Under the pieces are notes generated by a model, which did not search any database, had not been told where the DNA came from, and worked only from the letters and a program-made list of their open reading frames with translations. A program made the position numbers and the translations under genes. A stretch of DNA of 44,215 bases from Nitrospiria bacterium (lineage in GTDB: Bacteria > Nitrospirota > Nitrospiria > DASWJH01): contig DASWJH010000025.1 of assembly GCA_036397255.1 (NCBI GenBank), positions 1-44,215 of the forward strand. Reading direction: 5' to 3'. Within the stretch, counting starts at the first letter, position 1. Every line of letters begins with the position of its first letter. Shown piece after piece: positions 1 to 44,215 of this stretch.

Positions 1-1
1 A

Positions 2-127
2 ATCGCCCATGAAAACGGGGAAAAGTCAACGAATGTTGATGAAGCGTACTCGAAGATGCGAAAACAGGCGGACATCTGCGCACCATGGCGGTTCCCTCTG
101 TCCAAGTTCAATCTAAATGCGCATTAA
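2..127 (+). CDS. C-terminal end of an unrecognised ORF (partial)
   Basis: An open frame of 41 codons enters from the left edge and stops at a TAA at 125-127. The visible end is basic and aromatic (it contains CAPWRFPLSKFNLN). I do not recognise the family. The stretch is short enough that an open frame could occur by chance, and the start lies outside the window. It lies next to a structured, transposon-like segment, so it could be part of an old mobile element. Confidence 0.25.
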   Translation: MAHENGEKSTNVDEAYSKMRKQADICAPWRFPLSKFNLNAH

Positions 128-164
128 AATACAGACTCTAAATAATAAACCTTGCTTCGACACC

Positions 165-300
165 CTTTTAGCGAGGAAATCCAATCACTCCCGCCTAGAA
201 GGCGGGGTCCTCTTGCTTGAGTCGCAGGTGGGAATCTACCCAGCGAGCGAGAGGGGAAGGCTCCATCCGGCTTTGCCGGTGGAGGGGCGACGCTAGCCCC
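165..300 (-). other. Hairpin-rich segment resembling an IS200/IS605 end with omega-RNA (HEARO-like) folding
   Basis: On the minus strand the segment carries three clear hairpins. One is GGGGC/GCCCC at 284-300. One is a CTCCAxCCGGC/GCCGGTGGAG stem with a TTT loop at 261-284. The last is CCCGCC-TTCTA-GGCGGG at 190-206, directly followed by AGTG. A short G/C-rich hairpin followed by AGTG near the right end is what IS200/IS605 elements and their guide RNAs usually show. No tnpB or tnpA is present: the place where tnpB would lie on this strand is occupied by groES. It may be a decayed or non-autonomous remnant, or simply a structured 5' region of groES. The family call is inference. Confidence 0.35.
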
Positions 301-324
301 AAAAAATAGAAAGGAGTATGCACC

Positions 325-639
325 ATGAAGTTTAGACCGCTTCAGGATTGGACGTTGATTCGGCCCAATCTCGCTTCAGAAAAAACCTCCGGGGGAATAT
401 ATATCCCCGATGCGGCACAGGAAAAACCACAGCACGGAGAAGTCCTGGCTATCGGAGAGGGGCGTTTTAAAGAAGAAAAAGATAAAAAAGGAAAGGTAAC
501 GGAAAAAAAATTCGAAAAAACCACACTGAAACCGGGAGACCGTGTTTTCTACGAAAAATATTCCGGGACCAAAATTGAAATTGATCATGAAGAGTTGGTT
601 ATGGTCCGTGAGGAAGATGTCCTTGGATATATCCAATAA
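325..639 (+). CDS. groES: Co-chaperonin GroES (Cpn10), orphan copy
   Basis: This is the 10-kDa lid of the GroEL folding chamber, a cytoplasmic heptamer. The 104-residue protein has the family signature: it begins FRPLQDWTLIRP, has SGGIYIPDAAQEKP (the mobile loop that contacts GroEL), then GEVLAIGEG, LKPGDRVFYEKYSGTKI and a C-terminal EDVLGYI. It is slightly longer than the usual 95-97 residues because of a lysine/glutamate-rich insertion at about residues 47-66. An AAAGGAG ribosome site lies 8 bases before the ATG. No groEL follows; the next gene is convergent and a terminator hairpin lies just behind the stop. No CIRCE operator is visible upstream. groEL must be elsewhere, or this is an extra groES copy. 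Confidence 0.95.
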   Translation: MKFRPLQDWTLIRPNLASEKTSGGIYIPDAAQEKPQHGEVLAIGEGRFKEEKDKKGKVTEKKFEKTTLKPGDRVFYEKYSGTKIEIDHEELVMVREEDVLGYIQ

Positions 640-648
640 TCACATCCG

Positions 649-684
649 CGGGTAGCCCCTGTCCCCGGGTCTACCCGGTTTGTT
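649..684. terminator. Bidirectional rho-independent terminator-like hairpin
   Basis: CGGGTAG (649-655) pairs with CTACCCG (671-677) around a C-rich loop, followed by a T-rich tract. It sits between groES and a convergent gene, where a two-way terminator is expected. Confidence 0.55.
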
Positions 685-710
685 CCATGGTTGAACATCC
701 AATCCAACCT

Positions 711-1466
711 TCATGCCTCTCGGGAAAAAGGTTGATACCAGGGAATTTCTCCCACCGTTCCGGCCTCAAAAACCGAAACCTTCATTTCCGACCTCGAACT
801 AGAACGCTCCATCTCCGCTTCCAGTTCACCGTTGATCCAGGATATGCCCTCATTGATTGCCCTGGGATGAATCGGCCCCGGATAAAGGAGCAGATCATAT
901 CCGGAAATCATATTAAAAGAGGAATAAAAAATTCTATTCAAAGAGGCCTGTGTGACTTCGGGAAGTTGAACCCAGGAATCATTTAAAAACCCCTTTAAAC
1001 CCGCGCCTTTGACCAAACAAAGAAGGGGAAGAATTCCCAACCGAGGTTCTTTTCCTTCATTCACGGGATGAACATAGGGCCCCATGGGGATCAACCGGGT
1101 TTGGACAAACATATTGGCTAGTTTGCCAGGCTCCCCTCTCAGTCCCCAATCCAAATATTCCTCCCTGGAAAGGGGGCGCTCTCCTAAAATAACGGGATAT
1201 CCAAAATGATCGGAAAGGATCATTCGTAGGTCTTCTGGCTTTTCCAATTCCCAAAAAAAATCTTTGCCCTCTCGTTTGAGTCCATATAAACCGGTCATTA
1301 CCAAAACCATTGGAACCGAATAGTCGGCTTTGGGCCCCTTTTTAAATGGTTTTCGAATCTTTTTGACCATAAACACCCAATAATGATGGAGTCCGTTTTT
1401 CAATATCATAACAGAACCATTGTAAGGGTGCATCCTGTTTCCTTTGCTACCCATTTTCATCAACAT
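711..1466 (-). CDS. Hypothetical protein of unknown family
   Basis: A 251-residue protein with no motif I recognise. It is soluble by eye: no signal peptide and no long hydrophobic segment. It has several aromatic, proline-rich loops (MGPYVHPVNEGKEPRLG; YPGPIHPRAINEG). The frame is open to a TTG at 1520, but there GGGAGG abuts the TTG with no spacer, and a promoter for the divergent gene begins at 1514. The ATG at 1466 (reading MLMKMGSKGNRMHPYNG), preceded by AGGGT, is therefore the better start. It converges with groES and diverges from the amidohydrolase. No function can be assigned. Confidence 0.7.
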   Translation of the reverse strand: MLMKMGSKGNRMHPYNGSVMILKNGLHHYWVFMVKKIRKPFKKGPKADYSVPMVLVMTGLYGLKREGKDFFWELEKPEDLRMILSDHFGYPVILGERPLSREEYLDWGLRGEPGKLANMFVQTRLIPMGPYVHPVNEGKEPRLGILPLLCLVKGAGLKGFLNDSWVQLPEVTQASLNRIFYSSFNMISGYDLLLYPGPIHPRAINEGISWINGELEAEMERSSSRSEMKVSVFEAGTVGEIPWYQPFSREA

Positions 1467-1513
1467 GGATACCCTAAAATTGTTCTCAAATATAGTCTCG
1501 GTTAGGGGGCGTC

Positions 1514-1542
1514 TTGACAACCTCCCTTCGGAGTGTGATAAC
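1514..1542 (+). promoter_or_regulatory. Candidate sigma-70 promoter for the amidohydrolase gene
   Basis: TTGACA (1514-1519), a 17-bp spacer, then GATAAC (1537-1542). The -35 is perfect; the -10 matches 4 of 6. It lies 46 bases before the ATG at 1588. Confidence 0.45.
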
Positions 1543-1587
1543 GTTTAGCCTATAAAATTTTTTGGGGATTTAAAGGAGTCCTTTGTT

Positions 1588-2433
1588 ATGAAAGCCATCG
1601 ACATGCATGTTCATCCCGGAACCCGCGAATACCTGGTAGAAGGCGGGGGAAAATACATGGCCGATGCCATGCGGTATTTCCACAAACACGGAGAACCGGT
1701 CAGTATCGAAGAGATGGCAAACGTCTATCAAAAAGCGGACATGATGGCGGTCCTATTGGCTTGGGATGCGGAAACCCATACAGGGCTTCCCGCCGTCACC
1801 AATGATTTTGTAGCCGGTGTGGTCAAACGCTATCCCGAAACCTTTATCGGATTTGCCAGCATCGATCCCTGGAAGGGAAAGATGGCCATTCAGGAACTCG
1901 AACGAGCGGTCAAGTCACTGGGACTAAAGGGACTGAAGTGCCACCCGATTGCTCAGGCATTCTATCCCAATGACCGCCGGTTTTACCCGTTATGGGAAAC
2001 CTGCGCGGGACTCAAAATCCCTCTTCTCCTTCACACCGGAACCACCGGAGTGGGTGCGGGCGTCCCCGGAGGAAACGGTCTTAAATTGGATTATGGCCGA
2101 CCTATTCCCTACATCGATGATGTGGCCGCGGATTTCCCAAACTTGACCATTATCGGGGCCCATCCCTCATGGCCCTGGCAGGAGGAGATGCTGGCCATCG
2201 CTGTTCATAAAACCAATGTATACATCGATCTTTCGGGTTGGTCACCAAAATATTTTCCGCCATCTCTGGTCAAATACGCCAACACACTTTTACAGGACCG
2301 TGTTCTTTTTGGATCGGATTATCCATTCTTAACCCCTGAGCGCTGGGTGGCCGATTTTGAAAAAGCGGGATTCAAACCCGAAGTTCATGAAAAAATCATG
2401 CTTCTGAACGCGAAAAAATTGTTGAAGCTTTAA
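1588..2433 (+). CDS. Metal-dependent amidohydrolase (Amidohydro_2 / COG2159 family)
   Basis: A 281-residue TIM-barrel hydrolase or decarboxylase of the family that includes gamma-resorcylate and aminocarboxymuconate-semialdehyde decarboxylases. Family hallmarks are visible in order: IDMHVHPG (metal-binding HxH at residues 7 and 9), the strand GLKGLKCHP, LLLHTG (third histidine), TIIGAHPSWPW (fourth histidine), and a late GSDYPF with the catalytic aspartate, followed by an NAKKLL end typical of these proteins. The ATG has an AAAGGAG site. The gene stands alone, so the substrate cannot be inferred from neighbours. An aromatic or lactone-type substrate is typical of the family but not shown here. 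Confidence 0.9.
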   Translation: MKAIDMHVHPGTREYLVEGGGKYMADAMRYFHKHGEPVSIEEMANVYQKADMMAVLLAWDAETHTGLPAVTNDFVAGVVKRYPETFIGFASIDPWKGKMAIQELERAVKSLGLKGLKCHPIAQAFYPNDRRFYPLWETCAGLKIPLLLHTGTTGVGAGVPGGNGLKLDYGRPIPYIDDVAADFPNLTIIGAHPSWPWQEEMLAIAVHKTNVYIDLSGWSPKYFPPSLVKYANTLLQDRVLFGSDYPFLTPERWVADFEKAGFKPEVHEKIMLLNAKKLLKL

Positions 2434-2603
2434 ATCCATCCTTAATAGACCAATTACTAAAGCTATTCACATTGCTAAATAAAAGAACGGTTTTTTTCCT
2501 TTAATTCTAAAGGAACGTTTAAAGGAGTCAGGAATAATAAACCCTTCTACCTCCCTTTTGTCCCTCCTTACAAAGGAGGGAAATTCAAAAATTGAAAAAA
2601 AAT

Positions 2604-2632
2604 CCTGGATTCCCGCTTGCGCGGGAATGATG
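2604..2632 (-). repeat. Dispersed palindromic repeat (cgtcattcccgc family), inverted copy
   Basis: The 340-bp gap after the amidohydrolase holds one copy of the palindrome (tcctggattcccgc-ttgc-gcgggaatga). Just before it is a ccctccttacaaaggaggg block at about 2559-2581, a second repeat type that recurs near 38.4 and 40.25 kb. No gene is seen in the gap. Confidence 0.8.
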
Positions 2633-2732
2633 GCATTTTGGAAACTTTTAAAACTTTTAAACAGGTATGATTCAGAAAAATATTTTAAACAATTTGAGTG
2701 AAAGATTTTCTCTCCATTTTTTTTCTTCCCGA

Positions 2733-2761
2733 TTCAATACTTTCCCTCCTCCCTTTATGAT
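2733..2761 (+). promoter_or_regulatory. Candidate promoter of the rsmA-rnj-ftsK-lolA operon
   Basis: TTCAAT (2733-2738), a 17-bp spacer, then TATGAT (2756-2761). Transcription would start about 5-7 bases before the rsmA ATG, leaving almost no leader. This agrees with the absence of a Shine-Dalgarno sequence there. Confidence 0.4.
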
Positions 2762-2773
2762 AAGATCGACTAG

Positions 2774-3595
2774 ATGCATCCTCCCGAAAGCAAAAAACTA
2801 CACAGACCCAAAAAATCCCTGGGACAAAATTTTCTGGTCAGTACTGCGGTTGCGCAATCCATTGTAGACCTTGCCGAATGTGACGGGACCGATACCATCA
2901 TTGAAATTGGCCCTGGACGGGGTATCCTGACCCGGCTTTTGGCCCCCCGTGTCAAACACCTGGTCGCCCTTGAATTTGATTCCCGCCTGACCGAACACCT
3001 TAAAAAAACATTTGAAGGCCAGTCCAATGTTGAAATCATTCAGGCCGATGCCCTTTCTTACCCGTTTGAGGAAATTCCCAAACCGTTTAAGGTGGTGGCC
3101 AACCTCCCTTACCATATTTCAACCCCCCTCTTGTTTCGATTACTGAAGGAACGGAATCGAATCTCCATCATGGTGCTCATGTTTCAGCGGGAGGTGGCCC
3201 GTCGCGTGGTCGCCGTTCCCGGAAAAAAAGATTACGGCTCCCTCTCCCTATCGGTTCAGTATCAGGCAGCGGTCCGGATGCCCCTCCGTGTAAGTCGAAA
3301 ATCGTTTTACCCCAATCCCAAGGTAGAATCGGCGGTGGTGACCCTACAGCCTCATCCTTCTCCTCCCATTTGCCTTGCCAATGAAGACCTTTTTTTTAAA
3401 ATGATCCGGTCGGTTTTTCAGCATCGACGTAAATCGATCAAAAACGCGTTAAAGGAAGGCGGGTTTGAGGAACCGGCGGTGTCGGATGCGCTCCTGAAAA
3501 GCCACTTGGACCCTCTTCGTCGACCTGAGACCCTTACGCTGTCCGAATTCGGCCTGCTGACGGATCATCTCTTTTTTTCTTTGAAGAAACTGTGA
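2774..3595 (+). CDS. rsmA: 16S rRNA dimethyladenosine transferase RsmA (KsgA)
   Basis: Dimethylates the two adjacent adenosines in the 3'-terminal hairpin of 16S rRNA during 30S maturation. The 273-residue protein shows KKSLGQNFL at 13-21, the SAM-binding IEIGPGRG at 43-50, the acidic motif LEFDSRL near 67-73, and the catalytic NLPY at 110-113 followed by HIST. The C-terminal domain contains SVFQHRRKSIKNAL, the usual rRNA-contacting segment. No ribosome site precedes the ATG, and the putative promoter ends 12 bases upstream, so the message may be nearly leaderless. It is followed after 40 bases by rnj. Confidence 0.97.
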   Translation: MHPPESKKLHRPKKSLGQNFLVSTAVAQSIVDLAECDGTDTIIEIGPGRGILTRLLAPRVKHLVALEFDSRLTEHLKKTFEGQSNVEIIQADALSYPFEEIPKPFKVVANLPYHISTPLLFRLLKERNRISIMVLMFQREVARRVVAVPGKKDYGSLSLSVQYQAAVRMPLRVSRKSFYPNPKVESAVVTLQPHPSPPICLANEDLFFKMIRSVFQHRRKSIKNALKEGGFEEPAVSDALLKSHLDPLRRPETLTLSEFGLLTDHLFFSLKKL

Positions 3596-3635
3596 TATAA
3601 TCACCCCTTGAATATTTTTGGGGGCCAAATAGAGC

Positions 3636-5327
3636 ATGACACAACTATCAAATAATTTAACCCCTTCACAGGACCTTCCGCTCAAGATCATTCCCTTGGG
3701 GGGCATCGGCGAAATCGGTCTGAACATGACCCTTTTTCAATGGGGGGAAGATATCCTGGTGGTGGACTGTGGACTGATGTTCCCGGATGCCGAAATGCTG
3801 GGAGTGGACATCATGATCCCCGACATGCGTTATATTCAGGAAAACCGCCAGAAAATCCGGGGTTTGGTGTTAACCCATGGACACGAAGACCATATCGGGG
3901 CCATTCCGTACTTCCTTCGAGAGGTCAATCCGCCCATCTACGGAACCCCTTTAACCTTAGGACTGGTTGCCGAAAAATTTCGCGAGCACGAACTTCCAGA
4001 AGACCCGAAACTGTTTCCCATTCAACCCAAAGACACCGTCCAGCTGGGCGCTTTTACCGTTGAATTTATACAGGTCACCCACAGTATCGTAGGCGGGGTT
4101 GGCCTCGGAATTACAACACCCGTCGGCCGGGTGGTTCATACAGGGGATTTTAAAATTGATCATACCCCTGTGGATGGAAAGGTTCCGGACCTGTCCACCT
4201 TTGGTGAATATGGCCGCAAGGGAACCTTGGCTCTTCTCTCCGACAGCACCAACGCCGAACGGAAGGGTTTCACTCCTTCGGAAAGTGAAGTGGGAAAAGC
4301 CTTCCAGGACGTTTTTGCACAGGCCCCTGGTCGCATCATCATTGCCACCTTCGCCTCCAACATTCATCGGATTCAACAAGCCGTCAACGCAGCGGTCCGG
4401 ACCAACCGGAAGGTTTGCCTCAATGGAAAAAGCATGGTCAATAACGCTGCCATTGCGCTTCAGTTGGGCTACCTTCACATTCCTAAAGACGTCTGGCTTG
4501 AAATGGACGACATTCAAAACCTGCCCGATCAACAAGTGGTCCTGATCACTACGGGGAGCCAGGGAGAACCCATGTCCTCCCTTTTTAGGATGTCCACGGG
4601 GGAACACAAACAATTTCAAGTCCATGATGGGGATACCATCATTCTGTCCTCAAGGGTCATTCCCGGAAATGAGCGGGCCATCGGCCGGGTGATCAATAAC
4701 CTTTTTCGCCAAGGAGCGAAGGTCATTTATGAAAGGGTTTCGGACATCCATGTGTCGGGCCACGCCAGCCAAGAGGAATTGAAGTTGATGATCAATTTGG
4801 TGAAGCCAACGTTTTTTATCCCCGTCCATGGGGAATACCGGCATCTGGTCCATCATTCCATTCTGGCCGAACAGCTTCAAATTCCAAAAGACCGAATTTT
4901 TATTCTTGAGGATGGTGATATCCTTGAACTCACGAAAGATAAAGGGATGAGGATTGGACAGGTCCCCGCCGGCCGTATCTATATTGCGGGCAAAGGTCAG
5001 GGACCCATGGATGAGGTCACCATCAAGGATCGGCAACGCCTGGGCCGTGATGGCCTTTTAATTGTTCTATTGAGAGTGAATAAAAAAACATGGGAGTTGA
5101 CCCATACCCCGGAACTTTTTTCCATGGGATTCATGTCCGAAGAGGAATCCCCTGAGGTCCTGGAGGATCTCAAGCGACACATCCGGGAAACGTTTGAAAG
5201 TGTTATAGAAGAATTGAAAGAAGACGAAAATGCCTTAAAAACCCGGATTCGAAATAGTTTACGAAAATTTCTTTTTAAAAATTTGGAACGCCGGCCCATA
5301 GTCATTCCCATCCTATTAGATCAATAA
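3636..5327 (+). CDS. rnj: Ribonuclease J
   Basis: A metallo-beta-lactamase/beta-CASP ribonuclease with endonuclease and 5'-to-3' exonuclease activity in mRNA decay and rRNA maturation. The 563-residue protein starts with the family segment LKIIPLGGIGEIGLNM. It carries the zinc motif HGHEDH at residues 81-86, a further metal ligand in HTGDFKIDHTP, LLSDSTNAERKG, the beta-CASP region around IATFASNIHRIQQ, SGHASQEELK and FIPVHGEYRH, then the J-specific C-terminal domain. It lies between rsmA and ftsK in an evident operon, with a 14-base gap to ftsK. Confidence 0.96.
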   Translation: MTQLSNNLTPSQDLPLKIIPLGGIGEIGLNMTLFQWGEDILVVDCGLMFPDAEMLGVDIMIPDMRYIQENRQKIRGLVLTHGHEDHIGAIPYFLREVNPPIYGTPLTLGLVAEKFREHELPEDPKLFPIQPKDTVQLGAFTVEFIQVTHSIVGGVGLGITTPVGRVVHTGDFKIDHTPVDGKVPDLSTFGEYGRKGTLALLSDSTNAERKGFTPSESEVGKAFQDVFAQAPGRIIIATFASNIHRIQQAVNAAVRTNRKVCLNGKSMVNNAAIALQLGYLHIPKDVWLEMDDIQNLPDQQVVLITTGSQGEPMSSLFRMSTGEHKQFQVHDGDTIILSSRVIPGNERAIGRVINNLFRQGAKVIYERVSDIHVSGHASQEELKLMINLVKPTFFIPVHGEYRHLVHHSILAEQLQIPKDRIFILEDGDILELTKDKGMRIGQVPAGRIYIAGKGQGPMDEVTIKDRQRLGRDGLLIVLLRVNKKTWELTHTPELFSMGFMSEEESPEVLEDLKRHIRETFESVIEELKEDENALKTRIRNSLRKFLFKNLERRPIVIPILLDQ

Positions 5328-5341
5328 AAAGGGGAAAGGTC

Positions 5342-7558
5342 ATGGCATTGAACAGAAAGCGATGGAAACGGTTCCAAGAGATGTGGGGGGTCGTTTTATT
5401 TGGCATTTCCCTTTTTTTGGCCCTCAGCCTTCTCAGCTTCCACCCTTCGGACCCCTCTTTCACCTCCATTTCTTCCACCCCGGAAGTTAAAAACCTGACC
5501 GGTAGAATCGGTTCTTACCTGGCAGATTTCCTCCTTCAACTGTTTGGGGGAGCGGCTTTTCTATTCCCAATGGTCACCCTCATATTGGGATGGCGAAAAT
5601 TCAAAGCCCAAGAACCCTCCCGAGGGCTCATGGAGATTTCCGGAGGAATCCTATTTTTGTTGGGGGTTGCCGCTCTGCTGGGTCTCCACCATGAAACCAT
5701 AAAAGGATTGTGGAAAAATTTAACGGGTTCAGCGGGGGGAATCATTGGAAGCCTTTTTTCCTCTTTGCTGGTCAATAATATGGCCTGGATCGGGGCCCAT
5801 TTATTTTTAGGGGCGATGATCACCTTATCCCTCCTGATGTGCACATCGATCTCCCTTCAAAAAGGTTTGGAGTTTTTCCCCGCTTTGTATCAAAGGTGCA
5901 AAGCCCTGTTGAAGGAGATCAAAACGGAATTTACCATCTCACGGGAGAAAAACCGACGATGGGAAAAACAGGTGATTCAAAAAGCGTTTCAATTCACTGA
6001 GAGAAAACCCAAAATCATTGAACAGGCTCCCCCTCCACCCCCACTCCCTCCCCCTGCCACGGAGCAGATTCCCTTCCAATTTGTAAAAGGAGCCAAAGGC
6101 CGTTTTCAACTTCCACCCCTTTCCCTTTTGGATGGACCCTCTTCTTCATCGGGGAAAACCTCCCGGGAAGAAATGCTCAAAAATGCCTCCCTCTTAGAAA
6201 AGAAGATTTTGGATTTCGGAATCGACGGCAAGGTCACCCAGGTTCACCCCGGGCCTGTCATTACCATGTATGAGTTTGAACCCGCACCGGGGGTTAAGGT
6301 GAACAAGATTGTGAACCTGTCCGATGACATTGCCCTGGCCATGAGGGCCATGTCGGTCCGAATTGTGGCCCCTCTTCCGGGAAAAGCCGTGGTGGGAATA
6401 GAAATTCCCAATTCCCAACGGGAGGAGGTCACCCTCAAAGAAATATTAACGCAAAAAGAACACCTGGCCGAACGCCCGGTCCTTCCCCTTGCACTGGGCA
6501 AGGATATTTTTGGCCAACCGATCATCACGGACCTTTCCGCCATGCCTCACCTTCTGGTGGCGGGGGCTACGGGATCGGGAAAGAGCGTTGCTTTAAACAC
6601 CATGGTTTTAAGCCTCCTTTTTTCGGCGAGCCCTCAAGAAGTTCGTCTATTAATGATCGACCCCAAAATGCTGGAACTCTCTGCTTACGATGGGATCCCA
6701 CACCTTATTGCTCCCGTAATCACTAAACCACGGGATGCTGCCCGTATGCTTCACCGCATGGTCATAGAAATGCAAGACCGGTATAAAAAGCTGGCTGAAA
6801 TGGGGGTTCGTAATATTGAAAGCTACAACAAGGCCATTTCCTTAAAAGAAAATTCTAAATCGGCAAAATCAGACTCAAAGGAGACGGAAGAAAAAACCAA
6901 CCCAGAAAAGCTTCCCTATCTGGTTATTATTATTGATGAGCTGGCCGATTTAATGTTTTCCGTTTCGTCGGAAGTAGAGGACTCCATTACCCGGTTGGCC
7001 CAAATGGCCCGGGCGGCGGGAATTCATTTGATTTTGGCCACACAACGGCCTTCCGTGGATGTTCTAACCGGCGTCATTAAAGCCAATTTCTCCGCACGTA
7101 TTTCTTTTCAGGTCACCTCTAAAACCGACTCAAGAACCATTCTAGACACCAATGGTGCCGAAAATCTATTGGGAAGAGGAGATATGCTTTTTCTGACCCC
7201 CGGAACCGGAAAAATTACCAGAATTCACGGTTCCTTCGTCTCGGATATTGAAATTAAAAAGGTAACGGAATTTATCAAAAAACAAGCCCCCACCCAATAT
7301 GAGGATCTTCTCCCTTCCCCCACGGATCAGGAATCCGGGCAAGAAAGCGAAAGGGATCAATTCTACGAACAAGCCATCGACTTAGTCACCACTACAGGAC
7401 AGGCGTCCATATCCATGATTCAAAGACGTCTGCGCATCGGGTTTAATCGGGCCGCCCGTATGGTCGAAATGATGGAAGAGGATGGCATCGTTGGGCCCTC
7501 CATTGCGGGAAGGCCCCGAGAGGTCCTAGCCAAAGGATTTACCCGGGAGCAAGGTTAA
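5342..7558 (+). CDS. ftsK: DNA translocase FtsK (SpoIIIE family)
   Basis: A septal ATP-driven DNA pump that clears and resolves chromosome ends at division. The 738-residue protein has four hydrophobic segments within about residues 15-170, a short proline-rich linker (APPPPPLPPP, near 229-238), the alpha/beta motor with Walker A GATGSGKS at 408-415 and Walker B LVIIIDE near 527-533, then ATQRPSVDVLTGVIKANF. The C-terminus is a winged-helix gamma domain (QASISMIQRRLRIGFNRAARMV) that would read oriented polar sequences such as KOPS. The linker is far shorter than in E. coli FtsK and similar to SpoIIIE-type proteins. AAGGGGAAAGG precedes the ATG. The lolA start is 4 bases downstream. Confidence 0.97.
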   Translation: MALNRKRWKRFQEMWGVVLFGISLFLALSLLSFHPSDPSFTSISSTPEVKNLTGRIGSYLADFLLQLFGGAAFLFPMVTLILGWRKFKAQEPSRGLMEISGGILFLLGVAALLGLHHETIKGLWKNLTGSAGGIIGSLFSSLLVNNMAWIGAHLFLGAMITLSLLMCTSISLQKGLEFFPALYQRCKALLKEIKTEFTISREKNRRWEKQVIQKAFQFTERKPKIIEQAPPPPPLPPPATEQIPFQFVKGAKGRFQLPPLSLLDGPSSSSGKTSREEMLKNASLLEKKILDFGIDGKVTQVHPGPVITMYEFEPAPGVKVNKIVNLSDDIALAMRAMSVRIVAPLPGKAVVGIEIPNSQREEVTLKEILTQKEHLAERPVLPLALGKDIFGQPIITDLSAMPHLLVAGATGSGKSVALNTMVLSLLFSASPQEVRLLMIDPKMLELSAYDGIPHLIAPVITKPRDAARMLHRMVIEMQDRYKKLAEMGVRNIESYNKAISLKENSKSAKSDSKETEEKTNPEKLPYLVIIIDELADLMFSVSSEVEDSITRLAQMARAAGIHLILATQRPSVDVLTGVIKANFSARISFQVTSKTDSRTILDTNGAENLLGRGDMLFLTPGTGKITRIHGSFVSDIEIKKVTEFIKKQAPTQYEDLLPSPTDQESGQESERDQFYEQAIDLVTTTGQASISMIQRRLRIGFNRAARMVEMMEEDGIVGPSIAGRPREVLAKGFTREQG

Positions 7559-7561
7559 ACC

Positions 7562-8260
7562 ATGGTGCGCTTGATGACTTGGAGGGGGAAATTCCACGCT
7601 TCAAACCAAAAGATGATTTTCCCTGTTTTCCTTTTCCTGTTCGGGTTCACCCCATCGGCCCAAGCGGTGACATTAGAAGAATTGATTGCCCAGGTTCAAA
7701 ATACCTATGCCCAACTAAATGATCTTCAGGCGGATTTTACTCAAGAAACCGCCTTTGAAGGTTTCTCCACTACCCATCGTCTGGATGGCATCCTATATTT
7801 AAAAAAACCCACAAAAATGAGATGGGATTACCGCACCCCCAGCCAACAGCAGATTTTTTTAGAAGGGGAAAAATTTACCTATTATATTCCAGAGCACCAA
7901 CAGGTAGTGATTTCCTCTTTAACCCAGGAAACAGCCCAAGAAATTCCCATCCATCTACTGGCCTCCCTTTCCACACTCCAAAGGGATTATACAGTCACCT
8001 GGAAAGAGGAGCCCACAGGTGAACCTCTTTCTTATCAACTTCGCCTTCACCCGAAACGAACCCAGGAGACCTCCCATGTAATTGTGGCGATTAATCCAAA
8101 GAGCCATTTTATTGAAAAAATGGAAGTGGCCTCTTTGAACGGGAACCGTTCAAGCTTTTCCTTTTCAAATATTAAAGTGAATCAAGGTATATCCGATTCT
8201 CTTTTCAATTTTTCGGTTCCGAAAGGGGTAGAAATCGTTTCTCCACCAAAACTGAATTAG
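7562..8260 (+). CDS. lolA: Outer-membrane lipoprotein carrier protein LolA
   Basis: A periplasmic chaperone that takes lipoproteins from the LolCDE complex to the outer membrane. The 232-residue protein has a signal peptide with a hydrophobic core at about 18-31 ending SAQA (cleavage near residue 35). The mature part starts VTLEELIAQVQNTYAQLNDLQADFTQET and includes GILYLKKPTKMRWDY, both characteristic of the family. The chosen ATG has an AAGG site 7 bases upstream; a start at Met18 would also leave a complete signal peptide. It is the last gene of the rsmA operon and ends inside a terminator hairpin. Its presence is good evidence for an outer membrane. Confidence 0.93.
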   Translation: MVRLMTWRGKFHASNQKMIFPVFLFLFGFTPSAQAVTLEELIAQVQNTYAQLNDLQADFTQETAFEGFSTTHRLDGILYLKKPTKMRWDYRTPSQQQIFLEGEKFTYYIPEHQQVVISSLTQETAQEIPIHLLASLSTLQRDYTVTWKEEPTGEPLSYQLRLHPKRTQETSHVIVAINPKSHFIEKMEVASLNGNRSSFSFSNIKVNQGISDSLFNFSVPKGVEIVSPPKLN

Positions 8261-8275
8261 GACATTCAGTTTTTT
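8248..8275 (+). terminator. Rho-independent terminator overlapping the lolA stop codon
   Basis: AAAACTGAAT (8248-8257) pairs perfectly with ATTCAGTTTT (8264-8273) around a 6-base loop that contains the lolA stop codon, followed by further Ts. It closes the rsmA-rnj-ftsK-lolA operon. Confidence 0.7.
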
Positions 8276-8357
8276 GAAGATGACCTTTTTTTTAGCATAA
8301 ATGGGTCCCAAACCACCTTTTATTCACCCCTGATTCACAGGTTCTCCACCCAAATAT

Positions 8358-8403
8358 CCACAATATTTAGTCTTACTTTTAAAAAAAACACAATATATAG
8401 AAT
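8358..8403 (+). promoter_or_regulatory. Tandem NrdR boxes upstream of nrdJ
   Basis: Two sites match the NrdR consensus acACwAtATaTwGtgt: ccACAATATTTAGTct at 8358-8373 and acACAATATATAGAat at 8388-8403. Their cores are 30 bp apart, about three helical turns, close to the tandem spacing known for this ATP/dATP-sensing repressor. They lie directly upstream of the -35 element of nrdJ. Confidence 0.7.
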
Positions 8404-8409
8404 TTTTTC

Positions 8410-8437
8410 TTGACTTCTTAAAGCCGCGTGCTATATT
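8410..8437 (+). promoter_or_regulatory. Promoter of nrdJ
   Basis: TTGACT (8410-8415), a 16-bp spacer, then TATATT (8432-8437). The start point would be near 8444, leaving a leader of about 190 nt before the nrdJ ATG. Confidence 0.6.
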
Positions 8438-8443
8438 AGCGCC

Positions 8444-8636
8444 CTGGGTTAGGCCCCGGACAGCATTGTTCTTTCGAAAGGAAATTTCGTCCATCTGATC
8501 CAAGGCAAAATATACTCCAAAATTTTCTTTGCCTGTCCCAGTAAAAAAACAAGCTCTACATCTTGTGAAATCAAGTTCAATCCATCATTTTTGAAATGAC
8601 TTATAAAAACCCTTTTTAGATTAGGAGGAGATATTC
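8444..8636 (+). other. Long, probably structured 5' leader of nrdJ
   Basis: Between the predicted transcription start and nrdJ lie about 190 nt with several complementary pairs: CTGGG near 8444 with CCCAG near 8537; GGACAG near 8458 with CTGTCC near 8532; TTCTTTCGAAAGGAA near 8471; and AGGCAAA (near 8503) with TTTGCCT (near 8528). No B12-box (GCCACTG-like) string was found, so a canonical cobalamin riboswitch is not supported. The end carries the nrdJ ribosome site AGGAGG. Confidence 0.35.
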
Positions 8637-11060
8637 ATGGAGACCCTTCAAGATTTTCATTCTTCGGGCGATTCTCTGCAACCAATGGAAAAGCACTACC
8701 CCCGGTCACCTGTTTCATCCCAAGAGTCTGAACCTCTCTCTGCTAATGCACACCGGGTTTTGGAAAAAAGGTATCTATTGAAAGATGAAACGGGGAAGGT
8801 CGTGGAGAAACCCGATGAGCTCTTTCGTAGGGTTGCCAAAAATATCGCGTCTGCCGACCTCCAATACGGTAAAACCAGTACGGAGGCGGTAGAGGAAGCC
8901 TTTTACCAGATCATGCGGTCACTTGAATTTCTTCCCAACTCTCCCACACTGATGAATGCGGGTAGAGAGCTACAGCAGCTTTCGGCCTGTTTTGTTCTTC
9001 CGGTTGAAGATTCAATGGAGGGAATTTTTGAAACCGTCAAACAAGCCGCCATTATTCACAAAACGGGGGGAGGAACGGGCTTTGCTTTTTCCCGCCTTCG
9101 CCCAAAGGAAGACATGGTCCGAACCACTGGGGGAGTGGCTTCGGGACCAGTTTCTTTTATGAAGGTTTTTAATCATGCAACAGAAGCCGTCAAGCAGGGA
9201 GGTACCCGACGTGGGGCCAACATGGGAATTCTAAGGGTAGATCATCCTGATATTCTTGAATTTATCCAATGTAAAGCCGATAAAAAAGAAATAACCAATT
9301 TTAATATCAGCATTGCCATCACGGACCGTTTTATGGAAGCCTTTCAAAAAGGGGAATCCTATGACCTCATTAATCCTCGAACCCAACAAATCGTTCGCCA
9401 GTTGAATGCCCGTGAGGTCATGGACCTCATTGCTCACAACGCATGGTTGACCGGGGAACCGGGCCTTTTCTTTATTGATGCAACGAATCGCACAAACCCC
9501 ACACCCCACATCGCTGAAATGGAAGCCACCAACCCTTGCGGCGAGCAGCCGCTCCTGCCCTATGAATCCTGCAATCTAGGCAGCATTAATCTGGAAAAAC
9601 ATATGTACAGCGTTGGAGGAAGGCTTTCAATTGACTGGGTCAAATTGGGCCAGACCATCCGGACCTGTGTTCATTTTCTTGATAATGTGATCGACATGAA
9701 CCGTTATCCCATCCCCGAAATCGAGGAAATCACCAAAGCCAATCGAAAAATTGGCCTGGGTATTATGGGGTTCGCGCGAATGCTGTTTAAGCTGGGCACT
9801 CCTTATGATTCAGAAGAAGGCATTCAAACGGGACGTCGGGTCATGAAGTTTATCCATGATATCGGTTACGAAGCATCAACCCAATTGGCTGAGGAGCGGG
9901 GAGTCTATGCCAACTGGAAAAATTCCATGCATGATCGAATGGGTTACCGGTTGAGAAATTCTTACGTCACCACGGTGGCACCCACAGGAACACTGTCCAT
10001 GATCGCAGACACCTCCGGTGGGTGTGAGCCGGAATTTAGTCTGATTTGGTACAAAAATGTAATGGATGGAGAACACCTTCCCTATGTTCAGGAGGAATTT
10101 ATCCAAACCGCCAAAGCCGAAGGGTTTTGGAACAAGAACCTTCTTGAGAAAATACAAGCCAACCACGGATCGGTCAGAGGGCTTTCCGAAGTTCCCAAAA
10201 AGTGGCAGGATATTTATGCCACCTCCCACGATATTGCACCCGATTGGCATGTCCGAATGCAAGCCGCTTTTCAGGAGTATTCAGACAGTGCCGTTTCCAA
10301 AACCATCAACCTCCCAGAGAAGGCATCCGTAGAGGATGTTAAAAAAGCCTATCTCCTGGCTTTTAAGTTGGAATGTAAAGGGATCACGGTTTACCGCGAT
10401 GGCAGTCGGGACGAACAGGTTATGAATGTGGGAAAATCTAAAAAAGGGGAGGTCCTGGAAACCCGGGATAGGGAAAAAGCAGAACCATCAAGAGATGCAG
10501 AGCTCAGTCCAGAAACAGTCACTCCGTCAAAAATTAAGCCTAGGCCCTATAAACGGACTGGGACCACGGTCAGTAAAGAAACACCCTTTGGGACAGCCCA
10601 TATCACCATGAACACCGATGAGGATGGCCCGGCAGAGGTATTTATTACCATTGGAAAAGCCGGGAGTGATGTGATGGCCATGGCTGAAGGTTATGGGCGG
10701 TCCATTTCGCTTTATATGAGAACGCCTTCACCGCTCTCCAGAAAAGATAAGGTCCGTGAACTGGTCAACCAACTCAAGGGAATCGGGGGATTTAGAACCA
10801 TCGGCTTTGGTGGAAACCGTGTGTCTTCTCTTCCCGATGCAATCGCACGGGCTTTAGAGGAGCATTGGCTTCTGGAGGAAGAAGTGGGTGAGCAGGTGCC
10901 CTCACTATCGGGAAATAAACCTTCTCTGCACTCAAATGGTAGAAAAGGAAACGGCCCCGCTGCCTATCTTACCGGAAACATATGCCCGGATTGCCATATG
11001 CTGTTAACCCGGGAGGAGGGTTGCCAAAAATGCCTGGCCTGCGGGTTTTCGGAATGCTAA
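8637..11060 (+). CDS. nrdJ: Adenosylcobalamin-dependent (class II) ribonucleoside-diphosphate reductase NrdJ
   Basis: Makes deoxyribonucleotides with a radical generated from coenzyme B12, so it works with or without oxygen. The 807-residue protein shows NSPTLMNAG and LSACF (active-site Cys118), KTGGGTGFAFSRLRP, GTRRGANMG, the hallmark NPCGEQPLLPYESCNLGSINL (active-site Cys301), and TVAPTGTLSMIADTSGG. A TSCPD-type domain at about 640-740 precedes a cysteine-rich tail (Cys783, 786, 796, 799, 802, 807) that should supply the reducing thiols or bind zinc. No N-terminal ATP-cone is apparent. TTAGGAGG precedes the ATG. The gene is transcribed alone under NrdR-type boxes. Confidence 0.97.
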   Translation: METLQDFHSSGDSLQPMEKHYPRSPVSSQESEPLSANAHRVLEKRYLLKDETGKVVEKPDELFRRVAKNIASADLQYGKTSTEAVEEAFYQIMRSLEFLPNSPTLMNAGRELQQLSACFVLPVEDSMEGIFETVKQAAIIHKTGGGTGFAFSRLRPKEDMVRTTGGVASGPVSFMKVFNHATEAVKQGGTRRGANMGILRVDHPDILEFIQCKADKKEITNFNISIAITDRFMEAFQKGESYDLINPRTQQIVRQLNAREVMDLIAHNAWLTGEPGLFFIDATNRTNPTPHIAEMEATNPCGEQPLLPYESCNLGSINLEKHMYSVGGRLSIDWVKLGQTIRTCVHFLDNVIDMNRYPIPEIEEITKANRKIGLGIMGFARMLFKLGTPYDSEEGIQTGRRVMKFIHDIGYEASTQLAEERGVYANWKNSMHDRMGYRLRNSYVTTVAPTGTLSMIADTSGGCEPEFSLIWYKNVMDGEHLPYVQEEFIQTAKAEGFWNKNLLEKIQANHGSVRGLSEVPKKWQDIYATSHDIAPDWHVRMQAAFQEYSDSAVSKTINLPEKASVEDVKKAYLLAFKLECKGITVYRDGSRDEQVMNVGKSKKGEVLETRDREKAEPSRDAELSPETVTPSKIKPRPYKRTGTTVSKETPFGTAHITMNTDEDGPAEVFITIGKAGSDVMAMAEGYGRSISLYMRTPSPLSRKDKVRELVNQLKGIGGFRTIGFGGNRVSSLPDAIARALEEHWLLEEEVGEQVPSLSGNKPSLHSNGRKGNGPAAYLTGNICPDCHMLLTREEGCQKCLACGFSEC

Positions 11061-11135
11061 TAACCTTAAAATCTTAGTTAGTTTTAAAGTGCCCCCTAGT
11101 GTCCTGTCCCGGGAAAACTTTGAATAAATTAAGGC

Positions 11136-11163
11136 CGTCATTCCCGCGCAAGCGGGAATCCAG
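11136..11163 (+). repeat. Dispersed palindromic repeat copy in the nrdJ-hydrolase gap
   Basis: The 460-bp gap (11061-11520) holds one palindrome (cgtcattcccgc-gcaa-gcgggaatccag). It is preceded by a leader, tgtcccg...ttgaataaattaagg, that recurs before the copy at 28248, so the mobile unit is longer than the palindrome. The rest is AT-rich with no gene seen. Confidence 0.85.
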
Positions 11164-11520
11164 AGTTTTAAAAAACAAAAGAATCCCCCTAATTCCCAGG
11201 AATCTGGCTCATGGCAAATAGTGCGAGGTGGGTGGGAATGATATCAATGTAATTCAGGTTATTGGGGAATTTACCCCCTTTCCCTATTTTCCCTAAAACT
11301 AGCCAATTCTCTAAATCCAATCACAGACTTTAACTGAACAATTCACTCCAAACCTAACCATAGACAACCTAAATCCCGCCCGCGATCAATACCGCTTCCT
11401 TCCTTAAGTCAATATTTGAGAAAATCTTATAAATGGTGTAGATTTCAACAGGAAATGATCCAATGAAAAACGGGACCTTTCAAAAGAAAATCCACTCCGA
11501 TTACTGCAAGGCCATTATAA

Positions 11521-12369
11521 ATGGTAAGAAAAATGCTCAGTGGATTCTTTGCGATTTTCCTTTTCCTTATCCTCTTTAGCCTTTTTGGCCTCCTCGTTTC
11601 GATCCGACCCCCACGAATCCATTCTCATGTTCACCCCGCTCAATATGTCTCATCTTTTGAGGATATTACCCTTAAGACGTCAGATGGCCTGGCATTAAAA
11701 GGATGGTTCATCCCGCAACCAAAGTCAGATAAAGTAATCGTGGCACTTCATGGATATCCCGCGGATAAAGGCGATATTCTACCAGGGCTGTTTTTTTTAA
11801 ATAAGGATTTCAATTTACTTTTTTTTGATTTTCGTTATTTTGGTGAGAGTGAAGGATTCATAACGACCGTAGGAGCCCGGGAAGTAAGGGATCTTTTGGC
11901 CTCCCTCGAATTTTTAAAGACCCGTGGGTTTCATAAGATTGGGGTGTGGGGATTTTCCTTGGGTGGTGCCGTGGCGCTGATGAGGGCTGATCATTCTAGC
12001 GATATCAAAGCAATTGTTTCGGAATCTGCCTATGCAGAGCTCTCTTTAATGGCCAGGGAGACTTATCGCCATCTCTTAATCTTGAAATACCCTTTGGGCT
12101 TATTGACGGGAATTTGGGCAAAGCTCCTCTTGGGAGTGAATATTTATGATGTCTCTCCGGTAAAGAAGATTAAAAATAGTCAGAATCCCATTCTCATCAT
12201 TCACTCCACCACTGACCAGGTTATTCCGTTCTCACATGCTCTTCTTTTAAAGGAGGCTCTTGGGAACAATCCAAAGGCAGAATTTTGGTTTAGGGAGGGG
12301 TTAAGCCACGGTCAGTTGGGAACAGAATACGAAAATCGGATTCGGGGTTTCTTTCAAAAATATCTTTAG
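11521..12369 (+). CDS. Membrane-anchored alpha/beta hydrolase
   Basis: A 282-residue serine hydrolase of the alpha/beta fold, similar in layout to YqkD/BAAT-type or DUF1749-like peptidase/esterase proteins. One hydrophobic segment at about 9-28 would anchor it in the inner membrane. The catalytic core shows VALHGYP (oxyanion strand), FDFRYFGESEG, the nucleophile elbow GFSLGG, an acidic residue in HSTTDQVIPF, and the histidine in GLSHGQL, so the Ser-Asp-His triad is complete. It stands alone between long AT-rich gaps, and the start has only a weak AAGG site. The substrate is unknown. Confidence 0.85.
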   Translation: MVRKMLSGFFAIFLFLILFSLFGLLVSIRPPRIHSHVHPAQYVSSFEDITLKTSDGLALKGWFIPQPKSDKVIVALHGYPADKGDILPGLFFLNKDFNLLFFDFRYFGESEGFITTVGAREVRDLLASLEFLKTRGFHKIGVWGFSLGGAVALMRADHSSDIKAIVSESAYAELSLMARETYRHLLILKYPLGLLTGIWAKLLLGVNIYDVSPVKKIKNSQNPILIIHSTTDQVIPFSHALLLKEALGNNPKAEFWFREGLSHGQLGTEYENRIRGFFQKYL

Positions 12370-12938
12370 AGATTTTCTATCCAGAAGAAGGAAAAAATCA
12401 CTGAGTCTGCGAGAAGTGAAGGAGGTTGAAATCCTTCCCGAAGCATTGAACCTTGAATGATTCCCTTGATACAAGATTTTATTTGAAAATAAAACAAGGG
12501 TCGGACCAAGCTAACCTATTAAATGGAAAATAAAAATCAAAAATACACGCACTTTCCTGCCTTAAAACACCTTTTTAAATTCCAAAAAACCCGGTTAACC
12601 CAAATTTACCCTCCATTGTTTTCACTTTTAATCAAAACTTCAATCCCGTACATTGGAACGATCCCTGATTCTGAAGCTTTGAAAAATCCAAAGAAAGTTT
12701 AATAAAAAAAACCCGTTAAATCTTTTGATTATAGATAGATGGAAAAATCTTTTGACCCTTTAAAAATGCTGAAAATTGGGTGTTTGAATTTCCAAGAATT
12801 TAAGAGTATCCTTCCCAAAGTTTAAAAAGTTTAAAATGTTATATCACCTGGGAATATTAAACAGAAGGATTGAATTCCAAATCAATTCAGTTGGATAGAC
12901 CCTTTCAAACAGGTTTTGCGAACAATTAGGAGCGTGTC
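12370..12938. other. AT-rich intergenic gap, no convincing gene
   Basis: The gap is AT-rich, with poly-A and aaagtttaa-like runs. A 59-codon frame at 12523-12702 (MENKNQKYTHF...) has no ribosome site and a composition typical of AT-rich noncoding DNA. A TTAGGAG site at its right end belongs to the next gene. Confidence 0.5.
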
Positions 12939-13802
12939 ATGAATACAGGGCTAATTATTGCGGCCATTATCCTTTTAATCTTCCTGGTCTTCATGTTCCG
13001 GATCGTTCCGGAATACCAACGAATTGTGATCCTCCGACTAGGGCGCGTACTTCCAAACCCCAAAGGTCCGGGCATTGTGATCGTTATACCCATCATTGAT
13101 GTTGCGATAAGAGTAGACCTGAGAGAAAAGTTCTTTGAGATTCCACAGCAAACCTGCATTACCAAAGACAATGCCCCCATTTCTATTGATTTTCTGATCT
13201 ATTCTCGTGTAACGGATCCTACTTCAAGTGTCATTCAGGTACAAGATTTCGCAGGGGCTTCTCAAGGGATTGCCACAACAACTTTACGTGCAGTCGTTGG
13301 CGATATTCCGCTAGATGATGTTTTGGCCCGACGAGATCAAATCAACCGGATTCTGCAATCAAAGATGGACGAGGTGACACAGCGTTGGGGGGTCAAGATT
13401 ACCGGGGTGGAAATTCGGGAAATTACCCCACCGAAAGAAGTCCAGGATGCAATGACTCGACAGATGTCTGCGGAACGAGCGCGCAGGGCAACGGTGACCG
13501 AGGCAGAGGGACAGAAACAGGCGGCGATTGCTGTGGCGGAAGGTGTAAAACAGTCTGACATCCTAAAGGCTGAAGGAGAGCGACAGGCGGCTATCCTTCG
13601 TTCCGAAGGATTCGCATTAGCATTGGGAAAAATTTTTGAGGTAGCCCGGGGAGTGGATGAAAAAACCTTAAGCCTTCAGTACCTGGAAACCTTAAAATCT
13701 TTAGGAAGTAGCCCATCCACCAAATTTATCTTCCCAATGGAATTTAGTAATATGTTAAATACCTTTTTGGATAGTACCAAAAAGAGCTTCAAGAAGGAAT
13801 AA
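12939..13802 (+). CDS. SPFH/band 7 (stomatin/slipin-like) membrane protein
   Basis: A 287-residue membrane scaffold protein of the SPFH superfamily. It has one N-terminal membrane segment (about residues 4-22), then RIVPEYQRIVILRLGRV, GPGIVIVIPIID, RVDLRE and ALRAVVGDI-like segments of the SPFH domain. A long alanine/glutamate-rich coiled coil follows (about 165-235, repeats of AEGxxQAAI), the oligomerisation region. The C-terminal KFIFPMEFSNML is typical of slipins. Slipins usually sit beside an NfeD-family partner; none is present here. The TTAGGAG site decides the start. Confidence 0.92.
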   Translation: MNTGLIIAAIILLIFLVFMFRIVPEYQRIVILRLGRVLPNPKGPGIVIVIPIIDVAIRVDLREKFFEIPQQTCITKDNAPISIDFLIYSRVTDPTSSVIQVQDFAGASQGIATTTLRAVVGDIPLDDVLARRDQINRILQSKMDEVTQRWGVKITGVEIREITPPKEVQDAMTRQMSAERARRATVTEAEGQKQAAIAVAEGVKQSDILKAEGERQAAILRSEGFALALGKIFEVARGVDEKTLSLQYLETLKSLGSSPSTKFIFPMEFSNMLNTFLDSTKKSFKKE

Positions 13803-14140
13803 GGTCTACTTTCAGGAAAGATCCAATCAAAATAATTCGTTTTGGGTCAGGTTGAGTCAGCGGGCACTTCCCTGTTTAGTGGGCTCAGAATTGTACTCAT
13901 CTCGGAAATTTGTAGAATTCAAGGAATGTCGAACAAACAGGATTAACCAAGGTGTGGAGTACTTCCTGTACTAAACAACTTTGAAGTCTATCCCAGAATA
14001 CAATATTTCTTTTCGGTAATCGCTAAACTTCTCTCCTGTGGGTCTTAAGCATTAGTAGGAGGTGAAATGGGTGGAAGAACCTGAGATCTCAGGGATTGAC
14101 AGATTAGGTGGGTTTTACTTTTTTACAACTTTTTAATATT
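13803..14140. other. Intergenic gap between convergent genes, nothing recognised
   Basis: 338 bp between the SPFH gene and the oppositely oriented radical SAM gene. A strong-looking AGGAGGTG ribosome-site string near 14057 is followed by an ATG that reaches a stop after five codons, so it gives no gene. Confidence 0.4.
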
Positions 14141-15700
14141 CTATTTTCCTTTAATAATATTTTCGATCTGAAGAAGCGCTTCCCGGCCGGAATCCTTCAT
14201 CACACTTTGATACAAATTCTCATCGGCGTAATGGGACCCATCGGAGTGAATCCCGCTTTTTTTCAGTGAGGTCTCTTTTTCATCCCACGCCTTAAGGCAG
14301 GCTTTAGCGATGATTTTACTCAATGGTTGAGGGTTGTAGAGCATTTTCTTAATGGCAAGTGGGTTTAATGAGAGAGGGTTATAACCCTGGTAGAGATACC
14401 CTTCATCAATTAAACGCTGTTCAAAGCCCGTGTGGGGCTGAACGCCTAAGAAAAAGAGGGTTGGAAAGACCCTCTCCTCCCCCATGATTCCCGCAATTTT
14501 ACGATAAGACCCAACGCTTTGAAGAAGGCCCTCCTCAGAATCACCGGGAGAATTCAGGGAATAGTTCAAGATCAGTTTCCCGGTAAACCCAGCCTCTTTT
14601 AGGTAACGGCAGCCCTCGTAAAGCTTTTCAACACTAAATCCCATATGCAGTTCATTAATGACTTTTTGGGATCCCGAAGTAATGGATACCTCCAGATCCC
14701 CCACACCGGAACGGACCATCAATTTTGCCAAATCCCGTGTAATCATACTGGTCCGTACATATCCGCTCCACTCAATATCAAACCCTTCTCTAATAATCCG
14801 CTCGAGCATTTCGGTGCATTGGGGATAGGCCTCCCGTCCGGTTATAAATTGTGCATCCGTAAACCAAAACCGCCGGTTTCCCCACAGCTCATAATGTTGC
14901 CTGAGATCCGCAATCACATCTACCGGGGGACGGTATCGAACCTGCCTCCCTTCTAAATAAGGATATTCACAGAATTGACAATCGTAGGGGCACCCCCGCT
15001 TGGTTTGAATCCCGATATTATCATTCTGATAAGCCGGGTATTCCGGGAAAATGCTGGAGAGGTAGGGTAAATTGAGGACCATTCCCTCAACAGGAAAATA
15101 GTTTTGGCGGTCCCCTTTGATGACCTCTTTCCCGCGACGGAGAATATACCGTTCATCGGATAGGTCTTTGCCCTCCACCATTTTCAGAACCGCCCCTTCC
15201 CCTTCTCCTAAAATGCCGATGGTTCCTTCCGGTAATCGTTGAATCAATTGTTCGGCAAAAACCCCAAAGGCCCCTCCCCCGATCATCATTTTTTTTTCTG
15301 GGAAATGCCGGTGTATCTGCCAGGGATAAGAAAGATTCTCGCGGATCCCCTTGTAATAAGATAAAAGGAACTGAAGCCCTTTTAAAGAAGCGCCAATACG
15401 CTTGATCGGATTTTGAGAGTAATAAAAATTAAACGCATATTTGAGCGAGGCATCTCCCTCGTGAGGAGCAAACACCTGAATATCACGCCATGAAAAAAGG
15501 ATTAAATCGGGATTAAAATCCCCAACGGTTTTTAATAGATTTTCCCGTCGTTTCCTTTTGGGAATCAGGGAGAGGTCCAGAATTTTTTGTTGAACCTCTG
15601 GATGATGCTGATGGACATGGTGGGCCAGATAGGTTAGGCCAACAGGATAAACCTTTTTACATGGCAACCAGATATAAAGAACCGATCGAACCGAAGACAT
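14141..15700 (-). CDS. Radical SAM protein with N-terminal B12-binding-like domain
   Basis: A 519-residue class B radical SAM enzyme. Residues 1 to about 175 resemble the cobalamin-binding Rossmann-type domain of this group (PVGLTYLAHHV, DLILFSWRDIQVF, MMIGGGAFGVFAE, GILGEGEGA). The usual DxHxxG base-off histidine motif is absent. The iron-sulfur motif CPYDCQFC (Cys237, 241, 244) follows TKRG, then FTDAQF and GVGDLEVSITSG. The ATG has a GGAG site 6 bases upstream. It lies 162 bp behind menG on the same strand, so it may share its transcript. The substrate is unknown; a lipid or quinone link through menG is only suggestive. Confidence 0.85.
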   Translation of the reverse strand: MSSVRSVLYIWLPCKKVYPVGLTYLAHHVHQHHPEVQQKILDLSLIPKRKRRENLLKTVGDFNPDLILFSWRDIQVFAPHEGDASLKYAFNFYYSQNPIKRIGASLKGLQFLLSYYKGIRENLSYPWQIHRHFPEKKMMIGGGAFGVFAEQLIQRLPEGTIGILGEGEGAVLKMVEGKDLSDERYILRRGKEVIKGDRQNYFPVEGMVLNLPYLSSIFPEYPAYQNDNIGIQTKRGCPYDCQFCEYPYLEGRQVRYRPPVDVIADLRQHYELWGNRRFWFTDAQFITGREAYPQCTEMLERIIREGFDIEWSGYVRTSMITRDLAKLMVRSGVGDLEVSITSGSQKVINELHMGFSVEKLYEGCRYLKEAGFTGKLILNYSLNSPGDSEEGLLQSVGSYRKIAGIMGEERVFPTLFFLGVQPHTGFEQRLIDEGYLYQGYNPLSLNPLAIKKMLYNPQPLSKIIAKACLKAWDEKETSLKKSGIHSDGSHYADENLYQSVMKDSGREALLQIENIIKGK

Positions 15701-15862
15701 TTAAAACTCCATGGATCCCGAAAAATAAAATGTACCCTTATGGGTACCACGACTGGATTCAATTTTTCAACAAAGATTTTTCCAGGAAGTGCGATTTGAA
15801 AAATCCCCGGGGAAAAGTGATACAGGCAGACGGTTTAAGGGGGAAAGAAAACAAACCCGATT

Positions 15863-16591
15863 CTAGGGTTTCACACCCTGATGAATGGCCACGATCCCCC
15901 CCGACAAGTTGGTATATGCAACATCGGTAAAACCGATCTGCTGGATCATGGCTTTCAACGCCTCTTGATCCGGAAAATGGCGGATGGAATCCGGTAAATA
16001 ATTGTAAACCCCGGTCTGATCTTTTGAAACCCTCTCTCCGATCTTGGGCAATATCGTAAAGGAATACAGGTGATACAGGCCCCGGAGCATCCCATTCACA
16101 GGCCGAGAAAATTCCAAACAGACCAATTTCCCACCGGGTCGAAGAACCCGAAAAATCTCCCTAAAAGCCTGTGGTATGTCCACCACATTTCGGATACCAA
16201 ATCCAACGGTGGCCGCTGCGAATACATCGTTTGGAAAACAAAGGGATTCCGCATTTCCCTCCACCAGCCTAATCCGGTGGGATAGGCCTTGCTGGTTAAT
16301 TTTTTTCTTCCCGCAGGAGAGCATTTCCCGGTTTAAATCCAGCGCTGTGATCTTCCCTTTTTCTCCTGCCTCAACCCCCAGCCGTAAGGCAATATCCGCC
16401 GTCCCAGAACAGAGATCCAGAACGCGATCCCCTTCCTGGATTCCCGCTTTCCGAACCGCTAACCGCTTCCAGTAGTGATGGAGCCCAAAACTCAATAGAG
16501 TATTATTCAAATCATAGGAGGGGGCAATGGAGGAAAACATCCGCTGCACGGTTTGCTCTTTAGTGTGGGCAGGCGGTTGGAAATCTTTCAC
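15863..16591 (-). CDS. menG: Demethylmenaquinone/ubiquinone methyltransferase (MenG/UbiE)
   Basis: A SAM-dependent C-methyltransferase that completes the quinone ring in menaquinone (and in some bacteria ubiquinone) synthesis. It carries VQRMFSSIAPSYDLNNTLLSFGLHHYWK, the SAM site VLDLCSGTADIAL, ALDLNREML, GNAESLCFPNDVFA and GFGIRNVVD, all family signatures. The frame is open to a GTG at 16624, but the GTG at 16591 overlaps the larB stop as GTGA and yields 242 residues, a normal length. I prefer that start because the upstream genes are coupled in the same way. It is the last gene of the gpsA-nptA-larB-menG run. Confidence 0.93.
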   Translation of the reverse strand: MKDFQPPAHTKEQTVQRMFSSIAPSYDLNNTLLSFGLHHYWKRLAVRKAGIQEGDRVLDLCSGTADIALRLGVEAGEKGKITALDLNREMLSCGKKKINQQGLSHRIRLVEGNAESLCFPNDVFAAATVGFGIRNVVDIPQAFREIFRVLRPGGKLVCLEFSRPVNGMLRGLYHLYSFTILPKIGERVSKDQTGVYNYLPDSIRHFPDQEALKAMIQQIGFTDVAYTNLSGGIVAIHQGVKP

Positions 16592-17346
16592 TTTGAAACC
16601 AAAAGAATCCGTTGAGCCAAACACGCCGCCCCAAATCCATTATCAATGTTCATGACGGCGATCCCATTGGCACAGGAGTTCAGCATGGTTAACAGGGCGG
16701 AAAACCCTCCCAGACCGGTTCCGTATCCCGTACTGGTGGGAACGGCAATTAAGGGAATGCGAACCATCCCCCCAATCACGCTGGGGAGTACCCCATCCAT
16801 TCCCGCCACCACGATGATGACCCGGGCCTTGAATAGAAGTTTCTTTCGATCCAAAAGACGATGAATACCAGCCACCCCCACATCATACAGGGTTTCAACA
16901 GAATAGCCCAAAAATTCTAACGTAACCTTCGCCTCCTCCGCAACAAAAAGATCGGAAGTCCCCGCGGTAATAATGAGAATTCCTGATTTTCCTTTCCGTT
17001 TTCTTTTTGGGCCGAAGGAAACGGTCACCGCCCGTGCCTCTGGATGATATTTTGCTTTTGGGATGAACCGTTGAATGGCGTGAAACACCCCCTCCTCTGC
17101 TCGTGTGGCCAAAAGGGGGGTTTGGTGTTTCACCAGGGTTTGGGCGATCTCGGTAATATGTTGAATACTTTTCCCCGGACAGTAAATCACCTCGGGAAAA
17201 CCCTGACGGAGGGAGCGATGATGATCCACCGAAGCAAACCCTAGGCTCTCGTAAGGCAAGTCTTTGAGTTGAGACAAGACCTCATTCGAATCGATTTTTC
17301 CTTGTTTATAACGCTGAAGTAGACTTTTTAAACGTTTGGGGGTCAT
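16588..17346 (-). CDS. larB: LarB-type pyridinium-3,5-biscarboxylic acid mononucleotide synthase
   Basis: LarB carboxylates and hydrolyses nicotinic acid adenine dinucleotide in the first step to the nickel-pincer cofactor of lactate racemase-type enzymes. Visible signatures are DHHRSLRQGFPEVIYC near the N-terminus, then the PurE-like core ILIITAGTSDLFVAEEA, DVGVAGIHRLL, IIVVAGMDGVLPSVIGG, AVPTSTGYG and LLTMLNSCANGIAVMNIDNGFGAA. Two starts are possible: a TTG at 17367 overlapping the previous stop as TTGA, or the ATG at 17346 used here; neither has a strong ribosome site. larC and larE are not in the window, so the cofactor route, if complete, is split. Confidence 0.92.
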   Translation of the reverse strand: MTPKRLKSLLQRYKQGKIDSNEVLSQLKDLPYESLGFASVDHHRSLRQGFPEVIYCPGKSIQHITEIAQTLVKHQTPLLATRAEEGVFHAIQRFIPKAKYHPEARAVTVSFGPKRKRKGKSGILIITAGTSDLFVAEEAKVTLEFLGYSVETLYDVGVAGIHRLLDRKKLLFKARVIIVVAGMDGVLPSVIGGMVRIPLIAVPTSTGYGTGLGGFSALLTMLNSCANGIAVMNIDNGFGAACLAQRILLVSK

Positions 17347-17363
17347 GAATGGGGATACCGGGT

Positions 17364-18983
17364 TCAAACACTTTCTACGATAGGATAGGCCAAACTGGTT
17401 ACATGGTGATTGATCCGCTTCAAATTGGTTAAAATATCTAAATGGAGCGCGCTGGTTTCAATGGATTCTCGCAACCCTTGGTGAAGGCGTTCGATATGAG
17501 CCTGGCGGAGACCTCTTTCGTGGTGGTTGATTGAAACTTTTTCTTGGATCACCCGTTGGGCCAATTCCATATCTTGACTCGCAAACGCCGAAAGGGCAAG
17601 TTCAAAATTTCGGGAAACCATACCATGAAACTCCACAATTTCTTTTAATCCCTGCTCAGAAAATTTCAATCCTTGATATATTTTCTTCTTTCCAATATCC
17701 ATTAGGTTTTTATCGATAATATCCCCAATATTTTCTAAATCACTGATGAGTGCAAGCAGCGCCACCTCCCGCTCGGATTGATCTTCCGATAAGGATTTGG
17801 AGGAAAGCTTGGTTAAATAAAGCTTGATCTCCCGGTCCAGCAGGTCAACCCAATCATCCCTTTTCTCGATATCTTCCAATAAGTCCTGATTATTCTCCTG
17901 AAAAACTTTCACGGTATCTTTCATCATTTCTTGAACCACATCCGCCATTCGGAGGGCTTCCCGGGTCGCCAATCCAAGGGCAATAGAGGGGGAATCCAAC
18001 ACATGGGGATCCAGGTATTTGGGTCTTAATTTACGATTGAGATCGGGTTGCTCCGGAACCATCCGGGTGACCAGCAAGGCCAGCGGGGTCGCAAAAGGAA
18101 GAAAAAGAGCGGTAATCCCAATATTAAAAAGGGTATGGGCATTTGCAATTTGCCGAGGAACCGAAGCGCTGATTGACACCACCCCCTGCTCAAACAAACC
18201 CATAAATGGAAAAACCACCAAAACCCCTAAAACTTTAAACAGGGTATGCGCCACCGCAACCCGCTTGGCTTCCGTATTTCCCCCCATGCTAGCCACCAAC
18301 GCCATTGCGCAGGTTCCCACATTGGCCCCTAAAATAATCGGTATGGCAGATGAAAGGGGCATTAACCCTTGTGACGCAAAGGCAAGGGCAATGCCGATGA
18401 CCGCCGCACTGCTGTGCATGATGGCGGTTAAAATGGCCGCCAGAATAACCCCCCAAATGGGGCTTTCGCTTAACTGAAAAAGGAGATCCCTGGCTAAATC
18501 ACTTTCGCGCAAAGGAATCATGGAATCGGAAAGGGTTTTAAGGGCCAAAAAGATAAATCCAAAACCCAAAATGGTAAGACCCGATGAGCGCAACTTTCGC
18601 TGTTTCCCTAGGAAAAAGAGGGCGAAACCCAATGCAATCATGAGTAGGGAATAATCGAAAACCTGAAAGGCGATGAGCTGAACGGTTAATGTGGTTCCGA
18701 TATCAGCCCCGAGAATAATGGCAATGGTTTGCCTAAGGGTGATGAGTCCCGCACTGGTAAACCCCACCAACATGACCGTGGTTGCACTACTGCTTTGAAG
18801 AATTCCGGTAATGGCAGCTCCGATGCCCACACCGAGAAAACGGTTTCGTGTCACGGTACCCAGGATTTGTCGAAGACGACCTCCCGCCACATCTTGGAGG
18901 CCTTTGCCGGTAAGGTGCAACCCGTAAAGGAGTAAGGCAATTCCTCCCAAAAGACCAAAAATCATCGGTTGAATCCCGTTCAA
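17364..18983 (-). CDS. Na/Pi cotransporter family protein with C-terminal PhoU-like domain
   Basis: A 539-residue inner-membrane phosphate transporter of the NptA/YjbB family. Two repeated membrane halves each carry the signature near QSSSATT (residues 64-70) and MHSSAA, with GADIGTT and GANVGT following. The last ~200 residues are helical and PhoU-like (LEDIEKRDDWVDLLDREIKLYLTKL; ISDLENIGDIIDKNL), a regulatory cap common in bacterial members. Its start overlaps the gpsA stop by 4 bp and its stop overlaps the alternative larB start. Phosphate uptake beside glycerol-3-phosphate synthesis makes biochemical sense. Confidence 0.92.
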   Translation of the reverse strand: MNGIQPMIFGLLGGIALLLYGLHLTGKGLQDVAGGRLRQILGTVTRNRFLGVGIGAAITGILQSSSATTVMLVGFTSAGLITLRQTIAIILGADIGTTLTVQLIAFQVFDYSLLMIALGFALFFLGKQRKLRSSGLTILGFGFIFLALKTLSDSMIPLRESDLARDLLFQLSESPIWGVILAAILTAIMHSSAAVIGIALAFASQGLMPLSSAIPIILGANVGTCAMALVASMGGNTEAKRVAVAHTLFKVLGVLVVFPFMGLFEQGVVSISASVPRQIANAHTLFNIGITALFLPFATPLALLVTRMVPEQPDLNRKLRPKYLDPHVLDSPSIALGLATREALRMADVVQEMMKDTVKVFQENNQDLLEDIEKRDDWVDLLDREIKLYLTKLSSKSLSEDQSEREVALLALISDLENIGDIIDKNLMDIGKKKIYQGLKFSEQGLKEIVEFHGMVSRNFELALSAFASQDMELAQRVIQEKVSINHHERGLRQAHIERLHQGLRESIETSALHLDILTNLKRINHHVTSLAYPIVESV

Positions 18984-19996
18984 TCCGCCCCCGTTTCATC
19001 CCCTGGAGGCCCCTCCATGAGACTACGCAAAGCTTTTTGAGGATCTTTTCCCTCGAAAAGAAGAGCGTGAACCTGGGAAACAATAGGCATGCGGACCTGG
19101 AACTTTTGGGCTAACCGATGGGCGGCCTGGGTGGTTCGGACCCCCTCGGCCACCATATGCATTTCCTGAAGAATCGTTTGTAAAGCAACCCCTTCACCCA
19201 ACCGAAAACCCACCCGCCGATTTCGGCTGAGCTCACCGGTACAGGTTAATATGAGATCCCCGATTCCCGATAGGCCGTAAAAGGTCTGTTGCTCCCCCCC
19301 CATGGCTGTTCCCAACCGCGTGATTTCAAGAAGCCCCCTTGTAATTAATGCCGCACGGCTGTTAAAACCCAATCCCAATCCGTCTGCAACACCCGCCGCA
19401 ATGGCCATCACGTTTTTGAGCGCCCCTCCGATTTGCACGCCAACCAGATCACTGCTGGTGTAGACTCGAAAACAGGGAGTGGTAAAAACCCCTTGGAGTT
19501 CTTGGGCCACCGAATTATTTTCTGAGGCTAATGTGACTAAAGTGGGTGAACCCTGGGCGACTTCCCGCGCAAAACTGGGTCCGGAAAGGACAGCAAGATA
19601 CGGGTGGACCGAAGAGGGAAGCGTCTGTTTCATCACATCGGTCATGAGAGACAGGCTATCCGTTTCAATTCCCTTGGTCGCACTGACAATGGGAACCGGT
19701 TGAGAAAGAAGCGGGGCAAGGGTAGAGAGAACACCCCTTGCAAAATGAGAGGGAACTGAAAAAACAAGAAGGGAGGAATCCTCCAGGGCTTCCTCCAATG
19801 AGTTGGTAACATGAAGAGAAGGGTTTAAATAAATTCCTGGAAGAAAGGTTTCATTTTCCCTTTTTTCCAAAATTTGTCGGACCACCTCTTTTTCGAACAC
19901 CCAAAGGCGGACCACATATCCTTTCTCTATGAGGAGATGGGCTAAAGCGGTTCCCCAACTTCCTCCTCCAATTACTGATAGGGTTTTCTGGGACAA
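18980..19996 (-). CDS. gpsA: Glycerol-3-phosphate dehydrogenase [NAD(P)+]
   Basis: Reduces dihydroxyacetone phosphate to sn-glycerol-3-phosphate, the backbone of phospholipids. The 338-residue protein has the dinucleotide site VIGGGSWGTALA at about 8-19, FSVPSHFAR, SATKGIE, SGPSFAREVAQG, GGALKNVMAIAAGVADGLGLGFNSRAALITRGL with the catalytic lysine, and GIGDLILTC. The start is a TTG, supported by a TGAGG site about 7 bases upstream and a near-perfect promoter 25-60 bases upstream. First gene of the minus-strand operon. Confidence 0.97.
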   Translation of the reverse strand: MSQKTLSVIGGGSWGTALAHLLIEKGYVVRLWVFEKEVVRQILEKRENETFLPGIYLNPSLHVTNSLEEALEDSSLLVFSVPSHFARGVLSTLAPLLSQPVPIVSATKGIETDSLSLMTDVMKQTLPSSVHPYLAVLSGPSFAREVAQGSPTLVTLASENNSVAQELQGVFTTPCFRVYTSSDLVGVQIGGALKNVMAIAAGVADGLGLGFNSRAALITRGLLEITRLGTAMGGEQQTFYGLSGIGDLILTCTGELSRNRRVGFRLGEGVALQTILQEMHMVAEGVRTTQAAHRLAQKFQVRMPIVSQVHALLFEGKDPQKALRSLMEGPPGDETGAD

Positions 19997-20028
19997 GGGT
20001 AGACCTCAAATTTAGGAAAAGCATCTAT

Positions 20029-20056
20029 ATTATAAAGGAGCAAAAAAGAGTGTCAA
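20029..20056 (-). promoter_or_regulatory. Consensus sigma-70 promoter of the gpsA operon
   Basis: On the minus strand TTGACA (20056-20051), a 16-bp spacer, then TATAAT (20034-20029): both hexamers are perfect. The start would lie near 20022, giving a 5' leader of about 25 nt before the gpsA TTG. Confidence 0.75.
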
Positions 20057-20083
20057 GGTAAGTTAACCGGTTTTTTGGGCTGC

Positions 20084-20112
20084 TTGCTGGATTGTGAAGC
20101 TTATGATATATT
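20084..20112 (+). promoter_or_regulatory. Candidate promoter of the prepilin peptidase gene
   Basis: TTGCTG (20084-20089), a 17-bp spacer, then TATATT (20107-20112), about 50 bases before the ATG at 20163. It is divergent from and not overlapping the gpsA promoter. Confidence 0.5.
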
Positions 20113-20162
20113 TTTAGCATCCCATTGGAATTATTGAATTTCCTACTCTGGAGTCGAGGATA

Positions 20163-20915
20163 ATGAATGATATGGTCTTGACATTCCTGGTGGGAGCCAT
20201 TATTGGAAGCTTCCTCAATGTCTGTATTTACCGGCTTCCCCGGAAGGAATCCATCGTTTTCCCCGTATCCCATTGCCCTAATTGCCAAACTCCCATTCCC
20301 TTTTATCATAATATTCCCATTCTAAGTTTCCTGTTGCTTCGGGGAAAATGCGTGTCGTGTCAAAAACCCATTCACTGGCGATACCCGCTTGTAGAGTTGA
20401 TCAATGCGTTTGGGTATATTTATATTTTCTCCGTTTTCGGAATGGGATGGATCAGTGCCACCTACGCGCTCCTCTTCTCTACACTATTGGTCGTTACCTT
20501 TATTGATTTGGAGCATAAAATCATTCCGGATTCCATTACCCTTCCCGGAATGGGCCTTGGCCTGCTGGCAGCTTCCACAGTTTTACCCCCGGGGTTTATC
20601 GATTCTCTCATCGGTCTCTTATTGGGAGGAGGGTTTTTTTATCTCATCGCGGTGGTCAGCAGGGGTGGAATGGGGGGAGGGGATATTAAACTCATTGCGA
20701 TGATTGGAGCCTTCCTTGGATGGCAAAATGTACTGATGACCATTTTTGTTGGGGCTTTGGCGGGCTCCGTTGTAGGAATCTTTTTAATGATCTTCAGGGG
20801 AAAGGGAAGAAAATACGCAGTCCCATTTGGTCCATTTCTTGCTCTCGGAGCGGTGGTTTCCCTTCTATGGAACCAGGAAATCCTGAATTGGTACCTTTTG
20901 CTGCTCCGATCCTAA
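20163..20915 (+). CDS. pilD: Type IV prepilin peptidase / N-methyltransferase (PilD/GspO)
   Basis: An inner-membrane aspartic protease that cleaves prepilin leader peptides and methylates the new N-terminus. The 250-residue protein begins with the conserved GSFLNVCIYRLPR. It has the zinc-type pairs CPNC and CVSC at about residues 38-62, typical of bifunctional enzymes, and the two catalytic aspartates in FIDLEHKIIPD and GGGDIK, with about eight membrane segments. It opens the pilus block and is followed after 10 bases by the sensor kinase. Its natural substrates (FimT-, PilV-, PilW-like) are encoded 6-8 kb downstream. Confidence 0.96.
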   Translation: MNDMVLTFLVGAIIGSFLNVCIYRLPRKESIVFPVSHCPNCQTPIPFYHNIPILSFLLLRGKCVSCQKPIHWRYPLVELINAFGYIYIFSVFGMGWISATYALLFSTLLVVTFIDLEHKIIPDSITLPGMGLGLLAASTVLPPGFIDSLIGLLLGGGFFYLIAVVSRGGMGGGDIKLIAMIGAFLGWQNVLMTIFVGALAGSVVGIFLMIFRGKGRKYAVPFGPFLALGAVVSLLWNQEILNWYLLLLRS

Positions 20916-20925
20916 AAGAATTAAA

Positions 20926-22851
20926 ATGAGCTTTAGAAAAAAAGGACAATCAAATAGTTGGCCTTTGGTGCGTCACCCCCTTTTTGAAAAAGGTGAGATC
21001 ACCATCGCCACACAGCTGAAGCTCGTGTTTTTTGTTCTTCTTTCCTTTTTGGTTTTACTGAGCTTCCACCTTTGGACCAATCTCAAAGACCAATCCAAAA
21101 TACTGCAGCAGGTGGAACAGGATAGGTTAAACCAAGCCAGTCTCCTGCTTCTCCGTGAGATCCATCAACATTCCTTGGAGGGAAAGACCTTGGCCCCCGT
21201 CCTTAAACAATGGGTCGCTCAATTTAGTGTGGACCGATTAACGGTTTTGGATTCCCAGGGGAATGACATCGCCCAAGTCTCCAATTTCTCAGATCCCACA
21301 ACACCCAGATCTTATCTATCAGCGGAGGACCGAGCCCAAGTCCTGAAGGGCTATTCTTTAACCCTTCACACGGAAGGAAATGGCCATTGGAACATGTACC
21401 TCCCCATTCGAAAAGGAGAGGACCCGGTTTCCGGAATTTTGCAAATCGAAAATCAGGAAACACGTTTTAGGGTTCCAGACAGTTCAACCGCTACCTCTCT
21501 TCTCTTAAAACTCTTCGGGGTTGCAGGAGCCACTGTTTTAGGATATTCCTTTATTCGAACGGGGGTCCTGTCCTGGCGGAAACAACGTCAATCCCCAGAG
21601 GATATCATTCTACCCAACGAAATTAAAAAAGAAATTCATTTTAAACGGGACCAGAACGATTTTGTACTGGATACGTTCCAAAGTGTGGTCCATGAACTCA
21701 AAGAAAAAGAACAGGAACTAGAGCGCCTTCGAAACGCCGCTGAAGAAAAAGTACGGGATATCGAGAGCTATAACGAAAATATCTTAAGATCCGTATCCAG
21801 CGGGGTCATTACCTTTAACCCGAACCGTGAAATCACCACCTTCAATTCGGCCGCAGAGAAAATCCTTGGAATTCCATCTGACCAAATGGTGGGATTTTCA
21901 TGTGAAGGTGCGTTTGGGCCCAACAGTCCGGTCTATCAACTTTTGGAACGGGCACTGAAGGATGAACAGCCCACGGCCCGGCAAGAGTTCGAAATGCAGT
22001 GGCCCGATCAGCGAAAAATTTGGGTGGGGGTGAGCACCTCATTATTGCGGGATCAACGGGAAAGGATCATTGGTGCGACCTGCGTATTTACGGACCTTAC
22101 CGAAATTCGTCGTCTTCAGGAACAGGTTGAATTAAAAAAGCGGCTAACCGTATTAGGGGAAATGTCAGCGGGTATTGCCCATGAGTTTCGGAATTTTATG
22201 GGAACCATTCTGGGTTTTGCCAAGCTTCTCTCCAAACAGGTAGACCCTCACGATCCCATGCAAAGTATGATTGACGCCATTATTCAAGAGCTTCGTGCCA
22301 TGGAGCATTTAATTTCAGAATTACTAAATTTCAGTAAAAATACCGACATCAACTGCCAAGCCTTGGCCTTGAAACCGTTTCTGGAAAACGTGATGAACAA
22401 AGTCCCAAAAAGGGAGGATGAAAAACCATGGGAGATTGTCATGGAAATTCCCGAAAATCTTCCCCCCATTTATGGGGATGAAATTCTCCTCCGACAGGCA
22501 TTCTCCAATTTAGCGAATAACGGGATAGACGCAATGGAAAATGGTGGAGTCCTTCGCGTCGCCGCTTACCTGATTCCACACTCCACCGTTGAAATTACCA
22601 TTCAGGATTCCGGCAAAGGGATACCCCCAGAGGATCTAGAAAAAATATTTCTCCCTTTCTTTACCACCAAGGAAAAGGGAACGGGAATGGGTTTGGCTTT
22701 GGTCCATAAAATTATCCTTTCCCATAATGGGAGAATTGAAGCCAAAAGTGAGGAGGGAAAAGGGTCAACATTTCATATTTACATCCCCACATGGGGAACC
22801 CTTTCTGAAACCTGCGGCGATAGGAAAAAAGGTGAGGAGTGCGGGGGCTAA
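20926..22851 (+). CDS. Sensor histidine kinase with PAS domain (PilS/NtrB-like)
   Basis: A 641-residue inner-membrane kinase that should phosphorylate the NtrC-type regulator encoded next. One membrane segment at about 31-50, a periplasmic sensory stretch at 51-190, a second membrane segment at 191-211, a coiled-coil linker at 255-285, a PAS domain at about 285-395, the phospho-acceptor His419 in AHEFRN, then the ATP-binding N box (NLANNGIDAMENGG), DSGKGIPPEDLEKIFLPFF and GTGMGLAL. Like PilS it sits in a pilus cluster, but it lacks the six-helix input domain of Pseudomonas PilS, so the signal is unknown. Confidence 0.92.
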   Translation: MSFRKKGQSNSWPLVRHPLFEKGEITIATQLKLVFFVLLSFLVLLSFHLWTNLKDQSKILQQVEQDRLNQASLLLLREIHQHSLEGKTLAPVLKQWVAQFSVDRLTVLDSQGNDIAQVSNFSDPTTPRSYLSAEDRAQVLKGYSLTLHTEGNGHWNMYLPIRKGEDPVSGILQIENQETRFRVPDSSTATSLLLKLFGVAGATVLGYSFIRTGVLSWRKQRQSPEDIILPNEIKKEIHFKRDQNDFVLDTFQSVVHELKEKEQELERLRNAAEEKVRDIESYNENILRSVSSGVITFNPNREITTFNSAAEKILGIPSDQMVGFSCEGAFGPNSPVYQLLERALKDEQPTARQEFEMQWPDQRKIWVGVSTSLLRDQRERIIGATCVFTDLTEIRRLQEQVELKKRLTVLGEMSAGIAHEFRNFMGTILGFAKLLSKQVDPHDPMQSMIDAIIQELRAMEHLISELLNFSKNTDINCQALALKPFLENVMNKVPKREDEKPWEIVMEIPENLPPIYGDEILLRQAFSNLANNGIDAMENGGVLRVAAYLIPHSTVEITIQDSGKGIPPEDLEKIFLPFFTTKEKGTGMGLALVHKIILSHNGRIEAKSEEGKGSTFHIYIPTWGTLSETCGDRKKGEECGG

Positions 22852-22923
22852 AGCCGTTGGAGGTTGGAAGCGATAGGCAGTTTGAGGTAAAAATCTCCCT
22901 TGCTGTCATTCCCTCTACCCCTC

Positions 22924-22956
22924 CGTCATTCCCGAATGATTTAATCGGGAATCCAG
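22924..22956 (+). repeat. Dispersed palindromic repeat, cgggaat/attcccg variant
   Basis: cgtcattcccgaatgatttaatcgggaatccag: the loop differs from the G/C-rich form and resembles the copies at 29318 and 35451. It is preceded by a leader (ggttggaagc...ttgaggtaaaaa..ctccc) shared with 22960-23002 and 35409-35450. This 658-bp gap (22852-23509) holds no gene. Confidence 0.85.
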
Positions 22957-23002
22957 AAGGTTGGAGGTGATAGGCCAGATTGAGGTAAAAACCTCCCCTT
23001 GG

Positions 23003-23057
23003 CGTCATTCCCGCGGAGCTTGTCCCCGTATGGTTTAAGCGGGGAGCCGGAATCCAG
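23003..23057 (+). repeat. Long palindromic repeat with nested inner stem, copy 1
   Basis: The cgtcattcccgc...gaatccag frame encloses an inner stem, gcggagcttgtcccc-gtatggtttaa-gcggggagc. The copy at 23321 is the same apart from gccgg for gcggg near the end. Confidence 0.9.
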
Positions 23058-23101
23058 AAATGCAACGGAAAGGGAGTTTTATATTATAAAATCTCCCCTA
23101 A

Positions 23102-23130
23102 CCCCTCTTTTCCAAAGAGGGGAGTTTTTT
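23102..23130 (+). terminator. Rho-independent terminator after the sensor kinase gene
   Basis: CCCCTCTTT (23102-23110) pairs with AAAGAGGGG (23114-23122), followed by AG and six Ts. It lies 250 bp behind the kinase gene. It may also be a member of the ccccctttggaaaaggggg repeat class present at 23172-23191, so its role is uncertain. Confidence 0.5.
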
Positions 23131-23320
23131 AGGAATTTTCCCCTTTAGAAAAAGGGGGCCTCCGTTTCTCTCCCCCTTTGGAAAAGGGGGAATAAGGGGG
23201 ATTTGAGGATTTAGTTTTTTCTCTGAATACACCGCAGTTTTGCTGCGGGGATCTTTATTAAGGTTTTTTGGGCTTTAAAACGAGTGTTGCATCTTGGAAA
23301 AACATTTAAAAAATTGATGC

Positions 23321-23375
23321 CGTCATTCCCGCGGAGCTTGTCCCCGTATGGTTTAAGCGGGGAGCGGGAATCCAG
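23321..23375 (+). repeat. Long palindromic repeat with nested inner stem, copy 2
   Basis: Near-identical to the copy at 23003-23057, in the same orientation, 318 bp away. The flanks differ, so this is not a simple tandem duplication of the whole gap. Confidence 0.9.
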
Positions 23376-23509
23376 TTCAGAAAGACTTGATTCGGGGTCA
23401 AGCCCAGAATGACTGTCAATGTAAGGAAATTATGACGCAATTAACAAGATTTACTAAACAAACAAGAAAAACGAGACTTAGTCATGGCCTATGAGAGGAC
23501 GGAAAGTAT

Positions 23510-24889
23510 ATGAGTTTAATTTTGGTAGTGGAAGATAAAGAAAGTATGGCTCAAATGTTATCGGAAACCTTGAAGGTTGCAGGGTATCAAGTACTTCTGG
23601 CCAAAGACGGGAGGGAGGCCAGTCAACGGCTAAAAGAAAAAAAAGTTGACCTGGTTTTAACGGACCTTAAACTTCCTCATAAAGGAGGCCTCGAGGTGTT
23701 ACATGAGTCCATGGAAAGAAACCCACTCACCCCGGTCATTCTCATGACGGCCTTTGGAACTGTAGAAAATGCGGTCAAAGCGGTAAAAGAAGGGGCGTAT
23801 GATTTTCTGACCAAACCCGTTGACCCTGATCACCTGTTACTTTTAATGGAAAAGGCTCTTGAAAAACAAAAGCTGTTGAAGGAAAATATGGTTCTTCGGG
23901 ATGAGTTCTCAGGGCACCTAAAATTTCCAACGATCATTGGAAAAAGCCCCCCCATGGTTCAGTTGTTTGAAAATATTCAAAAAGTTTCCCAAAGTCATTC
24001 CACCGTTCTTTTATTGGGAGAAAGCGGAACGGGAAAGGAACTCTTTGCCCGGGCCATTCATTATTTAAGCCCCCGGAAGGACGGGCCCTTTGTGGCGGTC
24101 AACTGTGCCGCGATTCCACGGGAGCTCCTTGAAACTGAATTTTTTGGTCATGAGCGCGGCGCTTTCACCGGAGCCGTAGGGAAAAAAATGGGAAAATTTG
24201 AGCTGGCCGACAAGGGAACAATTTTCATGGATGAAATCGGAGATCTAGACCTCTCCCTCCAGGCAAAACTTCTGCGTGTATTAGAGGGCTCAGAGTTTAC
24301 CCGTGTGGGGGGAACAACCCGATTAAAAATGGATGTACGAGTGGTGGCCGCAACCAATAAACAACTGCAGCCCATGGTTTCTAAAAACACTTTTCGGGAA
24401 GACCTTTATTATCGCCTAAGCGTGTTTCCCCTTATCATTCCCCCCCTTCGGGAGAGACGGGAAGACATACCTGCTTTGGTGGAACATTTCCTCAACTATT
24501 ACAGCCGGGAAACCAAAAAAGAGATCATGGGCATGACTCCGGACGGGTTGAAAAAATTAATGAACCATCCCTGGACCGGAAATGTCCGGGAACTGCAAAA
24601 CTGTATTGAACGGGCGGTAATTTTAACCGAGGGAAAACAGATTGGGCTAAATCATTTGGGGTTGAATGAAAATCGAAGTGAACAAAACTTCACGGAAATT
24701 CCTTTTGAAGGGACCTTGCAACAAGCCAGTGCCGCTGCCACCCGTTATGTCGAATCTCAGATGATCCGGAAGGTTTTAAAAGACACAGGGGGCAATAAAA
24801 CCAAAGCCGCGGAAATTCTTCAGGTCAGCTACAAAACCCTTCTGACGAAGATAAAGGAGTACGACATTGAAAAACCCAACCATTCCTGA
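23510..24889 (+). CDS. NtrC-family sigma-54-dependent response regulator
   Basis: A 459-residue activator: receiver domain with phospho-acceptor Asp52 (LVLTDLKLP), an AAA+ domain with Walker A GESGTGKE near residue 170, the sigma-54 contact loop GAFTGA near 217, Walker B TIFMDEIGDLD, and a Fis-type helix-turn-helix at the C-terminus (GGNKTKAAEILQVSYKTLLTKI). It should be phosphorylated by the upstream kinase and open sigma-54 promoters, plausibly of pilus genes as PilR does. It is 658 bp from the kinase gene, the gap being filled with repeats. Its last codons overlap the next gene by 23 bp. Confidence 0.95.
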   Translation: MSLILVVEDKESMAQMLSETLKVAGYQVLLAKDGREASQRLKEKKVDLVLTDLKLPHKGGLEVLHESMERNPLTPVILMTAFGTVENAVKAVKEGAYDFLTKPVDPDHLLLLMEKALEKQKLLKENMVLRDEFSGHLKFPTIIGKSPPMVQLFENIQKVSQSHSTVLLLGESGTGKELFARAIHYLSPRKDGPFVAVNCAAIPRELLETEFFGHERGAFTGAVGKKMGKFELADKGTIFMDEIGDLDLSLQAKLLRVLEGSEFTRVGGTTRLKMDVRVVAATNKQLQPMVSKNTFREDLYYRLSVFPLIIPPLRERREDIPALVEHFLNYYSRETKKEIMGMTPDGLKKLMNHPWTGNVRELQNCIERAVILTEGKQIGLNHLGLNENRSEQNFTEIPFEGTLQQASAAATRYVESQMIRKVLKDTGGNKTKAAEILQVSYKTLLTKIKEYDIEKPNHS

Positions 24890-27029
24890 TTCTAAACCAT
24901 ACGGTTCGGAGAAACCATGGGTGACCGGTTTTCTTCCCCATCAATTAATCCGTTATATGCAGGAGCATTATCCAGAAGAACATGCAAGGATCAACTACAA
25001 AGAACTCCTGGGAGTAGTCAAAGGGTTTGAACCGATCCCAGATCCACAATCGTTTTTAATTGACCCTAATCATTGGCTTCCCCAGGAAGTCCTGCAGGCG
25101 TTGTTAAAAAAGTGCGAAGAAATCACCGGCGACTCCAACATTGCCTATCAGGCGGCTCTTGATCATTTTCTTCCCAAAAAAGGAAAAACATCCACCCCTT
25201 TCGAAAAGGTGGCATCCCTATTGGGGGATATGCGTTTATCCTTCCTTTGTGCACCCCTTTGGGCAAGCGTTTACACCAACAACTATTTAAAGCTTCAACC
25301 TTTTCAAATTCCCAATGCTTCCTCTTCTATCGGTTTGCTGGCCCAGTTTATTCCTCATGCGAGAACACGGTGGAGCAATCATCTCCTGGTGCGTGGAAAT
25401 TGCGAAGGGTTTGGGCGGCTTTATGAATTTATTGAAACGGTCTCGTGCGAGGAAGAGTACATCCAAATTCGCTTGGAAGACCTGGTGCTGGATTTTCCCG
25501 ATTACCACCTCCTCACCAAAGGGGAAAGAAAAATATTCATTGAAAAGCAAACCAAACAGCCCGTCATTGAGGCCACCTCTGTCCTTTTAACCTCCGAACC
25601 CGTTCCCTCTATTCCGGAAGTAGAAGCATTCTCAAAGGATCTTTTGGTCTTGATTCCCCAAAATGGTTGGCTGGCCCCACTCACAAGCCATTCAAAAAAT
25701 CATGCTACAGGCCAGGAGGAACATACCGCTTACCAAATACAAAAAGGGGGAACTCTTCACCGCCAAGGCACCCGTTTGACCTTGAAAAAAGGGTTGATCT
25801 TCAACGCTCCATATTCCCGTTATACGTTTCATTGGAAGGAACGCCCCTCCCGCAAAGAAAGGCCAAAAAATGTCCCCATCAAACAGGTCACCCATTTTAT
25901 ATTCAATCACCTAAGGGAGCTTAGCGCTTCACACCAAAAACTTTTAGGCGCAATCATTAAAAATGCGAAACTCTCCTCTGAAAACCAGGATTTGAGGCGG
26001 GAAGTCACCCATACCACCCGGTTTTTGGGTTTTGTGGGAACCAGTCACCCCATGAAACAGGTTTACTCTCAGATCCAAGCCGTATCCAATAAAGATGCCA
26101 CGGTGTTGATCACCGGGGAAACCGGGACGGGAAAAGAACTGGTGGCCAAGGCCCTTCATACCCAGGGACCCCGGGCACAAGGGCGGTTCCTCGCACTCAA
26201 TTGCGGGGCCCTTTCCGAAAGTCTTTTGGAGAGCGAACTATTCGGTCACGAACGAGGTGCCTTTACGGGTGCTGTTCAGCAGCACAAGGGAAAGTTCGAG
26301 CTGGCCCACCAGGGAACGCTTTTCCTGGATGAGATTGGAGAGATTTCCCCATCGGTTCAGGTTAAGCTATTGCGCGTTTTGCAGGAAAAATGTTTTCAAC
26401 GGGTGGGGGGAACTCAGGAAATCCATGTGGACGTTCGAATCATTGCAGCAACCAATCAGGATTTAGAGGCTTTGGTAAAAAGCGGGGGTTTCCGCGGGGA
26501 CCTGTTTTACCGGATTCATGTATTCCCCATTCATCTTCCCCCTCTTCGCGAGCGGAAAGATGATATTCCGTTACTGGTTGAGCATTTTATTCAGAAAATG
26601 AGACTTAAATATCGCCACCAGATTCAGCGGATCACCCCGGAAGCCATGGAAAATCTAATGACCTACAACTGGCCTGGAAATGTCCGTGAGCTTGAATACT
26701 GTATTGAGCGCTCAATAATTTTAGCGGGGAATCAAACCGAATTGGGCAAGGGGTTGCTTCCCCAAAAATATACACAAAAGGCCTATGGGGGAAATACCGC
26801 ATTGGGGGAGATGTTCGATCAACTGGAATGGGATGATATTTCCCATTTTATTCATAAAAAAGGATCCATTGATTCCCTTCTCAATCAATTTGAATGGCGG
26901 ATTGTCCAACGGGCCATTGAAGGAAATGGGGGAAATAAATCCCAAGCCGCTCGGGCCCTGAACCGAAGTTACCGTTGGCTTCGGAAACTGGAACAGCGCC
27001 AGGAACAGTCAGGCCAATATCCCCTATGA
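24867..27029 (+). CDS. Second sigma-54-dependent activator with a large unrecognised N-terminal region
   Basis: A 720-residue protein without a receiver domain. Residues 1 to about 385 match nothing I can name with confidence: two mixed alpha/beta blocks (YPEEHARINYKELLGVVKGFE..., HLLVRGNCEGFGRLYEFIETVSCEEEYIQIRLED) suggest a ligand- or heme-NO-binding-like sensory module. Next come the AAA+ domain with GETGTGKE near 417, GAFTGA, TLFLDEIGEI, and a C-terminal Fis-type helix (GGNKSQAARALNRSYRWLRKL). An AAAGGAGT site 6 bases before a TTG at 24867 fixes the start, inside the previous gene, so the two activators are translationally coupled. Confidence 0.92.
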   Translation: MKNPTIPDSKPYGSEKPWVTGFLPHQLIRYMQEHYPEEHARINYKELLGVVKGFEPIPDPQSFLIDPNHWLPQEVLQALLKKCEEITGDSNIAYQAALDHFLPKKGKTSTPFEKVASLLGDMRLSFLCAPLWASVYTNNYLKLQPFQIPNASSSIGLLAQFIPHARTRWSNHLLVRGNCEGFGRLYEFIETVSCEEEYIQIRLEDLVLDFPDYHLLTKGERKIFIEKQTKQPVIEATSVLLTSEPVPSIPEVEAFSKDLLVLIPQNGWLAPLTSHSKNHATGQEEHTAYQIQKGGTLHRQGTRLTLKKGLIFNAPYSRYTFHWKERPSRKERPKNVPIKQVTHFIFNHLRELSASHQKLLGAIIKNAKLSSENQDLRREVTHTTRFLGFVGTSHPMKQVYSQIQAVSNKDATVLITGETGTGKELVAKALHTQGPRAQGRFLALNCGALSESLLESELFGHERGAFTGAVQQHKGKFELAHQGTLFLDEIGEISPSVQVKLLRVLQEKCFQRVGGTQEIHVDVRIIAATNQDLEALVKSGGFRGDLFYRIHVFPIHLPPLRERKDDIPLLVEHFIQKMRLKYRHQIQRITPEAMENLMTYNWPGNVRELEYCIERSIILAGNQTELGKGLLPQKYTQKAYGGNTALGEMFDQLEWDDISHFIHKKGSIDSLLNQFEWRIVQRAIEGNGGNKSQAARALNRSYRWLRKLEQRQEQSGQYPL

Positions 27030-27262
27030 ACAAACATAACCTTAGCTGAATAAACGTTCATCCCTTCTTGTCAGTCCTACCTCGCCCAGGATTTTGGAAC
27101 CCTTTCCCCATCTCAGACCTTCCGCCTTAATTTAAACCCCATGAACAAGTCCCTCTGTACATGATTCCAGAAATCTACCCTCCCATCCCCGGCACTCCAT
27201 TAAAGGTTTAAAAAATAAGCCTTTTGTAGAAATTTTCACAAAAGGGAACCCTTTTAAAATTC

Positions 27263-27277
27263 TGGAACAGAATTTGT
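27263..27277 (+). promoter_or_regulatory. Possible sigma-54 promoter before the pilin operon
   Basis: TGGaACagaatTTGt has the GG and TTG elements at the right spacing for the consensus TGGCACG-N4-TTGC; the C of the -12 element is a T. Transcription would begin only 2-4 bases before the fimT ATG, which weakens the call. It follows two sigma-54 activator genes. Confidence 0.25.
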
Positions 27278-27291
27278 ATTCTTAAGAAAGC

Positions 27292-27762
27292 ATGAGACCA
27301 AACACCGCCCAGGAAGGTTTTTCATTGTTGGAGCTGATGATTGCTTTGGCCATTGCAGGGATTTTAACCGGTCTGGCCGTTCCGTCTTTTAAAACACTTT
27401 TGTCGAACCACCGCTTAGAGGGGGCTGCTCAGCGGTTGGTATCCGATCTTCGTCTAGCCCGTCAAACCGCCATTGCCGAAGGAATCCCCACAGGGATCCA
27501 GCTAAACCCCCATGAAGAAAGTTATTTTTTGGAAAAGGGAATCGGCCTTCAACCCAGTCCGTTCGGTTTCTTGGACCTGAAAGACCCTCGGGAGGGATTT
27601 CCCGGAATCGATCTGGTTGACTCCACAAAAGGAAACCACTTGATTTTTTTTCCAAAGGGAACCACCAACAGCTGGACCACCATCACCCTTGAAAACCGCA
27701 ACGGAAAACAACAGAAAATCACTTTAATCGGAACGGGGCGTGTTAAACGGATAAAACCATGA
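27292..27762 (+). CDS. fimT: Type IV pilus minor pilin, GspH/FimT family
   Basis: A 156-residue pseudopilin-like protein. The short basic leader ends at EG, followed by FSLLELMIALAIAGILTGLAVPSF, the class III prepilin signature: cleavage after Gly9, Phe at +1, Glu at +5. The remainder fits GspH/FimT (RLVSDLRLARQTAIAEGIPTGI; a late IGTGRVKR). It begins a pilin gene set, and its stop overlaps the next start as ATGA. Minor pilins of this class prime pilus assembly at the inner membrane. The ribosome site is weak (AAGAAAG). Confidence 0.9.
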   Translation: MRPNTAQEGFSLLELMIALAIAGILTGLAVPSFKTLLSNHRLEGAAQRLVSDLRLARQTAIAEGIPTGIQLNPHEESYFLEKGIGLQPSPFGFLDLKDPREGFPGIDLVDSTKGNHLIFFPKGTTNSWTTITLENRNGKQQKITLIGTGRVKRIKP

Positions 27763-28196
27763 AAAGTGTCCTTTTTAAAAACCAGGGAACATCCCTTCTA
27801 GAAGTTGTTTTTTCATCCGTCATTTTTTCAATGGGTCTCCTCGGAATTCTTGGGATGGTGACACTGGGCCAAAAGGGAATGGAATCTGGAAATAAAACCA
27901 CCCTCGCGGTTAATTTATCTCAGGAAAAAATGGAAGAAAAGTGGGCCGCTTCACCCGATTCAATCCTTTGGGATGATCTGGATCAAGATGGGAAGATGGA
28001 AACCAAAATGATCGATCTGGGTCAAGGAGAATTTACCAATGAGGATCAACCTTACAATGGGATGGTCAGACAGTGGTCCATTCAATACACCTTATCCGGA
28101 TTAATGTTAATTGACGTCAAAACCCTCTGGAAGGATGAACATCAAAAAAACCGCTCTTTTTCCCTTCGGGGTCTTAGGGTTCAAAACAACTTATAA
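27759..28196 (+). CDS. pilV: Type IV pilus minor pilin, PilV-like
   Basis: A 145-residue prepilin coupled to fimT by a 4-bp ATGA overlap. The leader ends QG, followed by TSLLEVVFSSVIFSMGLLGILGM: a hydrophobic N-terminal helix with Glu at +5. The position after the cleavage site is Thr instead of the usual Phe. The middle contains DDLDQDGKMETKMID, whose DxDxDG pattern resembles a calcium-binding loop. It is shorter than many PilV proteins. Assignment to PilV rests on the gene order fimT-pilV-pilW-pilX and the leader; the globular part is not diagnostic. Confidence 0.82.
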   Translation: MKSVLFKNQGTSLLEVVFSSVIFSMGLLGILGMVTLGQKGMESGNKTTLAVNLSQEKMEEKWAASPDSILWDDLDQDGKMETKMIDLGQGEFTNEDQPYNGMVRQWSIQYTLSGLMLIDVKTLWKDEHQKNRSFSLRGLRVQNNL

Positions 28197-28247
28197 GAGG
28201 ATAAACCTTGGTGTAATGTCCCGTACATACCTTGAATAAATTAAGGT

Positions 28248-28336
28248 CGTCATTCCGGCCTCCGCTCCGGTCATTCCCGCTTCCACTCCGTCATTCCCGC
28301 TTCCACTCTGTCATTCCCGCGGAAGCGGGAATCCAG
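28248..28336 (+). repeat. Palindromic repeat with tandemly multiplied left half-sites
   Basis: Three successive left halves (tcattcccgcttccact, period 20 bp, with an earlier decayed one, cattccggcctccgctc) precede one complete palindrome (tcattcccgcggaagcgggaatccag). It is preceded by the same ttgaataaattaagg leader as the copy at 11136. It splits pilV from pilW. Confidence 0.9.
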
Positions 28337-28440
28337 TAATTGGACTCCGGGTCGTGATCCACGGTGTTAGTTCGGCCGGAATGACATCGATAATAATTAA
28401 GTGATTTTGGAAAAAATATCCTAGAGAAGAGAAATTTTAG

Positions 28441-29175
28441 ATGAACCATTATTTACTCACACAAAACGGAATCAGCCTCGTTGAAACCCTTTTGGGAACA
28501 GCATTGACACTGCTCATCCTGGGTTTTGCTTTGGATTTTGGATCCTCTTGCTTAACACGTTTTAGCCAGATGGAACATCAAATTGAAATTCAGCAACAAA
28601 CCCGTATCGGAATAGAAATGCTGATGCACGAAATCAAGAAGGCGGGTTATGGGCTACCCTCAGGTTGGCCCGCTTTTCTGGTCATTGGGCCTTCCTTTGT
28701 TTCCTTCCAATCTAACTTGGATGAAATCCAAACTCGCCTCACCTCAGATGCTTTCCCGGGAAGCACCGTCATTTTTGTTGAAAGCGGAAAAGGTTTTCGG
28801 GCGGGAAAATCCATTCTCATTTGCACCGGCGGTGTGTGCGAGGAGGGGATTTTAAACAATCATGGAAGCATCTTTAGCTTAACCCTTAAAAATTCCCTGA
28901 ACCATTTTTTTCCTTCCGGAAGTTCCGTGAATGTTTTGAATCGGGTTTCCTATTATCTCAACCAGAAAAATCAACTTCTCAGGAAGGTGGACCAGGGGGG
29001 CACCAATGAAGTGGCCAATCAGGTTCAAACCCTAAAAATGAAATACCAAGATCATAAAGGAAATCCCACCTGGAATCCCTTGGCCGCCAAGCTGGTACGG
29101 ATAACCTTGGAAACCCAAAGTCAAAAAGGAGATCAAAGATCCTATTCCTCATCCATCGGTATCCGGAATCAGTAG
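28441..29175 (+). CDS. pilW: Type IV pilus minor pilin, PilW-like
   Basis: A 244-residue prepilin. The leader MNHYLLTQNG is followed by ISLVETLLGTALTLLILGFALDFG, with Glu at +5. Next comes the PilW-typical helix RFSQMEHQIEIQQQTRIGIEMLMHEIKKAGYG, then a long beta-rich part containing two cysteines (CTGGVC) that could form a disulphide. It is separated from pilV by a repeat-filled gap of 244 bp, so the operon may have been split by repeat insertion. It probably works with the other minor pilins in priming pili. Confidence 0.85.
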   Translation: MNHYLLTQNGISLVETLLGTALTLLILGFALDFGSSCLTRFSQMEHQIEIQQQTRIGIEMLMHEIKKAGYGLPSGWPAFLVIGPSFVSFQSNLDEIQTRLTSDAFPGSTVIFVESGKGFRAGKSILICTGGVCEEGILNNHGSIFSLTLKNSLNHFFPSGSSVNVLNRVSYYLNQKNQLLRKVDQGGTNEVANQVQTLKMKYQDHKGNPTWNPLAAKLVRITLETQSQKGDQRSYSSSIGIRNQ

Positions 29176-29237
29176 CTTAAAAAATAATAGGGATTTGATT
29201 TGCCAATGGCGCTCCCGCCATTCCCGCTTTCCTCATC

Positions 29238-29399
29238 CGTCATTCCCACGGAAGCGGGAATGATGAGCTTTATTTTCAGGGACCATACATTAAAAGAGTA
29301 AGGAAAAACTTTTTTGCTGTCATTCCCGAGTGGTTTTATCGGGAATCCAGTTTGTGTAATTTCAAAAAACTCTGGATTCCCCCTTCCGCGGGAATGACG
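29238..29399. repeat. Cluster of three palindromic repeat copies between pilW and pilX
   Basis: Copies at 29238-29264 and 29318-29350 read forward; a third at 29372-29399 is inverted (ctggattcc...ggaatgacg). Short half-site remnants precede the first. The 264-bp gap has no other feature. Confidence 0.88.
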
Positions 29400-29439
29400 A
29401 ATTTTACCCGTTCACTTCTGCGATGGACCCAAACTAAAA

Positions 29440-30909
29440 ATGAAAAAATCACTAATACAAAAACAGAATGGCTCCGCCTTTTTGCTCATTATTTTAATGT
29501 TATTACTCCTTAGCCTGTTGGGCACCTTTGCTTTTTCAAGGGGGATGTCTGAAATGGTTATCACCCGGAACTATCGGCATGAGGCGGTGGTTTCATACCT
29601 AGCCGAATCTGGAATTCAGCAGGTTTTGCTCTGGTTCAACCAACCTGAAACATTTTTTTTGAACCATCACTTTAATAATGGTTACACCGGCTCCCCACAA
29701 TTGTTTTTCCAAAAACGATGGAATATCTCTAATGGAACCCCCACCTATTTTAATAATGGTAAAAGCCAATTCACTGGAACACCGCAAAACCCGGATCTGT
29801 TAATATCCGTCCCCAATGACGATCCCTTTCTCAATGATCCCGGAACCGGTTTATTCAAAGATTTCTCTGACCTTGGAAAAATACTCCAGCTAAAAATTTA
29901 CCAGCCTTCCGGGCCTGAAGGTCTTTGTATCGTGGAGAGCCGGGCTGAAGGAAAATCCGGTTTTAAGAAAACCATTCAGGTGGAACTAACAGCCAGTCCC
30001 TTGATCCCCTTGAACGCCTCCATTCAATCTGGAATTGGGTTTAATGGAAAAGGAGTTCCCGTTTGGGCCCATTGGGGAGAGGTGTGGGTTTCAGGGAAAG
30101 GAAGCTTGGGGACCCGGCTTGACCAAATTCCCGTACTAAATCCCTTTGCCGCGACAAGCGGGGCCTCTTATAGTATTGGCCCCTTAGAAGACCCATGGGT
30201 TCAATTCCGAATTGAAGGATCCATCCAGTCTCCAACCCCTTTGGAATGCACCTCCTGCCCTGAACCCTATTTAATGAGTGGGCATGGGAATGTTCACCAA
30301 GACCAGGGATTTTATAACCCGGGTTTTTCGTTGAGCCTTTGGGATTATCAAACCGTGAAAGAATTTTCAAAAAGGTTCGGCCGGTATTATTCAACCGATT
30401 CCATGGGAAACCTTTATTTAGATGGCATTCAAGATGCACAAAACAAAAATAACCCCCAAGCGGTTTTTTCTTCTCAAGGGCCAGGAGACCATCAAGGATT
30501 GGTCTTCATTGATACCATCGATCAAAACCCTCCCACCTCCACCAACCAGGCAACATTAACGGTTCCGGTGGATTATTCCCAAGGCATTTTCTTTGTAAAT
30601 GGAAACGTGGTATTGGAAAAGAAAGGCCCAGGAAAAACCCTTTCTGTTTCCACCCCTCCCCTTCCTCAAACAGGCACACCCGTATCAAAGGTCTTAATTT
30701 CGAACATAAACATCAATGGTGTTATTTACACCAATGGCTTTTTAAAAACCGTTGGGTCATTAAAAGCCTTCGGTTCTCTACATGCTCAAGGCGGGTTTGT
30801 CCAACCGGAGAACCTGGAGGTCTGGAAAAACCATAACCACTCTCTAGGCCGTTTTCATAACTTACCTATGGCCGTTTTTTCCCAGGGCAGCTGGAGAGAA
30901 ACCTACTAG
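29440..30909 (+). CDS. PilX-like type IV pilus assembly protein
   Basis: A 489-residue protein with a prepilin-like start (KQNG, then SAFLLIILMLLLLSLLGTFAFSRGMSE) and the PilX N-terminal signature AVVSYLAESGIQQVLLWFN. The key Glu at +5 of true pilins is absent, as in PilX/GspK-type components that cap the minor pilin complex. The rest is long and beta-rich, with two cysteines (ECTSCPEP) and two segments with filament-surface character (GKTLSVSTPP; ININGVIYTNGFLKTVGSLKAFGSLHAQGGF). It is much longer than Pseudomonas PilX. PilY1, its usual partner, is not in the window. Confidence 0.8.
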   Translation: MKKSLIQKQNGSAFLLIILMLLLLSLLGTFAFSRGMSEMVITRNYRHEAVVSYLAESGIQQVLLWFNQPETFFLNHHFNNGYTGSPQLFFQKRWNISNGTPTYFNNGKSQFTGTPQNPDLLISVPNDDPFLNDPGTGLFKDFSDLGKILQLKIYQPSGPEGLCIVESRAEGKSGFKKTIQVELTASPLIPLNASIQSGIGFNGKGVPVWAHWGEVWVSGKGSLGTRLDQIPVLNPFAATSGASYSIGPLEDPWVQFRIEGSIQSPTPLECTSCPEPYLMSGHGNVHQDQGFYNPGFSLSLWDYQTVKEFSKRFGRYYSTDSMGNLYLDGIQDAQNKNNPQAVFSSQGPGDHQGLVFIDTIDQNPPTSTNQATLTVPVDYSQGIFFVNGNVVLEKKGPGKTLSVSTPPLPQTGTPVSKVLISNININGVIYTNGFLKTVGSLKAFGSLHAQGGFVQPENLEVWKNHNHSLGRFHNLPMAVFSQGSWRETY

Positions 30910-30985
30910 ATGAGTATTGCACTCAATAAAACGAATTTTTTTATTTAGATGCCTCCAACCTTTTCCCTTTTCCCCTTCCTCCACC

Positions 30986-31057
30986 CGTCATTCCCGCTTT
31001 CCTCCTCCGTCATTCCCGCTTTCCTCCTCCGTCATTCCCGCGGAAGCGGGAATCCAG
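30986..31057 (+). repeat. Palindromic repeat with two extra left half-sites
   Basis: cgtcattcccgctttcctcctc occurs twice in tandem (22-bp period), then a complete palindrome ending gcgggaatccag. This is the same ladder architecture as at 28248 but with a different spacer length. Confidence 0.9.
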
Positions 31058-31061
31058 TGAT

Positions 31062-31208
31062 CTAAGATCTTTCCCCCCTTCCGGGATGCTTACCATGGGT
31101 ATTGGGGGCCAAATGTCCTTCCTCAAGAACCCCTTGGACATGGCCGAAATAGGTCAAAAGCCAGGCAAGCCCCTTATGCTTGACAACTTCCCCCTTTTTT
31201 AATAGCAT
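31062..31208 (-). CDS. Possible small protein (48 residues), unrecognised
   Basis: An ATG at 31208 opens a frame MLLKKGEVVKHKGLAWLLTY... that ends at 31062, directly beside the palindromic repeat. An AGGTGA string lies about 9 bases upstream of the ATG. The sequence is amphipathic, ends in a glycine/histidine-rich tail, and matches nothing I know. It could be chance: the frame is short and has no conserved context. Confidence 0.25.
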   Translation of the reverse strand: MLLKKGEVVKHKGLAWLLTYFGHVQGVLEEGHLAPNTHGKHPGRGERS

Positions 31209-31329
31209 GATCTCTTGTCACCTATGATATCTAAACAATTTCTGTATTTAACCGGCTTCTAAACACCCTCCATTTGTCTTCGATCTGCTCACCGCAGGCC
31301 CAATCAGTCTGTTTTGAGAAACATCGAAG

Positions 31330-31399
31330 GATGAAAATCCACGGGAGGGGGTTTCCGCACGGACCGCGAAAGGCCACAGCCATAGGAAGGAGGGGAGTT
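31330..31399 (+). other. Structured-looking leader of the bactofilin gene
   Basis: The leader contains CCACGGGAGGGG..., a TCCG/CGGA mini-hairpin and CCGCGAAAGGCCAC followed by AGG. Parts recall the conserved strings of class I cyclic-di-GMP (GEMM) riboswitches (CACG, AGGG, CGCAAAGCCAC), but the AAACC element is missing and no outer stem is evident. The ribosome site GGAAGGAGGGGA lies at its end. Confidence 0.25.
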
Positions 31400-31897
31400 A
31401 TGTGGAACTGGAAGGATGAGGTTTCACCTCAAACAAAACAGCCGCAGGAGAGTAACCCGTTTAATAAAACCAACGTTGAAACAAGGAGGACAAGTATGGG
31501 ACAAACGGCTATCATCGGACAGTCGATCTACATCAAAGGAGAGCTGACCGGTAATGAGGATTTGACCATCGAAGGAAAGGTGGAAGGAAAAATCGAGCTA
31601 AAAGATCACCATTTGACCATCGGACCAGGCGGAAATATTAAAGCCGATCTCAACGCGAGAACCATTACCATTCTTGGTGAGGTTCACGGAAACGTTACCG
31701 CCACGGAAAAAGTGGAGATCAAAGAAGCCGGGAAACTCAGAGGGGATATCCAGGCACCACGGGTAGCCATTGCAGATGGAGCCTTCTTCAAGGGAAGTGT
31801 GGATATGCAACAGGATGCCAATGCCTCCAAAGAGAAACCCTTACGAGAACAAAAATCCTTTTCCCAACCCTCCGAACGGGTGGCTGTAAAGGTTTAA
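31400..31897 (+). CDS. Bactofilin (DUF583 polymer-forming cytoskeletal protein)
   Basis: A 165-residue protein that should polymerise into membrane-associated filaments used in cell shape or polar organisation. The core is a right-handed beta-helix made of short repeats (IIGQSIYIKGELTG, DLTIEGKVEGKI, HLTIGPGGNIKADL, TITILGEVHGNV, KVEIKEAGKLRGDI, RVAIADGAFFKGSV), flanked by disordered tails. The frame is open further upstream to 31274, but a GGAAGGAGGGG site just before the ATG at 31400 (MWNWKDE) fixes the start. A second good site (AAGGAGG) precedes Met at 31496, so a shorter form is possible. Confidence 0.93.
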   Translation: MWNWKDEVSPQTKQPQESNPFNKTNVETRRTSMGQTAIIGQSIYIKGELTGNEDLTIEGKVEGKIELKDHHLTIGPGGNIKADLNARTITILGEVHGNVTATEKVEIKEAGKLRGDIQAPRVAIADGAFFKGSVDMQQDANASKEKPLREQKSFSQPSERVAVKV

Positions 31898-31910
31898 GGT
31901 TTGCGCCTCC

Positions 31911-32570
31911 ATGTTACCAAAGCAACGACCTCCCTCCTCAGGTTCACTAGCAAGGGGTTTTCTTCCATCATTGGGAGAAACCCCCTCGCCACAGGTGCAT
32001 CGCACCAATAATCTCAAGCGTTTTATAAAAAGTCTGACGACCATTCCCAAGCCCCATGTTTTAGACATGGGAAGACTTTGCGGCCAGAACATCGATTGGC
32101 TCCTCCAAAAAGGGTGTAAGGTTTACATCGATGACCGATTCGTCACCTTAAAACCTCCCCCAAAACCGGTCCCCACCTCACGAAAAGGAGAATGGAAATT
32201 ACCCCCTTCTCCCCCCATCGAACCCTTGGAATATCCGGCTCACTTGTTTGATGGCATTTTGTGTTGGGATCTTTTAGATTTTTTAGTATTAAAACAAGCC
32301 CAGGAATTAATCGGGGGAATAAAAAAAATAATAAAACCCAAAGGATTTCTTTTAACTTACTTTAACTTCAATAAATCGAAACCCCCTCCTCCCGTCCGCT
32401 ACCGTATTATTCAGGAGGACCAGCTTCAATACGAAATCCTTCTGTCTTCCCAAATTTCCCGGCGTGTTTATGAAAACCGTGAAATTGAAGCACTCTTCCA
32501 AGGCTTTGAAATCATCAACTCCACCTTCCTCAAAAATCAAATGCGGGAAGTGTTGGTTCAAAAGCAATAA
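31911..32570 (+). CDS. Degenerate class I SAM methyltransferase-like protein
   Basis: A 219-residue protein 13 bases behind the bactofilin gene. A Rossmann-like pattern is visible: HVLDMGRLCGQNIDWLLQKGCKVYIDD (in the position of motif I), FDGILCWDLLDFLVLKQAQELIGGIKKIIKPKGFLLTYFN (motifs IV-V of class I methyltransferases). The GxGxG of motif I is replaced by GRLCG, and a proline-rich insert follows, so catalytic activity is doubtful. The tight spacing suggests a common transcript and perhaps a shared role with bactofilin. The fold call is by eye. Confidence 0.65.
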   Translation: MLPKQRPPSSGSLARGFLPSLGETPSPQVHRTNNLKRFIKSLTTIPKPHVLDMGRLCGQNIDWLLQKGCKVYIDDRFVTLKPPPKPVPTSRKGEWKLPPSPPIEPLEYPAHLFDGILCWDLLDFLVLKQAQELIGGIKKIIKPKGFLLTYFNFNKSKPPPPVRYRIIQEDQLQYEILLSSQISRRVYENREIEALFQGFEIINSTFLKNQMREVLVQKQ

Positions 32571-32795
32571 TCCTCGCTCAAGGTTTGAGGCTATAGGCAC
32601 CCTTTTTGAGGAGGCGTAAGGAGTAAGGCCCCCCACTTATTCCCTCCCTTTGTAAGGGAGGGTTGGGGAGGGTAGAAGCATTTTTTTGAGAAAACGTGAG
32701 GGGGGAAAGGTGAGGGGTAAGGGGACGAAGAACCAGAAAAACAAACGAGTGTAGTGTGTCCAACACTTGTTTACATCAATTCCGAAAATCCAAAC

Positions 32796-32867
32796 CGTCA
32801 TTCCCCCCTTCCCCTTTCGTCATTCCCACTTTCATCCCCCGTTATTCCCGCGGAAGCGGGAATCCAG
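32796..32867 (+). repeat. Palindromic repeat with degenerate left half-site ladder
   Basis: cgtcattcccc...cgtcattcccac...cgttattcccgcggaagcgggaatccag: two decayed half-sites then a full palindrome. The 515-bp gap (32571-33085) also holds a ccctccctttgtaagggaggg block near 32642 and C-rich ccctcacccttaac blocks near 32899. No gene is supported there. Confidence 0.85.
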
Positions 32868-33085
32868 GAATTTAGGATGTCTATTAGAACATTGGGTTAC
32901 CCCCTCACCCTTAACTCTTTACCCCTTACCGCCTTTTTAAAACCTTCACCCCTAACGCAGTTTTAAAGAGGCATCTAACCTTCTTCCTCTAATCAACAGT
33001 TGATTGAAAACATGGAAAGGCGTAAATTACGGTTCAACATAGGGTAATCTTACCTACTTCGCTGTTTATAGAGGGGAAAACAGAG

Positions 33086-33709
33086 ATGTTCTCTTGGTTA
33101 GTGCGGTTCATTGAACACCATCCAAACCTTCATCGTAGTTTGCTGCTCATTTGGCGGCTGTTTCCGCCTCGGCTGGCGGGATTTCTAAAAGGACTGCTCG
33201 CCAGAAAATGGGTGGTCGGTGCGGTAGCCGTCATGATTGATGAGAATAAATCGCCTCCGGAGGTTCTTTTGGTAGAACACAGCTATCGCCGTAAAGGCGC
33301 ATGGGGCCTTCCCGGGGGGTCACTCGAATCAACTACCGGAAATCCGACCAGAGGTGGCCATGAGGCATTGCCTGACAATGTGGTCGAGTCCGCGCTCCAG
33401 CAGGAAATATTTGAGGAACTCGGTATCGGGATCACGGTGTTTCGCCTCCTGAGAATCGATGCGATACCCTATGTCTCAGAAGAACCGGGCCCCTATCGGT
33501 TGGACTTTTACTTTCGCTGTGCCCCACATGACGGATTTTCACTTTTGCGGCAAGGCCTGAGTTCCGGACAGATCAAACCCCGCTCCCCCGAGATTAAACA
33601 AATCCGCTTCGTCCCTTTGACCGATCTGAGAAAGTTCGACCTATATTCAACCGATTTTAGATTTTTACTTCAAGACCTTCCTCGAATTGAACCTGCCCTC
33701 TTTACCTAG
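33086..33709 (+). CDS. NUDIX hydrolase, paralogue A
   Basis: A 207-residue NUDIX-fold protein. After a hydrophobic, arginine-rich N-terminal helix (about 1-42) comes GAVAVMIDE, VLLVEHSYRRKGAWGLPGGSLE and the NUDIX helix ESALQQEIFEELGIGI, which matches the box GX5EX7REUXEEXGU apart from Gln for Arg and an insertion of about 20 residues between GGSLE and the helix. Such enzymes cleave nucleoside diphosphates linked to another moiety; the substrate is unknown. A copy about 85 percent identical by eye lies at 40445, with a related 5' leader. It is followed immediately by a 9-bp repeat array. Confidence 0.9.
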   Translation: MFSWLVRFIEHHPNLHRSLLLIWRLFPPRLAGFLKGLLARKWVVGAVAVMIDENKSPPEVLLVEHSYRRKGAWGLPGGSLESTTGNPTRGGHEALPDNVVESALQQEIFEELGIGITVFRLLRIDAIPYVSEEPGPYRLDFYFRCAPHDGFSLLRQGLSSGQIKPRSPEIKQIRFVPLTDLRKFDLYSTDFRFLLQDLPRIEPALFT

Positions 33710-33745
33710 TTTATCTGGTTTGTCTCGTTTGTCTGGTTTGTCTGG
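33710..33745 (+). repeat. 9-bp tandem array (TTTRTCTGG), four units, with further units downstream
   Basis: Tttatctgg-tttgtctcg-tttgtctgg-tttgtctgg starts directly behind the NUDIX stop codon. A second run lies at 33846-33881. The rest of the 448-bp gap contains a block tacccatcaccctttactcatcactgtccctaccac that recurs near 43675, and ctcacgtattttaaagggattgcctcaa, which recurs near 38531 (33.97 kb here). No gene is supported. Confidence 0.88.
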
Positions 33746-34100
33746 CCGTAAAGCCCCGAGGGGCTGGGGCCACGGCCCTTTTCGGGGTTGATCTGGTTTT
33801 TCTGATTTGTTTCTACCTCCATCCTCAAACCTCCAACGGATTCCGGTTTGTCTGGTTTATCTCGTCTGTCTGGTTTATTGGTTTTACCCATCACACATTG
33901 CTCATAACGGGTTCTCACTCCAATTACCCATCACCCTTTACTCATCACTGTCCCTACCACGCCTTACGTTTCACGTATTTTAAAGGGATTGCCTCAATCC
34001 TCCAACCTCAAACGCCGTTTCCCTTCCCCTATAACTTCCAACGTTATTTTCCCTCCTTTATTGGACCCTTCCGTTGAAAATCAATAAAACCACATTAAAC

Positions 34101-34134
34101 AAAAAAAACCCACCGGCCAGAAGACCAATGGGCA
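34101..34134 (-). terminator. Rho-independent terminator of the PEP-CTERM gene
   Basis: On the minus strand GCCCATTGG pairs with CCGGTGGG around TCTTCTGG-like loop bases, followed by eight Ts. It lies just behind the stop codon of the PEP-CTERM gene. Confidence 0.75.
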
Positions 34135-34157
34135 TGTATCAATCAGAATTAAAAAGC

Positions 34158-35024
34158 CTAACTCCTGAACTTTTTTCTCATCAAGGCTATCCCTACAAGT
34201 CCAGAGCCGAACAGAAACAGGGTTGAAGGTTCAGGTACCGGTTTGATGAACGTTTCGGGCCTGATGGTAAAACTGCCCCCCGGGGAAATGATATGGTCCC
34301 ACTGAAAGCCCCACACCACGTCGTCCGTAACCGGACCTGCGGTGTTATCCAAATTTGGCTCCTCCGGCCCACCCAGGAGGTGCTCGTAATCATCTTCAAT
34401 TTCAAACCTGTCCGGAACGGGGGCAAGGCCCTTTTCGATGACGGCCATATCCTCACCTTCCCAATCTCCGAACCCTTCCCCTGTAAGGACCGCCCTACGG
34501 CCATTGAAAATTTGGCCTGTATTGTCTTCCAAGCCGAAATCGGAGATTTTCATAAAATGGAAGTCCAAAGAACTGTCGGGATCGTTATTCGTGATGGTGA
34601 ATTGCTGATTCAGGAGGGCCCGGCCACTACCCAGAGCTCCGCCGATGAGCCGATGGGTCACATCCACAAAGAAGGAATCGGCCGTTCCGAATCGCAACTC
34701 GACCTCCGCGTCATTCACCTGCTTCACTTCCAAATACCGGAGGTCCACAAGGTTTCGAACATGGTTGGTTTGCCCAAGTGGCCCCACCCCATAGAAGAGG
34801 GTTTGGGACGATAGGTAATCAACCCCGTCGATGGCAAACTCCACCAAACCGGGGAAGGTCACACCAAGATCCAACTCCACCCAACCGGATGCGTTTCGAT
34901 CGGACAAGTAAACGTTAACAACAACATCGTCATACAGATCAAAGGGAACTGCATGGCTGATTGAAGCGGTAAACACAAAAATACTGATCACCAGGGAGAT
35001 ACTGAACACACCCAAACTTCTCAT
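34158..35024 (-). CDS. Secreted PEP-CTERM sorting domain protein
   Basis: A protein of about 288 residues: signal peptide (MRSLGVFSISLVISIFVFTASISHA), a long beta-rich acidic body, and a C-terminal sorting tag PVPEPSTLFLFGSGLVGIALMRKKFRS made of the PEP motif, a membrane helix and a basic end. Such proteins are cut by an exosortase and exported to the cell surface, often in exopolysaccharide-producing biofilm bacteria. The frame is open to 35087, but the Met at 35024 or 35030 gives a normal signal peptide. No exosortase gene is in the window, so the processing enzyme must be encoded elsewhere. The body matches no family I know. Confidence 0.88.
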   Translation of the reverse strand: MRSLGVFSISLVISIFVFTASISHAVPFDLYDDVVVNVYLSDRNASGWVELDLGVTFPGLVEFAIDGVDYLSSQTLFYGVGPLGQTNHVRNLVDLRYLEVKQVNDAEVELRFGTADSFFVDVTHRLIGGALGSGRALLNQQFTITNNDPDSSLDFHFMKISDFGLEDNTGQIFNGRRAVLTGEGFGDWEGEDMAVIEKGLAPVPDRFEIEDDYEHLLGGPEEPNLDNTAGPVTDDVVWGFQWDHIISPGGSFTIRPETFIKPVPEPSTLFLFGSGLVGIALMRKKFRS

Positions 35025-35408
35025 GGTCATCTCTTTCAATAAAAGCGGTTTGCCCAGATCGGATGGAAGGGTATTTCCAATTTCCAAGATGATAGGAGCA
35101 TATTAGAAATACTTAAGGAGAAAGTCAACAAATATTTAGGTGATTTTCGCTTCAGGACAACTTAGGATAAACCCTGAAATTTTAGGACATCTTTAACCGT
35201 TCCTATTGTTAACCGATAAATTGCAGTCCTCGTCTCTTGGGTGTATACAGGGGTCTTCGTATGGTTTGGTTTGTTTGTCTGGTTTTTTTGCCTCCAACCC
35301 TCCCCTCTTACTCCCCCTCCCTCGACGGGAGGGGATGAAGGGGAGAGTAGAGACATCTTTTTGAGAAGACGTTAGGAGGGAGGCGTGAGGAGTTAGGAGA
35401 TTAAAATC

Positions 35409-35482
35409 GTTAGAGGCGGGAAGCTTGTTTAATGTGAAAACCTCCCCTGCCGTCATTCCCGAATGAATTAATCGGGAATCCA
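35409..35482 (+). repeat. Palindromic repeat with long leader
   Basis: The leader gttagaggcgggaagc...gtgaaaacctcccctgc matches those at about 22858 and 22966; the palindrome cgtcattcccgaatgaattaatcgggaatcca follows at 35451-35482. The 494-bp gap (35088-35581) also holds a short array of TTTG units near 35264-35290 and a cctcccctcttactccccctccc block. No gene is supported. Confidence 0.85.
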
Positions 35483-35581
35483 TTAAGTTCGACTTCCTGG
35501 TGGGGGACTTCCTGAAAACCACATCTATGTTATATTTATACACAGGGGGCATCGACTGATAATCAATTCAAGGGTGGGTTT

Positions 35582-35839
35582 ATGAAGGAAATTTTGAATA
35601 CCATTATTTTTGGTGGGTTTACCGCACAAGAGGTTTTAATGGTTGCAGGAGTTGCGGTTGTTTTTTGGATAGCCATCAGAATAATGGTGAGGGTATTCAA
35701 GAAAAAAGAAAGCAGTCAAGTCTTCCAGTTTGTGGATTGTCTAAACTGCGATTGGCACGGAAAAGTGAGCAGGTATGCTGGACGTTGCCCTAAATGCAAT
35801 CAGCCTTTAGGGGAACGGAAAGCACAGCACATTGCTTAA
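35582..35839 (+). CDS. Small membrane protein with zinc ribbon
   Basis: An 85-residue protein with one membrane helix at about 17-37 followed by a basic stretch (VRVFKKKES) and a zinc-ribbon-like module: Cys53-x2-Cys56 and Cys69-x2-Cys72 (CLNCDWHG...GRCPKCNQPLG). The ribbon would face the cytoplasm. The chosen ATG follows GGGTGGG. The gene is between repeat blocks and converges with the acidic lipoprotein gene. I do not recognise a named family; the layout recalls small zinc-ribbon adaptor proteins of unknown function. Confidence 0.75.
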   Translation: MKEILNTIIFGGFTAQEVLMVAGVAVVFWIAIRIMVRVFKKKESSQVFQFVDCLNCDWHGKVSRYAGRCPKCNQPLGERKAQHIA

Positions 35840-35921
35840 AAGGCAAATTACAATACCCATTGAAAATCATACCCAAACCGTTCCCGCAAAAATTCAACTG
35901 ACAGATGGGAATCACCGGCCC

Positions 35922-36161
35922 TTATTCCCTATCTCCACCGGGCTCCTCGGTCATTTCACCTTCCATCTCTTCCCCCTCTTCTTCGGACGGCATGGGCTTT
36001 TCATCCATGGGTTCTCCCATTTCTGATGCAGGAGCTTCCATAGAAGGCATACCCTTTTCTTCCGCTTCTTCCTCCTTCGGTGTACAACCTAAAAAAGCCA
36101 CGCCAAAAACTACAAAAGCACAGCACAAAAATAGTGACCCCTTTTTCATTATCCTGCTCAT
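35922..36161 (-). CDS. Small acidic lipoprotein
   Basis: A 79-residue secreted lipoprotein: signal peptide MSRIMKKGSLFLCCAFVVFGVAFLGC with the lipobox LGC (Cys26), then a low-complexity acidic tail built from Glu, Met and Pro (EEEAEEKGMPSMEAP...EEEGEEMEGEM). AAGGAGGG seven bases before the ATG supports the start at 36161. The low-complexity tail suggests a metal- or cation-binding or spacer role, which is inference. A plus-strand frame across the same bases is a shadow without a ribosome site. Confidence 0.75.
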   Translation of the reverse strand: MSRIMKKGSLFLCCAFVVFGVAFLGCTPKEEEAEEKGMPSMEAPASEMGEPMDEKPMPSEEEGEEMEGEMTEEPGGDRE

Positions 36162-36719
36162 ATGCGTTCCCTCCTTATGGTTGATTTACACTCTATATAG
36201 AAAGCGGAATAAAACCAAAAAACCGATACCATAAAGAAAAGAGTTGCCGAAAGAGGATTTGAACAAGAAAGGGAGTCTTGTCACCTCCTGCCTTCAATTG
36301 CAAATTCCCGGTGATGATACCCCATAAATGGAAGAGAAACAATGAGAAAAGATCAAATGATTTTTTGGTTTGGTTTTTCTAATTTATCTTGTTTTTTTAC
36401 CCCTGGCTCTTTACCCATCGGTTAATTTTTTTTATACAACTAGACAAACCAAAAAACTCAATAAACAAGACAAACTAATTTAATCGGTCCTTACTGAAAT
36501 TCGCTTAAAAAAATGAAATGATCAGAATTTTCTTAAGAGCCAAACAACCCTTTTGGTTAACCAGAGAGTTGTCTTTTTCCGACCCTTTTTACCATATCTT
36601 TACATAACCTTTATTTGTCCTTTAAAGAGAAAGAGCACTTTGGCCACAAGAGAGAGAAAACTTTAACAAAATGAATGCTGGATGGGTTGTTTCAACATCC
36701 AACTAAAGGAGGAAAACCA
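36162..36719. other. AT-rich gap with TTTG-type repeats in both orientations
   Basis: Around 36359-36396 lies a degenerate array of ttttttggtttggtttttct units, and at 36440-36480 the inverse (acaaaccaaaaaactcaataaacaagacaaact), so the two could pair. A hairpin, GGATG-...-CATCC at about 36681-36700, precedes the ribosome site of the 34-residue peptide gene. No other gene is seen. Confidence 0.5.
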
Positions 36720-36824
36720 ATGGCACCCGTGGGAGGATTTTTTGAATATGGGATTGCCGCATTACTGGGTGCAGCCGTAATGTTGGGGTTTAGCATTTGG
36801 TCTTTGGTAAAGATAGACCGGTAA
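36720..36824 (+). CDS. Single-pass membrane peptide of 34 residues
   Basis: An ATG preceded by a full AAAGGAGG site opens a 34-codon frame: MAPVGGFFEYG, a hydrophobic helix of about 18 residues (IAALLGAAVMLGFSIWSLV), and a short basic end KIDR. The strong ribosome site and clean membrane helix argue that it is real although it is too short for routine gene calling. Its size and shape resemble the small helper subunits of membrane enzymes (CydX or CcoQ-like). No oxidase genes are nearby, so the partner is unknown. Confidence 0.6.
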   Translation: MAPVGGFFEYGIAALLGAAVMLGFSIWSLVKIDR

Positions 36825-37181
36825 GCCTTTTTCAATGAACTTGGTAGGAATCAATAGGCTCAGTTTCACACAAAAGCCCTTTTATCTGGCGCCTCCAAAT
36901 TCCTGATCTTCCAATGTTGAGTTCACTAACCCCCTTGAATCGGCTATCCGATGCCCGCTCCATGACATGCACGGTCCCTATCAATGGGAAGTATGGGGCT
37001 TGAGGTTTCATGTCCCGATCATCAACTTGGGGAGACAGAAAGGTGATCCGGTCAGTACCTTGGCCACTTTTCATTATTTATCTGCCTTCCCAGGTAAAAG
37101 GAAATTAATGTATATGGATGGGGGGAAGGAAGCATCCCAAAGGAAGAGATTGAAAATAGGAAAAAAAGGAAGGAGGAGACC
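36825..37181. other. Intergenic gap before the ankyrin gene
   Basis: No gene or known repeat recognised. It has purine-rich runs at the right end (gggggaaggaagcatcccaaagg) that include the AGGAGGAG ribosome site of the next gene. Confidence 0.4.
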
Positions 37182-37880
37182 ATGGAAAAATTTACAAAGG
37201 CGCTGAGTCTTTTCGGAATCGGTTGGGGAATGGTTTTTTCCGTTGGGATGGGGGACGTGTCCGCTCAAGGCCTTCATGTACGCGTGGACCCCGCAGATAT
37301 TTCTCCAAGAACAACATTGATGGATGCCGGTTGGAACGGTCGTTACGCAGAAGTGCAGGACTTGGTGAAAAAGTCGGACGGCTACGTCAACATCCAAGAC
37401 CCCAACGGAAGAACCCCTCTGATGGCCGCGTCCATTAATGGCCATGTTTCCGTCGCAGAAGTCCTTTTGGCCAGTGGTGCAAACGTCAATATCAAAGATA
37501 AGAATGGGGAAATGGCCTTGATGCACGCGGCACTGAACGGCCATACCGTGATCGTCCGGGCACTCCTCGCCAAGGGTGCGGATGTCAACGCAAGGACGAA
37601 TGCCGGCGAGACGGCCTTAATGATGGCGGCATCCCGTGGCCATTCCCCTGTGGTCCGAGAATTGTTGCGACATGATGCGGAAATCAACGCGAAGACCGGG
37701 GAGAATGAAACGGCCTTGATGCTGGCTTCCCAATTCGGGCACGTTCGAGCGGTGCAAGCCTTGTTGAAAAAGTCCGACGTCGGCGTCGGATTCAGAAACA
37801 AGGAGGGGGATAACGCCTTGTCCCTCGCGGCGAGGGAAGGGCATAACGTCATCGTGCGGCTATTGGTTCAGCCTAGATAA
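37182..37880 (+). CDS. Secreted ankyrin-repeat protein
   Basis: A 232-residue protein with a signal peptide (about residues 1-29, ending VSAQ) and then six ankyrin repeats at about 43-72, 76-108, 109-141, 142-173, 174-206 and 208-230. The repeats are regular: (G)xTALMxAAxxGHxxVVxxLLxxGAxVNxK. Ankyrin domains bind proteins, so this is likely a periplasmic binding or inhibitor protein, as for the catalase-associated AnkB of Pseudomonas. AGGAGGAG precedes the ATG. The bases here are visibly more G/C-rich than in the flanking gaps. Confidence 0.92.
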   Translation: MEKFTKALSLFGIGWGMVFSVGMGDVSAQGLHVRVDPADISPRTTLMDAGWNGRYAEVQDLVKKSDGYVNIQDPNGRTPLMAASINGHVSVAEVLLASGANVNIKDKNGEMALMHAALNGHTVIVRALLAKGADVNARTNAGETALMMAASRGHSPVVRELLRHDAEINAKTGENETALMLASQFGHVRAVQALLKKSDVGVGFRNKEGDNALSLAAREGHNVIVRLLVQPR

Positions 37881-38820
37881 AAAATTCCGGAAGAAGGAAA
37901 ACCGGCGGGAGACGAACGGTAGGCAAGGCTCTGGGAGTCAAGTGGCCTGGGAACGGGAAAAACCGCTATATTTTGTACCGATGAATTTCGGTACACATGC
38001 CTGTGGTGGAAAATGGGTGGATAACTTTATACGGGAGGGCATTATGATTGGGTCTGAAGGGCCCGTATCGCGGATTTGATTAATTTCTAAGGGAAAAATG
38101 TGATTAAAATCCAGGCAATCTGCTCTTTTCCGACGGTCGATCCTATTTATATTTTAATTTTTATTGAAATTTCCACAGGATTTCCACAGATCGTGGGGAA
38201 AAAGCCGGTGGGCCTGGGGTTAAAGGTTAGTGGTTTGAGGTGACACCTTCAACCTTTCGCTTCCACCCTCTTATCCCCCAACCTCTAACGCTTCCCCTCT
38301 TACTCTTACTCTTACTCTCCCTCCCCCGATGGGAGGCCGTGCCCCCGCCTGCCGGACGGGCAGGTTGCCGACAGGCAGGGGATGAAGGGGAGGGGGTGTC
38401 GTTCCTGAACATCTTCTACCCCTCCTCACCTCCCCTTACAAAGGGGGGGAATTTTTTTGTTGTCCCTCTTCTGTAAGGAGGGACATAAGGGAGGTAGAAG
38501 GTTTTCCCCTCACGCCTCACCCCTCGCATCTCACGTATTTTAAAGGGATTGCCTCAAGCCTCCAACGGATTCCGGTTTGTCTGGTTTTTCATGTTTATTT
38601 TGTTTATTTTGTTTGTTTAGTTTTTTTGGTTTTTTTGGTTTGTCTCAAGGTGTCATTCCCGCGAAAGCAGGAATCCAGGACTTAATATTTTCCACGAACT
38701 GGATTCCTGCCTGCCGGCCGGCAGGCCCGATTGATTCATTCGGGAATGACAGCAAGGGATTATTCCCCTAACGCCTAACCCCTCACGCCTAACGGTTTTA
38801 AAAGGAGTCCTCATTCGACG
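37881..38820. repeat. 940-bp composite repeat region
   Basis: No gene supported. From left to right: an 8-bp inverted repeat tgtaccga/tcggtaca at 37974-37995, C-rich tandem blocks (cttactcttactctta, from about 38284), a cctgccggacgggcaggttgccgacaggcagg palindrome cluster at about 38347-38379, cttacaaagggggg and taaggagggacataagggagg blocks at 38434-38499, a 9-bp-type array at 38575-38645, palindromic repeats at 38651-38678 and 38699-38750 (the latter carrying an inserted cctgccggccggcagg inner palindrome), and C-rich ctaacgcctaacccctcacg near 38768. Confidence 0.85.
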
Positions 38821-40098
38821 CTAAATATTCTGCTCCATCAAGCCTGGCACCCATCCATGGCTGTTCAGTAAGGAGGTTAACATATCGGTTCCCGGCATTC
38901 CCGGCGATTTCGTCAGCGCTTCATCCAGAATTTTAAGAAGATCAAGGACCCTCATGACACGAAAATTGAGTTTCTCCGCATACTCGACAATCTCCGCAGG
39001 AATGGGTTGGTCCCTTTCTTTAAGGTCCGTACTTTCCATGAAGGTGTTTACAATGATGAATGCGGGGAAATCTTCTTTGAGACCGTTCCTGTCTCTGTTC
39101 AGATTGGCCTGACTGACCGCTGCCCGGTCAATATCGGCAGTCAAACCTCTCAGCTCGACAAGCATCCGCCGATCGGCTTGATCATCCAGGAGCCAGAAAT
39201 TATCCTTGAATTCCGGTAAACGTTCGGTCTTTATCCCTAACCCCTTGGAAAAAATTTCCATAACGATTTCGAGAAGTTCTTCATCGCTATCCACCAGGGC
39301 CAATTTGTACCGGTCATATTCGGTCAACTTCCCGTCAATTTCGCTTATTTCTTTCTCCAATGTTTCACGCTGTTTAATCAAGGTTTCAACCTGTCCCCTT
39401 AAAATTCGCTCAGGGCCTAATTTAAAATCCGCCATCCAGGCGGGCACCTCCGAGCATAATTTTTCTTTGAACGATTGGATCGCTTCCGTCAGCGTCCTGA
39501 AAAATTCATGCACACTTTCTTGTCCATTTCCAGCGAAGTGACAGGGTAAAGAGATCACACGGCCGCTCAGGGAAAAACCGACGATTCCTCCCGCTTCCGT
39601 TTGGGCGATGACATCCGGCGGCTCAGGGACCTCAAAAACGATGCGCGCAACACCGTATTTGGAGATATATTTGCTAAATAGCTGACGTTTCACCCTCAAG
39701 TGAACCAGATCGGCCTTGCTGGACGTCAGTTTTATTCCTTTTTCTTTGAGAATGCGGACGGCAAAGTCCAGGTGTGAAAGGGGGCCTAACTCGACACCCG
39801 CATAGGGCTCCACCTTCCTAACCTGAAGGGGTTGAAACAGGAAGCAAACGATTTTATTAGGAAAGTCCATAAAAGTTTGTAGTTGCCGAAGCCTTTTTGT
39901 AAATTCATCATAATGTTCGGGTTCCTGAGCCTCAGGGTCCGTGATAAAAGTACCGAACGGTAGGTATAATAAATCATACTCCGAAAAAGCGGGACATTCC
40001 GAATTTTCAAGATTTCCGAACTCCACCTGGAACGATTTATTGTGGAGTGTCCTCGAGGGATAACCTAGTTTATCTGCGGGGTAGACAAGGGCTCTCAT
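38821..40098 (-). CDS. Unrecognised multidomain protein with coiled coil and PD-(D/E)XK nuclease-like C-terminus
   Basis: 425 residues on the minus strand, alone between repeat blocks. Residues 1-215 form an alpha/beta part that looks like a ligand-binding or amidotransferase-like fold (YDLLYLPFG, GGIVGFSLSGRVISLPCHF). Residues 230-265 are a coiled coil (ETLIKQRETLEKEISEIDGKL). Residues 270-395 resemble restriction-endonuclease-like domains: an acidic pair in LLDD (305-306), RMLVELRG (Glu315, with Arg for the usual Lys), Gln330 and then PAFIIVNTFMES and YAEKLNFRVMRVLDLLKIL. The fold call is inference by eye, and the Lys-to-Arg change may mean an inactive or divergent enzyme. The ribosome site before the ATG is weak. 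Confidence 0.7.
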   Translation of the reverse strand: MRALVYPADKLGYPSRTLHNKSFQVEFGNLENSECPAFSEYDLLYLPFGTFITDPEAQEPEHYDEFTKRLRQLQTFMDFPNKIVCFLFQPLQVRKVEPYAGVELGPLSHLDFAVRILKEKGIKLTSSKADLVHLRVKRQLFSKYISKYGVARIVFEVPEPPDVIAQTEAGGIVGFSLSGRVISLPCHFAGNGQESVHEFFRTLTEAIQSFKEKLCSEVPAWMADFKLGPERILRGQVETLIKQRETLEKEISEIDGKLTEYDRYKLALVDSDEELLEIVMEIFSKGLGIKTERLPEFKDNFWLLDDQADRRMLVELRGLTADIDRAAVSQANLNRDRNGLKEDFPAFIIVNTFMESTDLKERDQPIPAEIVEYAEKLNFRVMRVLDLLKILDEALTKSPGMPGTDMLTSLLNSHGWVPGLMEQNI

Positions 40099-40160
40099 CT
40101 TCTTTCAAAGATTCGTCCATGAATTTCGACCAGAATAATTCAAAGCCAACGAAAAATCAA

Positions 40161-40218
40161 TTGTCTAGTTTATTTGGTTTGTCTGGTTTATTTGGTTTTT
40201 TTGGTTTGTTTTGTTTGC
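40161..40218 (+). repeat. 9-bp-type tandem array (degenerate TTTGTCTGG/TTTATTTGG)
   Basis: ttgtctagtttatttgg-tttgtctgg-tttatttgg-tttttttgg-tttgttttg. It occupies the 346-bp gap before NUDIX paralogue B, with a ctccctcctttgtaaggag...aaggagggacataagggagg block following to about 40310. Confidence 0.85.
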
Positions 40219-40444
40219 TTCCAACCTCAAACCTCTCATCATTTCCCTCCTTTGTAAGGAGCACCCTTGCTCTCCTTCTCAAGATACAAGGAGGGACATA
40301 AGGGAGGTAGAAGGCCTTTGCCTCCAACCTCGAACCCATTCTCCCTCTAGTAATTCACGGTTGCATGAAGTCAATGAAAGGGGTAAATTACAGGCGAAAC
40401 GGCAGTCTTACTTATTTCGCTGTCCATAGGAAAGGCAAACAGAG

Positions 40445-41086
40445 ATGTTCGCTTGGATCGTTCGGTTCATTGAGCACCATCCTGAACTTCATCGTGTTTT
40501 GTTGAGTATGTGGCGGTCGTTCCCACCCCGGCTGGCCGGTTTCCTGAAAGGATTGCTCGCCAGAAAATGGGTGATCGGTGCCGTAGCCGTCATGATCGAT
40601 GAGAAAACGTCGCCCCCGGAAATCCTTTTGGTTGAACACAGCTATCGCCCGAGAGGCGCATGGGGACTTCCCGGCGGGTCGCTCGAATCCGCTCCCGGAG
40701 ACCCTGTCAGAGGCGGCCATGAGCCTTTGCCTGACAATGTGGTCGAGTCCGCCCTTCAGCAGGAAGTATACGAGGAACTCGGGATCGGGATAACGGTGAT
40801 CCGCCTTCTTAGAATCGATGCGATACCCTATGTTGCAGAAGAACCAGGCCCATTTCGATTGGACTTTTACTTCCGTTGTGCCCCACGTGACGGATTTTCG
40901 CTTTTGCGGCAAGGCCTGAGTTCCGAACAGATCAAACCCCGCTCCCCCGAGATCAAACAAATCCGTTTTGTCCCTCTGACCGAACTCAAAAAATTCGACC
41001 TGTATTCGACCGATTTCAGATTTTTACTCGAAGACCTGCCGCGGATTGAACCCACCCTGACTATATTGAGGAACAATGGAATCTAA
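40445..41086 (+). CDS. NUDIX hydrolase, paralogue B
   Basis: A 213-residue paralogue of the protein at 33086, about 85 percent identical by eye, with a few more C-terminal residues. It has the same layout: N-terminal arginine-rich helix, GAVAVMIDE, WGLPGGSLE, the ~20-residue insertion, NUDIX helix ESALQQEVYEELGIGI, PRSPEIKQIRFVPLTELKKFDLYSTDFRF. The substitutions between copies are mostly conservative, which suggests both are maintained. About 70 bases upstream are also related, so gene and leader were duplicated together. It is followed directly by a 9-bp array. Confidence 0.9.
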   Translation: MFAWIVRFIEHHPELHRVLLSMWRSFPPRLAGFLKGLLARKWVIGAVAVMIDEKTSPPEILLVEHSYRPRGAWGLPGGSLESAPGDPVRGGHEPLPDNVVESALQQEVYEELGIGITVIRLLRIDAIPYVAEEPGPFRLDFYFRCAPRDGFSLLRQGLSSEQIKPRSPEIKQIRFVPLTELKKFDLYSTDFRFLLEDLPRIEPTLTILRNNGI

Positions 41087-41092
41087 TAACGC

Positions 41093-41160
41093 GTTTGTTT
41101 AGCTTGTCTGATTTGTCTGGTTCATCTGGTTTTTCTTGCTTGTCTTGTTTGTCTTGTTTT
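41093..41160 (+). repeat. 9-bp-type tandem array; right part duplicated at 42221
   Basis: Array of TTTGTCTGG-like units behind the NUDIX B gene. Bases 41108-41174 differ from 42221-42287 at two of 67 positions. The 399-bp gap (41087-41485) also contains a cctgcccgtccggcaggcgggcggcaggcagg palindrome near 41201-41241 and a ccctttacaaagggg block near 41354. No gene. Confidence 0.9.
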
Positions 41161-41485
41161 CGCCTCAAACCTCTTACCTTTAATGTTCTCTTCTTTTCCC
41201 TGCCTGTCCCTGCCCGTCCGGCAGGCGGGCGGCAGGCAGGTTTGTAAAGAGGGACAAAGGGAAGTAGAGGTTTTTTGCCTCACACCTAACGCGTTTTTAA
41301 AAGAAGACTTTAGGGAAGGCAGAAATCCCTTACTTCTCTCTATCCCATCTCACTTCCCTTTACAAAGGGGAAGGACTGGAGGGGGAGGCCCTATAACGGA
41401 GAGGAATTTCTAGTTTCCCTCCAGTTTTGACTCCCGCTTGACGCTTTCAAGAAAAGTAGCTACAATAGCCACTTGAGGTGTGTCT

Positions 41486-41767
41486 ATGAGCATTGTTGGG
41501 GTCAAAGAACTTAAAAATCGTTTAACGCAATATCTCCGCAAGACCAAGCAGGGTGAAAAGGTAATCGTCACGGAACGTGGGAAGCCCATTGCCGTTATCT
41601 CTTCTTCCAGAGGCGCCCTTCCTGCTACCTCGATAGAAATGAAGTTGGCGGACCTGGAACGGGAAGGCAGAATCAGGCTCCCCCAGAAGAAATTCTTAAA
41701 AAAGCTTCCCTCCATTAGAATATCGGGTTTACCCATTTCTGACACGCTCCTTGAGGATCGCGGGTGA
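41486..41767 (+). CDS. Phd/YefM-type antitoxin
   Basis: A 93-residue DNA-binding antitoxin paired with the PIN toxin that follows. The N-terminal Phd fold is clear: SIVGVKELKNRLTQYLRKTKQGEKVIVTERGKPIAVI. The C-terminal half, which would bind the toxin, is less conserved. The frame is open to a GTG at 41480, but the ATG at 41486 is preceded by GAGGTG at a good distance and is used here. Its TGA stop overlaps the toxin GTG. Such pairs are normally autorepressed by the toxin-antitoxin complex at their own promoter. Confidence 0.9.
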   Translation: MSIVGVKELKNRLTQYLRKTKQGEKVIVTERGKPIAVISSSRGALPATSIEMKLADLEREGRIRLPQKKFLKKLPSIRISGLPISDTLLEDRG

Positions 41768-42189
41768 TCTACCTGGATACGAGCGCTTTGATTAAGCGCT
41801 ATATCACAGAAACTGGATCGGACAAAATTCGTTCATTATTCACAAGCCAGGACCATCTGGCAACTTCTAAAGTTGCTTATGTGGAGGTTTATGCTGCCTT
41901 CACTCGCAGGAAACGGGAAGGAGATTTACCCTCAATGCGATATCAGCAGGTGTGCCGGTTGTTTGAACGGGAGTGGCCTGCTTATCTGGTGATCGAACTT
42001 CATGATGATATTCTTCGGTTATCGCGCGATCTGATAAAGAAGCACCCTCTCAGAGGATTGGATGCCATTCATCTTGCTTCCGCCAAATTAATAAAGCAAA
42101 AGATAAGTAAAGAAACCATCTTTGGTTGTGCAGATAACCGACTTTTGAATTCAGCTAAATCCGAAGGATTCAAATTACTGTCTGTATGA
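41764..42189 (+). CDS. vapC: VapC-type PIN-domain toxin ribonuclease
   Basis: A 141-residue PIN-domain RNase, partner of the preceding antitoxin. The acidic active-site residues are present: Asp5 (YLDTSALIKRY), Glu41 (AYVEVYAAF), Asp100 (LRGLDAIHLASA) and Asp124 (GCADNRLLNSA). It starts with GTG overlapping the antitoxin stop (GTGA), showing translational coupling. VapC-type toxins cleave tRNA or rRNA and arrest growth until the antitoxin returns. Both genes look intact, unlike the MNT-HepT pair next to them. Confidence 0.93.
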   Translation: MIYLDTSALIKRYITETGSDKIRSLFTSQDHLATSKVAYVEVYAAFTRRKREGDLPSMRYQQVCRLFEREWPAYLVIELHDDILRLSRDLIKKHPLRGLDAIHLASAKLIKQKISKETIFGCADNRLLNSAKSEGFKLLSV

Positions 42190-42220
42190 CGTTCCTCTTC
42201 CCTTTCTGCGTGACCCCAAT

Positions 42221-42287
42221 CTGATTTGTCTGGTTCATCTGGTTTTTCTTGTTTGTCTTGTTTGTCTTGTTCTCGCCTCAAACCTCT
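42221..42287 (+). repeat. 9-bp-type array, near-identical copy of 41108-41174
   Basis: Two differences in 67 bases from the block behind NUDIX B, including the trailing cgcctcaaacctct. The remaining gap to 42594 holds a frame at 42355-42561 (68 codons) that has no ribosome site and no recognisable motif, so it is not annotated as a gene. Confidence 0.9.
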
Positions 42288-42594
42288 ATCTTCCAACCTT
42301 TAACACTTTTACTCCTTCGTTAGGCGCTAACGGGAAGGTGAGAGAAACCTTGGTTTGATTAGATGGATTCCTTCAGGATATTCGAATTTTCAGGAGAGCG
42401 GGAGGGAAGAAGGATGGGTTGATCCGCTCTTCTATGACGCGCTCGGTTCCTTGTCGGGCCGGAAAAGGAACCTCCGTGTCACAGACCCCTTGAGCCATAT
42501 TGATCGCCTTAATTTCCTCGCGTCAATCGACAATGCACGAATTTCGGACTGGACGATGTGATGTGCTAACTTATTGAGGGAAAGAGACAAAACA

Positions 42595-43039
42595 TTATAA
42601 GGGCAGGTCCTTCTGCAGACACAACTTATTAAAAATCGTTCGGAGAAATTGATTAGGGTCTTCAATATTTTCCTGCACGACTTCATAATACTTGCTTCAG
42701 TTCTAGTTTTCCATATTCATGGTCGATCAGGTTTCTAAAACCCACCGACTTGACCATCCTTTCTGTCAACTCCACATCCAGGTAACCGTTTTCTTCCAAC
42801 AAGTAGAACATTTCATTTGTACTGCCCGGCACACCGAAGCCCTCCTCGCTGACGATGTGCGCCGCGATGTCGATGCAATTCTGCACAGCCATCTGAAGAT
42901 TGAACAGGATACTTTCCTGCCGGTCGAGATCCGCTATAAACGTCCAAAGGTCCGTGTTTCGTTTTTCGAGAACACGGCTTTAGTGTCTTTTCAAAGAACT
43001 GGCTTTCGCCAGTATCAGATCCAGATCCCTGTCAACCAA
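42595..43039 (-). pseudogene. hepT: HepT-type toxin/nuclease, frameshifted
   Basis: HepT-like sequence can be followed through three pieces. The N-terminus LVDRDLDLILAKASSLKRH is at 43039-42983, read in the MNT frame and ended by a TAA. Then comes VLEKRNTDL...LDRQESILFNLQMAVQNCIDIAAHIVSEEGFGVPGSTNEMFYLL...VGFRNLIDHEYGKLELKQ, with the RNase-type Arg-x4-6-His element (RNLIDH). Past a one-base shift near 42690, the C-terminus YYEVVQENIEDPNQFLRTIFNKLC runs to a stop at 42595. At least one premature stop and one frameshift break it, so a full HepT cannot be made without recoding. An internal Met at 42892 could give a fragment. Confidence 0.8.
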
Positions 43040-43468
43040 TGGATCAACCGCCATCACCTTTCTGATCAATCCCGATTGCATCCGATTCCGGTAGGGACCG
43101 AATTCGGCGATTCTGGCCATCATGACCATTTTATGCCGGGCCAGTTTCCGCTGATCCCTGACCAGAATACATTTTCCCTTTGCAAAGACCTGCTTCCAAA
43201 GTTCCTGGCCGGCAACGTTCAATATCACCGGATCGATATCCTTTCTTAGAATACGGCCCAGCTCTACGAGATATTCGTTTCTCTTTTCACTGAATAAATC
43301 GCGATCTTGGGCATCCAAGACAATGCCAAGATCGACGTCGCTTCGATCACGTTCTTTGCCTCGAGCAAAAGATCCAAACAGATAAACCGCAATGACTTCT
43401 CGTTTGGCGCCGAAATAGGTTCTTATCTTTTCTTCGAGCACATTTTGTTTTGACGAACCGGTTACCAC
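42980..43468 (-). CDS. mntA: MNT-type nucleotidyltransferase antitoxin, C-terminus run into hepT
   Basis: A 162-residue protein with the minimal nucleotidyltransferase motif GSFARGKERDRSDVD (GSx10DxD) that AMPylates HepT in MntA/HepT toxin-antitoxin pairs. It starts with a GTG at 43468 preceded by AGAGG. The family usually ends at about GLIRKVM. Here the frame continues through what looks like the HepT start (VDRDLDLILAKASSLKRH), suggesting that a base was lost near the original stop and the two genes were joined. The enzyme core looks intact; whether it still acts without a working HepT is unknown. Confidence 0.85.
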   Translation of the reverse strand: MVTGSSKQNVLEEKIRTYFGAKREVIAVYLFGSFARGKERDRSDVDLGIVLDAQDRDLFSEKRNEYLVELGRILRKDIDPVILNVAGQELWKQVFAKGKCILVRDQRKLARHKMVMMARIAEFGPYRNRMQSGLIRKVMAVDPLVDRDLDLILAKASSLKRH

Positions 43469-43589
43469 GAACTTATCGCCTCTCTATATTAGGTCCCGAT
43501 GCCGGATACGAATTTTCACCGCACGGAAAGTTATAAAGTTTTTCCTGAGGTAAAGCAAGAAATAGGTAAACCCACCGAAACCACCGGAC

Positions 43590-43676
43590 TGGTTTTCTGG
43601 TTCATTTTGTTTGTTTAGTTTGTCTGGTTTATCTCGTTTATCTGGTTCGTCTGGTTTATTTGGTTTATCTGGTTTT
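43590..43676 (+). repeat. Longest 9-bp-type tandem array
   Basis: Roughly nine units: tttgtttag-tttgtctgg-tttatctcg-tttatctgg-ttcgtctgg-tttatttgg-tttatctgg, with more degenerate ones before. It is followed by the tacccatcaccctttactcatcactgtccctaccac block found also near 33925, then C-rich ctaacgcctcacc blocks to 43870. No gene in this 399-bp gap. Confidence 0.9.
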
Positions 43677-43867
43677 ACCCATCACCCTTTACTCATCACT
43701 GTCCCTACCACCCCTCACTCTTCACGTATTCTTAAGGGCTTACCTCGAACCTCAAACGTTCTTCGCTTCACGCCCCCTCACCCCTAACGCCTCACCACTC
43801 ACGTTTTTTTGCAAAGAAGGTCTCCACCCTCTAACCTTTAACCTCAAACGATTTTTCCCTCCAACCC

Positions 43868-44075
43868 CTAGCATTCAGGTTTCATTTCCCCGCGGCTGAT
43901 CAGGAGTCCCAGGGTGATTCTGAGCTTTTTCGCCACCTCCTCCGAAACCTCCAGTTGGGGCTGCGCCTCCTTGAGGAGTTCGAGGAACTCGTCCGTCGCT
44001 TCAGGAATCCGAGCGTCAACCTCTTCGATCAGTTCTCCCGCTTTCTCCTCGTTCCGACAAGCGCGGTCGAACAGG
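43868..44075 (-). pseudogene. 3' end of an unknown gene truncated by the IS21-like insertion
   Basis: A clean minus-strand frame of 68 codons ends in TAG at 43868 and runs up to the first base of the IS21-like terminus at 44076. The piece is helical and acidic (ELIEEVDARIPEATDEFLELL; VSEEVAKKLRITLGLLISRG), G/C-rich, with coding-like codon use. The start is missing, so it is the C-terminal remnant of a gene cut by the insertion, or an IS-proximal neighbour whose N-terminal part lies beyond the element. Function not recognised. Confidence 0.6.
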
Positions 44076-44215
44076 TGTCACTGGTCATGAGAAAATGTAC
44101 CAAAAATGGTCATGAAAAGTGTACCAGGTTTAAGGGGCATTCCTCATAAAAGAGGGGTACCATCGATCTTTCTTGTGAAGACGGGAGGGAGAGATGGTCG
44201 GAAAGGAGGAATGCA
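44076..44215 (+). mobile_element. Left terminus of an IS21-family-like insertion sequence (partial)
   Basis: It begins TGTCACTGGTCATGA. Two direct repeats, ggtcatgagaaaatgtacca (44083-44102) and ggtcatgaaaagtgtacca (44108-44126), match the multiple transposase-binding repeats at IS21-family ends. A ribosome site, AAAGGAGGA, then ATG at 44211 marks the likely start of the first transposase gene (istA), cut by the window edge. The family call rests on these end features; the coding part is outside. Confidence 0.6.

Follow-up and report, generated by a model that had tools for sequence, protein, structure and literature searches.

Shedu (SduA, DUF4263) is a single-gene defence system in which a variable N-terminus is followed by a C-terminal domain of the PD-(D/E)XK type. 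PD-T4-8 and its DUF4263 are mentioned in a further study (PMC9519451), and the CoCoNuTs, or coiled-coil nuclease tandems, are presented as type IV restriction systems (PMC11090510). The protein analysed here is encoded in a window of 44,215 nucleotides, by which the whole stretch of DNA under analysis is meant; this window is contig 25 of a Nitrospiria genome of 3.3 Mb (122 contigs, 97% complete). The protein belongs to an unnamed family composed of an N-terminal alpha/beta-looking domain, a P-x-W linker, a coiled coil and a PD-(D/E)XK-like domain, and the linker, the coil and the nuclease-like domain with its invariant Gln were all found in it. The reading preferred here, with a probability of roughly 0.52, is that it is a nuclease-fold member of a defence-linked family whose cutting centre is impaired or lost, and that its most likely action is to bind nucleic acid or a partner, cleaving little or nothing.

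In the ORF check, the gene was an open frame of 425 codons plus stop on the minus strand. The chance of such a frame is about 1e-9 per frame (3 stops in 64), and one relative aligned to residues 2-417 with E = 4e-33; the ORF is therefore a real gene. The first-pass annotation had placed it exactly, leaving the strand unstated, and the residues that it listed were also located correctly: VELRG at 314-318, PAFIIVN, Asp305, Asp306 and Glu315, with its Gln corresponding to Gln330. The gene stands by itself between two neighbours on the plus strand. The protein is present as a single copy in its own genome.

Neither a partner gene nor a defence operon was found in the surroundings of the window copy, where only toxin-antitoxin genes lie at a distance of 1.4-3.4 kb, the nearer pair on the opposite strand. 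A toxin-antitoxin partnership with the gene was considered and rejected, as these genes are separate units that share no operon with it. The ORF of the HepT component lacks the first ~36 model positions. The flanking repeats consist of a 9-bp GT-rich unit (like GTTTGTCTG) in arrays, and were rejected as ends of an element because such arrays are also found in other intergenic spaces of the contig. A 25-base repeat probe, allowing up to 3 mismatches, matched 12 sites in the genome (eight on the window contig and four on three other contigs), and the reversed control matched none. A second NUDIX gene at 33086-33709 is a paralogue of the NUDIX neighbour and has the same orientation; the two are 82% identical over 300 nt and lie 7.36 kb from each other.

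Table. Positions of the gene, its predicted domains and active-site residues, and neighbouring features in the window.
Feature	Position	Strand	Remark
Family-protein ORF	38821..40098	(-)	425 aa plus stop; monocistronic by surroundings; homologues align over nearly full length
N-terminal domain, residues 1-215	39454..40098	(-)	Unplaced; alternating hydrophobic strands DLLYLP, KIVCFLF, VISLP
P-x-W linker (P219, W221) and coiled coil, about residues 219-252	39342..39444	(-)	
PD-(D/E)XK-like domain, residues 252-425	38824..39345	(-)	AlphaFold2 model and restriction-nuclease fold matches
Asn300 (codon AAT), motif II position	39199..39201	(-)	Starts strand beta-2 in model
Glu315, motif III carboxylate, kept	39154..39156	(-)	Strand beta-3 in model
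Arg317 (codon AGA), motif III Lys position	39148..39150	(-)	Strand beta-3 in model
Gln330, motif IV helix	39109..39111	(-)	Invariant in family
Ankyrin-repeat gene	37182-37880	(+)	One side of family gene
NUDIX gene	40445-41086	(+)	Other side of family gene
Phd/YefM-PIN toxin-antitoxin pair	41480-42189		
Nucleotidyltransferase-HepT pair	42683-43468		
9-bp GT-rich arrays	33699-33881, 35259-35290, 36363-36399, 38570-38646, 40163-40221, 41088-41174, 42219-42287, 43595-43690		

The C-terminal domain (residues 252-425) was modelled with AlphaFold2 from alignment A12, whose rows were the window sequence and the related loci only, loci from the genome searches being left out. The phage relatives were entered as fragments, as their whole sequences shifted one strand by a residue. 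The model reached a mean pLDDT of 80.2 and a pTM of 0.79, compared with a pLDDT of 33 for the single sequence. Its topology was H-E-E-E-H-E followed by further elements, matching the order of helix, three strands, helix and strand described for the PD-(D/E)XK core (PMC1913061). The best PDB match in Foldseek was the restriction enzyme EcoT38I, which is weak (E 1.1e-3, TM 0.43). Among the best 50 PDB matches, 29 were restriction-type or related nucleases, as counted by reading the list; these included EcoT38I, BstEII, Ecl18kI, EcoO109I, PspGI, Kpn2I, NucS/EndoMS, Can2, MUS81 and the tRNA-splicing endonuclease. The top viral fold matches were Mrr-type or restriction endonucleases. Because the match list was consistent and the topology agreed, rather than because of any single hit, each of which is weak, the model supports a PD-(D/E)XK-type fold for this domain. 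The structure prediction and fold comparison that the first-pass annotation had proposed thus gave a nuclease-type fold, in line with its restriction-endonuclease-like C-terminus.

Upstream of this domain, P219 and W221 were nearly invariant across 16 relatives, and the PDB sequence matches of the family profile were mostly coiled coils at the position before the nuclease-like part, which supports the coiled coil predicted there earlier. The N-terminal domain was unplaced in every library used (Pfam, PADLOC, NCBIfam and PDB). Judged by its hydrophobic strands, it looks like an alpha/beta domain of sensor type, and in profile comparison the domain of the window's subfamily (N1) matched that of one other subfamily (N3) with a probability of 94 and E 1e-7 (reversed control 0.1). 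For the nuclease-like domain without the coil, comparisons between subfamilies gave probabilities of 92-99, with reversed sequences at 2 or less; in the comparison that bears on homology of this domain, the probability was 92-93 and the reversed controls did not exceed 0.4. The matches were weaker when the window sequence was used alone, without close relatives.

The family is rare and patchily spread. The first scan of the genome collection with the single window protein returned no relatives, and tblastn of the protein against plasmids and phages gave no matches. When 396 genomes from the phylum were scanned, two clear homologues emerged (E about 1e-30), and profile searches placed the family in 8 of the 396 phylum genomes and 7 of 270 class genomes, the window's own included. 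In Pseudomonadota, it was found in none of 397 sampled genomes besides the Methylomonas genome that had supplied the query relative. Further members came from Nitrospira and Methylomonas MAGs, a Fusobacterium record, a haloarchaeal plasmid and two IMG/VR contigs. Relatives of the window protein close enough for dN/dS were not found in these sequence searches. Three irregular copies were also observed. At L043:6680-8069, the family gene lies in two overlapping frames, reflecting either a frameshift or an assembly error. A second family gene on the haloarchaeal (Halobaculum) plasmid, at NZ_CP126160.1:28131-29449 (the L031 record), is split into two adjacent frames. At L028:7385-9787 (minus), a PilZ-DUF4388-DnaJ protein ends in the coiled coil and nuclease-like domain of the family, with NVE at motif III.

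No curated model for the family was present in Pfam, NCBIfam, PADLOC or PHROGs, in that no member matched, as this family, any model above its cut-off. The window protein had no match in Pfam or PADLOC (E up to 10), the models of DUF4263/Shedu and PD-T4-8 included, and PDB sequence searches gave chance hits only for the protein and only chance and coiled-coil matches for the family. A lysine-degradation hit of the window protein in NCBIfam was discarded, as it scored 17.9 of 725 bits, far under the cut-off. When 16 relatives were scanned singly against PADLOC (PADLOC-DB 2.0.0, in which the window protein was unmatched), NCBIfam and PHROGs, none gave a convincing match. Profile comparison with one Mrr-type and one HsdR sequence gave no signal, and none of the profile matches to known nuclease families passed its cut-off. 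Two relatives did show matches in the right place below the curated cut-offs, L016 to REase_AHJR-like (PF18743; E 0.008) and L002 to HSDR_N_2 (PF13588; E 0.19), the window protein itself matching neither. These sub-threshold matches point to a restriction-type fold, short of proof.

The neighbours of the relatives suggested a pattern of defence and mobile-element genes. One family gene overlaps an Mrr-type nuclease gene that is followed by a DNA methylase (L024), and another adjoins a set of type I restriction genes that includes HsdR (L042). PADLOC candidates, which denote candidate rather than proven defence, were found beside three more: PDC-S57 (L025), PDC-S59 (L049) and PDC-S60 (L040). 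The last two loci are IMG/VR contigs, that of L049 encoding a terminase small subunit as well. In L026 the family gene follows a tyrosine integrase and a resolvase, in L030 it has an integrase and a ClpP-like SDH protease close by, and in L015 it comes after an HTH gene that weakly resembles antitoxins. A further copy, L031, is on the haloarchaeal plasmid. The survey of homologues' neighbourhoods, also proposed earlier, thus gave accessory, restriction-modification, prophage and integrative-element settings and not housekeeping ones. This context supports a role of the family in defence or as mobile cargo, and does so more than the surroundings of the window copy.

The active-site columns were then read on alignment A5. 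At the motif II column, all 14 other sequences covering it have Asp or Glu and only the window copy has Asn, so that the acid expected at the start of beta-2 is missing from this protein. Asp305 and Asp306, previously taken as the acidic pair, both sit in the turn after beta-2, and the motif II position is residue 300 instead. For motif III, seven relatives have E-x-K, five have Glu at the Lys position (one of them with Asn as the first acid), one has E-V-T and one has lost the motif; the residue equivalent to 317 is accordingly Lys in seven, Glu in five and Thr or Ile in two. The window protein reads E315-L316-R317, keeping the acid with Arg in place of Lys, and departs from (D/E)-x-K. Because Asn300 and Arg317 replace the motif II acid and the motif III Lys, cutting by the window protein is probably impaired or lost, as judged from the alignment and the model. 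It is thus doubtful whether the earlier term 'effector', if it implies an active nuclease, suits this copy.

The protein could still be an active effector that cuts invading DNA, with Asp299 as a metal ligand and Arg317 or Arg324 replacing the Lys. Residue 299 is acidic here and in most members of the subfamily to which the window protein belongs, relatives with an intact D/E..ExK belong to the same family, and migration of the Lys to motif IV, often as Arg, has been described for several PD-(D/E)XK families (PMC1913061). The Arg324 of the motif IV helix does not count as compensation, however, because relatives that retain the motif III Lys, close ones among them, have it too. Together with the loss of the motif II acid in the window copy alone, this leaves an active nuclease unlikely. 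The same two replacements might be signs of decay, in which a former defence gene is becoming a pseudogene without present function; each codon (AAT, AGA) could have arisen by a single transition from a common Asp or Lys codon, and split copies do occur among the relatives (L043 and the second Halobaculum gene). Such decay was considered very improbable, given that the frame is intact, that P-x-W, Glu315, Gln330 and the hydrophobic core are conserved, and that the protein aligns to relatives over nearly its full length.

A domain without cutting activity might also bind DNA or protein in ordinary physiology, as a regulatory or housekeeping pseudo-nuclease unrelated to phages. The surroundings of the solitary window gene are ordinary genes, and in the PilZ-DUF4388-DnaJ protein of L028 the domain is a tail whose motif III is also broken. 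The very patchy distribution of the family and the mobile or defence neighbours of most relatives with readable surroundings make this role decidedly unlikely. The preferred reading, in which the protein has the nuclease fold and belongs to a family linked to defence but cuts hardly or not at all, has points against it too: the weakness of its single structural matches, the L028 protein, which is not defence-like, the position of the window copy outside any defence operon, and the candidate status of the PDC families beside its relatives. A narrower form, in which selection keeps a dead PD-(D/E)XK domain for a role in immunity, be it as a sensor of nucleic acid, a decoy or a regulator, while other members of the family cut, is a long shot.

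Under the preferred reading, the N-terminal domain, which is variable, would probably serve to sense a trigger, and the coiled coil would dimerise two copies and relay the trigger to the nuclease-fold domain. In the family at large, this domain would then act on nucleic acid, the likely role being defence against phages or other mobile DNA. In the window copy, the last step would probably be binding of nucleic acid or a partner rather than cleavage.

The family has a nuclease fold, occurs in bacteria and one archaeon as well as on phage contigs and in integrative elements, is missed by current family libraries, and repeatedly adjoins restriction systems and defence candidates. Its catalytic signature varies (ExK, ExE, ExR or lost), providing a natural series on whether dead restriction-type folds serve immunity, and the interest of the window protein is mainly that a member of a family linked to defence has an eroded active site. 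The CoCoNuTs likewise couple nuclease domains to long coiled coils; however, they are a branch of McrBC systems (PMC11090510), and no McrB-type GTPase partner lies beside the window gene. Shedu and PD-T4-8 are alike by analogy, with one gene, a variable N-terminus and a C-terminal PD-(D/E)XK-type domain, whereas the window protein differs in its coiled coil, P-x-W linker and eroded active site. With the PD-(D/E)XK superfamily, it shares the core fold, the order of elements, the motif III Glu and a polar Gln in the motif IV helix, and departs from it in Asn300 and Arg317 and in matching no single curated family. The protein is thus a rare and as yet unnamed form of a superfamily that is itself well known.
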